A DNA stretch of 64,000 nucleotides, from positions 124,001 through 188,000 of the forward strand of contig NZ_JBGCCU010000019.1 of NCBI RefSeq assembly GCF_041261445.1. Direction: 5' to 3'. The notes below the pieces were generated by a model. The model ran no database searches. It was not told where the DNA came from and worked only from the letters and a program-made list of their open reading frames with translations. The DNA comes from Catenulispora sp. EB89. GTDB lineage: Bacteria; Actinomycetota; Actinomycetes; Streptomycetales; Catenulisporaceae. This document shows, piece after piece, positions 1-64,000 of this stretch; positions within the stretch are counted from its first letter, which is position 1; each line of letters starts with the position of its first letter. A program made the translations under genes and the position numbers.

Positions 1-530
1 GTAAGAAGCTGCTGTTCATGGGCGGCGAGTTCGGGCAGCGGGCCGAGTGGAGCGAGGAACGCGGACTGGACTGGCCGACGGACGACTCGGAGGATGGCGG
101 TCTCACCCGGCTGCTGGCCGACGTCAACACCCGCTACCGCGAGACTCCGGCATTGTGGACGCGCGACGCCGACGCGCACGCGACGTATTGGCTGGCATCG
201 GACGCCGGCGCGAACCTCCTGGCCTTCGCCAGGTTCGGGAGCTACGACGACGGCTCCGCACTCGTCTGCGTCGCCAACTTCTCCGGAGGAGAGCTTCGGG
301 ACTACCGGATCAGCATGCCCTGGCCCGGAACCTGGCGTGAAGTCCTCAACACCGACGCCGCCATCTACGGCGGTTCCGGCGCCGGCAACCTCGGCGCGGT
401 GGCGGCGGCCGCCGACCCGGCGTCGGGCGAGGCCGCGTCGGCGCGGGTGACGGTGGGGGCGCGGTCGGTGGTGTGGCTGGCGGGGCGGCATCCGGGGGTT
501 GGCGGGGATGGCGACGACGGGGAAGGCTGA
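1..530 (+). CDS. glgB: 1,4-alpha-glucan branching enzyme, C-terminal part only
   Basis: The reading frame is already open at the window edge (first full codon at base 3) and runs 175 codons to a TGA at 528-530, so only the C-terminus is seen. The opening GGEFGQ...EW...LDW resembles the last loop of the GH13 barrel in glycogen branching enzymes. What follows (LLAFARFG, ALVCVANFS) fits the C-terminal all-beta amylase domain. GlgB cuts alpha-1,4 chains and rejoins them as alpha-1,6 branches in cytoplasmic glycogen. The catalytic Asp/Glu residues lie outside the window and cannot be checked. The Gly/Asp-rich tail after VVWLAGRHPG is probably disordered. A decayed xthA fragment follows, not an operon partner. 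Identification is by motif, and a related GH13 enzyme is the only realistic alternative. Confidence 0.85.
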   Translation, partial: KKLLFMGGEFGQRAEWSEERGLDWPTDDSEDGGLTRLLADVNTRYRETPALWTRDADAHATYWLASDAGANLLAFARFGSYDDGSALVCVANFSGGELRDYRISMPWPGTWREVLNTDAAIYGGSGAGNLGAVAAAADPASGEAASARVTVGARSVVWLAGRHPGVGGDGDDGEG

Positions 531-559
531 CCTTCTCGGCAGCTGATCAGTCGAGGGCG

Positions 560-738
560 GTGGCGGCGCCGGCCTCGATCGAGCCCTCGGCGCTGGCACG
601 GCCGCGAGGTCCCCGTCGTAGGCGCATGTCACCGGAGTATGGTCAGGCCAACGCTCCGGTAACTCGCGGCGCGCTCCGTCACTGCGGACGCTAGCGCCGC
701 GAGGTTGGCGGACGCCATCTGGTAGTCGATGCGCCAGC
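560..738 (-). pseudogene. Decayed 3' fragment of xthA (copy A)
   Basis: On the minus strand this stretch reads WRIDYQMASANLAALAS, then AVTERAASY, then after a 2-nt loss of frame ERWPDHTPVTCAYDG and LAAVPAPR. That is the last 60 or so residues of the exodeoxyribonuclease III encoded at 6072-6926. DNA identity is obvious: 714-738 equals 6238-6262 (25 nt) and 622-637 equals 6142-6157 (16 nt). The frameshift and the missing N-terminal three quarters make it non-functional. It lies directly after glgB and marks the left edge of the accessory segment. No other gene is visible between 531 and 912; 739-912 probably holds the promoter of the next gene. Confidence 0.85.
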
Positions 739-912
739 AAGTGCCATGTTCTCTTTCCTGCGAAGTCGAGGCCGCCAGCACGGAACCGTGGCGATCACCA
801 TTCCGCCAACCGTTCTTATGAGAGTCACGCTTATGATGGACGTGGCCTTCGCCGGTACCGAGTGTCCGAACCGGCTACGGATTCGGTGCTCGGCTTAAAC
901 GGGGGATGTGTT

Positions 913-2028
913 ATGGCGAGGCGTCGTGTTCCTGCCCGCGAACTCGACCCGACTATCGATGAGTATTGTCAGATCCTGGCCAGGATAGCTAGGCAAGCAG
1001 ACTCGACTCTCGGCCTGTCGACCTTACAGATGATGGCACGGCGAGGTGCCCGGTCCGGTTCGATCGCCCCGGCGGATGCGTTGCGGTTGATCCGGCCCGC
1101 TGCGGTGACGGTCGATTTGGTGGCTGAGAAGGATCAAAGCGCTACGAGCATCGCTGTCGCCACGACGATCGTCGCAGCAGCCGGCGATAACGTCGCAGAA
1201 TGGGCGCGACTGATCATTCGGATCGTGACATGGCGCGGCTCGCTCCGGGAACTGCTGGACGACAAGCCCGCAACCGATGGCGGCGTCGCGCCACCAGTCG
1301 GTCTACGCGCCCACGGCGAATCCCTGTGGGCGCCCAACATCCTGCTCGCGCTAGCGCCACCGCATGTGGCGCGAGCAATCCTTGCCGACGTGACTCCGCT
1401 ACCCGTGCCGCTAGTTCCAGGGCTTGCGATGACCGATGTCATGGTCAGGCACGCGCCGCTGTGCCGGGAGCTTGTCGACCACGTCGTGGGACCTGCGGGA
1501 ACCGCTAACCAGCGCCGTGTTTTGGCCCGCAATCCGCTGGCCTCGGACGCGCTGCTGGAGCGTTTGCTGGATCTGGCTCCCGACGGTCCTGAGGTGGCCG
1601 CGGCGATCCGCGTCCACCCGGAGGTCGGTGGTCGTGTCCGCCGCGCGGCATTCCTGGCAGGCCGCCACGACGGCACGGCGCTGGAAGCGTCGTTCAAAGC
1701 GATGAAACCATGCGGCAGGCAGTTCCTAGAGATGATCGAGGCCGCCCCGCATGAGATCGAGTGGATCCTTTCATCGCTTCGCCACTGCAATCGGTACCTG
1801 GAGGCGCCGGCGCGCCGGATTGTCTACGGACTTCTGGCCGAGACGGCCGGCCCCGAAGTCGTCTGGGCCCTCGACCTGGAGCGCGCCGGGTCTCTGGAAA
1901 AGATGGACGCACGCGTCCGCGCCTCGATGAAAGTCGGTTCCGGCGAGCCGTTGAGGGATACCGTCCGGGACCGCCGCCGCATGGAATCGGCCGCGGTGGC
2001 GACGGCTGACAGGTTCGGCCTCGACTGA
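913..2028 (+). CDS. Hypothetical protein, 371 aa, alpha-helical
   Basis: I do not recognise this family. The ATG at 913 is preferred because a purine-rich GGGGGA lies about 8 nt upstream; an in-frame GTG at 862 would add 17 residues. The protein is predicted soluble, with no signal peptide or membrane span. The middle (around residues 220-260) contains NPLASDALLERLLDLA followed by a VAAAIRVHPEVGGRVRRAA stretch. This is reminiscent of one or two leucine-rich-repeat-variant (LRV) helices like those in the protein at 33024-34472, but too weak to assign. Codon use is less GC-biased than in the core genes further along the window. It lies between two decayed xthA fragments, so horizontal acquisition is likely. 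Function is unknown. Confidence 0.6.
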   Translation: MARRRVPARELDPTIDEYCQILARIARQADSTLGLSTLQMMARRGARSGSIAPADALRLIRPAAVTVDLVAEKDQSATSIAVATTIVAAAGDNVAEWARLIIRIVTWRGSLRELLDDKPATDGGVAPPVGLRAHGESLWAPNILLALAPPHVARAILADVTPLPVPLVPGLAMTDVMVRHAPLCRELVDHVVGPAGTANQRRVLARNPLASDALLERLLDLAPDGPEVAAAIRVHPEVGGRVRRAAFLAGRHDGTALEASFKAMKPCGRQFLEMIEAAPHEIEWILSSLRHCNRYLEAPARRIVYGLLAETAGPEVVWALDLERAGSLEKMDARVRASMKVGSGEPLRDTVRDRRRMESAAVATADRFGLD

Positions 2029-2087
2029 GGTGCCGCCGTGCTGCCTGGCCAGTCCCACGCCGTTCAGTTAGTGCGGTGAGGTGGTCG

Positions 2088-2277
2088 TCAAGGGATCAGG
2101 GTGAACCGACCCGGATTTGATCCAGGGCGCATTACTCTCCCGATCGGGAGGCGCGGAGCATGCAGGGCAGCGACGTGCCAACCGAAGGCGTAGGTCACCG
2201 GAGCGTGATAGGCCCAAAGCTCCGCGTACGTCGCGGCCTTTCTCCACTGCCGCCGCTGTCGCGGTTTGTGCGATATT
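2088..2277 (-). pseudogene. Decayed, divergent xthA 3' fragment (copy B)
   Basis: Read on the minus strand, this gives NIAQTATAAAVEK, then after a 1-nt frame change AATYAELWAYHAPVTYA, FGWHVAALHAPRLPIG and a stop at 2088-2090. The intact XthA ends SAVTERAASYAERWSDHAPV, TCAYDWDIAAVPAPRSPIQG. The match is co-linear to the end of the protein but clearly more diverged than copy A, so B probably derives from a different xthA allele rather than a recent duplication. Only about 60 codons remain and the frame is broken. I see nothing recognisable in 2029-2087 or 2278-2404. Confidence 0.75.
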
Positions 2278-2404
2278 CCCTGTCGTCAGAATGAGCTCGA
2301 TTCGCCAGCGGACCTTAGGATCCGTTTCACAAGGAGTTCGGGAAGGTGACCCTGGGCGTAGCCCGGCGCTTGCCAAGCAGCTGTGGGCCCTGGGTGCCGC
2401 AAGA

Positions 2405-2677
2405 TCAGAGTGCCGCTTCACTCGCGTCGGCTGGAGCTGTTCCCTGCGAATCGGTCGGTGTTGCGCGGACCCGGCATGCCGCTGGTGTGGCCAGATTGTG
2501 TGACTGTTTGCCTTCACCTCGACGGGTGAGCCATAAGCGCCACAGCTCTAGGCGGTCTCGTGACTCTGACGGCATAAGGATCTTTAGCAGGCGGGTGAAC
2601 CACCATAGTACGGTCGCGGTGCTGCCTAGGATCAGCGATGTTCCTGAATCGTGGAATTGGGTGATTGCCGAGGTCAT
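2405..2677 (-). CDS. Small single-span membrane protein, 90 aa
   Basis: The ATG at 2675-2677 overlaps the TGA of the upstream gene (2674-2676) in an ATGA arrangement, which is strong evidence for a real, translationally coupled gene. The protein has one predicted membrane helix (LILGSTATVLWWFTRLLKIL, about residues 15-34). It is followed by a basic, Trp/Arg/Leu-rich amphipathic stretch (RDRLELWRLWLTRR) and a polar C-terminal tail. The positive-inside pattern puts the C-terminus in the cytoplasm. I cannot name a family. Being the last gene of a two-gene operon in an accessory segment, it could anchor or act with its 313-aa partner at the membrane; that is inference only. Confidence 0.6.
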   Translation of the reverse strand: MTSAITQFHDSGTSLILGSTATVLWWFTRLLKILMPSESRDRLELWRLWLTRRGEGKQSHNLATPAACRVRATPTDSQGTAPADASEAAL

Positions 2678-3615
2678 TGTGACCTCGCATCCAGGTCAAG
2701 AGTGTGCAGTTCGAGCATGGCGGTCCCGAGGGTGAGCTGCCAACTATCGCGCGTCTCCAGCGCGGCTACACCGTTGATGCCGATTATGGGATGGGTTAGG
2801 GCCTTGATGAGAGATGCACCGGTTGGATATCCGGACCAAGCCAACTCCCAGCGGTCGCCTGAGCCCCATAGCCCGCGGCTGTCGTGGTCGTGGCCTTTGT
2901 ATCGCGGGACGTGAGGCTCTCCGTGTGGTCTGAAAGGGTCCCAGAACCAATTGCCCGTTGACCACGTACCTGCGGGGTCGTTGATGTTCAGGCGGGTGAG
3001 CAGCCCGGCGAGTAGTCGTTTCGTGTCGTGTGACATCGGCGGTACCGTCGCGAGGCGCTCCGCTTCGCGAGGACGAGGGGTCTGCGGCCCGGCGGACCAC
3101 CGCTGGTCGGGGCTAAAGAAGACCGTGTCGCTGGTGCGTGCGGTCTCGGTTACCCGCCCAGCCTGATCCGAAGTGACCACAACGTCTGAACCTGTGACGA
3201 TGTCGCGCATGCGCACGCCGTTCCAGTCGTCGGCGACGACTCTGAGGCCCGGTAGTCCCGGTGCCTCGCCGCGGACCAGCCGGCCGGCGACATTGTCAGG
3301 TGTGCGAGTGATGAGCACGAGTTCATCGAACCGAGGGGACACGGTCAGGGTGTAGGCAGTGATCGCATTAGCAGACCACGATAGACCGTTCTCAAAACGG
3401 CTCAGCGAGTCGAGGTTGAAGACTCCGAGGGCCATTCGGGCCCGGAGATCGAGCTGAGCGGGGGAGCAGCGGTCCAGACCAAGCCGATCGGAATCCGGTC
3501 CTTTGGCGCGTTGCCCGGACGGAATACCCGCGTAGGCTGCGGCGATCGTTTCACCTGTGTACCGGCCACGGTCTCTCGCGGCGGCCTGGCGTGCGGAGTT
3601 CGGCCTTCTCGTCAT
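2674..3615 (-). CDS. Hypothetical protein, 313 aa
   Basis: The ATG at 3613-3615 is preceded by a good Shine-Dalgarno (GAGAGGGG). The N-terminus (RRPNSARQAAARDRGRYTGE) resembles the short basic ARQ-A-R-x-Y-T motif at the start of many uncharacterised actinobacterial proteins from plasmids and integrative elements. Residues of about 60-130 look like a mixed alpha/beta domain; the last 120 are rich in Trp, Asp and His (WFWDPFRPHGEPH, GHDHDSRGLWGSGDRW). No signal peptide or membrane span is apparent and I recognise no catalytic motif. It is translationally coupled to the 90-aa membrane protein downstream. Location between xthA fragments suggests acquired DNA. Function is unknown. Confidence 0.6.
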   Translation of the reverse strand: MTRRPNSARQAAARDRGRYTGETIAAAYAGIPSGQRAKGPDSDRLGLDRCSPAQLDLRARMALGVFNLDSLSRFENGLSWSANAITAYTLTVSPRFDELVLITRTPDNVAGRLVRGEAPGLPGLRVVADDWNGVRMRDIVTGSDVVVTSDQAGRVTETARTSDTVFFSPDQRWSAGPQTPRPREAERLATVPPMSHDTKRLLAGLLTRLNINDPAGTWSTGNWFWDPFRPHGEPHVPRYKGHDHDSRGLWGSGDRWELAWSGYPTGASLIKALTHPIIGINGVAALETRDSWQLTLGTAMLELHTLDLDARSQ

Positions 3616-3866
3616 GCGAAACCCCTCTCACGTCACCCGACTGACGTGCGAAGGTCGCAGGACTGGTACCACTGCATGACACTGGCTCAGGCCGAGTGAC
3701 CCACACTCCTGGCCGTACATGATTGGAGGTCGGGCTCCAACAGGGGTACGCATCCAGACACCTGATGCGGAGGATCGTACCCGACCAGCCACCCGTTTAC
3801 CGAGTCGGAACCATCTGTCGCAGGGACTGAATGCGATCCGAGGATGCTCATGCGGTCGATGTATGG

Positions 3867-5933
3867 CTAGCCTCGCGGGACCTCCGCCGTGACCGAGACC
3901 GAGAACACGTACCGTGGCTTGACCTGTGCATCGTGGCCATTCGCGAAGTTAACCGTCTCTGGCGACGCGGACCCGATCCATGTTCCCAGCAAGAGTTCCG
4001 GCAGGAACTGTTCGATCGGAATCCCGGAGTGCCGGACATCGTTGTAGCCGACCGTGAAGCTCGCCTGATGGAGTGCTCCACGGCCCCGCCCCATGCTGTG
4101 GATCCAGCGTGCCGGGACACACGGCAGTTCGCCGGTGGAGGCGATGAGCCAGTAGTTGGCAGTCTGGGACCGTTCCAGTAACGCAGTTAACTGTGGGACA
4201 TCGATCCGCCATGACTCACCCTGGTTGGCGGTTGTGCCGCCGAGGAGCGCCTGCGACTTCTTGATCTGGACCAGTTCTGCCAACTCCAGGACTGCGACCT
4301 TCGGTATATCTACTGTTAGCAGCAATGCGATATCGCAGCCCCACAGCGCTTCTTCGGACTTCACCGTCGGCCGTTGCTCGACCTTGATAAGTCCCGACAA
4401 CGGGGTGCCGCCAGCGGTCAGGCGCAGTTCGGCGTCGCGGAACGCCGACTCGAACTCGTGCAACAAAAAACCCGTCACGAGCTCTTCTTGGGCGCGGCCT
4501 TGTTGCAGTATGAAAGATCGGAACCGGTCTGCGGCGCTGCGAAGGCTGTTGCCCAGCGTTCCTTGGACCGCTAGTGACCCCAGCCAGATATTTGACAGCG
4601 GGGTTAGCGGGTGGGGGTAGATCGGGACGCCGCCTGCCGGCAGCTCTCCGCGGGTTTGTACCACGATGCCCTGTGCCTGGTCCCGGACCTCGGCGTCGTC
4701 GTCGCTTTCGGCGAGTCCGGTCAGGACGTCCAAGACCTGTGAATGCAGTCCTGCAGCCTCGGCAAGCAGGTCCAGGATGTCAGAGCCGAAATCTTCTGCG
4801 TGGGCGAGCATGTGCTTGGCAGAGAGCGTGAAGGCGTCTGGGTAGTGGCGTACATACTCGCGCAGTCGGGACAAGACCCCGTCGCGTCGGACTTTGTGTT
4901 TCCAAGTGTCTCGGTATTTGCGAAGCTGAAGCAGATCGGCCCACACAAACACCAGGCCGCATAACGTAGTTTCCTCAACAGCTGCTGTGTCCCGCGCCAT
5001 GATAGTAGCGACGGAGGCTGCGGTAGGTGCGAGACCGGACATGTGCAACTCGACAGCCGCGACCCAGCCAATCTTGACGAGAAGCTCGCCTCGGGCCGAG
5101 AGCGGCAAGAATGGCAGTAGGTCCGACGCACTCGAATCCGGCGTCCCGGTGAAATCGATCGGTGGCAGACCATCGAGTATGGATTCGTCTGCGACCAAAC
5201 GCTCCGCCGCCTCGGCGTCGATGAGGGCAGCTGTGACGAGGAACCGGTCACGTCCGATGCCGACCAGGCTCGCAGCTTCGAGCACCGCCTCCGCGTCAAT
5301 TGTCTGCAGGGCAGCACGTGCGACGGACACAGCCTGTGGCGACTTCCACAGCGCCGCATTCCAGTTGGGCGCAGGAGTCCCATATACGTACCGACCGGCC
5401 TGTGCGAACCATCGCTTCATCGAAGAAGGAGCTGGCCGACCAGGGACGTGCCATCCGGGCGCGTTGTCCGGTGGTTGGGTTTCCGCCCAGGTGATCAGAA
5501 GTCGAAGCAGAGCCGGATCGTAGTGCGCGCCGTCGAGTAGGAACCTCAGCTCGGTGGCGCTGATCGGCCAGTCGACAGCTTGCGCGGCGGTGATGATTGT
5601 GTAGACGGCGACGGCCAAGTCGCCGCCGGTACCGTTCGGTTCCCTGTCCTGCTCGGACATCTGCCAGTATCGAAAGGGCAACGATAGGCCTGCCTGGTCG
5701 CTCGTCAAGGCGGAGCGAATCTGGGCCCATCCCTCGTCCAGCAGCTGCGCCAAGAGACGTTCGCCGTCGGCGCGACGTAGCAGCTGACGCAGTGTGATTT
5801 CAGCCGCCGCCGGGCTGCCGTCAACCCTTGACGCAACTTGACGCCAAATAGCGCGCTTCGCGCGTGATCTGGCCGGGAGATCGGTTAGCTGAGCCGTCAG
5901 CCAAACCTCGAAGTCGTCTTGCCACCGACCCAC
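3867..5933 (-). CDS. Large protein with PD-(D/E)XK-like nuclease C-terminus, 688 aa
   Basis: The GTG start at 5931-5933 has GAGCGGAAG about 8 nt upstream. Residues 1-430 or so are helical with no domain I can name. From about 485 the pattern is that of a restriction-endonuclease-like fold. There is an acidic helix (LLHEFESAFRDAEL), then EEALWGCDIALLLTVD with Asp534, then LAELVQIKKSQ with Q556-x-K558 filling the (D/E/Q)xK position. A WRIDVPQLTALLERSQ helix and a YWLIAS strand follow. In this superfamily the Asp and (E/Q)xK residues bind metal and cut DNA. I infer a DNA-targeting, possibly antiphage, role from the motif and from its position in an xthA-flanked accessory segment. No partner methylase or helicase is visible. 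A degenerate, non-cleaving fold is possible. Confidence 0.6.
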   Translation of the reverse strand: MGRWQDDFEVWLTAQLTDLPARSRAKRAIWRQVASRVDGSPAAAEITLRQLLRRADGERLLAQLLDEGWAQIRSALTSDQAGLSLPFRYWQMSEQDREPNGTGGDLAVAVYTIITAAQAVDWPISATELRFLLDGAHYDPALLRLLITWAETQPPDNAPGWHVPGRPAPSSMKRWFAQAGRYVYGTPAPNWNAALWKSPQAVSVARAALQTIDAEAVLEAASLVGIGRDRFLVTAALIDAEAAERLVADESILDGLPPIDFTGTPDSSASDLLPFLPLSARGELLVKIGWVAAVELHMSGLAPTAASVATIMARDTAAVEETTLCGLVFVWADLLQLRKYRDTWKHKVRRDGVLSRLREYVRHYPDAFTLSAKHMLAHAEDFGSDILDLLAEAAGLHSQVLDVLTGLAESDDDAEVRDQAQGIVVQTRGELPAGGVPIYPHPLTPLSNIWLGSLAVQGTLGNSLRSAADRFRSFILQQGRAQEELVTGFLLHEFESAFRDAELRLTAGGTPLSGLIKVEQRPTVKSEEALWGCDIALLLTVDIPKVAVLELAELVQIKKSQALLGGTTANQGESWRIDVPQLTALLERSQTANYWLIASTGELPCVPARWIHSMGRGRGALHQASFTVGYNDVRHSGIPIEQFLPELLLGTWIGSASPETVNFANGHDAQVKPRYVFSVSVTAEVPRG

Positions 5934-6071
5934 GTCGTCTTCCGCTCTCTGCTATATGCCCGAGTAAGCCACATCCTTAGCGAGCTTCCTCGTAAGTGGC
6001 TAGTCTGTCGCAAACGGCCCAAAGGGGAGGTCGAGCGTCGGCGCTTGATGTGGCGACAGTGCCAGCGCGAC

Positions 6072-6926
6072 TCACTTCACAGTAGCGACACCTTGAATCG
6101 GACTCCGCGGAGCCGGCACCGCCGCGATGTCCCAGTCGTAAGCGCATGTCACCGGAGCGTGGTCCGACCAGCGCTCGGCGTAACTGGCGGCCCGCTCCGT
6201 CACCGCCGAGGACGCGACCGCCGCGAGGTTCGCCGATGCCATCTGGTAGTCGATGCGCCAGCCGCTGTCGTTGTCGAAAGCCTTGCCGCGGAAGCTCCAC
6301 CACGAGTAGGGGCCCTCGACGCCGGGGTGCTGGGCGCGGACCACGTCCACGTAGCCGGCTTCTGCCATCACGCTGGTGAGCCACTGGCGTTCCTCGGGGA
6401 GGAAGCCGGAGTTCTTCTGGTTGGCCTTCCAGTTCTTGATGTCGGCTTCCTGGTGGGCGATGTTCCAGTCGCCGCAGATCAGGACGGCGCGGTTGGTTGC
6501 GGCGGCCTCGGTGGTCAGGGTGGTCAGGTGGGCGTGGAAGGCCTTCATGAAGCGTTCCTTCTCCGCCTGGCGTTCGGTGCCTACCTCGCCTGCGGGGAGG
6601 TAGAGGCTGCCGATCGTGAGGGTCGGGAGCTGCATCTCGGCGTAGCGGCCGGAGGTGTCGAATTCGGGGTCGCCGAAGCCGATGCGGCTGGCGGTGGGGG
6701 CGATGCGGCTGTAGAGGGCGACGCCGGCGCGGCCTTTGGTGGCTGCTGGGGCGATCAGCGTGTGCCAGCCTTCGGGGGCGCGCAGGTGCGCCGGGAACTG
6801 GTCCGGTTCGGCTCGGACCTCTTGCAGGCACACGACATCCGCCGGGGTGGCGTTCAGCCACTCGGTGAAGCCCTTGGCGGCGGCGGCACGGATGCCGTTG
6901 ACGTTGACGGTGGAGACGGTCAGCAC
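6072..6926 (-). CDS. xthA: Exodeoxyribonuclease III (AP endonuclease)
   Basis: This is the intact EEP-superfamily nuclease, 284 aa, of normal family length. Visible motifs: N-terminal VNVNGIRAA, metal-binding CLQEVRAE, LYLPAGE, the catalytic GDWNIAHQEADI, IDYQMAS, and the C-terminal WSDHAPVTC containing the catalytic Asp-His pair. It cuts 5' of abasic sites and degrades 3' ends in base-excision repair. I prefer the GTG at 6924-6926 (start MLTVSTVNVNG). A TACGCT hexamer at 6934-6939 sits 7 nt upstream as a -10 box, implying a leaderless mRNA. The in-frame GTG at 6932 would leave no room for it. Its 3' end has given rise to, or been replaced by, the two decayed fragments upstream. Confidence 0.9.
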   Translation of the reverse strand: MLTVSTVNVNGIRAAAAKGFTEWLNATPADVVCLQEVRAEPDQFPAHLRAPEGWHTLIAPAATKGRAGVALYSRIAPTASRIGFGDPEFDTSGRYAEMQLPTLTIGSLYLPAGEVGTERQAEKERFMKAFHAHLTTLTTEAAATNRAVLICGDWNIAHQEADIKNWKANQKNSGFLPEERQWLTSVMAEAGYVDVVRAQHPGVEGPYSWWSFRGKAFDNDSGWRIDYQMASANLAAVASSAVTERAASYAERWSDHAPVTCAYDWDIAAVPAPRSPIQGVATVK

Positions 6927-7040
6927 GCGCACCAGCGTAACGGGCGCCGGGGACGGTCACGGCCATCGGCACCGGCGGTGACCGGCGCGTTCGAGGTAAT
7001 CGGGATGACGCCCGCCGGGCATCCCCGGCATCATGCCTGA

Positions 7041-8018
7041 ATGACGAGACGATCGACGAGACGATCACTGCCGGCGGCCAGCGGCGTGCGCGCGCCGTGG
7101 ACCGCCGTGCCGGAGCACCTCAGAGCCCGCGTCGTGGACCTCCTGGGCGGGGGAGAGGTGGTCGAGGCCGTGACGCAGACCGGCGGGTTCTCGCCGGGGC
7201 CGGCGGTGCGGCTGCGGACGTCGGCCGGACGGCGCGCGTTCGTCAAGGCGGTCAGCGTGGAGACGAACCCTGATTCGCCGGACATGCACCGGCGGGAGGC
7301 GAAGTACTCCGCGCTGATGCCGGAGCACGCGCCGGTGCCGAAGCTGCTCGGTTCGCTGGACGAGGACGGCTGGGTGGTCCTGGTCTTCGAGGAGATCGAC
7401 GGCCGGAACCCGGGCCCCGACTGGGATCCGGACGAGCTGCGCCGGACCGTGGACGCGCTCGGCGAGTTGGCCGAGTTGCTGACGCCGTCGCCGATCGACG
7501 ACGTGCCGCCGGTCTTCGAACAGCTGGTCGGGTTCGACGGTTGGCGCGGTCTGGAGAAGGCCCACGCGGCCGGCGAGGACGACTTGGGATGGCTCGACGC
7601 GTGGGCCTTTGAGCGGCTGGACCGGCTGGCCGCGATCGAGGAGGGCATGGCGGCGCTGTGCGAGGGCGACACGCTCGTCAATTTCGACGTCCGCGCCGAC
7701 AACATCCTGATTACCGCCGACCGCGTGTACTTCGTGGACTGGCCGTGGGCTGCGCGGGGTGCGGCGTGGCTGGACATGGCGTTGTTCGTGCCGAACGTGT
7801 GGATGTACGGCGGCCCGGAGCTGGCCGCTGCCGTCACCGCGCATCCGCTGCTCGCGGGTGCGGATCCGGAGGCGGTGCGGGCATTCGCGGTCGGGGTCGT
7901 CGGCATGATCACGTGCGCGAGCCGGCGGCCGGCGCCGCCGGGACTGCCGACGCTGCGGCCGTTCCAGGCGGCGTTCAGCGTGGCGGGGTTGGAGTGGCTG
8001 CGGACCCTGATGGACTGA
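7041..8018 (+). CDS. Aminoglycoside phosphotransferase-fold protein
   Basis: This 325-aa protein has the APH/choline-kinase fold. It shows a lysine in the ATP-site strand (RAFVKAVSVE), the hinge WVVLVFEEIDG, the catalytic loop LVNFDVRADNIL and the metal-binding YFVDWPWAARGAAWLD. APH proteins transfer phosphate to small hydroxylated substrates. In the usual catalytic loop (H-G/F-D-L-x-x-D-N) the first residue is His; here it is Asn, while the catalytic Asp and the downstream Asn are kept. The substrate is unknown and drug resistance should not be assumed. It runs alone, followed 35 nt later by the TetR gene and its operator. Confidence 0.8.
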   Translation: MTRRSTRRSLPAASGVRAPWTAVPEHLRARVVDLLGGGEVVEAVTQTGGFSPGPAVRLRTSAGRRAFVKAVSVETNPDSPDMHRREAKYSALMPEHAPVPKLLGSLDEDGWVVLVFEEIDGRNPGPDWDPDELRRTVDALGELAELLTPSPIDDVPPVFEQLVGFDGWRGLEKAHAAGEDDLGWLDAWAFERLDRLAAIEEGMAALCEGDTLVNFDVRADNILITADRVYFVDWPWAARGAAWLDMALFVPNVWMYGGPELAAAVTAHPLLAGADPEAVRAFAVGVVGMITCASRRPAPPGLPTLRPFQAAFSVAGLEWLRTLMD

Positions 8019-8034
8019 GGTCACTCTTCCGCTT

Positions 8035-8052
8035 TTAACGCGATCGCGTTAA
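8035..8052. promoter_or_regulatory. Perfect 18-bp palindrome, probable TetR operator
   Basis: TTAACGCGATCGCGTTAA is an uninterrupted 18-bp palindrome ending one base before the GTG start of the TetR-family gene. Size and symmetry fit a TetR dimer site. Binding there would block transcription start or ribosome access for the regulator and the co-transcribed dioxygenase, giving autoregulation. Confidence 0.75.
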
Positions 8053-8053
8053 C

Positions 8054-8689
8054 GTGCGCCGCGTGAGCGCACGTATCAGGATCCTGGAGGCGGCCGAGCG
8101 GAGGTTCGCCGAGGACGGCATCGAGGCGGTGTCGCTGCGTCAGATCGCGGCGGACTCCGGGCAGCGCAACACGTCGGCGGTCGCGTACCACTTCGGGACG
8201 CGGGCCGCGTTGGTCGGCGCGCTGTACGAGCATCGGATGGGGCCGATCAATGCGCGGCGGCTGGAGTTTTTGGCCGCGCACGCCAGTGGCGATGGCGATG
8301 TGCGGACTTATGTCAGGGCCCTGGTGGAACCGCTGGCCGAGACGCTGACGGACGCCGAGAAGGCCGGGCGGTCGTCGTGGTATCTGCGCTTCCTTGCCGA
8401 GGCGATGCGGTATCCGGAGTACGACCCGGCGTCGCTCGCCTTGGAACGCCCGGAGGGGTCGAGCATCCGGGCCCTGATATCGGGGCTCCAGGCGGCGACC
8501 GGTCATCTGCGTCTGCCGCCCGGCATGTTCGCCGACCGGATGCGGTTGTTGGCGCTGCTGGTCATCACGTCGCTCGCCGATCGTGAGCGGCATCCGGGCA
8601 CCGGCGTCGGGACCGAGACATTGGTTGCCGCCGGCGCCGCAATTCTTTCCGACCCGAAGCACCCGAAGCACCCGACGCACAAGGAGTGA
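8054..8689 (+). CDS. TetR-family transcriptional regulator
   Basis: This 211-aa protein has an N-terminal TetR helix-turn-helix (ILEAAERRFAEDGIEAVSLR, QIAADSG...AYHFGTRAALVGALYEHR). The recognition part is slightly longer than usual (SGQRNTSAVAYHFG), as in a subgroup of actinobacterial TetR regulators. The C-terminal helical domain would bind an unidentified ligand. GTG codons at 8054 and 8063 are both possible starts. A perfect palindrome at 8035-8052 abuts the start, so negative autoregulation is likely. Its last codons carry the AAGGAG ribosome-binding site of the TauD/TfdA gene (start 8694), which makes the two an operon. The short PKHPKHPTHKE tail is polar. Confidence 0.85.
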   Translation: MRRVSARIRILEAAERRFAEDGIEAVSLRQIAADSGQRNTSAVAYHFGTRAALVGALYEHRMGPINARRLEFLAAHASGDGDVRTYVRALVEPLAETLTDAEKAGRSSWYLRFLAEAMRYPEYDPASLALERPEGSSIRALISGLQAATGHLRLPPGMFADRMRLLALLVITSLADRERHPGTGVGTETLVAAGAAILSDPKHPKHPTHKE

Positions 8690-8693
8690 GCCC

Positions 8694-9617
8694 ATGGCCC
8701 CCTACGCCACCCTCCAAGCCCTCCTCACCGGCCGCGAACTCCACGCCGGCCCGCGCAGGGGCCTGCGACGCCTGCCGGAAGGCGAGGAATCTCACCCATA
8801 CGAGTTCATCACGGTCGCGCCGTGCACCCGGCTGATCGGTGCCGAGATTTCGGATATCGATCTCAGCGAGCCGATCACCCCCGAGGTATTCGCCGAGCTG
8901 GACCGGGCGCTGCTGGAATTCAAGGTCCTGTTTTTCCGGGACCAGAACCGGCTCACCGGTGCCGGGCATCGTGATTTCGCAGGAATGTGGGGCGAATTGG
9001 AGATCCATCCCTTCCTGCCGCAGGGCGATGTTCCGGAGATCGTGCGTTTTGAGAAGGGGGCGGAGAACGCGGGAGTGGAGAACGTGTGGCACGCCGACGT
9101 CACGTGGCGCGAGCAGCCCGCGCTCGGCTCGGTGCTGCGAGCGCTGGACGTGCCCGAGGCCGGCGGCGACACCTGCTTCGCGGACATGGCCGCCGCGTAC
9201 GACTTCCTGCCCGAGCAGGTCAAGGCCCGGATCGAGGGGCGGGTCGCGGTGCACGACTTCACGCTGCCGTTCGGGCTGGGCATGGACGCGGACAAGCTCC
9301 GGGAGATGCAGGAGAAATACCCGGCGGTGGAACACCCGGTCGTGCGGATCCACCCGCGGACCGGGCGGCGGACGCTGTTCGTCAACGCGATCTTCACGAC
9401 GCACATCGTCGGGCTGGACGACGACGAGAGCGAGGAGCTGCTGAAGGTGCTGTTCCGGCAGGCCGCGGTGCCGGAGTTCCAGGTGCGGTTCAAGTGGTCG
9501 GCCGGTTCGATCGCGTTCTGGGACAACCGGGCCGTGCAGCACTATGCGGTCAGTGACTATTTCCCGCTGCGCCGGGTGATGGAGCGTGCTGCGATTCTGG
9601 GGGACCGGCCGAGGTAG
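8694..9617 (+). CDS. TauD/TfdA-family Fe(II)/2-oxoglutarate dioxygenase
   Basis: This 307-aa protein starts at the ATG 8694, 8 nt after the AAGGAG that overlaps the tetR stop. Family motifs are complete. The metal-binding H-x-D lies in NVWHADVTW, the distal His in FWDNRAVQHYA, and the 2-oxoglutarate-binding Arg in the following PLRRVMERA; it also has DTCFADM and LFVNAIFTTHI. Such enzymes use 2-oxoglutarate and O2 to hydroxylate substrates, often releasing sulfite from sulfonates or sulfate from sulfate esters. The N-terminal 30 residues precede the usual start of the domain. The substrate cannot be read from sequence. Induction by whatever binds the co-encoded TetR protein is likely. Its last 68 bp overlap the convergent NYN gene. 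Confidence 0.88.
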   Translation: MAPYATLQALLTGRELHAGPRRGLRRLPEGEESHPYEFITVAPCTRLIGAEISDIDLSEPITPEVFAELDRALLEFKVLFFRDQNRLTGAGHRDFAGMWGELEIHPFLPQGDVPEIVRFEKGAENAGVENVWHADVTWREQPALGSVLRALDVPEAGGDTCFADMAAAYDFLPEQVKARIEGRVAVHDFTLPFGLGMDADKLREMQEKYPAVEHPVVRIHPRTGRRTLFVNAIFTTHIVGLDDDESEELLKVLFRQAAVPEFQVRFKWSAGSIAFWDNRAVQHYAVSDYFPLRRVMERAAILGDRPR

Positions 9618-10806
9618 GCGGGGGTTGGGGCGCGGGGACGGTGGGAGGCGCTGTCGCTTCCGTCGAAGACGCGTCCGGCGGAGCCGCGGGAGTGGCGGTT
9701 TCCGGTGCGGCCGGGGGCTGCGGCGGGGTCTCGGGGGCCGGTGTCGCCGGGGGAGCGGCCATCATCCCGGGCGGCTCGCTGTCGTGCTGGTCCCGCCACT
9801 TCTTCAGCCCGTCCAGGAACCCGGCGCGCAGCTCGTGCTTGATCGGCTCCAGCTCCGCCTCCCAGGTGTCGATGCCCAGGTCGTTGGCGAAGCGGAGCAG
9901 GTCCGGGTCCAGGTCGTGCGGGACCCAGGTCCAGGTCGCGGTCCAGTCGGTGAGGCGGCGGCGCTCGGCCTCGGTGGCGCGGGCCATCCAGCGGGCGACG
10001 TAGGCCCGGCCGACGTCGATCGGGTCGGCGCGGCCGAAGCTCTTGTTCTCCTCGGCGTCCAGGAAGCGCTGGGTCGGGGACGTGACCTGCCAGAGCTTGG
10101 GGAAGCGGCTGTTGGCCAGCGGGGTCTTGGGGGACTCGGTGGGGTGCAGCACGCGCGGCGGCATGTCCAGCGGGGAGGGGAAGACCTTGTGCGCGGGCTT
10201 CGCGTGCTCGCCGGGGCCGGTCTTGGCCGGCTCACAGCCGGCGTCGTCTCCCATGCCGGGCTGGTGTTTCACCCAGACGTAGGGCTTGAGCCACTCCTCG
10301 GACAGCGTCATCGACTTGTCCACGGCGGCGATGAGCTCCAGGGACTGGTTGTAGTCCGAGGCCGCGCCCCACAGGTGGATGCGGGTGCCGTACTCCTGCG
10401 CCTCCTCGACCGCGTGCAGCAGGTCCTCGTCCCCGCTGACCAGGACCACGTCGGCGACCGCGCGCTTGCGGGCCAGGCCGGTGAGGTCGGCGTGCAGGAA
10501 GGTGTCGACGCCCTTTTGTTCGAACTTGCCGTCGTCGCGCCGCACGAGCTTGCCCAGGCGGAGCTTGACGCCGTCCAGCACGCGCAGCAGGCGCTGGTCC
10601 CGGGTCGGGCCGGTGGCCGGGGCCGCGTCGTACCAGTACACACGCAGGACGGGCAGGCCGGTCTCGAGGGCGGCGCGCTCGGTCAGGGCGGTCACCAGGC
10701 CGGGGTAGTCGACATCGATTCCGGGACGGCCGGGATCACCGCTCACCACGTTGGCGGCGGCGGCCAGTACATATCCGGCGTCGACCAAGACGGCACAGCG
10801 ATCCAT
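9550..10806 (-). CDS. NYN (PIN-like) domain protein
   Basis: This 418-aa protein has an N-terminal NYN domain of the LabA/DUF88 type, about residues 1-175. Acidic positions expected for a PIN-like metal-dependent RNase are present: CAVLVDAGYV, GVDTFLHADLTG, VVLVSGDEDLLHAV and the IHLWG strand. Families like this cleave or process RNA in the cytoplasm. A second conserved-looking region (around 230-330) with RRLTDWTATWTWVPHDLDPD follows. The last 80 residues are Pro/Ala/Thr-rich and probably disordered. The tail's final 68 bp run into the convergent dioxygenase gene. It stands alone with no operon partner, so the target RNA is unknown. Confidence 0.85.
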   Translation of the reverse strand: MDRCAVLVDAGYVLAAAANVVSGDPGRPGIDVDYPGLVTALTERAALETGLPVLRVYWYDAAPATGPTRDQRLLRVLDGVKLRLGKLVRRDDGKFEQKGVDTFLHADLTGLARKRAVADVVLVSGDEDLLHAVEEAQEYGTRIHLWGAASDYNQSLELIAAVDKSMTLSEEWLKPYVWVKHQPGMGDDAGCEPAKTGPGEHAKPAHKVFPSPLDMPPRVLHPTESPKTPLANSRFPKLWQVTSPTQRFLDAEENKSFGRADPIDVGRAYVARWMARATEAERRRLTDWTATWTWVPHDLDPDLLRFANDLGIDTWEAELEPIKHELRAGFLDGLKKWRDQHDSEPPGMMAAPPATPAPETPPQPPAAPETATPAAPPDASSTEATAPPTVPAPQPPPTSAGPPESQHAPSPGAAGNSH

Positions 10807-10904
10807 TGGGTAAAAGTGTCACATGGTCGAGGAAGGTGGCAACACGACAGACCGGCTGGGAGGCGGGTTTACGGAATAAGCCTGCTGACGGCAGAATCGG
10901 CGAC

Positions 10905-11642
10905 ATGCGAAGACACGGGGGGATGATGACTCAGTTCTTGGCTGGGCGTCGCGGAATGCGGAATATGGCAAGCATATGCGTAGTGATGATCACGGGGGTG
11001 GGGCTTCAGGGATGCGCCAGTAGCGGGTCGGTCGCGGTGGCCGGTGGCAGCCCGAGCGGGGTGACGACGGGTTCTTCGACGACGGTGGCGGCGACGACAG
11101 CGGCGACTACGGCGACGACGGCGGGACCCACTGGGGTGACGGAGACCTCTTCATCGGTCCCTGCGTCGCCGCCCGCCGCCGGCACGTGGACGCCCCAAGG
11201 CCAGCTGGCCGACCCGCAGCCGATCAGCGTCGCGCTGAACCCTGACAAATCGGTGACGGCGACCTGGCCGAAGGGCGCGCCGGCGGGGCACGCGCTGACG
11301 ATCAAACTCAGGGCCGCGCGCAACGGGGCGAAGATCGTGATCCACCTCGCCATCGACAACGAGAGCGGCCAGCAGGTCAGCATGAACGAGGGGGTCTTCA
11401 CCGGCGGCGTGGTGGTCGACGCGCAGGGCAACACGCTGAAGGCGGAGAACTTCGACTCGCTGTGGACGCTCGGGAGCGGGAGCTCGGACGGCAACATCGA
11501 CCCGGGGCAGCCGCTGATCGGCGACTTCGTGGTGGACGCGCCGGCGTCGGGGTCGACGGTGAATGCTTACTGGACGCAGGCCGTGGGGGTGAACGGGATC
11601 ATGGCGGGGATCATTTTGGTGCGGGATATTCCGATCAACTGA
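10905..11642 (+). CDS. Secreted lipoprotein, 245 aa
   Basis: The start ATG at 10905 lies 7 nt after a CAGAAT hexamer (10892-10897), suggesting a leaderless transcript; ATGs at 10923/10926 are alternatives. The N-terminus is basic, then hydrophobic (MASICVVMITGVGLQGC), with a lipobox ending at Cys37. It is therefore a substrate for Lgt and LspA, both encoded in this window. A Ser/Thr/Ala-rich linker of about 60 residues follows. The mature C-terminal part (about 110-245) reads like a DUF4352-type immunoglobulin-like domain: LRAARNGAKIVIHLAIDNES, then NTLKAENFDSLW. Binding partner unknown. Confidence 0.75.
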   Translation: MRRHGGMMTQFLAGRRGMRNMASICVVMITGVGLQGCASSGSVAVAGGSPSGVTTGSSTTVAATTAATTATTAGPTGVTETSSSVPASPPAAGTWTPQGQLADPQPISVALNPDKSVTATWPKGAPAGHALTIKLRAARNGAKIVIHLAIDNESGQQVSMNEGVFTGGVVVDAQGNTLKAENFDSLWTLGSGSSDGNIDPGQPLIGDFVVDAPASGSTVNAYWTQAVGVNGIMAGIILVRDIPIN

Positions 11643-11675
11643 GGGCGTTGGCGGGGCGGGCCGGGCGCGGCAGCC

Positions 11676-11773
11676 GCGGTGCGAGGCGCGGCGGTGCGAG
11701 GCGCGGCGGTGCGAGGCGCGGCGGTGCGAGGCGCGGCGGTGCGAGGCGCGGCGGTGCGAGGCGCGGCGGTGCG
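11676..11773. repeat. 15-bp tandem repeat, 6.5 copies
   Basis: The unit GCGGTGCGAGGCGCG repeats exactly from 11676 to 11765 (six copies) plus a partial seventh to 11773. It lies between the lipoprotein stop and the ileS terminator in a convergent intergenic region. It is probably neutral and length-variable. Confidence 0.9.
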
Positions 11774-11832
11774 GGCATTTTGTTATGCCACTTTCGCCCC
11801 TTGTATGTATGTATAGCCCGCGCCGCCAACAG

Positions 11833-11876
11833 AAGCGCGCGCCACCGAATCCGTTCAGGATCGGCGGCGCGCGCTT
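11833..11876 (-). terminator. Terminator-like hairpin at the ileS 3' end
   Basis: AAGCGCGCGCC at 11833-11843 is complementary to GGCGCGCGCTT at 11866-11876, with CCGA/TCGG extending the stem around a short loop. It sits between convergent genes and can serve both ileS (minus) and the lipoprotein gene (plus). A degenerate relative of the same sequence occurs at 28427-28470. Confidence 0.7.
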
Positions 11877-11891
11877 CAAAACCGGCCCGAC

Positions 11892-15089
<3,198 letters not shown>

Positions 15090-15101
15090 GCGCGGTGCCT
15101 T

Positions 15102-15375
15102 CCTTCGTCGTAGGAGCCGAACCGACGAAGGGACGACACAGGCACTCTCTATATAGAGCGCCGGTACCGCGGTACCACCCTCCTTGACACACCGTCGTCA
15201 ACGATATGTCCACTTCATTGCGTATCCGGCCGGTTCTACTCGGGCCTGGCGGCCCTTTCTTCCGGCGGCTCGGGGCTGATTTTCGCGCGGCGTCCGCCTC
15301 CGGGCTCGCACCGTCCCCGGATCGCTGAGGCTTTCCCGCCGCGCTACTCGTCCCGTCGCTGCCTGCTCGGGTACT
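15102..15375 (-). promoter_or_regulatory. T-box riboswitch leader of ileS (translational type)
   Basis: The minus strand carries the T-box AGGGTGGTACCGCGGTACC at 15163-15181. Upstream lie Stem I hallmarks: GAGTAG, then AAAGC, then AGCGATCC and GGTGCGAGCC. An ATC isoleucine codon in AAAATCAGC (15278-15280) is the likely specifier. Downstream, CGTCGAAGG-type complementarity is explicit: 15123-15131 pairs with 15102-15110 and buries the GAAGGAAGG Shine-Dalgarno. This is a sequestrator rather than a U-tract terminator. A -10 TACAAT at 15382-15387 sets the transcript start near 15375. Uncharged tRNA-Ile should open the ribosome site. Confidence 0.85.
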
Positions 15376-15393
15376 CGTGTCATTGTAAGCGGT

Positions 15394-15672
15394 ATGGAGG
15401 AGCTCCGAATTCCAATTCGCGTGAAGCCCGGGAGCTCCCGGACGAGAGTCGGCGGACGGCACGGAGATCGGTCACTCATCGTGGCCGTCACGGCGAAGGC
15501 GATCGACGGCGCGGCGACCGAAGCGGCCCTCCGGGCGGTCGCGGAAGCGCTGGGAATGCCGCGCCGCGCCGTCGTGTTGATCACCGGAGCCACCTCGCGC
15601 GACAAAGTCTTAGGTGTTTCTTCGGAAGACCCCGAAACCCTGCGCGAGCTGGTGCGGGACCTGCTCGGCTGA
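15394..15672 (+). CDS. DUF167 (YggU-family) protein
   Basis: This 92-aa protein has the conserved DUF167 pattern: a leading strand IPIRVKPGSSRT, then VAVTAKAIDGAATEAALRAV and a final strand VVLITGATSRDKVLGV. The family is widespread, small and structurally known, but without a firm biochemical role. The ATG at 15394 lies head to head with the ileS leader promoter, and the two -10 regions nearly coincide (ATTGTA/TACAAT at 15382-15387). The genes may therefore compete for polymerase. A purine-rich leader is not obvious, which also fits a leaderless start. Confidence 0.85.
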   Translation: MEELRIPIRVKPGSSRTRVGGRHGDRSLIVAVTAKAIDGAATEAALRAVAEALGMPRRAVVLITGATSRDKVLGVSSEDPETLRELVRDLLG

Positions 15673-15930
15673 ACCGGGCGGAAACCGCGGGAACACCCGG
15701 CCGTACCGGCCCGGGAGGCCACTTAGCCCGAACGAGTGAATGTTTGGTGCGCAAGTGTTCGACGGGAACTGGTGGGCGGCTTGGGACGTTTCTCCCCTCA
15801 CGAAGCGTGATTAGCGGGGGCCCGGCGTGGGCACGCTACACGTCGCGTGTGAGTTGGGGGCGGACGGGCCCGTGAGGGTGTACAGCGTGCTCAGTGAGAG
15901 CGCACTGCGCCGCCACGTCAGAGAGCGAGG

Positions 15931-16692
15931 ATGACGGCCGTGACGACGAGCAGGACGAAGGCATCAGAGGCGGCCACGGGGGCCACGCACGCCGCCGGCA
16001 CGGCGACGAAGGCGACGGCCGGCAAGGCGGTGCCCAAGCCGACTCGGGCCGCGACCGGGGCCAAGGCCTCGCCGCCGACCCGCCGCCCCGGCGCCGGTGA
16101 GGCGCGACGGTCGGCGACCGGGCCGGCCGCTTCGGTGTCGGCCAAGAGTACGGCGCAGAACGCGGCCCAGGCCACGGCCGAAGCCACCCCGAAGACGGCC
16201 CCGAAGCCGTCGGCGACCACCACCTCGGCAGAGGTTCCCGCGGACAAGGAGACTCCCATGACGGTCACGCAGATCACCGAGACCGTGGCCGGGGTCGGCG
16301 GGCTGCCGCCGTACCGGACCGGTGAGGACCCCTGGACCCCGGACGAGGTCGGCGAGCTCCAGGCCGAGCTCGAGGGCGACGCAGCGCGGCTGCGCCGGGA
16401 GATCAGCACCGCCGAGACCGGCATCGCCGACCTGCTGCGGGACTCCGGCGAGGGGGCCGGCGACGACCAGGCCGACGCCGGGACCAAGAACTTCGAGCGC
16501 GAGCACGAGATGGCCATAGCCAACAACGCCCGGGAGATGCTGCAGCAGACCGAGCGCGCGCTGGCCCGGCTGGCGGCCGGCACCTACGGCGTGTGCGAGT
16601 CCTGCGGCGAGCCGGTCGGCAAGTACCGGCTGCAGGCGTTCCCGCGGGCCACGCTGTGCATGAGCTGCAAGCAGAAGCAGGAACGCCGCTGA
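15931..16692 (+). CDS. DksA/TraR-type zinc-finger protein with basic N-terminal extension
   Basis: This is a 253-aa protein. Residues 1-109 or so are Ala/Thr/Lys-rich and low complexity. The conserved part begins near MTVTQITETV (an internal ATG at 16258 with its own AAGGAG could also start translation). It contains a coiled coil (LQAELEGDAARLRREISTAE) and ends with the zinc finger CESCGEP...CMSCKQKQ. DksA/TraR proteins bind the RNA polymerase secondary channel. Actinobacterial members also resemble CarD-independent transcription modulators, so the exact role is uncertain. The DksA-defining acidic coiled-coil tip is not obvious. A strong hairpin at 16699-16731 ends the unit. Confidence 0.8.
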   Translation: MTAVTTSRTKASEAATGATHAAGTATKATAGKAVPKPTRAATGAKASPPTRRPGAGEARRSATGPAASVSAKSTAQNAAQATAEATPKTAPKPSATTTSAEVPADKETPMTVTQITETVAGVGGLPPYRTGEDPWTPDEVGELQAELEGDAARLRREISTAETGIADLLRDSGEGAGDDQADAGTKNFEREHEMAIANNAREMLQQTERALARLAAGTYGVCESCGEPVGKYRLQAFPRATLCMSCKQKQERR

Positions 16693-16698
16693 GGTACG

Positions 16699-16731
16699 GA
16701 TCCGGCCCGGCGGAGGTGCCGGGCCGGGATC
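16699..16731 (+). terminator. GC-rich hairpin terminator
   Basis: GATCCGGCCCGGC (16699-16711) is complementary, with one bulged base, to GCCGGGCCGGGATC (16718-16731). It lies immediately after the zinc-finger gene. There is no T-tract, as is common in actinomycetes. Confidence 0.65.
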
Positions 16732-16801
16732 GTTGCTCAGGAGATCTTTCCTGATGCGATCTTCCCCGCGTGATCGTGCCTCGTCCCCGGTGCCGCGAAG
16801 G

Positions 16802-16807
16802 TAGGGT
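16802..16807 (+). promoter_or_regulatory. Candidate -10 box for leaderless lspA mRNA
   Basis: TAGGGT followed by exactly 6 nt and GTG (16814). This matches the spacing seen before hisD and hisI. No convincing -35 is visible. Confidence 0.45.
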
Positions 16808-16813
16808 GTGCGC

Positions 16814-17590
16814 GTGGCTTCAGAAGTACGTGCGGATTCAGAGGTGGCCGAGGACGTGGTCGGGATCGTCGACGAGACTGCCGGGGATGCCGAGGTGACC
16901 GGTGCCTCTGAGGTTTCCGAGTCGGATTCCCCGAGCGCCGAGGCCGAGATCCAGACCGAGACCCAGACCCAGCCTGACATCGAGCTCGAGGCCGCCCCGC
17001 ACCGCAAGCGCCGCATCGGCGTGGTGCTGGTCTTCGCGGCGCTGGCCCTGGCCATCGACGCGGTCAGCAAGGCGCTGGTGGTCGCCAAGCTCCAGGACCG
17101 CGGTCCGGTGCACGTGCCCGGCGGCTTCCTGGACCTCAACCTGATCCGCAACTCCGGGGCGGCCTTCTCCATCGGCGAGGGCCAGACCTGGGTGTTCACC
17201 TTCATCGCCGCGTGCGTGGTGTTCGTGATCCTGCGGGTCTCGCGCAATCTGCGCTCGCTGCCCTGGGCCATCGCGCTGGGGCTGCTGCTCGGCGGCGCGC
17301 TCGGGAACCTGAGCGACCGGCTGTTCCGGGCGCCGGGGGTGGGGCGCGGCGATGTCGTGGACTTCCTGCAGTTCCCGACGTTCCCGCTGGTGCACTACAA
17401 CTTCCCGGTGTTCAACCTCGCCGACTCCTCGATCGTGGTCGGCGGCTGCCTCATGGTGCTGCTGTCCTTCCTCGGCATGCAGCCGGACGGGTCGCGGCAC
17501 AAGGACGTGAAGCCGGAGGCCGTGGCGGTGCCGGCGCCGTCCTCGTCGGGGGACGCCGAGCCCGAGGACTCCTCCGGCAAGGACGCGTAG
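16814..17590 (+). CDS. lspA: Lipoprotein signal peptidase II
   Basis: This 258-aa membrane aspartyl protease removes signal peptides from diacylated prolipoproteins. Four membrane helices are visible from about residue 68 on. The two catalytic Asp residues lie in GNLSDRLFR and [12 protein letters not shown], and the conserved [12 protein letters not shown] is present. An acidic N-terminal extension of about 65 residues ([12 protein letters not shown] region) and a charged C-terminal tail are longer than in E. coli but common in actinomycetes. I prefer GTG 16814 because a TAGGGT -10 box sits 6 nt upstream; GTG 16808 is an alternative. It is followed closely by rluD, though rluD has its own -10-like hexamer. 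Confidence 0.95.
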
Positions 17591-17613
17591 TCCGAGGCTG
17601 CCCCGCGCTGCCG

Positions 17614-17619
17614 GATAAT
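17614..17619 (+). promoter_or_regulatory. Candidate -10 box for leaderless rluD mRNA
   Basis: GATAAT sits 7 nt before the ATG at 17627, and there is no Shine-Dalgarno between them. Confidence 0.5.
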
Positions 17620-17626
17620 GGTGGCC

Positions 17627-18556
17627 ATGTCTGATCTCCGTAGCCTCCCCATCCCGGACGGCCTCGAGGGCGAACGCCTCGACGCCGCGCTGGCCCGCAT
17701 GTTCGGCCTGTCCCGGACCCGCGCCGCCGAGCTGGCCGCGGACGGCCGGGTGCGGCTGGACGGCGCGGAGGCCGGGAAGTCCGACCGGGTGCGCGGCGGG
17801 GCGTGGCTGGAGATCGAGCTGCCACCGGCCGCCGACCCGGTGGCGGTGAAGGCCGAGGCCGTCGAGGGCATGCGGATCGTGCACGACGACGAGGACATCG
17901 TGGTCATCGACAAGCCGGTCGGGGTCGCGGCGCACCCGAGCGTGGGGTGGCTGGGGACGACCGTCATCGGCGGGCTGGCCGCGGCCGGGTACCGGATCTC
18001 GACTTCCGGGTCCGCCGAGCGCCAGGGCGTCGTGCACCGGCTGGACGTCGGGACGAGCGGCCTGATGGTCGTGGCGAAGTCCGAGCGCGCCTACACGCTG
18101 CTCAAGCAGGCCTTCCGCGACCGGACCGTGGACAAGCGCTACCACACGCTGGTGCAGGGGCACCCGGACCCGATGCGCGGGACCGTGGACGCGCCGATCG
18201 GTCGGCACCCGCACCACGACTACAAGTTCGCGGTGGTCCGGGACGGCAAGGACAGCGTCACGCACTACGAGACGATCGAGGCCTACCGCGCGGCGACGCT
18301 GCTGGCGATCAAGCTGGAGACGGGGCGGACGCACCAGATCCGCGTGCACATGGCGGCGCTGCGGCACCCCTGCGTCGGGGACCTGCAGTACGGCGCGGAC
18401 CCGAAGCTGGGGGAGCGGCTGGGGCTGACGCGGCAGTGGTTGCACGCGGTGAGCCTGGGGTTCGAGCATCCCGGGACCGGGGAGTGGGTGCAGTTCGAGA
18501 GCCAGTACCCGGATGATCTTCAGCGCGCGCTGGACCTCATCGCGGCCGAGAGCTGA
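17627..18556 (+). CDS. rluD: RluD-family 23S rRNA pseudouridine synthase
   Basis: This 309-aa enzyme has an N-terminal S4 RNA-binding domain ([20 protein letters not shown], then ADGRVRLDG) and a RluA/RluD catalytic domain. The latter carries the active-site [16 protein letters not shown], where the Asp is the nucleophile, and the C-terminal [14 protein letters not shown]. It would convert uridines to pseudouridine in large-subunit rRNA. ATG 17627 ([10 protein letters not shown]) is preferred over 17618 because GATAAT at 17614-17619 looks like a -10 box. Position after lspA is conserved in many bacteria. Exact target uridines cannot be read from sequence. Confidence 0.92.
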
Positions 18557-18629
18557 TTCGACACCCGTTTCATCGAGCCCTGCGGCGTTGCTGCGGGGCG
18601 CCGGGGGATCTTGGCGGTTCACTGGACCC

Positions 18630-19511
18630 GTGCAGAGAACGGATTGGTGGTGGCCCCCGGCGCATCCGCGCACCTGGGCGTCGATGGTCGGTGCGGTCCT
18701 GCTGGTGGCGCTGGCCACAGGGGTCGGCGTCTACCTGTCCCACCTGGACCGCGGCGGCCGGCACAGCGGCTTCGGCGCGGGCGCGACCGGCGCGCCGGAC
18801 CGCGTCGACATCGTGGCGACCATCAACCGGGTCGAGGCCGCGCGCAACGACGCGCAGGTGCGGGTGTTCGTGACCGTCGTCGGTAAATATGCCAAGGGCG
18901 GCGACGGCGTCTTCCCGACGCAGGACCTGACCGTCGAGACCTCGTCGCTGTCCTCCGGCGAGCTGACCTACCCGGCCGGCAAGCGCATCGTGTCCAAGGA
19001 CATGCTGATGGACCTGCCCGGCGGCGACATCGCCGACTACCCGTTCGACCGCTACTCGACCACCCTCGCCTTCGCCGCGACCATCGGCGGCGAACCGGCC
19101 CCGACCGCCGTCGAGATCGTCGACTCCGACCCCGGCTTCGTCACCCGCGCGACCGTGAACGGCGACGAGTCCGAACCCGGCTTCGACATCCAACTGCGCC
19201 GGACCCGCGGCACGTTCGTGATGGTGTGGCTGATGTACGTCATCATGTGGGCCCTGGCCCTGTCCGTCCTGACCGGCGCACTGGTGATGGGCCACCGCCG
19301 CCTGGGCATGGTCTGGCCGGGCCTGGGCTGGATGGCGGCCTCGCTGTTCGCCCTGGCCGGGTACCGGAACACCGCGCCGGGCCAGCCGCCGATCGGCTGC
19401 CTGCTGGACTACACGGTGTTCCTGTGGGCCGAGGCGATCGTGGCGTTCTCGATGGTCTACGCGGTGCTGCGGGGGACCAAGGTCGAGGTGGCGGCGGAGG
19501 CGGGGCGGTAG
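18630..19511 (+). CDS. DUF4436-like membrane protein
   Basis: This 293-aa protein (GTG at 18630; an open frame extends back to 18513) has one N-terminal membrane helix (MVGAVLLVALATGVGVYLSH). A roughly 140-residue extracytoplasmic domain with Ser/Thr and charged patches follows. Three C-terminal helices are visible (VMVWLMYVIMWALALSVLTG; WPGLGWMAASLFALAGY; YTVFLWAEAIVAFSMVYAVL). The topology and the GGDIADYPFDRYSTTLAF motif match the DUF4436 family, which has no known function. The first helix is not a cleavable signal. It is probably an independent gene; the next gene is convergent. Confidence 0.7.
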   Translation: MQRTDWWWPPAHPRTWASMVGAVLLVALATGVGVYLSHLDRGGRHSGFGAGATGAPDRVDIVATINRVEAARNDAQVRVFVTVVGKYAKGGDGVFPTQDLTVETSSLSSGELTYPAGKRIVSKDMLMDLPGGDIADYPFDRYSTTLAFAATIGGEPAPTAVEIVDSDPGFVTRATVNGDESEPGFDIQLRRTRGTFVMVWLMYVIMWALALSVLTGALVMGHRRLGMVWPGLGWMAASLFALAGYRNTAPGQPPIGCLLDYTVFLWAEAIVAFSMVYAVLRGTKVEVAAEAGR

Positions 19512-19514
19512 CGG

Positions 19515-20012
19515 CTACCCCTCCCGCCCGATCTCCGCCACTACCGCGTCCGTCAGCCGCACCAGGTCCCCGGGCGCCAGCTCGATCTCCATCCCGCGCT
19601 TGCCGGCCGAGCAGAACATGGTGTCGAACAGCTGGGCGGTCTCGTCGACCACGGTCGGCAGCGGTTTGCGCTGGCCTAGCGGGGAGACGCCGCCGAGGAC
19701 GTAGCCGGTGGTGCGGGTGACGGCGGCGGGGTCGGCCATCGCCGCCTTCTTGCCGCCGACCGCGGTCGCCAGGGCCTTCAGGTCCAGGGAGCCGGAGACC
19801 GGGACGACCGCCACGACCAGGTCGCCGTCCACGTCCGCGACCAGGGTCTTGAAGACGCGGTCGGGTTCGACGCCCAGGGCGTCCGCCGCCTCCTGGCCGT
19901 AGGAGGCCGCGCTCGGGTCGTGGTCGTAGGTGTGGACGGTGAAGTCCACGCCTTCCTTGCTGAGCAGGGCGGTGGCCGGGGTTCCGCTCGCCTGCCGGTT
20001 CTTCGCTGCCAT
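19515..20012 (-). CDS. ybaK: YbaK/EbsC-family aminoacyl-tRNA deacylase
   Basis: This 165-aa protein covers the whole YbaK domain: FTVHTYDHDP, VFKTLVADVDG, VAVVPVSGSLDLKALA, the catalytic-lysine strand VGGKKAAMA, and the GYVLGGVSPLGQRKPLPTVV motif diagnostic of YbaK. It hydrolyses mischarged Cys-tRNA-Pro (and related species) in trans as a proofreading step. The ATG at 20010-20012 gives the normal family length; the frame stays open upstream but without conserved sequence. It is convergent with the DUF4436 gene, with only three bases between the stops. Confidence 0.9.
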   Translation of the reverse strand: MAAKNRQASGTPATALLSKEGVDFTVHTYDHDPSAASYGQEAADALGVEPDRVFKTLVADVDGDLVVAVVPVSGSLDLKALATAVGGKKAAMADPAAVTRTTGYVLGGVSPLGQRKPLPTVVDETAQLFDTMFCSAGKRGMEIELAPGDLVRLTDAVVAEIGREG

Positions 20013-20133
20013 GCGGCAATGGTGCCAGGAAGGCTGTCGGCGCGGGTGTCGCAGGCGTCGCGGCGTCCTGGTTCGGCACCAACCGCCACTCCCGGCTGCC
20101 AGGATGGGGCGCGGCATGAAAAGCTGATGGACG

Positions 20134-21120
20134 ATGAACGACCAGACTTCGCCGACTGCCGATGGGCAGAGCCAGGGTTCCTCGCCGTGGCGGAACCCCT
20201 TCGAGGAACCGCAGAGTGCCCAGGGCCTGCCGCAGGTGCCGAACCTTGTGCCGACCGGTCCCGGCGGACCGGGTGCGGCGGGCGCGCCGGGTGCCTCGGG
20301 CGGGCCCGGGCGCTCCGGGCGGTCGCTGCGCGAGCTGCTGCTGCTCTGGCGTCCCGACCTGCTGGCCGCGGCGATCCTGCTGGTCACCGGGACGGTCCTC
20401 GGCGTGCTGGCCGCGCTCGCGTGGTACCGCTTCGCGCCCACGGTGTGGCTGACGCTGCCGGCCAACGCGGTCTCGCAGGTCACCTCCGGCGTCGACCAGT
20501 CCGCGCTGCTGGTGGCGCCCGAGGCGAAGGGCATCGCGAGCGTCGACGGGTACTACTTCGTCTTCACCGCGATCGTCGGCCTGCTGCTCGGGATCCTCGG
20601 GTTCCTGCTGGCCCGCCGCGGCATGTTCGCGGGGCTCGACCGCGAGGGCAACCGGGAGGGCGCGGCGATCGGCGCCTGGGCCGGCGTGCTGCTCGGCGGG
20701 TTCGCCGCCTCGACGATCGCGGCCGCGCTCGGGCGCTGGGTGTCGATGCCCGACCCGCTGACGGTGCTGCACATCATCGCCGCCGGACACAACTTCCACG
20801 CGCCGGTCGCGCTGCACGCGCAGGGGCTCTACCTGGCCGCGCCGATGCTGGGGACGGTGCTGTTCCTGGCGCTGACGTGGGCTTTCACGAAGCCGTCGCC
20901 GCCGGACTGGCAGGGGCCGACGCAGGGGCAGGGGTACTTCACGGCGGCGAATCCTTATGGGCTGCCGGCCGGTCAGCAGGCCCCGGAGCAGCAGGGACAG
21001 CCGCAACCGCAAGGGCAGCCGCAGCCCCAGCCCCAGCATCAGCCGGGATCCGACAACGGATCAGGTCCCGCATCCGGCGCCGCCTCGGGCGCGCCGCAGG
21101 CGGACAACTCCCTGGGCTGA
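20134..21120 (+). CDS. DUF2567-like integral membrane protein
   Basis: This 328-aa protein has a Pro/Gly/Ala-rich N-terminal tail and four membrane helices: around 72-96, 140-165, 175-198 and 245-265. A Gln/Pro-rich C-terminal tail follows (QGQPQPQPQHQPG region). The helix pattern and a YRFAPTV...LPANAV extracytoplasmic segment after the first helix match DUF2567 proteins, commonly encoded near hisD in actinomycetes. Function unknown. Both tails should be cytoplasmic. The start at ATG 20134 follows a GCTGATGGAC leader without a strong Shine-Dalgarno. Confidence 0.65.
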   Translation: MNDQTSPTADGQSQGSSPWRNPFEEPQSAQGLPQVPNLVPTGPGGPGAAGAPGASGGPGRSGRSLRELLLLWRPDLLAAAILLVTGTVLGVLAALAWYRFAPTVWLTLPANAVSQVTSGVDQSALLVAPEAKGIASVDGYYFVFTAIVGLLLGILGFLLARRGMFAGLDREGNREGAAIGAWAGVLLGGFAASTIAAALGRWVSMPDPLTVLHIIAAGHNFHAPVALHAQGLYLAAPMLGTVLFLALTWAFTKPSPPDWQGPTQGQGYFTAANPYGLPAGQQAPEQQGQPQPQGQPQPQPQHQPGSDNGSGPASGAASGAPQADNSLG

Positions 21121-21238
21121 CAAGCTGCCGTCGTTCTCGCACGCGCCGCCGCCGACCTTCCGTCGCGCGGCGGCGTTCTGCGTTCAGGCGCGGCAAGCAG
21201 CAAGCAGCAAGCGGCAAGCGGCGACCAGCGGCGCGCGT

Positions 21239-21904
21239 CTACCGACTCCGCCGCCGCAGCAGATCCACCGCCGGCAGCGACGGCAGGTTCTTCAAGATCC
21301 CCGTCTCCCGCCGCAGGATCTTCGCCTCGGCGCGCAGCCGGTCCACCGTCGTCTCCGTGGTGAGCAGCCGCTGCTTCTCGTACGTGTCCAGCACCGTCGC
21401 CGCGCCGATCAGATACGACAGCACCGTCGGATCCTCCGGCAGCTCCGGGATCGACCCGACCTGCACGCCCCGCAGCTCCGACAGCGCGGCCTGGTACTTG
21501 CGGAACAGCGCCGTCAGCCCCGGCGCCAGCACTTCGGCCTCCGGGCCGGCCACCTCGTCGAGCAGCTCGACCTCGCCGCGCGCGTAGGGCCCCTCGTCGT
21601 CGAAGGCCTCCAGCCGGAAGCGGTGCACTCCGGTGGTGGTGATGTCGAAGCGGCCGTCCTCGTACTCCACGATCGAGTCGATCTCGGCGGTGCAGCCCAC
21701 GTCGTACAGCGCCGTGACGTTGCCGTGCCCCACCTCGTGCCCGTCCTTGACGGCGAGCACGCCGAACCGGCGCGGCGCGCCCTCCGGGAGCGCCGACAGG
21801 TCGCGGACCAGCTGCCGGTAGCGGTGTTCGAAAATGTGCAGGGGGAGTACGACGCCCGGGAAGAGCACGCTTCCGAGGGGGAACAGCGGTAGCTCTGTCG
21901 TCAC
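21239..21904 (-). CDS. LON substrate-binding-domain protein
   Basis: This 221-aa protein is a stand-alone Lon N-terminal (PUA-like) domain without AAA or protease parts. The start LPLFPLGSVLFPGVVLPLHI, then FEHRYRQLVRDL, RFGVLAV and ITTTGVHRFRLE are diagnostic. The C-terminal half is helical (FRKYQAALSELRG; IGAATVLDTYEKQRLLTTET). Such proteins probably recognise substrates or partners but have no proven reaction. It is divergent from hisD with an 86-bp gap that holds both promoters. This neighbourhood is conserved in Streptomyces. Confidence 0.85.
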   Translation of the reverse strand: MTTELPLFPLGSVLFPGVVLPLHIFEHRYRQLVRDLSALPEGAPRRFGVLAVKDGHEVGHGNVTALYDVGCTAEIDSIVEYEDGRFDITTTGVHRFRLEAFDDEGPYARGEVELLDEVAGPEAEVLAPGLTALFRKYQAALSELRGVQVGSIPELPEDPTVLSYLIGAATVLDTYEKQRLLTTETTVDRLRAEAKILRRETGILKNLPSLPAVDLLRRRSR

Positions 21905-21978
21905 GCACCCAATCTAGTCGCTGCCCGGCGCGGGGTGCCCACTCTGCGGACGCGCCGGACCGGCGTTCCTCGCCGAAC

Positions 21979-21984
21979 TAGAAT
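21979..21984 (+). promoter_or_regulatory. -10 box of the his operon, leaderless start
   Basis: TAGAAT, then 6 nt, then GTG (21991). The transcript would begin at or within a base of the hisD start codon, so the his operon mRNA should be leaderless. Confidence 0.6.
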
Positions 21985-21990
21985 CGTGAC

Positions 21991-23322
21991 GTGATCACTC
22001 GAATCGACCTGCGCGGTCGCGCTCTGGACACGAGCCAGACTGATCCTCGCGCCCTGGTACCCAGGGCCGAGCTGGATGTGGAGGCGGCCCTGGCCGTCGT
22101 CCGTCCGATCGTCGAGGACGTGCACCATCGCGGCGAGGCGGCGCTGATCGAGTACGGGGCGAAGTTCGACGGGGTCGAGCTGGAGCAGGTCAAGGTTCCG
22201 AAGGCGGCGCTCGCCGAGGCCGTGGAGCAGCTGGATCCGCAGGTCAAGGCCGCGCTGGAGGAGTCGATCCGCCGGGCCCGCAAGGTGCACCGGGACCAGC
22301 GCCGCCAGGCCTCGACCACGCAGGTCGTCCCGGGTGGCACCGTCAGCGAGCGCTGGGTGCCGGTGGACCGGGTCGGGCTGTACGTGCCCGGCGGCCGCGC
22401 CGTGTATCCGTCCTCCGTGGTGATGAACGTCGTGCCGGCGCAGGAGGCCGGGGTCGGCTCGCTGGCCGTCGCCTCGCCGCCGCAGAAGGAGTTCGGCGGG
22501 CTGCCGCACCCCACGATCCTGGCCGCGTGCGCGCTGCTCGGCGTGGACGAGGTCTACGCCGTCGGCGGGTCGCAGGCCGTCGCCATGTTCGCCTACGGCT
22601 ACCAGGACGCAGACGGCGCCATCGTCTGCCGCCGTGCCGACCTGGTCACCGGCCCCGGCAACATCTACGTCGCCGCCGCCAAGCGGCTGCTCAAGGGCGT
22701 CATCGGCATCGACGCCGAGGCCGGCCCGACCGAGATCATGGTGGTCGCCGACGCCACCGCCGATGCCGGGATCGTCGCCGCCGACCTGATCAGCCAGGCC
22801 GAACACGACCCGCTGGCCGCCGCGGTGCTGGTCACCGACTCCGAGGAGCTGGCCGACCAGGTCGTCGGGGAGCTGGAGACCCGGGTCGCCGCGACCAAGC
22901 ACGTCGAGCGGATCCGCGAGGCCCTGGCGGGGCGGCAGTCGGCGATCGTGCTGGTCGACGACATCGACGCGGCGCTGATCGTGGCCAACGGCTACGCCGC
23001 CGAGCACCTGGAGATCCAGACCCGGGACTCCGCCGCCGACGCCGCCAAGGTGCGCAACGCCGGCGCCGTGTTCGTCGGCTCCTTCGCGCCGGTGAGCCTC
23101 GGCGACTACCTGGCCGGCTCCAACCACGTGCTGCCCACCGGCGGCTGCGCCTGCCACAGCTCGGGGCTGTCGGTGCAGAGCTTCCTGCGCGGCATCCACG
23201 TCGTCGACTACACCCGCGAGGCCCTGGCCGAGGCCTCGGCGCTGGTCGTGGCCCTGGCCAACGCCGAGGACCTGCCCGCGCACGGCGAGGCCGTGACGGC
23301 CCGCTTCGAGGATCGGGGCTGA
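21991..23322 (+). CDS. hisD: Histidinol dehydrogenase
   Basis: This 443-aa enzyme performs the last two oxidations of histidine synthesis, L-histidinol to L-histidine with NAD. Conserved blocks are all present: [33 protein letters not shown], the zinc/substrate region [10 protein letters not shown], the catalytic Glu-His in AAEHLEIQT, and the C-terminal [10 protein letters not shown]. Length is normal. It is the first gene of the his operon and has no Shine-Dalgarno; a TAGAAT -10 box lies 6 nt before the GTG. hisC begins 3 nt after its stop. Confidence 0.97.
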
Positions 23323-23325
23323 GAC

Positions 23326-24429
23326 GTGGACTACCGCGACCTGCCGATCCGCGACGATCTGCGGGAGCTGACGCCGTACGGCGCGCCCCAGATCGACGTG
23401 CCGTATCCGCTGAACACGAACGAGAACCCGTACGGCCCGCCGGCCGAACTCGTGGCGGACCTGGCGAAGGCCGTCACCGACGCGGCGACCACGCTCAACC
23501 GCTACCCCGATCGCGACGCCACCGACCTGCGCAAGGACCTGGCCGACTACCTCGACCACGGCCTGACGGTCCGCAACGTCTGGGCCGCCAACGGCTCCAA
23601 CGAGGTCCTGCAGCAGATCCTCCAGGTCTTCGGCGGCCCCGGCCGCAGCGCCATCGGCTTCGAACCCTCCTACTCGATGCACCGCCTGATCGCGCTGGCG
23701 ACCGCCACCGAGTGGATCTCCGGCCTGCGCGAGGGCGACTACACGCTCGACGCCGCCAAGGCCGTCGCGGCGATCGAGAAGCACCAGCCGAACATCGTGT
23801 TCCTGACCTCGCCGAACAATCCGACCGGGACGGCGATGGAGCTGGACGTGATCCGGGCCGTGGTCAAGGCCGCGGACCAGGTCGGCGCGATGGTGGTGGT
23901 GGACGAGGCGTACTTCGAGTTCGCGCGGCCCGGCACTCCTTCGGCGCTGACGCTCTTGCCTGAGAACCCCCGGCTGATCGTCACGCGCACCATGTCGAAG
24001 GCGTTCGCCATGGCCGGCGCGCGCGTCGGCTACCTCGCCGCCGACCCGGCGGTGATCGACGCGCTGCTGCTGGTGCGCCTGCCGTACCACCTCTCGGCGC
24101 TCACGCAGGCCGCCGCGCGGACCGCGCTGAAGCACGTCGACGCGCTGCTCGGCACCGTGGACGCGGTGAAGGCGCAGCGGGACCGCATCGTCGCCGAGCT
24201 CGTCGCGCTCGGGCTGCACGTGGTCCCCTCCGACGCCAACTTCGTGTTCTTCGGCGTTCCGGGCGGGGACCAGAAGACGCTGTGGCAGAAGATCCTCGAC
24301 CACGGCGTGCTGATCCGTGACGTGGGCATTCCCGGCATGCTGCGGGTCACCGCCGGGACCGAATCTGAGACGACGGCGTTCCTGGACGCCTTGAAGGAGA
24401 GTCTTGCCGTGTTGGATGGAGAATCGTGA
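23326..24429 (+). CDS. hisC: Histidinol-phosphate aminotransferase
   Basis: This is a 367-aa class I/II PLP aminotransferase that converts imidazole acetol phosphate to histidinol phosphate using glutamate. Visible motifs: [11 protein letters not shown], the [10 protein letters not shown] phosphate loop, [22 protein letters not shown], the Schiff-base lysine in [17 protein letters not shown], and the C-terminal Arg in [11 protein letters not shown]. The GTG at 23326 lies 3 nt after hisD. Its end overlaps hisB by 4 nt (GTGA), implying translational coupling. Confidence 0.96.
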
Positions 24430-25016
24430 GCCGCGTGGGCAGGGTGGAGCGGACGACCGGCGAGACCGGCGTCCTGGTGGAGATCGACCTCGACGGCACC
24501 GGCGAGGCCGAGATCTCCACCGGCGTGGGCTTCTTCGACCACATGCTGCACCAGCTGGCCAAGCACGGCCTGTTCGACCTCACCGTGAAGACCGAGGGCG
24601 ACCTGCACATCGACGGCCACCACACCGTCGAGGACACCTCGCTGGCGCTGGGCGCGGCGTTCCGCGAGGCGCTGGGCACCAAGGCGGGCCTGCGCCGGTT
24701 CGCCGACGCCCGGGTGCCGCTGGACGAGACCCTGGCCGAGGTGGTCGTGGACCTGTCCGGGCGGCCGTACCTGGTGCACGAGATGCCCGAGCACCTGGCG
24801 CCGATGATCGGGGACTTCGACACCGAGCTGACCCGGCACATCTTCGAGTCGTTCGTGGCGCAGGCGCAGATCTGCCTGCACATCCGCGTGCCCTACGGCC
24901 GGATCGCGCACCACGTGGTCGAGGCCCAGTTCAAGGCGCTGGCCAGGGCGCTGCGGGAGGCGTGCACGCCGGACCCTAGAGTGAACGGTATTCCGAGCAC
25001 GAAGGGTGTCCTTTAG
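24426..25016 (+). CDS. hisB: Imidazoleglycerol-phosphate dehydratase
   Basis: This 196-aa enzyme is the monofunctional HisB form, without the histidinol-phosphatase domain of E. coli. It shows the two manganese-binding repeats: [14 protein letters not shown] with [14 protein letters not shown], and later MIGDFDTE with [18 protein letters not shown]. It dehydrates imidazole glycerol phosphate. Start GTG overlaps the hisC stop. A separate histidinol phosphatase must be encoded elsewhere. Confidence 0.96.
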
Positions 25017-25018
25017 AG

Positions 25019-25189
25019 ATGACCGGCAGTTACGCGGCCGCGGGACTTCTGTTCCTCGGCCTTTTTCTCCTTGGCGGAGCGTTCTCGCTGTTCCGGCAGG
25101 CCTCCGGCAACGGCAACATGCGGGTGATGTCGATACTGCTGGTGCTGTGCGCCGGCATGGCGATCGCCGGCGGGGTGATGCGCTGGTGA
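25019..25189 (+). CDS. 56-aa two-helix membrane protein inside the his operon
   Basis: An ATG at 25019 opens a 56-residue frame ([15 protein letters not shown]..., ending GGVMRW). It contains two hydrophobic segments: about 6-23 ([18 protein letters not shown]) and about 37-53 ([17 protein letters not shown]). A short polar loop (RQASGNGN) separates them. It starts 2 nt after the hisB stop, and its TGA overlaps the hisH GTG (GTGA), so it is embedded and translationally coupled. A small membrane gene in this position also occurs in Streptomyces his clusters. Its role is unknown; it shares no motif with His enzymes. Confidence 0.75.
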
Positions 25190-25824
25190 GCAAGCCCTCC
25201 GTCGTGGTCCTGGACTACGGCTCCGGGAACATCCGCTCCGCCGAGCGGGCGCTGGAGCGGGCCGGGGCGCAGGTCAGCGTCACGGCGGACGTCGACGCCG
25301 CCTTGAACGCGGACGGGCTGTTCGTGCCCGGGGTGGGGGCGTACGCGGCGTGCATGGCCGGGCTCAAGGCGGTCAAGGGCGACCGGATCATCGGGCGGCG
25401 GCTGGCCGGGGGGCGGCCGGTGCTGGGGATCTGCGTCGGGATGCAGATCCTGTTCGAGCGCGGGGTGGAGCACGGCGTGGAGACCGCCGGATGCCACGAG
25501 TGGCCCGGGACCGTGGAGCGGCTGGACGCGCCGATCATCCCGCACATGGGGTGGAACACGCTGGACGTGGCCGCGGGGTCGCGGTTGTTCGCCGGGCTCG
25601 ACGCCGACACGCGGTTCTACTTCGTTCACTCGTATGGGGTGCGCAAGTGGGAGCTGACCGACACCGGGCGGATGGCCGCGCCGTTGGTGACGTGGGCCAC
25701 GCACGGCGAGCCGTTCGTCGCCGCGGTGGAGAACGGGCCGCTGTCGGCCACGCAGTTCCATCCGGAGAAGTCCGGCGACGCCGGTCTGCACGTGCTGCGG
25801 AACTGGCTCGAGCAGCTGTCCTGA
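25186..25824 (+). CDS. hisH: Imidazole glycerol phosphate synthase, glutaminase subunit
   Basis: This 212-aa class I glutamine amidotransferase makes ammonia for HisF. The catalytic triad is visible: nucleophile Cys in [13 protein letters not shown], and His-x-Glu in [14 protein letters not shown]. The oxyanion region [12 protein letters not shown] is also present. The GTG at 25186 overlaps the stop of the 56-aa gene. HisH pairs with HisF (27044-27832) across priA and ridA. Confidence 0.96.
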
Positions 25825-25864
25825 ACCCGACACCGTTAATCAACACTCGCAGAACAGGGATCTG

Positions 25865-26596
25865 ATGTCCGGCTACCTCGAACTCCTGCCCGCCGTCGAC
25901 GTCGCCGACGGCCAGGCCGTCCGTCTCGTGCAGGGCGCCGCCGGCTCCGAGACGTCCTACGGAGACCCGCTCGCCGCCGCGCTGGCCTGGCAGGAGGCCG
26001 GCGCCGAGTGGATCCACCTGGTGGACCTCGACGCCGCGTTCGGCCGCGGGACCAACGCCGACCTGCTGGCCGTGGTGATCGGGTCGGTGGACGTGAAGGT
26101 CGAGCTGTCCGGCGGCATCCGGGACAGCGTGTCGCTCAAGCGCGCCCTGGCCACCGGCTGCGCGCGCGTCAACCTCGGGACCGCCGCACTGGAGCGGCCG
26201 GAGTGGGTCAGCGAGGTGATCGCCGAGCACGGCGACAAGATCGCGGTCGGGCTGGACGTGCGGGGCACGACGCTGGCCGCGCGGGGCTGGACGCAGGAGG
26301 GCGGGCAGCTGTTCGAGGTGCTGCAGCGCCTGGACGCCGACGGCTGCGCGCGGTACGTGGTGACGGACGTGAACCGCGACGGGACGCTGACCGGGCCGAA
26401 CCTGGACCTGCTGCGCGACGTCTGCGCGGCCACCGACAAGCCGGTCGTGGCCTCGGGCGGGGTGTCGTCGCTGGCGGACCTGGAGGCTCTGGCGACGCTG
26501 GTGCCGATCGGCGTCGAGGGCGCTATCGTCGGCAAGGCGCTGTACGCGGGCGCGTTCACGCTTGAAGAAGCCCTCGAACTCACCAGGAGTGCGTGA
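25865..26596 (+). CDS. priA: Bifunctional isomerase PriA (HisA/TrpF activities)
   Basis: This 243-aa (beta-alpha)8 barrel isomerises ProFAR in histidine synthesis. Catalytic Asp residues appear in [15 protein letters not shown] and [13 protein letters not shown], with phosphate-binding glycines in VELSGGIRD and [12 protein letters not shown]. In actinobacteria lacking trpF the same protein, PriA, also isomerises phosphoribosylanthranilate. The trp cluster in this window has trpE, trpC, trpB and trpA but no trpF, which supports that assignment. The ATG at 25865 follows AGGGATCTG. The 40-nt gap to hisH is the largest before ridA. Confidence 0.93.
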
Positions 26597-26601
26597 GATA
26601 T

Positions 26602-26997
26602 ATGAGCAGCATCCAGCGGATCGGCTCCGAAGGGCAATGGGAGAACGAGTACGGCTACTCGCGGGTGGTCGTCGCCGGGCCGCACGCGTGGGTCGCGGGG
26701 TGTACCGCCACTGTCGACGGCAGGGTGCAGGGGAACGGGGATCCGTACGCCCAGATGAAGGTCGCGCTGGAGATCGCTCGCAAGGCGTTGGAGCAGGCCG
26801 GGTTCGGGCTGCACGATGTGGTGCGGACCCGGTGGTATGTGGTGCATGCGCGGGATGTCGCCGAGGTGGGGCGGGCGCATGGGGAGGTTTTCGCGGAGTG
26901 CCGGCCTGCGGCCACGGCTTTGGTGGTGTCGGGGCTGACGGATCCTGGGATGTTGGTTGAGGTGGATTTGGATGCTTATCGGGTTGGGGCTGCTTAG
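26602..26997 (+). CDS. RidA-family (YjgF/UK114) protein
   Basis: This 131-aa protein contains the RidA fold: SRVVVAGPHAWVAGCTATVD, QMKVALEIARKALEQAG, VVRTRWYVV, and a terminal region ATALVVSGLTDPGMLVEVDL. Archetypal RidA hydrolyses reactive 2-aminoacrylate-type enamines. The strongly conserved Arg of true RidA (the C-x-R region) is replaced in part here, so it may belong to another Rid subgroup. ATG 26602 is 12 nt after AGGAG; an in-frame GTG at 26593 overlaps the priA stop. Location inside the his operon suggests coupling to imine-producing steps or PLP enzymes such as HisC. Confidence 0.8.
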   Translation: MSSIQRIGSEGQWENEYGYSRVVVAGPHAWVAGCTATVDGRVQGNGDPYAQMKVALEIARKALEQAGFGLHDVVRTRWYVVHARDVAEVGRAHGEVFAECRPAATALVVSGLTDPGMLVEVDLDAYRVGAA

Positions 26998-27043
26998 CGT
27001 CGAGCCTCGGCCCGGTATTCATACCTTTGAGAAGGAGTAGCAA

Positions 27044-27832
27044 GTGAGCACCGCCGCCCTCGGCCAGCTGGCCGTCCGCGTCATCCCGTGCCTGGACGTC
27101 AACGCCGGGCGCGTGGTCAAGGGCGTGAACTTCGAGAACCTGCGGGACGCGGGGGATCCGGTGGAGTTGGCGCGGGCTTATGACGCGGCCGGTGCCGACG
27201 AGCTGACGTTTCTCGACGTCACCGCTTCGAGCGATGCGCGCGAGACGGTCTACGACGTGGTCGGCCGCACCGCGGACCAGGTCTTCATCCCGCTGACGGT
27301 CGGCGGCGGGGTGCGCTCGGTCCAGGACGTGGACCGCCTGCTGCGAGCCGGGGCGGACAAGGTCGGCGTGAACACGGCGGCGGTGACCCGCCCGGAACTG
27401 ATCGCCGAGATCGCCGACCGCTTCGGAAACCAGGTACTGGTGCTGTCGGTCGACGCCCGCCGCTGCCCCGAGGGCGTGAGCACGGAATCCGGCTACGAGG
27501 TCACCACGCATGGCGGCCGCCGCTCCACCGGCATCGACGCCGTGGCGTGGGCGGCGCGAGCGGCGGAGCTGGGGGCGGGCGAGATCCTTCTGAACTCGAT
27601 CGACGCCGACGGCATGAAGCAGGGCTTCGACCTGGAGATGCTGGCTGCGGTGCGGGCCGCGGTGACCGTCCCCCTGATCGCCTCCGGCGGCGCGGGCGCG
27701 ACGGAGCACTTCGCCCCGGCGGTCGGCGCGGGAGCGGACGCGGTGCTGGCGGCCTCGGTGTTCCACTTCGGGGACGTGACGATCGGCGAGGTCAAGGGTG
27801 CGCTGCGGGCGGCGGGGTTCCCGGTGCGGTAG
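27044..27832 (+). CDS. hisF: Imidazole glycerol phosphate synthase, cyclase subunit
   Basis: This 262-aa (beta-alpha)8 barrel uses HisH-derived ammonia to form imidazole glycerol phosphate and AICAR. Catalytic Asp residues are in [19 protein letters not shown] and VLSVDARR; phosphate-binding loops are [10 protein letters not shown] and [21 protein letters not shown] ribosome-binding site precedes GTG 27044. It is the last gene of the his operon. The 27833-28001 gap shows only short direct repeats (CGGTGTGTAG twice) and no clear terminator. Confidence 0.96.
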
Positions 27833-28001
27833 GTGCGGGAGGTGCGGGAGCGTGGTGCTGCGGTGTGTAGGGCTCCGGTGTGTAGTGCCCCGCCCTACCA
27901 AGGGGGCTGACCACCTCAAATAGGGCTCTGTCGGCGATCTTGTTGCTGGCGTTTGATGGACCGATCAGGGACGGGCCCAGAATCACGAGCTGTCAACGTG
28001 C

Positions 28002-28316
28002 TCAGGTTGTGTAGCCCCTGTCGCGCATTCTGCGCGCACCAGGGGCCCACCACGCGCCTTCGCCGCCGTTGACGATCGAATCCGCATCCGAGGCCCTGGC
28101 CTCCGATGCATACAGCGCGTAGCTGTTGCGTGCGTCGGTCAGACTCTCTGATCCGTTGGGGCCGCCCCAGACCTCGTCGGCGTTCAGATCGTCTTGACCG
28201 TCGTCTTCCCAACCGCACTCGTTGCAGATCTCATAGTTGCCTCGAGCCTCGAGCGTCAAGAATCGACAACAGGGGCAAGCGTACGGACCGCCACCAGGCT
28301 GGGATGCAGCATCCAC
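28002..28316 (-). CDS. Cysteine-rich CPCC-family protein, 104 aa
   Basis: The N-terminal half matches the CPCC family: YACPCCRFLTLEARGNYEIC, then NECGWEDDG. The five Cys (14, 16, 17, 32, 35) are probably a small zinc site. The rest is polar (LNADEVWGGPNGSESL, ARNSYALY). Function of the family is not established; members are often single accessory genes. The start is a GTG at 28314-28316. Codon use is less GC-biased than in the flanking his genes, consistent with an accessory gene. It is convergent with hisF. Confidence 0.8.
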   Translation of the reverse strand: MDAASQPGGGPYACPCCRFLTLEARGNYEICNECGWEDDGQDDLNADEVWGGPNGSESLTDARNSYALYASEARASDADSIVNGGEGAWWAPGARRMRDRGYTT

Positions 28317-28426
28317 GCGGCCATCGACGAGTTCGCGCGCCGCTACGACAGGCTCCGCCTCGAACGACCAGACGTCAAACGCAGACCCCTGACCTCAACA
28401 AGGTCGCTGGCAGAGCCTTTAGTAGG

Positions 28427-28470
28427 GCGCGCGCCAGCAGATCCAGTTCAGGATCGGCGGCGGGCGCTTC
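28427..28470. repeat. Relative of the ileS terminator hairpin
   Basis: The stretch GCGCGCGCCAGCAGATCC continuing through TTCAGGATCGGCGGCGGGCG is closely similar to 11833-11876 (shared core TTCAGGATCGGCGGCG and flanking GCGCGCGCCA/GCGCTTC). The hairpin here is less perfect. It may be a dispersed terminator-associated repeat. Confidence 0.55.
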
Positions 28471-28556
28471 GTCGTTAACGCCCAGGTCCGGAATTCGCGC
28501 AGAAGTTGGGTCGAACGTGGGCGTGGCGCTGCGGCCGGTTTGTGGTTTGCAGGCGA

Positions 28557-28960
28557 TTTTTACGGCTTCGCCTAACGTTTGGTGACCTCGCAGGGGGACG
28601 CAGTTCGGTTGCGCGACTCGGGTCGCGCCGGCGGCCGGCGGTTTGCGCGGGGTCGCCTTTCCGCAGGGGTGTGATGGTTCGGGGTTGAAGATCAAAACCG
28701 TGGCGGGCACAACCGCTGCCCAAGGAACCGGACGGGTTCCGTAGCGGGCCGGGTTTGGTCGCCCGGGCTGCGGTCCGAGTGTGGGAAAACCGGTTTGTGT
28801 CCCTCGGTCGCGACGTCACCCGGAGGGAACCACGACGGTCCGGGGATATCAAGGCGAAGGCCGGCGGTCGTGCGCGGCGGCGGCGGTTGCGTACGCCTTG
28901 ACATCCCCGGACCGTCGAGGTTGGCAGAGCCTGCCGCCGCAACCGAGGAACACAAACCGA
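28557..28960 (+). repeat. Structured non-coding repeat, copy R1
   Basis: The 28317-29234 interval has no convincing gene; most of it is this element. Head: TTTTTACGGCTTCGCCTAA (28557-28575), GTTTGGTGACCTCGC (28577-28591) and CGCAGTTCGG (28599-28608), identical in sequence and spacing to copies R2 and R3. A roughly 180-nt middle with small hairpins follows. The tail is a two-storey hairpin. The outer stem is 28791-28811 with 28939-28959 (19 of 21 pairs). The inner stem is 28833-28856 with 28894-28917 (23 of 24). Between them on the 5' side is a 21-nt block, 28812-28832, containing CCCGGAGGGAACCA, matching R3 at 20 of 21 positions. Stem sequences differ from R2/R3 while pairing is kept, which argues for selection on structure. 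Whether it is an RNA or a mobile DNA hairpin is open. Confidence 0.75.
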
Positions 28961-29222
28961 AAACCGGGAGGGACGTGGTGGCGCGAGGCGCACACCCGTC
29001 ACGGATGCAGAACCCTGGCATGAGCACCGACCGCCGTCACTTCCGCCGGCCGCTCGCGACTGCCGCGTGGATCCGGTGTGAGACCGGCCGCTGCCACGAT
29101 CGTTGGCCGCGCGCCACCACCCCACCTCCATCCCGCTATGCACCCCGCATACATCCCAAGATGCAGTCCGCCCCCGCGCAAGGTCGCCATCCGGTCTGAC
29201 GACCGCACCGCCCCGCGCCCCA

Positions 29223-29228
29223 TAGCGT
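29223..29228 (+). promoter_or_regulatory. Candidate -10 box, leaderless ABC operon
   Basis: TAGCGT, 6 nt, then the ATG at 29235. There is no Shine-Dalgarno. Confidence 0.45.
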
Positions 29229-29234
29229 TGCCGC

Positions 29235-30188
29235 ATGATCGAGGCACGCAGCCTGACTAAACGCTACGGCGACAAGACCGCCGTCTCCGACTTGTCCTTC
29301 ACCGTCCGTCCTGGTGTGGTGACCGGCTTCCTCGGCCCGAACGGGGCCGGGAAGTCCACCACCATGCGCATGATTCTGGGGCTGGACCGGCCTACCTCCG
29401 GGGCGGTGACCGTCAATGGCAAGGCCTATGCCGAGCACGCCGCGCCGCTGCATGAGGTCGGTGCGCTGCTGGAGGCCAAGGCCATCCACACCGGGCGTAC
29501 CGCCTACAACCACCTGCTCGCGCTCGCCGCGACGACCGGGATCGAGCAGTCGCGGGTCGATGAGGTCATCGACCTTGTCGGGCTTCGCGATGTGGCCAAG
29601 AAGCGGGCCGGGGGTTTCTCGCTCGGTATGGGGCAGCGGCTCGGCATCGCCAGTGCGCTGCTCGGCGACCCGGACACGCTGATCCTGGACGAGCCGGTCA
29701 ACGGGTTGGACCCCGAGGGCATCCTCTGGATCCGGAACCTGCTGAAGAACCTGGCCTCCGAGGGCCGGACCGTCTTCGTCTCCAGTCACCTCATGTCCGA
29801 GATGGCGCTTACCGCCGAGCACCTGATCGTGATCGGGCAGGGCAAGCTCATCGCCGACACGTCGGTGGCCGAGTTCATCTCGCGCGCTTCCACCGGCAGC
29901 GTCAAGGTGCGGACGCCGGATGCCGCCAAGCTGCGGGAGCTGCTGGCCGGTCCGGATGTCACCGTCTCCTCCTCGGTCGAGGGCGAGCTGCAGGTGCAGG
30001 GCCTGACCAGCGACCGGATCGGCATCATCGCGGCCGAGAACCGGATCACGCTGTTCGAGCTCGCTCCGCATGAGGCCTCGCTGGAGGAGGCGTTCATGGA
30101 GCTCACCGGGGACGCCGTGGAGTACCGCGCCCCGGCGCAGAAGACCGCCGGCGAGGCGGCCACCACTGAGGTCGAGGTGAACGCGTGA
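29235..30188 (+). CDS. ABC-2 type transporter, ATP-binding protein
   Basis: This 317-aa ATPase has Walker A GPNGAGKST, Q-loop region LLEAKAIHTGRTA, signature FSLGMGQR, Walker B LLGDPDTLILDEPVNGLDP and switch His in VFVSSHLMSEM. The ABC signature (SLGMGQ) is the variant typical of DrrA/CcmA-like exporters of drugs or bacitracin-type peptides. A C-terminal regulatory domain of about 100 residues follows. The stop overlaps the permease start (GTGA), and a sensor kinase and response regulator follow in the same operon. That suggests envelope-stress or peptide-antibiotic response; the substrate is unknown. Confidence 0.9.
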   Translation: MIEARSLTKRYGDKTAVSDLSFTVRPGVVTGFLGPNGAGKSTTMRMILGLDRPTSGAVTVNGKAYAEHAAPLHEVGALLEAKAIHTGRTAYNHLLALAATTGIEQSRVDEVIDLVGLRDVAKKRAGGFSLGMGQRLGIASALLGDPDTLILDEPVNGLDPEGILWIRNLLKNLASEGRTVFVSSHLMSEMALTAEHLIVIGQGKLIADTSVAEFISRASTGSVKVRTPDAAKLRELLAGPDVTVSSSVEGELQVQGLTSDRIGIIAAENRITLFELAPHEASLEEAFMELTGDAVEYRAPAQKTAGEAATTEVEVNA

Positions 30189-31033
30189 CCGCCGTCGCAC
30201 AGAGCCCCACGGGCCCCACGAGCCCCGCGCCGGCCCGGCGCGTGCACACCGGCAAGGTGACGCAGGGCCGGATCATCAAGAGCGAGTGGATCAAGTTCCG
30301 GACGCTGCGTTCCTCGCGCTGGTCGCTGATCGCCGGCGTCGGGGCGATGATCGCCATCGCGCTGCTGTTCAGCCTCGCGATGAAGAGCCACTACCCGCAC
30401 ATGAGCGCGGCGCGGCAGAAGGAGGTCGACCCGGTCGCCGACCCGATGCGCGGGGTGTTCCTCGGGCAGCTCGCGGTGGGGGTGCTCGGGGTCATGATGA
30501 TCACCGGTGAGTACACCACCGGCATGATCCGGGCCTCGCTGGCCGCCGCGCCCAAGCGGCTGCCGGTGCTGTGGGCCAAGGCGCTGGTGTTCACGGTTGT
30601 GGCCTGGGTCGTCATGACGGTCACCTCCTTCGTCTGCTTCTTCCTGGCGCAGTCGATCTTCTCCTCGATCCACCTGAACAAGTCCCTGTCCGACCCCGGC
30701 GTGCTGCGCGCGGTGTTCGGCGAGGGCCTGTACCTGACGGTGGTCGGGCTGCTCGGCGTGGCCCTCGGCGCGATCATCCGGAGCACCGCCGGCGCCATCG
30801 CCTCGCTGTTCGGGATCCTGCTGGTGCTGCCGGTCCTGGGCGAGGTCCTGAACCTCACTTCCTGGGGCGACCACGTCAACCCCTACCTGCCGAGCAACGC
30901 CGGACAGCAGGTGATGGCGCTGACCACCACCTCCCCGGACCTGAAGCCGTGGCCCGGGTTCCTGCTGTTCGTTGGCTACGCTGTGGTGGCGATGGCCGCG
31001 GCGGCCGTCCTGCTGAAGAAACGAGACGCGTGA
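30185..31033 (+). CDS. ABC-2 type transporter, permease
   Basis: This 282-aa protein has six predicted membrane helices. They include SLIAGVGAMIAIALLFSLA, VFTVVAWVVMTVTSFVCFFL, LTVVGLLGVALGAIIRSTAG and FLLFVGYAVVAMAAAAVLLK. A basic N-terminal tail (RIIKSEWIKFRTLRSSRWS) is typical of ABC-2 permeases. The conserved MITGEYTTGMIRASLAAAPK loop matches the ABC-2 family motif. It forms the membrane pore with the upstream ATPase. GTG 30185 overlaps the ATPase stop, and its own TGA overlaps the kinase GTG at 31030. Confidence 0.88.
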   Translation: MTAVAQSPTGPTSPAPARRVHTGKVTQGRIIKSEWIKFRTLRSSRWSLIAGVGAMIAIALLFSLAMKSHYPHMSAARQKEVDPVADPMRGVFLGQLAVGVLGVMMITGEYTTGMIRASLAAAPKRLPVLWAKALVFTVVAWVVMTVTSFVCFFLAQSIFSSIHLNKSLSDPGVLRAVFGEGLYLTVVGLLGVALGAIIRSTAGAIASLFGILLVLPVLGEVLNLTSWGDHVNPYLPSNAGQQVMALTTTSPDLKPWPGFLLFVGYAVVAMAAAAVLLKKRDA

Positions 31034-32367
31034 GCTCTGCGACCGTCCCCGAAGACCCCGGCAGCCGCCGGGGCCTTCGGGTCGTCGTGGACGCGCCGAC
31101 CACGGTGTCGGCGTGGCTGAGCTCGCCGGGGATGAAGCGCTTCCTGCAGGCCGCGGGCCTGGAGAACGCGCTGCGGCGGGCCCAGCAGTGGGCCTCCGCG
31201 CATCCCACGACGGTGGACGCCCTGTCCGTGGCGGCCGTGCTGGTGCCGTTCAGCGGCCACCTGTACCTGCGTCCGCCGCACCAGCCCGTCCTGGGCTGGC
31301 TCCTGATGTTCGGCTTCTTCCTGCCGCTGGCGCTGCGCCGGCGCTACCCGACCGGGGTGTTCGCCGTCGTGGCGGCGTTCGCCTTCGCGCAGTGGGCCTT
31401 CGACATGCTGATGCCCCAGGTCGACTTCGCGCCGCTGATCGCGCTCTACTCGATCGCCGCGCACGCCCCGATCCGCCGCACGCTGGCCGCCATCGGCGTG
31501 ATGGAGATCGGCGCGGTGATGGTCGCCGCGTCCTGGGCGAGCGGCAACGGCACGCTGCGCGTCTTCGTGTTCGTCTCCGGCATGGTCACGGCCGCGGCGG
31601 TGCTCGGCGTCAACACCCGCACCCGGCGCGCCTACTTCGCGACGCTGGAGGAGCGCGCGCGGCGCCTGGAGTTCGAACGCGACCAGCAGGCGCAGATCGC
31701 GGCGGCCTCCGAGCGCGCCTCGATCGCCCGCGAGGTCCACGACGTCGTCACGCACAGCCTCTCGGTGATGGTCGCGCTGACCGACGGCGCCTCCTACGCC
31801 GTGCACACCTCCCCGGACCGCGCGGCCGAGGCCGTCGCGAAAGCCTCGGAGGTCGGACGCCAGGCGATCACCGACATGCAGCGCGTGCTCGGCGTCCTGC
31901 GCGGCTCGGCCGGCGCCACCATGGCCGAACTGCATCCGCAGCCCGGACTCGCGCAGCTGGACACGCTGCTGGCCGAGGTCCGGGTCGCCGGGCTGCCGGT
32001 GGAGCTGGTGGTCAGCGGCGTGCGGCCGGACCTGTCCTCGGGCGTGGAGCTCGCGGTGTTCCGGGTCGTGCAGGAAGCCCTGACCAACACCCGCAAGCAC
32101 GCCGAACCCGGCGCGTCGGCGCGGGTCCGGCTGGACTTCGGCCAGGAGGCCATAGAAGTGACGGTGGTCGACGACGGCACTGTCGTCACGATCGCGAACG
32201 GCGCCGCAGCGCTCGGTGCCGAAGCCGGCGGCCACGGCATCGCCGGCATGAAGGAGCGCGTCGCAGCCTTCGGCGGCGCGCTGGAAGCCGGCCCGCGCGG
32301 CGTCGGCCGCGGCTGGCGCGTGCACGCGCGGGTGCCGGTGACGGTCGTGCCCGGGGAGCCCGCGTGA
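31030..32367 (+). CDS. Sensor histidine kinase, HisKA_3 (NarL/DesK) type
   Basis: This 445-aa protein has an N-terminal cytoplasmic tail and about five membrane helices (roughly 60-195) with very short external loops. It therefore probably senses within the membrane, as in intramembrane-sensing kinases that work with ABC exporters. A linker coiled coil follows, then the HisKA_3 box REVHDVVTHSLSVMVAL with phospho-His237. A HATPase_c domain carries the N-box-like QEALTNTRKHAEPG and the G-box GHGIAGMKERVAAFGG. The GTG overlaps the permease stop and its TGA overlaps the regulator's GTG. Signal unknown. Confidence 0.9.
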   Translation: MSSATVPEDPGSRRGLRVVVDAPTTVSAWLSSPGMKRFLQAAGLENALRRAQQWASAHPTTVDALSVAAVLVPFSGHLYLRPPHQPVLGWLLMFGFFLPLALRRRYPTGVFAVVAAFAFAQWAFDMLMPQVDFAPLIALYSIAAHAPIRRTLAAIGVMEIGAVMVAASWASGNGTLRVFVFVSGMVTAAAVLGVNTRTRRAYFATLEERARRLEFERDQQAQIAAASERASIAREVHDVVTHSLSVMVALTDGASYAVHTSPDRAAEAVAKASEVGRQAITDMQRVLGVLRGSAGATMAELHPQPGLAQLDTLLAEVRVAGLPVELVVSGVRPDLSSGVELAVFRVVQEALTNTRKHAEPGASARVRLDFGQEAIEVTVVDDGTVVTIANGAAALGAEAGGHGIAGMKERVAAFGGALEAGPRGVGRGWRVHARVPVTVVPGEPA

Positions 32368-33047
32368 TCGACGTCCTGCTGGTCGACGACGCCCCGCTGC
32401 TGCGCATGGGCTTCCGCATGGTGCTGGAGGCGCAGCCGGACGTCGCGGTCGTCGGCGAGGCCGGCAACGGCGCCGAGGCCGTGGCGCTGGCCGCCGAGCT
32501 CAAGCCCGACGTGGTCCTGATGGACGTGCGCATGCCCGGCGTGGACGGCATCGAGGCCACCGCCCGCATCACCGCCGCCGACCTGCCCTCGCGCGTCCTC
32601 ATCCTCACCACCTTCGACCTCGACGAGTACGCCTTCGCCGCGCTGCGCGCCGGCGCCGCCGGCTTCCTGCTCAAGAACGCGCACCCGGCCGACCTCATCG
32701 CCGGCATCCGCACCGTGGCCGCCGGCGACGGCGTCGTCGCCCCGCGCATCACCCGCCAGCTCATCGAGGCCTTCGCGCGCCAGAGCGACCCGGCCGGCGC
32801 CGGGCCGCGCGCCGACGAGCGCCTGGAGCGGCTGACCGACCGCGAGCGCGAGGTCCTGGTGGAGATCGCCCGCGGCCGGTCCAACGCCGAGATCGCCGAG
32901 ACCCTGGGTCTGTCCGAGGCCACGGTGAAGACCCACGTCAGCCGGATCCTGCCGAAGCTGGAGCTGCGCGACCGGGTCCAGGGCGTGGTGTTCGCCTACG
33001 AGGTCGGCCTGGTCGCCGCCGGCTCACAGCCCGGCACGGACAAGTAG
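32364..33047 (+). CDS. NarL/LuxR-family response regulator
   Basis: This is a 227-aa protein. The receiver domain has the acidic pair DD at 8-9, phospho-acceptor Asp54 in VVLMDVRMPGVDG, and the Thr/Lys switch residues in ILTTFDLDEYAF and GFLLKNAHP. The C-terminal LuxR helix-turn-helix is LTDREREVLVEIARGRSNAE, IAETLGLSEATVKTHVSRIL. It should be phosphorylated by the kinase encoded just upstream and control this ABC operon. The last 24 bp overlap the convergent LRV-repeat gene. Confidence 0.92.
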   Translation: MIDVLLVDDAPLLRMGFRMVLEAQPDVAVVGEAGNGAEAVALAAELKPDVVLMDVRMPGVDGIEATARITAADLPSRVLILTTFDLDEYAFAALRAGAAGFLLKNAHPADLIAGIRTVAAGDGVVAPRITRQLIEAFARQSDPAGAGPRADERLERLTDREREVLVEIARGRSNAEIAETLGLSEATVKTHVSRILPKLELRDRVQGVVFAYEVGLVAAGSQPGTDK

Positions 33048-34472
33048 CCGGTCCATCTCCTCCAGCGGCAGGTACGGCGAGGCCGCGGCGGCGTGGACCA
33101 CGCGCTCGGAGGTGTCGGCGAACAGGGCCACCAGGTTCGCTGTCGGCAGATTCCGGTGGCCGGCCACGGCCGCGCGCACCGAGGCCTCCGGATCGGCCGC
33201 CAGCCGCACGGCCAGCTCCGCCGGCAGGTCCGGATCGCCGGAGGCCAGGGCCCGCAGCCGCGGCTCCGGGTCGACGGCGAAGCGCTGCAACGTCTGCGCG
33301 GAATGCGTCAGGACCGGCTCGTATTCCCACCACATGGTCAGGTCGTCCCACCGGTGTAAGCGCTCGATCCGTTCGGCGCGCGCCGGGTCGACCAGGTGCG
33401 GCGCGGTGCGCACCATCGTCATGCGGACCTGTTCGTCCTCGTCGTCCAGCAGCCGCCGCACGGCTTCGATCGGCAGCTTCGTGCTGAGCGCGGCGGCGGC
33501 GCGGAAGCAGGGGTAGGGGGAGTCGACGTGGCGCTCGGCCTCGGCGGTGACCCAGGCCGGCCGCAGCATGCCCAGGGCCGAGTCGGCCTGTAAGTACTCG
33601 AAGACCAGGCCGTACTCGTCGTCGGCGGCGATCAGGTCGTCCAGGGTCGGGGCGTTGTCGGTGATGTCGGCGTGCACGGCCGCCCGGACCGCCTCGGGGG
33701 TGTCGGGGCGGGCGAACACGGCCAGCCGCACCACCGGACTGGGATCCCGAGTAAGGACGCAGAGCATCTCCTTCGGCAGGTCGGGACGCGCGGCCAGCTG
33801 CGCCCGCACCGTGCTCTCCGGGTCCCGGGCCAGCAGGTCGATCAGGGCGTCGTCGAGGTCCAGGTGGCGGAAGTAGGCGGAGAAGGCCGCCGAGCGGACC
33901 TTCTCGTCCGGGTCGCCGAGCAGGGCATCGCGCACGTTCTCCGGCGCCCCGGGCCACCACTGCGCGAGCATGACGCGGATCTGCGGGTCGGGGTCGGCGG
34001 CCAGCCGGGCGCGCAGGTCCGCCGGGACGCCCTCGGTGCGCGCCAGGGTCTCGCGGACCTCGCGCGAGTCGTCGTCGATCAGCGCCTCGAACAGCTCGCG
34101 GCGCTGATCGCGCTGTTGATCGGGCCGCTGATCAGGCCACTGGTCAGGCCGCTGATCCGGGCAGGCCGCCCCGACCTCGCCGCCGACCACGACCGCGGCC
34201 CGGATCCCGGGGTCGCCGTGGCGCGCCAGCAGCATCCGGAACCGGTGGCACAGCCACGGGTTCAGCGCCAGCGCGTGCACCTGCCAGCGGTCGTCGCGCG
34301 CGATGACCTCGGCGACCATCGCGTCGGTCAGGTCCGGCCGTTCGGCCACGCCCCGCAGCTCGCCCGGCCACGCGAGCAGCCGGAACACCATGTCCGGCGG
34401 CAGCGCCGGATTCTCCGCCAGGCCTTTGACGGCCTCCCGCACCATGACATCGCGCGGCCCATCCCCGCCCAT
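33024..34472 (-). CDS. Leucine-rich-repeat-variant (LRV) protein, 482 aa
   Basis: The protein is built from repeated helix pairs of the LRV/HEAT type. Examples are NPALPPDMVFRLLAWPGELR, RPDLTDAMVAEVIARDD, RPDLPKEMLCVLTRDPSPVV and DPDLPAELAVRLAADPEASV. Each has the x-DLP-x-x-L-x-x-x-L-x-x-D-P pattern and together they form a solenoid for protein binding. Between two units (about residues 105-125) is a Gln/Arg/Asp-rich tandem insert (DQRPDQWPDQRPDQQRDQRR) encoded by a degenerate 12-bp DNA repeat. No catalytic motif, signal or membrane span. It stands alone and overlaps the response regulator gene by 24 bp, tail to tail. Partner unknown. Confidence 0.8.
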   Translation of the reverse strand: MGGDGPRDVMVREAVKGLAENPALPPDMVFRLLAWPGELRGVAERPDLTDAMVAEVIARDDRWQVHALALNPWLCHRFRMLLARHGDPGIRAAVVVGGEVGAACPDQRPDQWPDQRPDQQRDQRRELFEALIDDDSREVRETLARTEGVPADLRARLAADPDPQIRVMLAQWWPGAPENVRDALLGDPDEKVRSAAFSAYFRHLDLDDALIDLLARDPESTVRAQLAARPDLPKEMLCVLTRDPSPVVRLAVFARPDTPEAVRAAVHADITDNAPTLDDLIAADDEYGLVFEYLQADSALGMLRPAWVTAEAERHVDSPYPCFRAAAALSTKLPIEAVRRLLDDEDEQVRMTMVRTAPHLVDPARAERIERLHRWDDLTMWWEYEPVLTHSAQTLQRFAVDPEPRLRALASGDPDLPAELAVRLAADPEASVRAAVAGHRNLPTANLVALFADTSERVVHAAAASPYLPLEEMDRLLVRAGL

Positions 34473-34722
34473 GTCTCCCCCGTTCCGTCACCGGCCGCGA
34501 TCGACGTTGGTCGCGGCCCACCTCAGGAGTTCGTGTTACCCGCACGCCAGTGCGAGTAACACCGCACCGCCCCCGCTGACCGGCCGTACGAACGTTCCGG
34601 CCAGGACAAGCCCGGCACCGGACGGCGCCACCCGAGCGCAGACAGTGCGCGCCCCGGCGGGCCGGCGGTGAACCTCTCGAACGACGGCTTCGTGCTTACT
34701 GTCCTCTTATAAACACTTGCGT

Positions 34723-34781
34723 ACACCGATTTGGTTGCAAGATGCCATCGGTGTATTCGCAGGATGCCCCCGGTGTGTCGG
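34723..34781. promoter_or_regulatory. Regulatory repeats upstream of the ABC exporter
   Basis: The 425-bp gap 34473-34897 has no gene. Within it ACACCGAT (34723-34730) and ATCGGTGT (34747-34754) form an exact inverted repeat 16 bp apart. A roughly 19-bp direct repeat follows (34741-34759 and 34763-34781, both GATGCC..CGGTGT). The surrounding DNA is AT-richer, as expected for the exporter promoter. The likely role is an operator, but no regulator gene is adjacent. Confidence 0.45.
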
Positions 34782-34897
34782 TGACCGAAGCAAATCGGGA
34801 GTAATACCTGCGCATCCGGAATGGGTTTTACCCGGCCCGGTGTTGTCCGCCACAGTGGTGCCTGGGCAGGCAGTCGTCGTGACATGGGTGGGATGAG

Positions 34898-36799
34898 TTG
34901 AGCACGGAGAGTTTACAGACATCTGCGCGCGCGCAGGAATCCATCCTCAGAAGAGGGTTCGGATTGCTCGGGGTGGCGATCCGGACCGAGCCGCGGGTCT
35001 TCGCCGCGGCGGTCACCGGCAGCGCGGTGTACGGGATCATGACCGTCGGCGCCGCCTGGGCCGTGGGCTGGGCCACCGACCACGCGGTGCTGCCGGCGTT
35101 CCGGGCCGGGAAGGTGCCGACGGGCGCCACGCTGACCGCCGGGCTGCTGATCCTGGGCGTGGCGCTGGCCAAGGTGCTGGGCATCATCGGCCGGCGCCTG
35201 CTCGCCGGCGTGATGCAGTTCCGCCTGCAGTCGCGCTACCGGCGCGCGGTCTCCGAGCGCTACCTGCAGCTGCCGCTGTCCTGGCACCGCCGGCACCCCA
35301 CCGGCCAGCTGCTGTCCAACGCCGGCTCCGACGTGGACATGACCTGGCAGTTCATCGCCCCGCTGCCGATGTCCCTGGGCGTGCTGATCATGATGGTCGC
35401 GGCCCTGGTGTCGATGGTGCTCACCGACCCGGTGCTGGCGATCATCGGCTTCCTGCTGTTCCCGGCGATCATCGTGCTGAACACCGTCTACCAGCGCTTC
35501 GCCGCGCCCCGGCTGGCCGCCGCCCAGGAGATGCGGGCCGGCGTCGCGGAGATCGCGCACGAGTCGTTCGACGGCGGCCTGGTCGTGAAGACCCTCGGCC
35601 GTGAGGACGTGGAAACCGGGCGTTTCGCGGAAGCCGCCGACCGGCTGCGGGACGCGAACATCGCCGCCGGCCGCGCCCGCGCGTTCTTCGACCCGGCGCT
35701 GGAGGCGGTCCCGAACCTCGGCGTGCTGGTCGCGCTGCTGGTCGGCACCTCCAGAGTCGCCTCCGGCGCGATCCAGGCCGGGCAGGTCGTGCAGGTCGCG
35801 TACCTGATCACGCTGCTGGCCTTCCCGCTGCGCGCCATCGGCTGGGTGCTGGGCGAGCTGCCGCGCTCGGTGGTCGGCTACAGCCGGGTCAAGGCCGTGC
35901 TGCAAGCGCAGGGCGACATGGAGTACGGCACGCGGCAGGCGCCCGCCGGCGGCGCGGCCGACGTCCGCCTGGAACACGTCGACTTCGGCTACGACGGCCA
36001 GGCCATCCTGCGCGACGTCGACCTGACCCTGCGGCCCGGCTCGACCGTGGCCCTGGTCGGGCCGACCGGCGCCGGCAAGTCCACGCTCACCGGCCTGCTG
36101 GCCCGGCTGGCCGACCCGGACAGCGGCACCGTCCGGCTGGACGGCACCGACGTCCGCGAGTTCGCCCGCGGCCAGATCCCGGCGCAGGTCTCGCTGGTCC
36201 CGCAGCAGACCTTCCTGTTCGCCGACAGCATCCGCGACAACATCCGCCTGGACAGCGACGCCGACGACGAACAGGTCTGGGCCGCGCTGCGGCTGGCGCA
36301 GGCCGAACGGTTCGTCCAGCGCCTGCCCGAGGGCCTGGACGCGGTCATCGGCGAGCGCGGCGCGACCCTGTCCGGCGGCCAGCGGCAGCGGCTGGCGCTG
36401 GCCAGGGCGCTGATCCGGCGGCCCCGGCTGCTGATCCTGGACGACTGCACCGCCAGCGTGGACCCGCAGGTCGAGGCCGCGATCCTGGGCGGGCTGCGGG
36501 ACGCCGCCGGCCGCGGCACGCTGGCCTCCACGGTCCTGGTGGTGGCCTACCGCAAGGCCACGATCGCGCTGGCCGACGAGGTGGTGTACGTGGAGCACGG
36601 CCGGGTCGTGGACCGCGGGCCGCACCTGGAGCTGGTCGAGCGGTGCGCGGGGTACCGCGACCTGATCACCGCCTACGAGCGCGACCACGAGGAGCGCGAC
36701 GCGGCGCACGAGAAGGAACAGCGGGACAGCGAGAAGCGCGACAGCGACAAGCGGGACAGCGACAAGCGCGACAGCGAGCTGCAGGAGGCCGGCCGATGA
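34898..36799 (+). CDS. ABC exporter half-transporter with degenerate ATP site
   Basis: This 633-aa protein fuses a six-helix ABC exporter membrane domain (about 30-330) to a nucleotide-binding domain. Walker A GPTGAGKST (near 390) and signature LSGGQRQRLALARAL are intact. Walker B ends LLILDDCTAS, with Asp where the catalytic Glu should be, and the switch His is absent (VVAYRKAT instead of IAHRLST). This is the hallmark of the inactive half of heterodimeric exporters. The start is a TTG at 34898 after GGGTGGGATGAG. The C-terminus carries charged SDKRD repeats. It is translationally coupled (ATGA) to the second half. Substrate unknown, multidrug or lipid likely. Confidence 0.9.
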   Translation: MSTESLQTSARAQESILRRGFGLLGVAIRTEPRVFAAAVTGSAVYGIMTVGAAWAVGWATDHAVLPAFRAGKVPTGATLTAGLLILGVALAKVLGIIGRRLLAGVMQFRLQSRYRRAVSERYLQLPLSWHRRHPTGQLLSNAGSDVDMTWQFIAPLPMSLGVLIMMVAALVSMVLTDPVLAIIGFLLFPAIIVLNTVYQRFAAPRLAAAQEMRAGVAEIAHESFDGGLVVKTLGREDVETGRFAEAADRLRDANIAAGRARAFFDPALEAVPNLGVLVALLVGTSRVASGAIQAGQVVQVAYLITLLAFPLRAIGWVLGELPRSVVGYSRVKAVLQAQGDMEYGTRQAPAGGAADVRLEHVDFGYDGQAILRDVDLTLRPGSTVALVGPTGAGKSTLTGLLARLADPDSGTVRLDGTDVREFARGQIPAQVSLVPQQTFLFADSIRDNIRLDSDADDEQVWAALRLAQAERFVQRLPEGLDAVIGERGATLSGGQRQRLALARALIRRPRLLILDDCTASVDPQVEAAILGGLRDAAGRGTLASTVLVVAYRKATIALADEVVYVEHGRVVDRGPHLELVERCAGYRDLITAYERDHEERDAAHEKEQRDSEKRDSDKRDSDKRDSELQEAGR

Positions 36800-38715
36800 G
36801 CACCGCGACCGCCGACGCGAAGTCCGGCGCCAAGAACGCCGACGCCAAGAAGGCCGGCACGAAGAAGACCGGCGCCAAGAAGGCTGATGCCGATCTCGAC
36901 GACGACCTCGGCACCGAAGAGAACACCGTCGCCCCCGGCGGCTACCAGCTCCCTGAAGCCCTCGACGGCGGCTACGCCGTCCTGCGCCGCGGCGTCCGCC
37001 TGGCCCCGGCCTTCACCAAGGGCCTGGGCTGGACCGTGGCCCTGGCGCTGATCGCCACCGTGGGCCGGGTCGTGATCCCGCTGACCGTGCAGCAGACGCT
37101 GGACCACGGGATCCTCGCCAAGGGCGGCCCGGACTACGGCGAGGTGCGCGATATGGTCGCGCTCAGCGCCGTGGCCGTGCTGATCACCGCGGTGTCGGCG
37201 TACCTGATGAACTTCCGGCTCTACACCTCCAGCGAGCGCGGGCTGGCCGAGGTGCGTACCAAGGCCTTCCGGCACGTCCACGACCTGTCGCTGCTGCACC
37301 AGCAGGCCGAGCAGCGCGGCGCCCTGGTCAGCCGGGTCACCAGCGACATCGACACGGTCACGGTGTTCATCCAGCAGGGCGGCATGCAGCTGTTCGTGGC
37401 CGTCGCGCAGGTCGTGGTCGTCACGATCGTGATGGCCGTGTTCTCCTGGCAGCTGACGATCCTGGTCTGGGTCTGCTTCGTGCCGATGTTCCTGGTCATG
37501 CGCAAGATCCAGGGCCGGACCGGCCGCGCGTACCGCAAGGTGCGGCGGCGCTACGGGAAGATGCTCGGCGAGGTCTCCGAGGCGCTGGTGGGCGCCGACG
37601 TGCTGCGCGCTTACGGCATCGAGGACCGCACCGGCCGCCGGATCGGCGCGGCCGTTGAGGACACCCGCGACTCGCAGGTGCGGACGCAGCGGCTGATCGT
37701 CGTCACGTTCTCCATGGGCGAGCTGGTCGCCGGGGTGGTCAACGCCGCGATCGTGGTGGTCGGGGTGATGATCGGGGTCGGCGGCCACCTGTCCGCCGGC
37801 GACCTGACGGCGATGCTGTTCCTGGTGAACCTGTTCATCTCGCCGGTGCAGTTCGCCACCGAGCAGCTGAACGAGGCGCAGAACGCCATCGCCGGCTGGC
37901 GCCGCATCGTCGGCCTGCTGGAGCAGCCGCCGGACGTGGTGGACCCGGGCACCGCCGGCGTCACACCGCCGGACGGGCCGCTGGGCGTCGGGTTCGAGGA
38001 CGTCGTGTTCGCCTACCCCGGCGGCGCCCCGGTCCTGCACTCGCTGAGCACGCAGATCACGCCGCGCACGCGCGTGGCGGTGGTCGGCGAGACCGGCTCG
38101 GGCAAGACCACGTTCGCCAAGCTGCTGACCCGGCTGATGGACCCGAGCTCCGGCCGCATCCTGCTCAACGGCGTGCCGCTGAAGGACGTCGACTTCGAAA
38201 CGCTGCGCTCCCGCATGGTGATGGTGCCGCAGGACGGCTTCCTGTTCGACATGACCGTCGGCGACAACGTGCGCTACGGCAAGCCCGGGGCCACCGACGC
38301 CGAGGTGCGCCGCGCCTTCGAGGACCTGGGCCTGACCGACTGGCTCGACGGCCTGCCCGAGGGCCTGGACACCCGGGTCGGCCAGCGCGGCGAGTCGCTG
38401 TCGGCGGGGGAGCGGCAGCTGGTGGCGCTGGCCCGGGCCTACATCGCCGACCCGGACCTGCTGGTGCTCGACGAGGCCACCTCGGCCGTCGACCCGGCTA
38501 CCGAGGTGCGGATCACGCGCGCGCTGGACGGCCTGACGCGCGGCCGGACGTCGATCGCCATCGCGCACCGGCTGTCCACGGCCGAGGCCGCCGACGAGGT
38601 GTTCGTGTTCGACGCCGGCCGGATCGTGGAGCGCGGGCCGCACCGGGAGCTCGTGGGCGCCGGCGGGGTGTACTCGGGGCTGTACGAGAGCTGGGCGCGG
38701 CAGCAGTCGTCGTAG
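36796..38715 (+). CDS. ABC exporter half-transporter with canonical ATP site
   Basis: This 639-aa partner of the preceding protein has a Lys/Ala-rich N-terminal extension of about 45 residues (KKAGTKKTGAKKADA). A six-helix exporter domain follows, then an NBD with Walker A GETGSGKTT, signature LSAGERQLVALARAYI (Ala replacing the first Gly), Walker B LLVLDEATSAVDP and switch His in IAIAHRLST. In such heterodimers the canonical Glu and His of this half hydrolyse ATP at the site formed with the partner's LSGGQ. The ATG at 36796 overlaps the first gene's stop. A GC-rich hairpin with a T-rich tail ends the operon. Confidence 0.92.
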   Translation: MSTATADAKSGAKNADAKKAGTKKTGAKKADADLDDDLGTEENTVAPGGYQLPEALDGGYAVLRRGVRLAPAFTKGLGWTVALALIATVGRVVIPLTVQQTLDHGILAKGGPDYGEVRDMVALSAVAVLITAVSAYLMNFRLYTSSERGLAEVRTKAFRHVHDLSLLHQQAEQRGALVSRVTSDIDTVTVFIQQGGMQLFVAVAQVVVVTIVMAVFSWQLTILVWVCFVPMFLVMRKIQGRTGRAYRKVRRRYGKMLGEVSEALVGADVLRAYGIEDRTGRRIGAAVEDTRDSQVRTQRLIVVTFSMGELVAGVVNAAIVVVGVMIGVGGHLSAGDLTAMLFLVNLFISPVQFATEQLNEAQNAIAGWRRIVGLLEQPPDVVDPGTAGVTPPDGPLGVGFEDVVFAYPGGAPVLHSLSTQITPRTRVAVVGETGSGKTTFAKLLTRLMDPSSGRILLNGVPLKDVDFETLRSRMVMVPQDGFLFDMTVGDNVRYGKPGATDAEVRRAFEDLGLTDWLDGLPEGLDTRVGQRGESLSAGERQLVALARAYIADPDLLVLDEATSAVDPATEVRITRALDGLTRGRTSIAIAHRLSTAEAADEVFVFDAGRIVERGPHRELVGAGGVYSGLYESWARQQSS

Positions 38716-38735
38716 CGGGGGAGTGTTGTGACAGG

Positions 38736-38771
38736 GCGCGCGTCGGCCGGGTGTTTCCGGGCGGCGCGCGC
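38736..38771 (+). terminator. Hairpin terminator of the exporter operon
   Basis: GCGCGCGTCGGCCGG (38736-38750) pairs imperfectly with CCGGGCGGCGCGCGC (38757-38771). TTTGTTGCT follows on the plus strand. It separates convergent genes and may act in both directions. Confidence 0.65.
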
Positions 38772-38791
38772 TTTGTTGCTCGGCTGCCGGG

Positions 38792-39445
38792 TCAGTCGGC
38801 GGTGTCGGTCGGCTGGTTCTTCTCGTCGCCGGGCTTGTCATCGCCGGGCCGCGGGTCGCCGGGCCGCACCCAGCGCGTCTCGATCCCGCCGTGCTTGAGC
38901 CGGCCCACGATCCGGATCCGCAGCGTCGTCGGCGCACCGTCGCCGGAGTCCCGGGTGATCGTCGTCCCGCCGAACTTCACCGCCAGGTCGTTGGCGTCCA
39001 CCACCATGCCCGGCGTCAGGAATAGCGTCACCCCGCCGCCGACCACCTGCAGGTCCACGACCAGCTCCGGCCCGGTCTGCACGGCCTGCGTCAGGTCCAG
39101 CTCGACCGCGGACCACCGGGTCCGCACCACCAGGCGCTCCGGCAGCGTCCAGTCGCCGTCGCGGCGCACGAACCCGTGCTTCTGCTTGACGGCCAGCGGC
39201 TTGGCCGCGCGCTTCGCCGCCGGCGGAGGCACGGCGACCCCGGCGCCGGGCCCCGGACCCAGGTCGGCCGTCAGCGGCGCCAACGCCTCGAAGGTGCGCG
39301 CCGTCAATGCCGTCTCGACGCGCTCGTCGTACTCCGCCGGATCGAGCCGGCCGTCGGCGACCGCCGCGCGCAGCATGTCGATGACCCGGTCACGGTCCTC
39401 GTCGGAGGCACGCAGCGCGGGTGACTTGGCCGGCTCGGTCGACAT
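38792..39445 (-). CDS. DUF1707-domain protein
   Basis: This is a 217-aa protein. The N-terminal DUF1707 domain is clear: [53 protein letters not shown] Pro/Ala linker follows. The C-terminal part (about 95-200) is a beta-rich region with [18 protein letters not shown] and [20 protein letters not shown]. It resembles the cell-wall-active response domain found after DUF1707 in many actinobacterial proteins. No membrane helix is present. AGAAGGGACC precedes the ATG, and a TATAAC -10 lies upstream. Function unknown. Confidence 0.85.
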
Positions 39446-39553
39446 TCGCAGGTCCCTTCTACGCGGCCATGGTTACCTTCACGTTATATCGCAAACCCGG
39501 GCCCGGGTCGTCCGCGGGCTGAACCCGCCCGATCCGGCGATCCGCACCGGGGC

Positions 39554-39559
39554 GACAAT
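39554..39559 (+). promoter_or_regulatory. -10 box of the hisI-trp operon, leaderless start
   Basis: GACAAT, 6 nt, then ATG (39566). This is the same spacing as before hisD. Confidence 0.5.
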
Positions 39560-39565
39560 GGGTGC

Positions 39566-40030
39566 ATGACCGACGAAGTCCCCACCGCAGCCCTCCTTCC
39601 GGCGATCGCCTCGCGGCTCAAGCGCGACGAGCACGGCCTGTTCGCCGCGATCGCGCAGCAGCACGACACCGGCGAGGTGCTGATGCTGGCGTGGATGGAC
39701 GACGAGGCGCTGCGGCGGACGCTGACCAGCGGCCGGGTCACGTACTGGTCGCGGTCGCGGCAGGAGTACTGGACCAAGGGGGACACGTCCGGGAACGTGC
39801 AGATCCTCAAGGCCGCCGCGCTGGACTGCGACGGGGACGCCGTGCTGCTGAAGGTCGATCAGAGCGGCGGGGCGTGCCACACCGGGGACCGGACCTGCTT
39901 CGACGCCGGGGCGCTGCCGCTGGGGGCGGCTGCGGAGGCCTCCGGTGAGGGCAGCGCGGAGGTGCCGACGGACGCATCCCCGGGCTCCCCGTCGGCGCCG
40001 CGCGGGCCTCTGGGAGAATCGGCGGCATGA
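39566..40030 (+). CDS. hisI: Phosphoribosyl-AMP cyclohydrolase
   Basis: This 154-aa protein is the monofunctional HisI, which opens the adenine ring in the third histidine step. The zinc/magnesium motifs are complete: [51 protein letters not shown] and TGDRTCF. About 40 disordered residues extend the C-terminus. It is separated from the main his operon and instead leads the trp genes: its stop overlaps trpE (ATGA). That gives linked expression of histidine and tryptophan genes. HisE and HisG are not in this window. Confidence 0.95.
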
Positions 40031-41577
40031 CGGCCTTCCCCCCAGGGGTGGACACCCCGGACCTGCCGACCTTCCGCGAGCTGGCCGCCGACCGCCGGGT
40101 GATCCCGGTCGTGCGGCGCGTGCTGGCCGACGGCGAGACGCCGGTCGGGCTGTACCGCAAGCTCGCCGGGGAGCGGCCCGGCACGTTCCTGCTGGAGTCG
40201 GCCGAGCACGGCATCTGGTCGCGCTACTCCTTCGTCGGCGTCAGCACCGGCGCCGCGCTGAGCGAGCGGGACGGCGCCGCGCACTGGATCGGCGAGCCGC
40301 CGGTCGGGCTGCCGACCTCCGGGGACCCGATGGACGTGCTGCGCGAGACGCTGGAGCTGCTGCACACCCCGCGCCTGCCGGGCCTGCCGCCGCTGACCGG
40401 CGGCCTGGTCGGCTACATGGGGTATGACGCGGTGCGCCGCCTGGAGCGGCTGCCCGAGCTGGCCAAGGACGACCTGCGGATCCCGGAGCTGACGTTCCTG
40501 CTCAGCCTGGACCTGGCGGTGCTGGACCACGCCGACGGCTCGGTGTGGCTGATCGCAAACGTCGTTAATCATGACAATCTGCCCTCGGGTGTAGAGGCGG
40601 CCTACGCGCGCGCCGTCGAGCGGCTGGACGCGATGACCGCCGCGCTGAACGCCCCGGTGGTGAACACGCCGGTGGTGTACGACCCATCCGTCGCGCCGTC
40701 GTTCACCGCCAACCGCACGCCCGAGGACTACCGCGAGACGGTGCTGCGCTGCATCGAGGAGATCAAGTCCGGCGAGGCCTTCCAGATCGTGGTGAGCCAG
40801 CGCTTCGAGGCGGAGGTGTCGGCCTCGGCGCTGGACGTCTACCGGGTGCTGCGGGCGACGAATCCGAGCCCGTACATGTACCTGCTGCGCGTGCCGGGCC
40901 CGGACGGCAGCGCACAGGACGGCTTCGACATCGTCGGCTCCTCCCCGGAGGCGCTGGTGAAGGTCACCGAGGGCCGCGCGATGCTGCACCCGATCGCCGG
41001 CACGCGCCCCCGCGGCGCGGACCCGGAGCAGGACGCGCAGCTGGCCGCCGACCTGCTGGCCGACCCGAAGGAGCGCGCCGAGCACCTGATGCTCGTCGAC
41101 CTCGGCCGCAACGACCTGGGCCGGATCAGCCGCCCGGGCTCAGTGGAGGTCGTGGACTTCATGGCGGTCGAGCGCTACAGCCACGTGATGCACATCGTGT
41201 CGACGGTGATCGGCGACCTGGCGCCGGGCCGGACCGCCTTCGACGCGGTGACCGCGACCTTCCCGGCCGGCACCCTGTCCGGCGCCCCGAAACCGCGCGC
41301 GATGGAGATCATCGAGCAGAACGAACCGACGCGGCGCGGCCTGTACGGCGGCATCGTCGGCTACCTGGACTTCGCCGGCGACGCCGACACCGCGATCGCG
41401 ATCCGCACGGTGCTGATGCGCGACGGCGTGGCGTTCGTGCAGGCCGGCGCCGGGATCGTCGCGGACTCCGATCCGGCCTCGGAGGATCAGGAGTGCCGGA
41501 ACAAGGCGATGGCGGTGCTGAAGGCGGTCGCGGTCGCCGGGACCATGCGGTCGGCGGTCGGGGAGGGGGTCGCGTGA
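40027..41577 (+). CDS. trpE: Anthranilate synthase component I
   Basis: This 516-aa enzyme turns chorismate plus ammonia into anthranilate. The C-terminal chorismate-binding domain shows [62 protein letters not shown] and [20 protein letters not shown]. The N-terminal domain has the LLES region ([10 protein letters not shown]) that forms the tryptophan feedback site, so allosteric inhibition is likely. No trpG or trpD is adjacent. Coupled to hisI upstream and, by GTGA overlap, to the membrane protein gene downstream. Confidence 0.96.
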
Positions 41578-42446
41578 GTTCGGGAGCTGATTCGCGAGCT
41601 GATTCGGGAGTTGAGGAGAGCCGGTCGGTGGTGCCTGCGCAGGCCGGTGAGCCCGACGCCGAAGGACAGGCCGCCGAGGCGAATGCTCCAGCGGCAACCG
41701 AACCCCCGGTCGTCGACCCGGCCCAAGCCGCCCGCCGAGCGGGCCGCCGCGAGCTGACCATCACGGTCCTGATCGCCCTCCTCGGCGGCATCATCGCCTG
41801 GGCCTCGGCCGGCCGCCCCTGGGCCACCGGCCTGGCCGGCGTGGCCCCGAACACCCTCAAGGTCACGGCCAGCGGCGACGACCTCTCCGCCGGCGTCACC
41901 GCCCTCGGCCTCGCCGCGCTGGCCGGCGCGCTGGCGCTGTTCGCCACCCAGCGGCTGGCGCGGCGGCTGGTCGGCGTGCTGCTGATCGCGGCCGGTGTCG
42001 GCGTGGCCGTCTACGCGTTCGGCGAGCGCGGCGCGAGCCACGCTTCCCGCGTGCTGGCCGACAAGGCCGCGGCCAAGGGCTACGCGACCCGCTCCATGGA
42101 CGCGCACATGGCGTCCTGGTGGACCCTCGCGGCCGTCGGCGGCGTGCTGGTGGTGCTGGCCGGCGTGGTGGCCGCGGTGCGCGGCGCGACGTGGCCGGGC
42201 ATGTCCTCGCGCTACGAGAACGCCGCCACGAAGGCCGCCGCGCGCGCCGCCGACACCGGCACCGCCAAGGACCTCTGGGACGCCCTCGACCGTGGCGAGG
42301 ACCCCACCGAGCTCGTCGAGCCGGCCGGAGTCACGCCGGCAGCTACGACGGCAGCCACGACGCCGGCCACCGCGGCAGCGAACCCCGGGGCCACGCCGGC
42401 AGCCGCCGCAGCCGCCCCCGGGGCCACCCCGCGCGCCGAGCATTAG
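41574..42446 (+). CDS. Trp-operon-associated membrane protein (TIGR02234 type)
   Basis: This 290-aa protein has four membrane helices: [59 protein letters not shown] and [21 protein letters not shown] cytoplasmic tail follows with [10 protein letters not shown] and [14 protein letters not shown], both diagnostic of the family that sits between trpE and trpC in actinobacteria. Its role is unproven; a link to tryptophan uptake or sensing is speculation. The N-terminal 45 and C-terminal 45 residues are Ala/Thr/Glu-rich. GTG 41574 overlaps the trpE stop. Confidence 0.88.
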
Positions 42447-42500
42447 GCCGAATCGGTGACAATGGAACCGACTCAGACCACCCGTAAGTCTAGGAGCACC

Positions 42501-42707
42501 ATGTCGTCATCCCACGGCGAAGACCACGGCAGCACCCCGGCCGCCTGGACCGCTGTCTTCCTCTGCATCATCGGCTTCCTGATCGGCGGCGCGGGCCTGG
42601 TGACCGGCATCCCGGCGCTGGCCATCGTCGGCGGCGCGATCGCCGTGCTCTCGCCGATCGTCGGCAAGGCCATGTCCGCGATGGGTCTCGGCGCCGCCGC
42701 GAAGTAG
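42501..42707 (+). CDS. HGxxPAAW-family small membrane protein
   Basis: This 68-aa protein starts at ATG 42501 behind TAGGAGC. It carries the family's name motif HGSTPAAWTAV followed by two membrane helices (FLCIIGFLIGGAGLVTGI, ALAIVGGAIAVLSPIVG). It is a conserved companion of the trp genes in actinobacteria, with no known function. An upstream in-frame ATG at 42456 lacks a ribosome site and conserved sequence. Confidence 0.85.
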   Translation: MSSSHGEDHGSTPAAWTAVFLCIIGFLIGGAGLVTGIPALAIVGGAIAVLSPIVGKAMSAMGLGAAAK

Positions 42708-42955
42708 TGGCCGAGCGGTAGCGCGCCTGCGCCGCGACGACCGGCCGCGACCGGCCGCGGACCAGCGGATCCGCGGCCCCGGCGGCCGGCCGGCGGCGCG
42801 CTTCGCGGGCCGGGCGTTGGTCCCACCAGAAGATCACTGGACTTCGGAGCCCCTCCGGAGCCGCTAGAGTGAGACGTCGGACACGCCGCCCATCCAGTCG
42901 TACTCGGGGGGCGGAGCAGTCCAATTGGTGAGGCGATCGAGGGGAGCTGACGACG

Positions 42956-43780
42956 GTGAACGTACTTGCCGAGATCATCGAAGGCGTCCGCCTCGACCTC
43001 GCCGAGCGCCAGGAGAACGTCAGCCTGGACGACCTGAAGGCCAAGGTCGCCCGCATGGACAGCGCGATCGACGGCGTCGAGGCGCTGCGCCGCGGCGGGG
43101 CCGGCGGCGACGGCGTGAAGGTCATCGCCGAGGTGAAGCGCTCCTCGCCGTCCAAGGGCGCGCTCGCCGCCATCGCGGACCCCGCGGGCCTGGCCGCCGA
43201 CTACGAGGCCGGCGGCGCCACCGTCATCTCCGTGCTCACCGAGCAGCGCCGCTTCGGCGGCTCGCTCGCCGACCTGGACGACGTCCGCCAGAAGGTCGAC
43301 ATCGCGGTCCTGCGCAAGGACTTCATCGTCACCAGCTACCAGCTGTGGGAGGCCCGCGCGCACGGCGCCGACCTCGCGCTGCTGATCGTCGCCGCGCTGG
43401 AGCAGCCGGCGCTGGAGTCGCTGATCGAGCGCGCCGTCTCCATCGGGCTGACGCCGCTGGTCGAAGTGCACGACGAGGAAGAGGTGCGGCGCGCGCTGGA
43501 TGCCGGCGCGCGGCTGATCGGCGTCAACGCCCGCGACCTGAAGACCCTGGAGGTCAGGCGCGACACCTTCGCGCGGCTGGCCCCGCTGGTGCCGGACGGC
43601 GTCGTGCGCGTCGCCGAGTCCGGGGTGCGCGGCCCGCACGACCTCATCGCCTACGCCAACGCCGGCGCCGACGCGGTGCTGGTCGGCGAGTCGCTGGTGA
43701 CCGGCAAGGACCCGCGCGCCGCGGTCGCCGACCTGGTGGCCGCCGGCGCCCATCCCGCTCTGCGGAACGGTCGCGCCTGA
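42956..43780 (+). CDS. trpC: Indole-3-glycerol-phosphate synthase
   Basis: This 274-aa (beta-alpha)8 barrel closes the indole ring from carboxyphenylaminodeoxyribulose phosphate. Catalytic residues appear in [50 protein letters not shown] and RVAESGVRG. It is a stand-alone TrpC, not fused to TrpF. GTG 42956 follows GAGGGGAGC. The 248-bp gap before it contains TAGAGT at 42865-42870, a plausible -10 giving an 80-nt leader, so trpC may have its own promoter. Confidence 0.95.
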
Positions 43781-43820
43781 GCGCCGCGCGCGCGGGCCGA
43801 AGACGGTAGAGTCCAGGATC

Positions 43821-43907
43821 GTGAAGTCGACCAAGCCCAGGGCCGCGGCCCGCCGCCGACCGTGGTGGCGGCACGCCCCGGCGGCCCGGCGATGGCAGGA
43901 AGCGTAG
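43821..43907 (+). CDS. Putative tryptophan leader peptide, 28 aa
   Basis: A GTG at 43821 opens a 28-residue basic frame (MKSTKPRAAARRRPWWRHAP, then AARRWQEA) ending in TAG at 43905-43907, between trpC and trpB. It has three Trp codons, two of them adjacent (WW), far above chance for this length. A TAGAGT -10-like hexamer lies 8 nt upstream. The WWRHAPAA region recalls the WWWTAHPAA end of the trp leader peptide of Streptomyces. A hairpin (GCCGCC/GGCGGC) lies within the coding part near the Trp codons. It probably controls trpBA by ribosome stalling. The antiterminator arrangement is not proven. Confidence 0.55.
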   Translation: MKSTKPRAAARRRPWWRHAPAARRWQEA

Positions 43908-43958
43908 TCACTCGCTCCTGTCCTAGCTCGACACATCACCCATCCATGGGAATCCACC

Positions 43959-45244
<1,286 letters not shown>

Positions 45245-45248
<4 letters not shown>

Positions 45249-46054
45249 ACCGGCTTCAGGACGTTCTCAAGAGCGCGCGGGCGGAGAACCGCGCCGTGCT
45301 CATCGGCTACCTCCCGGCGGGCTACCCGACGGTCGACGGCTCCATCGACGCCATGCGCGCCATGGTCGAGGGCGGCTGCGACATCATCGAGGTCGGGCTG
45401 CCGTACTCCGACCCGGCGATGGACGGGCCGGTCATCCAGGCCGCCGCCGACCAGGCGCTGGCGCGCGGCGTCGGCACGCCGGACGTCATCCGCGCGGCCG
45501 GGGCGGTCGCCGACACCGGCGCGGCGGCGCTGATCATGTCGTACTGGAACCCGATCGAGCACTACGGCGTCGACCGCTTCGCCGCCGAGCTCGCGGCGGT
45601 CGGCGGAAGCGGGGTGATCACGCCGGACCTCATCCCCGAGGAGGCCGGACCGTGGATCGCCGCGACCGGGGCGCACGACATCCGGCGGGTGTTTTTGGTC
45701 GCGCCGAGCTCCTCGCCGGAGCGGATCGCGCTGACGGCGCAGGCCTGCGACGGGTTCGTGTACGCCGGGGCGGTGATGGGCGTCACCGGGGCTCGCGAGC
45801 AGGTCGGGCACGCCGCACGGGCGCTCGTGGAGCGGACCAGGCAGGCGACCGAGCAGGCGGTGTGCGTCGGGCTCGGGGTGTCGACCGGGGACCAGGCCGC
45901 GGAGATCGCGGCGTACGCGGACGGCGTGATCGCCGGCTCGGCGTTCGTGCGGCGACTGCTGGACAACCGCGACCCGCGCAAGGGCGTCGAGGCGGTGCGG
46001 GAGCTGGCCGCGGAGCTGGCCGACGGTGTGCGGCGGGGGAGTAAGGGGCGGTAG
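45245..46054 (+). CDS. trpA: Tryptophan synthase alpha subunit
   Basis: This 269-aa (beta-alpha)8 barrel splits indole glycerol phosphate to indole, which is channelled to TrpB. Motifs: [20 protein letters not shown], the catalytic Glu/Asp region [45 protein letters not shown], and [16 protein letters not shown] with phosphate-binding glycines and [15 protein letters not shown] 45245 overlaps the trpB stop. No clear terminator follows; about 160 bp later the inverted-repeat region begins. Confidence 0.96.
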
Positions 46055-46216
46055 GGGGCGGTAGGAGGCGCGGGGCGCTTTCTGCGTGGGTGGTGTGGGT
46101 GGTGTGGTTAGTGTGGTCGGTCGTGCGGCTGGGCTTCGGGCTCGGCCGCATGATCGGTATTTGTATGTGTATCTGTATCGGGGCGGGCGGCGGTTTGCCT
46201 GCGGGTTTTAAGAGCC

Positions 46217-46640
46217 TTTTTACGGCTTCGCCTAAGGTTTGGTGACCTCGCTGGGTGGCGCAGTTCGGTGGTGTGCCGCTGGTGACGCTGGCGGCCGGCG
46301 GTGTTCGTGTCCACGACCGCGCACAGGTCCGAGTCACTGCGCATGCGTTGCGTAGGCGGCGATCGTCGGGCGTGGTGGGCACCGAAAGTCAAGAGCAGGC
46401 GCCTCCGGCGGGGGCACTCGAGACTCTGAGGGATCCCCAACCCCCCGCCTCGGCGGCGGTTCGAGTGTTGGTCGCCTCGTCCCGGATCCCTCGACGCTGA
46501 CGTCGCCCTAAAGGGAACCATCCCGGCCTGGCGGTGTCCAGCCGGATCACACGCTGCTGTGGTCGAGCTGCGTTCGGCCGGACACCGCCAGTCCGGGCTG
46601 GTTGTGCAAGCACCGCCGACAGCGACGAGGGATCCGGGAC
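46217..46640 (+). repeat. Structured non-coding repeat, copy R2
   Basis: Head 46217-46268 is identical in its three blocks and spacing to R1. Outer stem: 46479-46499 with 46620-46640 (20 of 21 pairs). Inner stem: 46522-46544 with 46575-46597 (21 of 23). The conserved 5' internal-loop block GACGTCGCCC...AGGGAACCA is 46499-46520, one base longer than in R1/R3. Stems are unrelated in sequence to R1 except for the TCCCTCG near the outer-stem top. Confidence 0.78.
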
Positions 46641-47101
46641 AACCCCCACTGTGTGAAAACCATGCACGAGGTGCCGCAGAGCCGGGCCGGCGGCGCCGGT
46701 CGCCGCGCGAGGTTGTCAGGTACCGCGCGGTCTACAAGCAAAGGCCGGTCGTGGCGATGGGGCAGGAGTCTCGGATGCGGCTGCGATGCGGCTGTGGCTT
46801 GGGCCGGAGCTTGAGTCGGCGGCTTGACCTTCGCCCGACGATGGCCAACCGCCAGGCACCAGCGCAGCCAGGCACCAGCACCAGCACCGCGAACCGGGAA
46901 CCGCGCGTCGGTCGCCGACTGTCCCGTCGCCGGTCGGTTCCCGCCACGGCCTCGCGGCCTCGGTAGCCTGCGTGTCGGCAGCGAGCCCCCACAGCCCGGC
47001 CGATGCCGCATCCTCACTCGCCGCCCCACCTACACGACCAGCGCGGCTAGCCTTAAGCATCCCCACGGCACCTCGTGCATGGTTTTCACACAGTGGGGGT
47101 T

Positions 47102-47525
47102 GTCCCGGATCCCTCGTCGCTGTCGGCGGTGCTTGCACAACCAGCCCGGACTGGCGGTGTCCGGCCGGACGCGACCCGACCACAGCAGCGTGCGATGCGG
47201 CTGGACACCGCCAGGCCGGGATGGTTCCCTCCGGGCGACGTCAGCGACGAGGGATCCGGGACAAGGCGACCAACACTCGGACCGCCGCCGAGGCGGGGGG
47301 TTGGGGATCCCTCAGAGTCTCGAGTGCCCCCGCCGGAGGCGCCTGCTTTTGACTGTTGGTGCCCACCACACGCGGCCGCCACCCGCCCACCCGACGCGTG
47401 CGCAGTGACTCGGACCCGCGCGCGGTCGTGCCCAGACCGGCCGCCAGCCGCCAGCGCAACCTGCGGCACACCACCGAACTGCGCCACCCAGCGAGGTCAC
47501 CAAACCTTAGGCGAAGCCGTAAAAA
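47102..47525 (-). repeat. Structured non-coding repeat, copy R3
   Basis: This is the minus-strand partner of R2. Head blocks are at 47507-47525, 47491-47505 and 47474-47483. Outer stem: 47102-47122 with 47242-47262. Inner stem: 47145-47167 with 47198-47220. The internal-loop block 47222-47242 matches R1 at 20 of 21 positions although the stems around it differ from R1. R3 is very similar to R2 along its whole length. Confidence 0.78.
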
Positions 47526-47550
47526 GCCTGTAAACCCACAAACCAATCGC

Positions 47551-47589
47551 AGCCCTGCCACCCAGCCCTGCCACCCAGCCCTGCCACCC
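47551..47589. repeat. 13-bp tandem repeat, three copies
   Basis: AGCCCTGCCACCC occurs three times in a row just outside the right arm of the inverted repeat, followed by a partial AGCC. It is probably a neutral length-variable tract. Confidence 0.85.
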
Positions 47590-47647
47590 AGCCGAGCCAC
47601 CCCACCACTCACGCTCAGTAGCTGAGAAACCGCTAGGAAGTTCCCCC

Positions 47648-47670
47648 GCGGGAGTGAGCGGCACTCCCGC
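47648..47670. promoter_or_regulatory. Perfect 8-bp stem hairpin upstream of mauE
   Basis: GCGGGAGT (47648-47655), 7-nt loop, ACTCCCGC (47663-47670). It lies 84 bp before the start of the MauE gene and could be an operator or a terminator of transcripts from the repeat region. Confidence 0.45.
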
Positions 47671-47753
47671 CCGGGTCCGAACTGCCTGTAACTTGTGAAG
47701 CCCGCCCAGACTTGCGGTGCGCCTGCACCGTCACCGTCCGAGGACAGAAGGTT

Positions 47754-48293
47754 ATGACTTCGATGGCTTCCAAGGCCGCCGCCAAGGACAAGAGCGCGCC
47801 CGCGGCCGGCGGCATCCGCGGGTTCGTGGACAGCAACCAGCAGTGGATCAGCCTGGTCATGCGCCTGTTGCTGGCGGCCATGTGGCTCAACTACAGCATC
47901 GGCAAGCTGGGCTCGCCGGAGACCAACGCGCAGAGCGTGCGGGACTTCAAGATCCTGCCGGAGTCGCTGGTCACGCCGTTCGGGTACGCGCAGCCCTACT
48001 TCGAGATGGCGCTGGGCCTGCTGCTCATCCTCGGCCTGGGCACGCGCCTGGTGGCGATCTTCTCCGCGCTGCTGCTGCTGGTCTACATCGGCGGCATCAT
48101 CTCGCTGGGCGCTCGCGGCATCGCCATCAGCTGCGGCTGCGGTGGCAGCGGCGGCCTGGTGCCCAAGGGCCACACGCGGTACACCCTGGACGTGCTGCGC
48201 GACCTGCTCTACATGGTCCCGGCGGCGTGGTTGATCTGGAAGCCGGCGTCCAAGCTCTCGCTGGAGCGGGCGCTGCTGGGTGACCCGATCTGA
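47754..48293 (+). CDS. MauE/DoxX-family membrane protein
   Basis: This 179-aa protein has four membrane helices: LVMRLLLAAMWLNYSIGKLG, YFEMALGLLLILGLGTRLVA, FSALLLLVYIGGIISLG and LLYMVPAAWLIWKP. A conserved Cys pair (ISCGCGG) follows the third helix. MauE-like proteins are linked to disulfide formation and cytochrome or methylamine-dehydrogenase maturation. Being directly upstream of two DsbA-like thioredoxins supports a role passing electrons or oxidising power to them. ATG 47754 follows AGAAGG. The gap to the first thioredoxin is 44 nt, so this is an operon. Confidence 0.85.
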   Translation: MTSMASKAAAKDKSAPAAGGIRGFVDSNQQWISLVMRLLLAAMWLNYSIGKLGSPETNAQSVRDFKILPESLVTPFGYAQPYFEMALGLLLILGLGTRLVAIFSALLLLVYIGGIISLGARGIAISCGCGGSGGLVPKGHTRYTLDVLRDLLYMVPAAWLIWKPASKLSLERALLGDPI

Positions 48294-48337
48294 CCTGTCC
48301 GATTGTTGGTTGATCATGGCCCCTGCACCATGGGGTC

Positions 48338-49186
48338 ATGACGAGCTCTGGCGGCAGCGGTCCGCGACGCACCGGACGGGAGCGGGCCGCTGAGGCGCGC
48401 CGCCAGCAGGCCGCGGCCGAGCGGCGGCGCAAGCAGTTCATCGTCGGCGGCGTGGTGGTCGCGCTGATCGCGCTCGCGGTGCTGATCGGGGTGCTGGTGC
48501 AGCACAACCAGTCGAACAGCAACAAGAACGCGCGCAACGCCTACGGTGCCGGCCAGCCGTTCGCGGCGCCGTCCGGAGTCGTGCCGAGCCCCGGGACCAC
48601 CTCCGATCCCGGCGCCATCGTCTACGGCAAGCCTGGGGCCAAGGTCACGGTCGAGGTGGACGAGGACGTCCGCTGCCCCTTCTGCAAGGAGGCCGAGTCC
48701 TTCTTCGGCGCCACCAACAAGGAGTACGCCGACGCCGGCAAGATCCAGGTCCACTACCGGTTGGTCGACCTCATCGACCGCAACGGCGGCGGCCAGGGAT
48801 CGCTGGTCGGCGGGGCCACGCTGGCCTGCGCCGCGGACGTCGGGCAGGCGGAGTTCATCGCCTTCCACGACCTGATCTACAAGAACCAGCCGGACGAGAC
48901 CAACGACTCCTACGGCTCCGTGGACACCATGCTCAACCTCGCCAGCCAGGTTCCGAACCTGCGCAGCGCGACGTTCGACGAGTGCGCGCGCGGCGGCAAG
49001 TACGCGCAGTGGATCAAAGACAACTACAACTGGCTGAGCAAGAAGCTCGGCGGCAGCGTCGGCACGCCGGACATCTACATCGACGGAACTTCCTTCACGC
49101 TCAAGGACCCGAACGCCGTGCCCGGCACCCAGCAGACCGCCGACTACAAGGCCGCGCTGGACGCCGCCGTCGCGAAGCAGGGCTGA
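48338..49186 (+). CDS. Membrane-anchored DsbA-like thioredoxin
   Basis: This 282-aa protein has a basic cytoplasmic N-terminus (RERAAEARRQQAAAERRRKQ) and one membrane anchor (FIVGGVVVALIALAVLIGVL). An extracytoplasmic DsbA/Thioredoxin_4 domain carries the active site DVRCPFCKEAE and the cis-Pro region GTPDIYIDG. It should form or shuffle disulfides in exported proteins. It follows the MauE gene by 44 nt and ends at a long hairpin. Position upstream of lgt next to trpA is conserved in actinobacteria. Confidence 0.88.
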   Translation: MTSSGGSGPRRTGRERAAEARRQQAAAERRRKQFIVGGVVVALIALAVLIGVLVQHNQSNSNKNARNAYGAGQPFAAPSGVVPSPGTTSDPGAIVYGKPGAKVTVEVDEDVRCPFCKEAESFFGATNKEYADAGKIQVHYRLVDLIDRNGGGQGSLVGGATLACAADVGQAEFIAFHDLIYKNQPDETNDSYGSVDTMLNLASQVPNLRSATFDECARGGKYAQWIKDNYNWLSKKLGGSVGTPDIYIDGTSFTLKDPNAVPGTQQTADYKAALDAAVAKQG

Positions 49187-49214
49187 TCCGCCTGCGTGTT
49201 TGCCTGATTACTCC

Positions 49215-49259
49215 GGCCGCCGCCCGGCGGTGCCGCGTCGGCACCGGCGGACGGCGGCC
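49215..49259 (+). terminator. Long GC hairpin between the two thioredoxin genes
   Basis: 49215-49234 pairs with 49240-49259 at 18 of 20 positions around a 5-nt loop (GCGTC). TAAAAG follows, without a T-tract. It separates the mauE-thioredoxin unit from the second thioredoxin gene. Confidence 0.7.
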
Positions 49260-49406
49260 TAAAAGTTCCTGAAGGATTTGCCGCAACCCGGGCCCCCTCC
49301 AGTGCGTTTCCAGGTCGTCACCGCATAGGATGCGGTGCGCGCGCCCCGGGGATGGAACGGTGGCGTGCCCATACCAGACGGCATCGGACAGGGACTGTTA
49401 ACGACG

Positions 49407-50402
49407 ATGAGCCAGGCGAACCGGGTAGGGAAGCAGAACGCTCGCGAGCGGGTGTTGGCGGAGAAGATCGCCCGCCAGCGGGCTGAGCGGCGCCGCAAGC
49501 AGATGACCATCGGCGGTGTCGTCGTCCTCGTCGTCGGCGTCGCGGCGGCGGTCGGCATCGGGGTCTCCGCGGCCAAGCACAACAGCGCGCCCTATGCCGC
49601 CCCGGTCGCGGCCGTGGTCGACCCGATCGCCAAGTCGGACAAGGCCACCGGCATCCACATCGGCTCGGCCGACGCCCCGGTGAAGATGAACGTGTTCGAG
49701 GACTTCCGCTGCCCGGTGTGCCAGGCGGTCGAGCAGGCGGTCGAGCCGACCTACCGGCAGTACGTCGAGGCCGGGAAGCTGCAGATCACCTACCACCCGG
49801 CGCGCATCATCGACAGCCACGACAACGGCACCGGGTCGCTCAACGGCGCCAACGCCGCGGCCTGCGCGCAGGACGAGGGCCAGTTCCTGCCCCTGCACGA
49901 CCTGCTCTACGCGAACCAGCCGAACGAGCAGACCGACCCCTGGTCCTCCAAGACCCCGATCCTGGCGATCGCCGACCAGATCCCGGCGCTGAAGGCCAGC
50001 ACCACCTTCCAGACCTGCGTGACCAGCGGCACGCACAACGGCTGGGTGCAGTCCAACGCCGACAACTTCAACAAGCTGGGCCTGCCGGGCACGCCGACGG
50101 TCTTCGTCGACGGCCAGCAGCTCTCCTTCACCCAGCAGACCCCGGCCGCGATCCTGCAGTACTTCCAGCAGCAGCTGGACGCCGCGTTCCAGAAGGACGG
50201 CGGCAAGGCCGGCACCAAGACCACGCTGCCGACCGCGCCCAGCTCGGCGCCGTCGTCCGGGGCCTCGTCCTCCGCGCCGTCGACGCCGTCGTCCTCGGGC
50301 ACGACCTCGGGCGCGCCGTCGACGTCCGGCTCGTCGTCCGGCTCGTCGTCCTCCACCTCCGGCTCGACGTCCGGCTCCACCCCGAGCTCGTCGAAGTCCT
50401 GA
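49407..50402 (+). CDS. Second membrane-anchored DsbA-like thioredoxin
   Basis: This 331-aa protein has the same design as the preceding one: a basic cytoplasmic tail, one anchor (MTIGGVVVLVVGVAAAVGIG) and a DsbA-like domain. Its active site is FEDFRCPVCQAVE and its cis-Pro region GTPTVFVDGQQL. CPVC differs from the partner's CPFC, so the two may have different redox potentials or partners. The last 65 residues are almost only Ser, Gly, Thr, Pro and Ala, a flexible extracytoplasmic tail likely to be glycosylated or wall-spanning. The ATG at 49407 is chosen for the family-typical N-terminus. lgt starts 80 bp later. Confidence 0.88.
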   Translation: MSQANRVGKQNARERVLAEKIARQRAERRRKQMTIGGVVVLVVGVAAAVGIGVSAAKHNSAPYAAPVAAVVDPIAKSDKATGIHIGSADAPVKMNVFEDFRCPVCQAVEQAVEPTYRQYVEAGKLQITYHPARIIDSHDNGTGSLNGANAAACAQDEGQFLPLHDLLYANQPNEQTDPWSSKTPILAIADQIPALKASTTFQTCVTSGTHNGWVQSNADNFNKLGLPGTPTVFVDGQQLSFTQQTPAAILQYFQQQLDAAFQKDGGKAGTKTTLPTAPSSAPSSGASSSAPSTPSSSGTTSGAPSTSGSSSGSSSSTSGSTSGSTPSSSKS

Positions 50403-50481
50403 CCCGACAGGCCGGCAGCGGTCCGCCCCGACCGCTGCCCGACCTGCGCCCGCCCCCACCACCCGAGGACGCCCGCCCCCG

Positions 50482-51630
50482 ATGAGCCTCACCGCCGCGC
50501 ACCAGGCCGCCACGTACCTGGCGGACCTCCCGAGTCCGACCAAGGCCCAGTACCACCTGGGCCCGATCCCGATCCGGATGTACGCCATGTGCATCCTGGC
50601 CGGGATCCTCGTCGCCGTCTGGCTCGGCGACAAGCGCTGGCGGGCCCGCGGGGGCAAGCCGCAGGAGGTCGTCGACATCGCCATCTGGGCGGTGCCGTTC
50701 GGCCTGGTCGGCGGGCGTCTGTACCACGTCATCACGACCTCGGCGCCGTACTTCGGCAAGGACGGGGACCCGGTCAAGGCGTTGTACGTCTGGCAGGGGG
50801 GCCTGGGGATCTGGGGCGCCATCGCGCTCGGCGCGGTCGGTGCCTACATCGGCTGCCGGCGGCGCGGCGCGAGCCTGCGCACGTTCGCGGACGCCGCGGC
50901 GCCGGGCATCGTGCTGGCGCAGGCGCTGGGGCGGTGGGGCAACTGGTTCAACAACGAGCTCTACGGCAGCCACACCAGCCTGCCGTGGGGTCTGAACGTG
51001 CACGTCATGGACACCACGACGCAGACCGCGGTGATCGGTCCGGACGGCAAGGCCGAACTGGTCGCCGGCGGGCCGTTCCACCCGACGTTCCTGTACGAGT
51101 CGATCTGGTGCGTCGGCGTCGCGGTGCTGTGCCTGTGGGCCGACCGGCGGTTCAAGCTCGGCTACGGCCGGGTGTTCGCGGTCTACGTCGCGGCGTACAC
51201 CGTGGGCCGGTTCTGGATCGAGTCGCTGCGCATCGACGACGCGCACCACTTCCTGGGCATGCGGCTGAACGACTGGACCGCGATCATCGTCTTCATCGGC
51301 GCGGTCGTGTACTTCGTGTGGTCGCGGAAGAAGTACCCGGGGCGGGAGACCACTCCTTACCGCGCGGCCGCGGCGGAGGCCTCCGAAACGCCTGAAGACG
51401 CTGGTGAGGACGCCCTTACTGAGGCTGCCCTTGTTGGCGAACAGGCTGGCGAACCTGGGAAACTGGAGGCGGACTCCGAGCCCGCCGCCGCGGACGAGGC
51501 TTCCGACGCAGGTGAGGATGCCTCCGAAGCTGCCGAGGAATCCGAGGTCGTAGTGGTCCCGGCCCAGGACGGCGGACCTGACGTGGTGTCGACCCCGACC
51601 GGCAAGGCGAGCGAGTCCTCGAACCCGTAA
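50482..51630 (+). CDS. lgt: Prolipoprotein diacylglyceryl transferase
   Basis: This 382-aa membrane enzyme adds diacylglycerol to the lipobox Cys. Conserved features: FGLVGGRLYHVITT, WQGGLGIWGAIALGAVGAYI, the Lgt signature GRWGNWFNNELYG, and HPTFLYESIWC near the last helices. About seven membrane helices occupy residues 25-285. A charged, disordered C-terminal tail of about 95 residues (ASEAAEESEVVVVPAQDG region) is an actinobacterial extra. It works before LspA (16814-17590). Upstream are two thioredoxin-like genes. Confidence 0.95.
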   Translation: MSLTAAHQAATYLADLPSPTKAQYHLGPIPIRMYAMCILAGILVAVWLGDKRWRARGGKPQEVVDIAIWAVPFGLVGGRLYHVITTSAPYFGKDGDPVKALYVWQGGLGIWGAIALGAVGAYIGCRRRGASLRTFADAAAPGIVLAQALGRWGNWFNNELYGSHTSLPWGLNVHVMDTTTQTAVIGPDGKAELVAGGPFHPTFLYESIWCVGVAVLCLWADRRFKLGYGRVFAVYVAAYTVGRFWIESLRIDDAHHFLGMRLNDWTAIIVFIGAVVYFVWSRKKYPGRETTPYRAAAAEASETPEDAGEDALTEAALVGEQAGEPGKLEADSEPAAADEASDAGEDASEAAEESEVVVVPAQDGGPDVVSTPTGKASESSNP

Positions 51631-51650
51631 CGCCTGCCAGGATCGAGTCG

Positions 51651-52451
51651 ATGAATCACCCTGACACGTCCGTCCTTGTCCCCGATCCGACCACTGACGA
51701 CGACTCCGGCTCCGGTTCCGGCCCGGACGACCTTTCGCACCCGGCCCACCAGGGCCCTTCCATCCCGAAGGACCACCACCGGGACGTCACCGGCGGCTGG
51801 CTGCGGCCGGCCGTCTTCGGCGTCACCGACGGCCTGGTGTCCAACTTCTCGCTGATCGCCGGCATGGCCGGCGGCGACGCGGCGCACCAGACCATCGTGC
51901 TCACCGGCCTGGCCGGGCTGGTCGCCGGCGCCTGTTCGATGGCCGCCGGGGAGTTCATCTCGGTGGCCAGCCAGACCGAGGTCACCCAGGCCGAGATCGA
52001 GATGGAGCGGCTGGAGCTGGCCCGGCGCCCGGCCGCGGAGATGAAGGAGCTCGCCGAGTTCCTCACCGAGCGCGGGCTGGACCCCGACCTCGCGCTGGAG
52101 GCGGCGCGGCAGATCCACCGGGACCCGGACCAGGCGCTGATCGTGCACGTGCAGGAGGAGCTCGGGGTCGACCCGACCGATCTGCCGAGCCCGGTGGTGG
52201 CCGCGGTGTCCAGCTTCGGCTCGTTCGCGATCGGCGCGGTGCTGCCGCTGCTGCCGTACCTGCTGGGCCTGAACCAGCTGTGGGTGGCGATGCTGCTGGC
52301 CTTCGGCGGCCTGTTCGCCTGCGGGGCGATAGTCTCGCGCGTGTCCTCCCGCACCTGGTGGTTCTCCGGGCTGCGGCAACTGCTGTTCGGCGCTGTGGCC
52401 GCGGTGGTGACGTTCGGACTCGGGGCGCTGATCGGCGGACACCTAAGCTGA
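51651..52451 (+). CDS. VIT1/CCC1-family transporter
   Basis: This 266-aa membrane protein has the family core LRPAVFGVTDGLVSNFSLIA at the first helix. Then come GLAGLVAGACSMAAGEFISV, the cytoplasmic metal-binding helix region (EVTQAEIEMERLELARRPAA, MKELAEFLTERGLDPDLA), and three C-terminal helices. Plant VIT1 and yeast CCC1 move iron or manganese against a proton gradient; bacterial members are probably Fe/Mn exporters. The acidic N-terminal 45 residues are disordered. It runs 20 bp after lgt, probably by chance. Confidence 0.85.
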   Translation: MNHPDTSVLVPDPTTDDDSGSGSGPDDLSHPAHQGPSIPKDHHRDVTGGWLRPAVFGVTDGLVSNFSLIAGMAGGDAAHQTIVLTGLAGLVAGACSMAAGEFISVASQTEVTQAEIEMERLELARRPAAEMKELAEFLTERGLDPDLALEAARQIHRDPDQALIVHVQEELGVDPTDLPSPVVAAVSSFGSFAIGAVLPLLPYLLGLNQLWVAMLLAFGGLFACGAIVSRVSSRTWWFSGLRQLLFGAVAAVVTFGLGALIGGHLS

Positions 52452-52650
52452 GTCCCAATGGTGTATAAATCGCATCATCTGGGCTAAGGGGTGTTCGGCC
52501 GGCGTCGGCCGGTGGGAGATGACTCGCGAGATCAGGTATTGAGGTTCGAGGCAACCAGTCGTGCCCCGCTCGCGTCGAAGACGTAGAGCATACGGGCAGA
52601 CGCGGGGCCGCTGACGGGGATCGGGCGGCGCCGGATCAGGGCGAGGAGAG

Positions 52651-54507
52651 GTGCGGCTGGTGTCCGCGAAGAGCGAGGAGCTGGAAGGCCTGCGGGACGG
52701 CGAGCCGACCGACGGCGACGTCGGGGCGGTTCACGGGGACCGGGTGGTCGATACCGATGCCGACACCGCGGATGCTGGTGCGGGCGCGCGTGACGGTGCG
52801 GGCGCGGGCAGTGCCGAGCGCGCCGCGCTGGACGAGACGGTGTCGCTGCCGGCGATGACGCCGCAGCAGGGAGACGCGCTGGCCGAGACGGTCGCGCTGA
52901 CCTCGGCCGGCGACCACGACCACATGCGGGTACGCCCGCAGGCCGCGACCGCCCCGCTCGACGCGACGCACATCACCCAGGAGCCCACCGGGCCGACGGT
53001 GACCGACGTCGTGCCGGTGCCGGTGCCGGTACCGCAGGACGTCGCGGACGAGACGGCGCGTGCCGTCGCCGAGGCTTCCGGCGACGGCGCCGGCGCCGGT
53101 TCTGCCGGTGGCGCGGGCGGTGGCGGCGGCGGTTTCCGGGGCGGCGACTCCGGCGGCGGTGATTCCGCCGACGGCCGCGACCACGGCCCGGACTCCGGTC
53201 CCGACCACGAGGCCGCCGCGCACGCCGAGGCGGCCGAGGCCCCGTTCCCGGCCCGCCGCAAGCGCCACACTCCTTTGTACGGACGCGGTGTCCGGGTCCT
53301 GCCGTGGAAGCACAAGGCGCGCCTGAACCCGAAGCAGCGCCGCCGCCGCAAAATCGTGGTGCGTTCGCTGTGGGGCTGCGTGCTGGTCTTCTTCGGCACC
53401 GTCGCCTGGTCCATCACCGGCGCCCTGACGTCGCCGGGTACTGACACCGTGCAGGCGCGGCTGGCCGAGTGGGGCCACGACCACGGCCTGGCCGGCGTGG
53501 TGACGACGCTGGAGCAGTGGCAGTACGACCTGAACCCGCCGTCCAAGGGCGGTTCGGTCGACGCCAAGCAGTTCACCGACCTCGGCCCGACGGCCGCGGC
53601 GCCGTCGACCAAGCCGTCGAAGGCCGGCGGCGTCCCGAGCAAGCCCGGCGGGCCGAGCAGCCAGGCCGACGTGATCGCCATGCAGCCGCGCATGCCGGCC
53701 CCGCCCGGACTGACGCTGGAGTCCGGCGAGGGCGAGTTCCAGGTGGCGGTGCAGACGCCCAACGGCCAGCCGGTGGTCCAGGTCGCCCGCATCCGCCCCG
53801 ACGCGACGTACACCGGCGTCACCGCCGACGTCGCGGTGATCGACCAGAAGCACTCCAGCTACGTGCTGCACCCCGGGCACGAGGGCGGGCTGAACTCGAT
53901 CATCACCAACGTCCCGAACCAGATCGACGCCAACGCCCGCCCCAACCTGATCGCGCTGTTCAACGGCGGCTTCAAGATCAGCGAATCCCACGGCGGCTAC
54001 TACGACCACGGCGTCACCGCCGCCACCCTGGTCGACGGCGCGGCCAGCGAGGTCATCTTCAAGGACGGCCACATGGCGGTCGGCATGTGGGGCCGCGACT
54101 ACAGCTTCCAGAAGAACCCCGACATCCTCAGCGTCCGCCAGAACCTGAAGCTGATGGTCGACGGCGGCCAGATCGTCCCCTACATCGACGACAGCTCCAC
54201 CTGGGGCCGCGCCGACCACGGCTCGGCGGCGGTCTGGCGCTCCGGCGTCGGCGTGAAGGCGAACGGCGACATCGTCTGGGTCGGCGGCAACGAACTGACG
54301 GCGCCCTCCCTGGCCCGCCTGCTCAAGGACGCCGGCGCCGTCCGCGCGATGCAGCTGGACATCAACCTGCGCTGGGCGGACTTCCAGTACTTCCCGAACC
54401 ACGACGGCAACCCGGACACCTCGAAGCTGTACGAGGACTTCCTCCAGGGCCCGAACAAGTTCTTCGTGAACTCCACGAAGGACTTCATGGCCGTTTACCT
54501 GCGCTGA
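52651..54507 (+). CDS. Phosphodiester glycosidase (NAGPA) domain protein
   Basis: This is a 618-aa protein. Residues 1-235 are a low-complexity acidic/Gly-rich cytoplasmic region. A basic stretch and one membrane helix follow (VVRSLWGCVLVFFGTVAWSI, about 232-252). An extracytoplasmic NAGPA domain covers about 355-618, with LIALFNGGFKISESHGGYYD, LKLMVDGGQIVPYIDD, GVGVKANGDIVWVGGNELTA and MQLDINLRWADFQYF. NAGPA-type enzymes cleave phosphodiester-linked sugars. In actinomycetes the targets may be teichoic-acid or exopolysaccharide caps. GTG 52651 follows GAGGAG. Its last 23 bp overlap the convergent MATE gene. Confidence 0.82.
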   Translation: MRLVSAKSEELEGLRDGEPTDGDVGAVHGDRVVDTDADTADAGAGARDGAGAGSAERAALDETVSLPAMTPQQGDALAETVALTSAGDHDHMRVRPQAATAPLDATHITQEPTGPTVTDVVPVPVPVPQDVADETARAVAEASGDGAGAGSAGGAGGGGGGFRGGDSGGGDSADGRDHGPDSGPDHEAAAHAEAAEAPFPARRKRHTPLYGRGVRVLPWKHKARLNPKQRRRRKIVVRSLWGCVLVFFGTVAWSITGALTSPGTDTVQARLAEWGHDHGLAGVVTTLEQWQYDLNPPSKGGSVDAKQFTDLGPTAAAPSTKPSKAGGVPSKPGGPSSQADVIAMQPRMPAPPGLTLESGEGEFQVAVQTPNGQPVVQVARIRPDATYTGVTADVAVIDQKHSSYVLHPGHEGGLNSIITNVPNQIDANARPNLIALFNGGFKISESHGGYYDHGVTAATLVDGAASEVIFKDGHMAVGMWGRDYSFQKNPDILSVRQNLKLMVDGGQIVPYIDDSSTWGRADHGSAAVWRSGVGVKANGDIVWVGGNELTAPSLARLLKDAGAVRAMQLDINLRWADFQYFPNHDGNPDTSKLYEDFLQGPNKFFVNSTKDFMAVYLR

Positions 54508-56338
54508 CCGCGCCCCGGAGCAGGACCAGCAGCGCGGCACACTGAAGTGCCGCGCTGCTCGCCATCGCGGCCCAGACACCGGCCAGGCTGAACGGCCCGC
54601 TGAGCACGTGCGCCAGCACCACGGCCAGCACCGTCCCGAAGACGGTCACCGGCAGCAGCCGCCGCCCACCGCGCCCGGCCGCCAGCACCCCCGACAGCCC
54701 GATCACCACGGAAGTCGGCACCAGGTACAGCGCCAGCCACCGCAGGAACACGACGCCGACGGCGGCCACATCGGGGCGCGCGGTGAACGCGGCCATGATC
54801 CACGGAGCGGCGGCGGCGTACACCACGGCGGCACCCAGACCCAGCACCGCACCGACACCGAGCACCGCGGAGCCGATCCGCCGGTCGGGTGCGCTGCGCG
54901 CGGAGTGGATGGTCGCGGCCTGCCGGACGGCGTAGAACGCCATGGAGGCGAAGTACATGGCCTTGGTGCCGATGCCATAGGCGGCCACGGCGGCGACGCC
55001 GAAGGTGGCGACGACACCGGCCAAGGCGGTCGCGCCGGCCATGCGGACGATGAAGTCGGTACCGAGCGGGGCGCCGGCTCGGGCGACTTCGAGGGCTGAG
55101 TAGGCGAGGTCGCGGAGAGTGGCGGGGCGGGGGAGTGCGCTGGCAGAGAGCTGGCTCAGTGCGATGGCCGGGCTGCCGAGGGGCGATGCCGATTCGCGAT
55201 CTACTGCTTCGAGCAGCACGACCGGCCGGAGCTTGCCTGCTGAGCCGGCGACGTCGGTGGCTAGGGGTGTCTTCGTTGAGGTGGGCGCGGCGGTTTCGAG
55301 AAGCGCGACTTGCGGGAGCTTGTCTGCTGAGCTGGCGACGTCGGTGGCTTGTGGTGCCTTCGCTGAGGTGGGCGCGGTGGTTTCGAGAAGCGCGACTTGC
55401 GGGAGCTCGGCTGCTGAGCTGGCGACGTCGGTGGCTTGTGGTGCCTTCGCTGAGGTGGCGGCGGCGACTTCGAGCAGCGCGACTTGCGGGAGCTTGTCTG
55501 CTGAGCTGGCGAGGCCGCTGGCTAGCGGCGCCTTCGCTGAGGTGGCGAGTACCGGGTCGGCGGCTTCCCGGAGCGTGACCTGCGCGCGCTTGGTTACCGG
55601 GGCGGCGGTTGGCGCGGCCCCATTTGCTGAGCTGGCGATGTCGCTGTTGGGCAGTGTTCTGGCTGGCATGGTGGTCGGATTTTGCGCGGGCTGGCTCTCC
55701 ACAACCCGCCGCCGAACCACCACCGCCGCGACCGCCAGCATCGCCGCGCGCCCCGTCACCGTCGCGATCGCGGCGCCGCGCACGCCGAGTCCGAGCCCGT
55801 AGATCAGCGTCGGGTCGAGCACCAGGATCAGCGCGTTGGCGCCCATCGCCAGCCGCATCGGGGTGCGCGTGTCGCCGAGTCCCTTGAACACCGCGTCGAC
55901 CATGATCTGGCCGAAGTACACCGCCAGCCCCGGGATCGAGATCGCCAGGTAGCCCAAGGCGGCCCGGCGCGCGTCGCCCTCCCCGGTGCCGAAGAACAGG
56001 CCCACCACCTGCCCTCGGAACGCCAGCCCGGCGCCGACCACCGCCGTCGTGATCACCGCTGACAGTGCCGCGCCGCCGCGGATCGCCGCCCGGCGCCCCT
56101 CCGCCGTCGCACGTGCCGCCACCAGCATCGTCGTGCCCGCGCCGGCGATGTACACCAGGCCCAGGACCAGGTTCTCCAGGTTCGTGGCCAGTGCCACCGC
56201 CGCTGTGGGCGCCGGGCCCAGGTGCGCGACCCAGGCCACGTCGATGATGCCGGCGACCACTCCTGCCAGCAGTTCCACGTACACCGGCCATGCCAGCGCC
56301 ACGATCGCGCGCCGATGTCCCGCTGTGCCGATGCTCAT
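54485..56338 (-). CDS. MATE-family efflux protein with repeat-expanded central loop
   Basis: This 617-aa protein has the 12-helix MATE fold. The N-lobe is residues 9-210 (RRAIVALAWPVYVELLAGVV, VFKGLGDTRTPMRLAMGANA). The C-lobe is residues 410-617 (LGTDFIVRMAGATALAGVVA, YGIGTKAMYFASMAFYAVRQ). Normal MATE proteins are about 450 aa. The excess is a central-loop insert (about 212-400) made of Ala/Ser/Leu-rich tandem repeats. ATG 56336-56338 is chosen; the longer frame upstream runs through the operator. Divergent from a PadR gene with a nested palindrome between, so substrate-inducible drug or metabolite export is likely. Confidence 0.88.
   Translation of the reverse strand: MSIGTAGHRRAIVALAWPVYVELLAGVVAGIIDVAWVAHLGPAPTAAVALATNLENLVLGLVYIAGAGTTMLVAARATAEGRRAAIRGGAALSAVITTAVVGAGLAFRGQVVGLFFGTGEGDARRAALGYLAISIPGLAVYFGQIMVDAVFKGLGDTRTPMRLAMGANALILVLDPTLIYGLGLGVRGAAIATVTGRAAMLAVAAVVVRRRVVESQPAQNPTTMPARTLPNSDIASSANGAAPTAAPVTKRAQVTLREAADPVLATSAKAPLASGLASSADKLPQVALLEVAAATSAKAPQATDVASSAAELPQVALLETTAPTSAKAPQATDVASSADKLPQVALLETAAPTSTKTPLATDVAGSAGKLRPVVLLEAVDRESASPLGSPAIALSQLSASALPRPATLRDLAYSALEVARAGAPLGTDFIVRMAGATALAGVVATFGVAAVAAYGIGTKAMYFASMAFYAVRQAATIHSARSAPDRRIGSAVLGVGAVLGLGAAVVYAAAAPWIMAAFTARPDVAAVGVVFLRWLALYLVPTSVVIGLSGVLAAGRGGRRLLPVTVFGTVLAVVLAHVLSGPFSLAGVWAAMASSAALQCAALLVLLRGAVSAGKRP
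55199..55546 (-). repeat. 87-bp in-frame tandem repeats in the MATE gene
   Basis: About four copies of an 87-bp unit (29 codons, for example TSAKAPQATDVASSADKLPQ) lie in register. The motif GCGACTTGCGGGAGCT recurs every 87 bp on the plus strand. The two middle copies are nearly identical and the end copies are diverged. A weaker fifth relative precedes them. Confidence 0.9.
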
Positions 56339-56354
56339 GCGACCCACCCCCGTG

Positions 56355-56401
56355 TACCTCGTTTCGCTGTACCTCGAATCGAGGTAACACGAAAAGAGGT
56401 A
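56355..56401. promoter_or_regulatory. Nested palindromic operator between MATE and PadR genes
   Basis: The inner site TACCTCGAATCGAGGTA (56370-56386) is a perfect 17-bp palindrome. Flanking TACCTCGTTTCG (56355-56366) and CGAAAAGAGGTA (56390-56401) form an outer inverted repeat (11 of 12). Four copies of the half-site TACCTC suggest cooperative PadR binding controlling both divergent genes. Confidence 0.7.
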
Positions 56402-56450
56402 GCATGAGCCGCGCCGCCCTGGCAACCGCCCGACCACGCAGGAGTCCCCG

Positions 56451-56993
56451 ATGCTCCCCCTGGCGATCCTCGGCTTCCTCGCCGAAGGCCCCCTCCACGG
56501 CTACCAGCTCAAGGAGCGCATCACCGCCCTCACCGGCCACGTCAAGCCGGTCAGCGACGGCGCCCTCTACCCGGCCATCACCCGTCTGGAGTCCCAGGGC
56601 CGCCTGGAGCGCTGGCCCGAGCCCGGCGCCGGCGCCGCCACCCGCCAGGTCCTCGGCCTCACCGACGCCGGCCGCGCGGAGCTGGCCCGGCGCCTGAGCG
56701 AGCCCACCGACGTGGAGATCACCGACCGGAACCGCTACTTCACGATCCTGGCGTTCCTGCACCGCCTCGAAGACCCCGCCGCGCAGGCCGCCGTCCTGCG
56801 CCGCCGCCTGGCCTTCCTCGACGCGCCCGGGGCCGGCTTCTTCTTCGGCGAGGACGGCAAGCCGGTCAGGGCCGAGGACGCCCCGACCCTCTTCCAGCGC
56901 GGCATGGGCCAGATCGCGCGCGCGACCGCGCGGGCCGAACGTGAGTGGTTGCACAAGGCCATCGCCGAGTTGGACGGCGCATCCGGGGAATAG
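56451..56993 (+). CDS. PadR-family transcriptional regulator
   Basis: This 180-aa protein has the PadR winged helix: MLPLAILGFLAEGPLHGYQL, KERI, then DGALYPAITRLESQGRLERW and RQVLGLTDAGRAELARRL. The C-terminal helical dimerisation domain (PadR_C) follows, with FTILAFLHRLEDPAAQAAVL. PadR proteins repress efflux or detoxification genes until a phenolic or drug ligand binds. It starts at ATG 56451 after GCAGGAG. The nested palindrome at 56355-56401 is its probable site, controlling itself and the divergent MATE exporter. Confidence 0.9.
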   Translation: MLPLAILGFLAEGPLHGYQLKERITALTGHVKPVSDGALYPAITRLESQGRLERWPEPGAGAATRQVLGLTDAGRAELARRLSEPTDVEITDRNRYFTILAFLHRLEDPAAQAAVLRRRLAFLDAPGAGFFFGEDGKPVRAEDAPTLFQRGMGQIARATARAEREWLHKAIAELDGASGE

Positions 56994-57318
56994 GGACAAG
57001 GACAAGCATCGCGCGCGTGCCGCCGAAGTCCCGCGCCGGAGTTCGTCACCGCTCGTCACCGCCCCTGTAGCGGCACCGCCCGCGATGGGAGGCATCCCGT
57101 CAGACCCCTGCGGCGCACTCCGCCCAGCTCAAGATCGACATCAAATTAGCCAGTCTCATCATCTGGAACACATCTCGGGATCGTGCGTCCCGCACTGTGA
57201 GATAGTCCACTCCCCACCCGCCCCACCATGTTGTAACCTCTGCTTACACCTGATCGGATTGCGCAAGGGCCAAAGACGTCCCGCCGTGCCAGACTGACAC
57301 GACGGAAGGACAGCCCTC
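56994..57318 (+). promoter_or_regulatory. Promoter region of gltBD
   Basis: This is a 325-bp gap without a gene. The AT-richest part is 57140-57265. GTTGTAACCTCTGCTTACAC (57230-57249) resembles, imperfectly, the GTAAC-n6-type half-sites bound by the nitrogen regulator GlnR in actinomycetes. GACGGAAGGACAG before the ATG provides the ribosome site. No strong -35/-10 pair stands out. Confidence 0.35.
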
Positions 57319-60300
57319 ATGGCATTCCCAGCCATACCGACCGGTCGCCCCGGATCCTCCCGCCCCGAAAGCCACGCCGTGGCCGAGCCGAGCCTGCCCG
57401 CCATGCCCGCCACCTCGGCCGCGCCCGCCGCGTCCGTCGCGGCCACCACCAGCGCCGCCCCGCTGTTCTCGGCGCTGCCCTCGGCGCAGGGCCTTTACGA
57501 CCCGCGCGCGGAGAAGGACTCCTGCGGCGTCGCCTTCGTCGCGACGCTGACCGGCCTGCCCAGCCACTCCATCGTCGAGCAGGCCCTGCAGGCGCTGGTC
57601 AACATGGAGCACCGCGGAGCCTCCGGCGCCGAGCCCTCGACCGGCGACGGCGCCGGCATCCTGGTGCAGGTTCCGGACGCGTTCCTGCGCGCCGCGCTGG
57701 CCGAGCACGCAAACCCGAACGCACGTTTCGACCTCCCGCCGTCCGGGCACTACGCCGTCGGAGTGGCCTTCCTCCCCACCGACGACGACGCCGCGCGGGA
57801 GGCCGAGGCCCGCATCGAGGCCATCGCCGCCGAGGAGCACCTGGCCGTGCTCGGCTGGCGCGACCTGCCCACCAACCCCGAAGGGCTGGGCAACGGCGCG
57901 CTGTCCGTCATGCCCCGGTTCCGCCAGCTGTTCGTCACCGGCACCGCCGGGCAGTCCGGCATCGAGCTGGACCGCCTCGCCTTCGCCCTGCGCAAGCGCG
58001 CCGAGCGCGACGCCGAGGTGTACTTCCCCTCGCTCAGCTCGCGCACCCTGGTCTACAAGGGCATGCTCACCACCGCGCAGCTGGAGACCTTCTTCCCGGA
58101 CCTGCTCGACGAGCGCTTCGCCAGCGCCATCGGCCTGGTGCACTCCCGCTTCAGCACCAACACCTTCCCGGCCTGGCCGCTGGCCCACCCCTACCGGTTC
58201 GTCGCGCACAACGGCGAGATCAACACGGTCATCGGCAACCGCAACTGGATGCGGGCCCGCGAGTCCGACCTGGCCACCGACCTGATCGGCGGCGACCTGA
58301 ACCGGCTGTTCCCGATCTGCACGCCCGGCGCCTCCGACTCCGCCTCCTTCGACGAGGCCCTGGAGCTGCTGCACCTGTCCGGCCGCAGCCTGCCGCACGC
58401 CGTGCTGATGATGATCCCCGAGGCGTGGGAGAACCACGGCGAGATGGACGCCGCCCGGCGCGCCTTCTACCAGTTCCACTCCTCCTTCATGGAGCCCTGG
58501 GACGGCCCGGCCGACATGGTCTTCTCCGACGGCACCCTGATCGGCGCGGTCCTGGACCGCAACGGCCTGCGCCCCTCCCGCTACTGGGTCACCGACGACG
58601 GCCTGGTGGTCCTGGCCAGCGAGTTCGGCGTCCTGGACATCGACCCGGCGACCGTGGTCCGCAAGGGCCGCCTGCAGCCCGGCAAGATGTTCCTGGTCGA
58701 CACCGCGGCCGGCCGCATCGTCGAGGACGAGGAGATCAAGTCCGCGCTGGCCGCCGCCGAGCCGTACGCCGAGTGGCTGCACGCCGGCCGGATCAAGCTC
58801 GACAAGCTCCCCGAGCGCGAGCACATCGTGCACACCCGGGCCTCGGTCACCCGCCGCCAGCAGACCTTCGGCTACACCGAGGAGGAACTGCGGGTCCTGC
58901 TGGCCCCGATGGCCCGCACCGGCGGCGAGCCGCTGGGCTCCATGGGCTCGGACTCCCCGGTCGCGGTGCTCTCCGAGAAGCCGCGCCTGGTCTTCGACTA
59001 CTTCTCCCAGCTGTTCGCGCAGGTCACCAACCCGCCGCTGGACGCCATCCGGGAGGAGCTGGTCACGAGCCTGGCCACCACCATCGGCCCGGAGACCAAC
59101 CTGCTGCAGCCCACCGCGGCGTCCTGCCGCCAGGTCGAGGTGGCCTTCCCGGTCATCGACAACGACGAGCTGGCCAAGCTCATCCACATCAACGCCGACG
59201 GCGACCTGCCGGGCCTGCGCGCGGTCACCATCTCCGGGCTCTACCGGGTCGCCGGCGGCGGCCTGGCGCTGCGCGCCCGGCTGGAGGAGATCCGCGAGGA
59301 GGTCTCCAAGGCGATCGCCGGCGGCGCGCGCATCATCGTGCTCTCCGACCGCCACTCCGACGCCGAAAACGCCCCGATCCCCTCGCTGCTGCTCACCTCC
59401 GCGGTGCACCACCACCTGATCCGCGAGAAGACCCGCACCCACGTCGGCCTGGTCGTCGAGGCCGGCGACGTGCGCGAGGTGCACCACGTCGCGCTGCTGA
59501 TCGGCTACGGCGCCGCGGTGGTCAACCCCTACCTGGCGATGGAGTCGGTCGAGGAGATGGCGGGCTCGGGCCACCTCGGTCTGATCGAGCCCGAACAGGC
59601 GATCAGGAACCTGATCAAGGCGCTCGGCAAGGGCGTGCTGAAGGTGATGTCCAAGATGGGCATCTCCACCGTCGCCTCCTACCGCGGCGCGCAGATCTTC
59701 GAGGCCGTCGGCCTGGCGCAGGACGTCGTCGACGAGTACTTCATCGGCACCACCAGCAAGCTCGGCGGCGTCGGCCTGGAGACCCTGGCCGAGGAGACCG
59801 CGCGCCGGCACGCCCGCGCCTACCCCAAGCAGTCCGGCACCTCGCGCCTGGCGCACCGCCGGCTGGAGATCGGCGGGGAGTACCAGTGGCGCCGCGAGGG
59901 CGAGCCGCACCTGTTCGACCCGGACACCGTCTTCCGGCTCCAGCACTCCACGCGCGAGAAGCGCTACGACATCTTCAAGCAGTACACCTCGCGCGTCGAC
60001 GAGCAGTCCGAGCGGCTGATGACGCTGCGCGGCCTGTTCAAGATCAAGGACGGGGAGCGCCCGCCGATCCCGATCGAAGAGGTCGAACCCGTCTCGGAGA
60101 TCGTCAAGCGCTTCTCCACCGGCGCCATGTCCTACGGCTCCATCTCCTACGAGGCGCACCAGACGCTCGCGATCGCCATGAACCAGCTGGGCGCCAAGTC
60201 CAACACCGGCGAGGGCGGCGAGGACGTCGAGCGGCTGCGCGACCCGGAGCGCCGCAGCAAGATCAAGCAGGTCGCCTCCGGCCGGTTCGGCGTCACCGCC

Positions 60301-62025
60301 GAGTACCTGGCCGAGGCCGAGGACATCCAGATCAAGATGGCCCAGGGCGCCAAGCCCGGCGAGGGCGGCCAGCTGCCCGGCCACAAGGTCTACCCGTGGG
60401 TGGCCAAGACCCGGCACTCCACGCCGGGCGTCGGCCTGATCTCCCCGCCGCCGCACCACGACATCTACTCGATCGAGGACCTGGCGCAGCTGATCCACGA
60501 CCTGAAGAACGCCAACCGCGACGCGCGCGTGCACGTCAAGCTGGTCGCCGAGGTCGGCGTCGGCACGGTGGCGGCCGGCGTGTCCAAGGCGCACGCCGAC
60601 GTGGTGCTGATCTCCGGCCACGACGGCGGCACCGGCGCCTCGCCGCTGACCTCGCTCAAGCACGCCGGCGCGCCGTGGGAGCTGGGCCTGGCCGAGACTC
60701 AGCAGACGCTGCTGCTCAACGGCCTGCGCGACCGCATCGTGGTGCAGACCGACGGCCAGCTCAAGACCGGCCGGGACGTGGTGATCGCGGCGCTGCTCGG
60801 CGCCGAGGAGTACGGCTTCGCCACCGCGCCGCTGGTCGTCTCCGGCTGCGTGATGATGCGCGTCTGCCACCTGGACACCTGTCCGGTGGGCGTCGCGACG
60901 CAGAACCCTGAGCTGCGCGCCCGGTTCAGCGGCCGGCCGGAGTTCGTCGTGACCTTCTTCGAGTACCTGGCCGAGGAGGTGCGCGAGCACCTGGCCGCGC
61001 TCGGCTTCCGCTCGCTGGAAGAAGCGGTCGGCCACGCCGAACTGCTCGACACCGCCGCGGCCGTGGCGCACTGGAAGGCCTCCGGCCTGGACCTGGCGCC
61101 GCTGTTCCACGTCCCCGAGCTGCCCGAGGGCGCCTCGCTGCACCAGAGCCGCCAGCAGGACCACGGCCTGGACAAGGCCCTGGACCACCGGCTGATCGAG
61201 GTCGCGCAGCCGGCGATCCGGGACGGCGAGCCGGTGCGCGCGCAGTTCGAGATCCGCAACGTCAACCGCACCGTCGGCACGATGCTCTCGCACGAGGTGG
61301 TGAAGGTGCACCGCGGCGAGGGCCTGGCCGAGGGCACCATCGACCTGACGTTCGTGGGCTCGGCGGGCAACTCCTTCGGCGCTTTCCTGGCCCCCGGCAT
61401 CACCCTGCGGTTGGAGGGCGACGCCAACGACTACGTGGGCAAGGGCCTGTCCGGCGGGCGCATCGTGGTGCGTCCGCACCGCGACGCCGCGACGATCAAC
61501 GACGCCGCCGAGCGCAACGTGATCGCCGGCAACGTCATCGCCTACGGCGCCACCAGCGGCCGCATCCACCTGCGCGGCACCGTCGGCGAGCGCTTCTGCG
61601 TCCGCAACTCCGGCGCGACCGCGGTCGTGGAGGGCGTGGGCGACCACGCCTGCGAGTACATGACCGGCGGCACCGTGGTCATCCTCGGCGAGCACGGCCG
61701 CAACCTGGCCGCCGGCATGAGCGGCGGCACCGCCTACGTGCTGGACCTGAAGGTCTCCCGGGTGAACTCCGAGATGGTCAACGTCGAGGCCCTGGACGCC
61801 GAGGACCGCGCCCTGCTCCACTCCCTGGTCCAGGAGCACCAGGAGGAGACCGGCTCGGCCGTCGCGGCGGCGCTGCTCGCCGACTGGGGCGGATGCGTCG
61901 GGCGCTTCGCCAAGATCATGCCGGTCGACTACAAGCGGGTGCTCACCGCCCGTGCCGCGGCCCAGGCCGCCGGGCTGAACGAAGAGCAGACCCTCGACAA
62001 GATCATGGAGGCCACCCGTGGCTGA
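57319..62025 (+). CDS. gltB: Glutamate synthase large subunit
   Basis: This 1568-aa enzyme makes glutamate from glutamine and 2-oxoglutarate. The N-terminal-nucleophile glutaminase begins at Cys69 ([11 protein letters not shown]), so 68 residues must be removed. It also shows [20 protein letters not shown] and [20 protein letters not shown]. The central domain is followed by the FMN-binding synthase domain ([37 protein letters not shown]). The 3Fe-4S cysteines lie in [20 protein letters not shown]. The C-terminal GXGXG beta-helix is also present. It overlaps gltD by 8 nt, giving the standard NADPH-GOGAT pair. Confidence 0.97.
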
Positions 62026-63478
62026 CCCTCGTGGTTTCCTCACCACCCCGCAGCAGCACCCCGAGCGCCGCCCGGTCACCGAGCGCGTCCAGGACTGGAA
62101 AGAGGTCTACAAGCCCGGGGGCCTGCTGCCGATCGTCAGCAAGCAGGCGGGCCGCTGCATGGACTGCGGCATCCCCTTCTGCCACAACGGCTGTCCGCTC
62201 GGGAACATCATCCCGGAGTGGAACGACCTGGTGTGGAAGGGCGACTGGGAGGGTGCCTCCGACCGGCTGCACGCGACCAACAACTTCCCGGAGTTCACCG
62301 GGCGGCTGTGCCCGGCGCCGTGCGAGACCGCGTGCGTGCTGGGGATCAACCAGCCGCCGGTGACCATCAAGAACGTCGAGGTCTCGATCATCGACCGGGC
62401 CTGGGAGGACGGGACCGTCAAGCCCCTGCCGCCGGAGCGGCTGTCCGGCCGGACGGTCGCGGTGATCGGCTCCGGTCCCTCGGGCCTGGCCGCCGCGCAG
62501 CAGCTCACGCGCGCCGGGCACACCGTCGCGGTCTACGAGCGCGCCGACCGCATCGGCGGCTTGCTGCGCTACGGCATCCCCGAGTTCAAGATGGAGAAGC
62601 GCCACCTGAACCGGCGCATCGAGCAGATGCGCGCGGAAGGCACCAAGTTCCGTCCCGGCATGCACATCGGTGTCGACCTCACGGGCGATGCGCTACTGGC
62701 CCGGTACGACGCGATCGTGCTCGCCGTCGGCTCGACCAAGGCGCGCGAGCTGGACGTGCCCGGCCGCGACCTGGCCGGGATCCACCAGGCGATGGACTAC
62801 CTGCCGTACGCGAACAAGACCTGCGAGGGCGACTACCTGACCGCGCCGATCGACGCGTTCGGCAAGCACGTGGTGGTCATCGGCGGCGGCGACACCGGCG
62901 CGGACTGCCTGGGCACGGCCACCCGCCAGGGCGCCGAGTCCGTCACGCAGCTGGAGATCATGCCGCAGCCCGGCGAGGACCGGCCGGCGAACCAGCCGTG
63001 GCCGACCTATCCGATGATCTTCCGGGTCTCCTCGGCGCACGAGGAGAACGGCGAGCGCGTCTACGCGGTGAACACCACCGAGTTCGTGGGCGACGACAAC
63101 GGCCGGGTCAAGGCCCTGCGCCTGGTCGAGGTGCGGTTCGAGGGCGGGCGCCCGGTCCCGGTCGAGGGCACCGAGCGCGAGATCCCGGCCGACCTGGTGC
63201 TGCTGGCCATGGGCTTCGTCGGCCCCGAGCGCGGCAACGGCCTGATCGACCAGCTCGGCCTGGCCCTGGACGAGCGCGGCAACATCGCGCGCGACGGCGA
63301 GTACGCCACCAACGTGCCGGGCGTGTTCGTGGCCGGGGACGCCGGCCGCGGGCAGTCGCTGATCGTGTGGGCGATCGCCGAGGGGCGCTCGGCGGCCAGC
63401 TCGGTGGACGCCTACCTGTCCGGCTCGACCACGCTGCCCAAGCCGATCCCGCCGACCGCGAGGCCGGTGACGGTGTGA
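62018..63478 (+). CDS. gltD: Glutamate synthase small subunit
   Basis: This 486-aa flavoprotein takes electrons from NADPH and passes them to GltB. N-terminal 4Fe-4S cysteines are in [18 protein letters not shown] and [14 protein letters not shown]. The FAD site is [17 protein letters not shown], the NADPH site [15 protein letters not shown], and the C-terminal FAD contact [18 protein letters not shown]. The GTG at 62018 overlaps the last codons of gltB. A near-perfect hairpin directly follows its stop. Confidence 0.97.
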
Positions 63479-63480
63479 GA

Positions 63481-63530
63481 GACGGCGCGGCCGCCCGCAG
63501 CGCAAGTGCTTTGCGGGTGGCCGCGCCGTC
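63481..63530 (+). terminator. Strong hairpin terminator of gltBD
   Basis: 63481-63499 pairs with 63512-63530 over 19 positions with one G-U type mismatch, around a 12-nt loop. It begins 3 nt after the gltD stop and also faces the convergent DUF4190 gene. Confidence 0.85.
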
Positions 63531-63572
63531 TTGGTGCCGTCTCGTCGCCGGCCCGGCAACCGGCGAGATGAC

Positions 63573-63998
63573 TCAGTGCTGATTCGCCAGCAGGATGATG
63601 CCCAGGATCCACAGCAGCAGCGTGACGATGCCGAGCACGAACCCGGCCTGCGCCACGCCGCGGTTGGTGGCCTCGCCGCGGGCCGCGCGGTTCAGCCCGA
63701 TCCGCCCGAAGACGATCGCCAGGATGCTGCACGGGCCGATCAGGAAGCCGACGATGCCCAGCACCAGCGCGGCCACGCCCATGCCGTTGCGGCGCCGGAC
63801 CGGGGGAGCGCCGTAGCCGCCGTACTCGTAGCCGGTGCCGCCGCTGTAGGTCGGATAGGCCTCCGGGGGGAGCGGCGGCGGGGGCGGGTACTGCGGGAAC
63901 TGCTGGTCCGGACCGGGATCCTGCGGCTCCGGTCGCGGTTCCGGCTCCGGCTCCGGTCCTGGCCTCGGTTCAGGCTCCGGGGGAGGAGGTGTCGTCAT
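63573..63998 (-). CDS. DUF4190-domain membrane protein
   Basis: This is a 141-aa protein. The first 70 residues are Pro/Glu/Tyr-rich (EPEPRPEPQDPG, YPPPPPLPPEAYPTYSGG) and cytoplasmic. Then come two membrane helices in the DUF4190 pattern: GMGVAALVLGIVGFLIGPCS, ILAIVFGRIGLNRAARGEAT and AQAGFVLGIVTLLLWILGII. Function unknown. The ATG at 63996-63998 is two bases from the window edge, so an upstream start cannot be excluded. Confidence 0.82.
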   Translation of the reverse strand: MTTPPPPEPEPRPGPEPEPEPRPEPQDPGPDQQFPQYPPPPPLPPEAYPTYSGGTGYEYGGYGAPPVRRRNGMGVAALVLGIVGFLIGPCSILAIVFGRIGLNRAARGEATNRGVAQAGFVLGIVTLLLWILGIILLANQH

Positions 63999-64000
63999 GG

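Follow-up and report, generated by a model that had tools for sequence, protein, structure and literature searches.

The window, that is, the whole 64,000-nt stretch of Catenulispora sp. EB89 DNA analysed here, contained three members of one repeat family, R1, R2 and R3. The head TTACGGCTTCGCCTAANGTTTGGTGACC was exact at 28560-28587 (+), 46220-46247 (+) and 47495-47522 (-), and had no match in 100 shuffles of the window. The R1 head, a T-run with a conserved block, occupied 28557..28610 on the plus strand (the orientation of an earlier note on this DNA) according to the exact match and the three-copy alignment, and the R2 and R3 heads were placed by the exact match at 46218..46260 (+) and 47483..47525 (-). 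The earlier note had reported three separate copies with common head and tail blocks. Their places were confirmed, the alignment supported the common blocks and the sequence family was real, but R3 lies on the minus strand and R2 and R3 form a single element. R2 (46208..46676, +) and R3 (47066..47534, -), each running from head to tail, were its left and right arms, as defined by the inverted repeats I1-I3, and the arm repeats matched at 96% over 165 nt, 94% over 142 nt and 86% over 152 nt. Between the arms the inverted-repeat search left a central segment of 389 nt (46677..47065). The inserted DNA, comprising the whole element and low-complexity rims, had approximate limits of 46055..47615, based on the 10-53 nt between the flanks in 8 relatives, and started past the end of the ORF 45059-46054, beyond its stop codon.

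The two-storey tail hairpin described in the earlier note was recovered by inverted-repeat search, at 28791-28861/28889-28959 for R1, and for R2 and R3 with 27-29 nt in each outer arm and 29 nt in each inner one. Each tail corresponded to a cloverleaf, located at 28792..28958 (-) for R1 by a covariance-model match (C19:152792-152958 minus) and at 46478..46641 (-) for R2 and 47101..47263 (+) for R3 by covariance-model match and fold, the strand in each case being the one supported by the G.T/A.C asymmetry described below. Folded on this strand, the tails of R1, R2 and R3 were stable well beyond their shuffles (z -10.3, -9.8 and -10.1), and the R1 cloverleaf reached -117.3 kcal/mol. R1 is a diverged single-arm (type B) copy, and R2/R3 is a double-armed (type A) insertion.

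Type A copies were imperfect palindromes of ~1.1 kb, nine of which aligned over ~1.1 kb. Two arms were joined by their tails, each of them comprising a T-run head, spacer modules and a cloverleaf of ~160 nt, and the match to the own reverse complement was long (72-76%) in four of the six queries shown and partial in the other two. Outside the heads lay imperfect inverted ends of GGCGC type, GGCGCTGCTGACCTATGTGTGGGTG / CACCCACACATCAAGCAGGGGCGCC, with the end pattern GGCGC[CT]..CTG...TGTGTGGG. Such ends were present on 14 two-ended elements (949-2097 bp, one of 260 bp) and were not cleanly seen on R2/R3 itself. The 8 bp outside the ends agreed at six or more positions in 10 of these 14 elements and perfectly in 5, compared with six or more of eight positions in 12 of 182 cross-pairs in the control, and perfect flanking repeats of length 4-7, 9 or 10 were found in none of the 14. 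No recognisable duplication was seen in 4 of the 14, and no clean one in R2/R3. As four of the five perfect duplications were the same word CATTTTGT or its complement in similar context, they may not be independent. C. acidiphila carried its own ~1.12-kb palindromes with related ends. The single-arm type B copies, R1 included, had tandem modules in varying number and a shorter end motif; their ends and duplications are putative. The 260-bp copy (L028:1439-1698) possessed both ends and lacked the cloverleaf, a hint that movement may not need the fold. By eye, some copies (L012/L073 at C10:12961-13074, L075 and L179) apparently sat in the T-run of another copy's head, as nested insertions would.

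The insertion sites were compared among relatives. R2/R3 was absent from the 8 relatives having both flanks on one contig, seven of which showed 10-38 nt between the aligned flanks and no cloverleaf, and one (G003) 53 nt. In the ninth relative, G001, the flanks lay on different contigs, and a single-arm family copy (L298, G001:C29:29800-31842) was found ~210 nt from the same right flank. The site was therefore probably occupied before the own genome (G000) and G001 parted, one form having changed since, so that the window element may be a changed older insertion and not a fresh one. The single-armed state in G001 versus the double-armed state in the window at one site also gives a hint at how inverted dimers form. 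The type B copy L061 was absent in G007, where its flanks were nearly contiguous; G009 and G005 had ~70 nt between the flanks, and G008 and G002 had other sequence of ~1 kb there. In G004 only the right flank was seen, and G001 carried a copy at the same right flank. At that junction L061 and the G001 copy had a common right flank and different left flanks, and their cloverleafs differed by several paired changes (by eye), a possible case of conservation in place, though one copy may have been replaced by a second insertion. At the R1 site, the right flank alone was matched in relatives.

Gene placement was evaluated for 31 heads outside a hand-made list of type A loci, with our own crude GC-phase gene caller, which called a head-side gene for 29 of them and a gene on the opposite side for 9. 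Of the 29 head-side genes, 23 were directed into the element (22 of 29 without the score threshold), and 7 of the 9 genes on the opposite side converged. These heads thus tend to sit where genes end. A bias to the gaps between convergent genes is also described for the pneumococcal BOX and RUP repeats, and the BOX, RUP and SPRITE repeats of Streptococcus are modular, with variable internal units, and folded if transcribed (PMC3049150). By these descriptions, modularity, variable units, folding upon transcription and convergent-gene bias are common to both, whereas the Catenulispora arms are far longer and joined as inverted dimers.

The earlier note had found no common protein frame, and this was borne out in 18 aligned R2/R3-type arms, in which variable columns by codon phase numbered 70/62/67, with no coding signature, and 92 of 98 indels had a length of 1 mod 3. 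A protein-coding relic was not supported by these counts. Nor was the similarity seen to extend into a protein-coding transposon, which the earlier note had named as a further possible refutation: the lone transposase seen in a copy, IS3-like ORFs at L074:1545-2827 (family read from the translation), looked nested in one element copy. The element was without a transposase gene of its own, a feature by which MITEs are recognised. Prokaryotic MITEs are described in PMC10969869 as non-autonomous, with imperfect inverted ends and target duplication, intergenic, and forming a stable stem-loop if transcribed. The present element resembles them in being non-autonomous, in its imperfect inverted ends and 8-bp duplication, in its intergenic insertion and in the stable stem-loop that a transcript would form. 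It differs in being a ~1.1 kb whole palindrome made from two arms, and in a separate cloverleaf of ~160 nt, which shows dense two-sided covariation on a single strand and also occurs alone in another family. Of the possibilities raised earlier, a non-autonomous mobile palindrome was backed by the self-complementarity, GGCGC ends, 8-bp duplications and empty sites, and such sequence features give the family the look of a non-autonomous transposon. Its elements would be moved by a cut-and-paste transposase acting in trans, and type A would have arisen as an inverted dimer.

No transposase with matching ends was found, the ISL3 family being the one examined. ISL3 elements resemble the family in the 8-bp target duplication and in ends beginning GGC. 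One of the three ISL3 matches here had definable ends and an 8-bp duplication; this insertion sequence (L260:1380-3387) had 28-nt ends and a perfect duplication, but its ends, GGCTCTTCGAAGTTAGG..., were unlike those of the element, and ISL3 was rejected as mobiliser.

In the own 11.9-Mb genome, 60 matches of the head pattern (up to 3 mismatches) were found, against 0 in the reversed control. A tail covariance model gave 101 strand-wise matches, equal to 55 places by our count. The search of relatives with this kind of model, proposed in the earlier note, returned matches in 10 of 10 Catenulispora genomes, own included, at numbers on both strands ranging from at least 3 (in a 77%-complete genome) to at least 75. 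It returned none in 29 other genomes of the family and order. In a sample of the class, 2 of 296 genomes matched, own included, the second being G181. A second cloverleaf model matched the own genome only among 396 genomes of the phylum under strict filters. When used by itself, the head pattern had matches in 2 of 99 genomes (own and G001), and its exact contig scan gave no match. Seven contigs of the own genome (C10, C12, C21, C28, C31, C33 and C51) ended less than ~500 nt from a head, and palindromes seem to break the assembly.

The structure of the tail was analysed in two sets of copies. From 116 distinct nhmmer pieces of the own genome and G001, 44 tails were retained, the rest being reverse-strand echoes or pieces, and L005 was removed by hand; two-sided changes occurred in 23 of the 50 predicted pairs. 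In 23 diverse copies (7 from Streptosporangiaceae and 16 from Catenulispora), 96.5% of 943 cells were paired and 28 of 41 pairs carried two-sided changes. The weak match L197, the truncated L205 and the repeat records L201-L204 were left out of set A4. None of 500 shuffles reached the observed value in any of five measures. Structures slid along the alignment paired at 31-48%, a comparison in which the proposed structure is favoured because that alignment was also its source, and related copies count repeatedly. The absence of covariation in further copies had been named in advance as a possible refutation; the further copies did covary. The "unpaired block" earlier described between the stems proved to be a mini-hairpin, itself with compensating variation (CCG.TAAA.CGG, CCC.TAAA.GGG and CCC.GGA.GGG, by eye), and a second mini-hairpin was present between the stems on the other side.

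The strand given in the earlier note was not the folding one. Counted on that strand, A.C cells numbered 53 and G.T cells 1. In a strand-neutral count, in which each copy was aligned with its own reverse complement, the pooled G.T versus A.C ratio on the complement strand was 212:29 cells and 85:18 distinct contexts. The excess recurred in own copies (50:8 cells, 18:3 contexts), other Catenulispora copies (123:20, 41:14) and Streptosporangiaceae (39:1, 26:1). Of 106 sequences, the 103 distinct ones were counted (L202 is the same as L196, and C. acidiphila has two pairs of identical sequences), and the pooled binomial p of ~7e-12 for the distinct contexts is too small because the copies are related. 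The complementary mispairs A.G and C.T were uneven as well: their ratios were 109:22 and 111:15 in the Catenulispora sets, whereas Streptosporangiaceae had 11:17. Judged by the mispairs in the alignments, it is the strand opposite to that of the earlier note which is predicted to fold, with a G.T tolerance specific to that strand. Together with the covariation, this asymmetry supported the earlier claim that the helices covary and that a folded single strand is under selection.

The complementarity could otherwise belong to an ordinary transposon relic, in which the stems are kept complementary by quasi-palindrome self-correction (template switching or arm conversion) and the fold is not selected. 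Palindromes are known to be perfected by template switching, the element is a palindrome and a mosaic over its whole length, and by eye L092 and L075 carry stem halves of different variants that no longer fully match. However, a strand-blind process should give equal numbers of G.T and A.C, contrary to the ratios seen, and the terminal loop is well conserved in the Streptosporangiaceae copies. Strand-biased C-to-T decay was also rejected as the cause of the G.T excess: it would deplete the folding strand of C, whereas over the body this strand is rich in C and A (GC skew -0.15, AT skew +0.32, 41 copies). We consider such a relic unlikely. Selection on a folded strand within a mobile element was preferred, and the cloverleaf complement strand would work as folded RNA, by read-through, or as folded single-stranded DNA.

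Outside Catenulispora, the cloverleaf was found on its own. Among 100 relatives of G181, 7 genomes matched at E<=0.01, with one match each under strict filters; L197, one of the seven, was without the common loop and is doubtful as a genuine member. An exact loop and stem pattern gave 6 records from Microbispora, Sphaerimonospora and Planotetraspora (Streptosporangiaceae). The homology started at the outer stem, and the upstream sequence differed between most loci, L193 and L198 having a common one. Several loci had a common downstream sequence; a piece of it, which we read as a terminator, also occurred without the cloverleaf in Nonomuraea and Streptosporangium. By eye, no conserved promoter was seen upstream of these cloverleafs, so an RNA would need read-through. 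In searches for a plasmid or phage origin, R2/R3 had no match among plasmids, two plasmid-collection records matched the Streptosporangiaceae locus only via the downstream piece, there without the cloverleaf, phages gave no match for that locus and viral contigs none with two exact patterns; this origin was dropped.

The single occurrences bear on a further reading, in which a functional non-coding RNA gene, related to the host or to defence, would have been captured as the cloverleaf and multiplied by a transposon. One match per genome in several Streptosporangiaceae (strict filters) would fit such a gene, as would the compensating changes between G000 and G001 copies at one junction (by eye) and the defence-like neighbours, namely a Cap4 nuclease, a cytosine methyltransferase and a possible restriction helicase, the latter two taken from translations. 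The neighbouring genes differ between loci, a DUF5919-like product being another putative one read partly from translations; this variation and the lack of a visible common promoter count against an RNA gene, as do the tendency of the Catenulispora copies to sit downstream of genes and the wide range of their numbers per genome. Its probability is rated low, slightly below that of the relic. An integron-cassette reading of these loci was dropped, the neighbouring genes pointing either way.

A DNA function of the folded strand, as a hairpin site read single-stranded by a recombinase or replication initiator, has precedents in rolling-circle origins and in integron attC sites, the latter marked by RYYYAAC/GTTRRRY core boxes and an integrase, and the strand-specific fold, the palindromic dimers and the lack of a promoter recognisable by eye accord with it. 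The 8-bp duplications, in contrast, would point to DDE transposition of double-stranded DNA, and the few genes identified nearby included neither a recombinase nor an initiator. We hold this reading to be improbable. Near one Microbispora cloverleaf lay a reverse-transcriptase ORF and a Cap4-type nuclease (L199:2405-4015 and 4409-5494). The long hairpin and this single reverse-transcriptase ORF (RVT_1), ~4 kb from the cloverleaf at one Streptosporangiaceae locus, are what a retron msr-msd remnant has in its favour. The retron-like reading suggested earlier was not supported, as no Rfam family reached threshold and the element is mobile with target duplications, and it is the least credible of those considered.

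At the gathering threshold Rfam had 0 families in the whole window, and in permissive scans (R1 at E<=5; L193, L016 and L002 at E<=1) all listed matches were below the gathering score, the best being mir-2941 (E 1.1e-4) and MIR1151 (0.039). HEARO, the IscB omega-RNA (Rfam RF02033), is a structured RNA in a mobile element, some copies of which are without the gene. The present family resembles it in having a structured fold in a mobile element and gene-less copies, but HEARO was not among the matches listed by the permissive scans, and it was rejected since no Rfam family reached threshold. In the literature searched, no description of the element was recognised.

Taken together, a non-autonomous mobile element family of Catenulispora with a folded-strand cloverleaf module is the best explanation, and we regard it as rather probable. 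The element is best read as MITE- or BOX-like, with a new single-strand fold that is under selection and may be either RNA or DNA. For the cloverleaf itself a read-through RNA module is favoured, which would most likely act in stability or in protein binding and so favour the persistence of the element. More tentatively, and with the balance somewhat against it, the cloverleaf could represent a self-standing class, as yet undescribed, of structured RNA or single-stranded DNA. Such a class would spread on mobile DNA, keep a strand-specific function in each copy and be common to Catenulispora, with many copies, and Streptosporangiaceae, with single ones. The usual view of bacterial MITEs is that of transposon remnants in decay. 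In the present mobile element the pairs are conserved via dense compensating changes, and the mispairs that are tolerated reveal the strand. Selection on a folded strand can therefore be tested within a parasitic repeat, and the fold is a candidate for a new structured motif spanning two actinobacterial families.

The cloverleaf was itself interrupted in some copies. In 8 loci an element of ~179 nt with the ends CAATGCCGCGTAGTTA was found inside the inner stem. The complete cases (L004:872-1050, L007:2290-2468 and L041:516-695) were each flanked by a 10-bp repeat, and one end was seen in L014, L048, L053, L064 and L083. This is possibly a second small transposon targeting the cloverleaf hairpin; a ninth match (L205) sat elsewhere, and the loci surveyed were those chosen for carrying the family.
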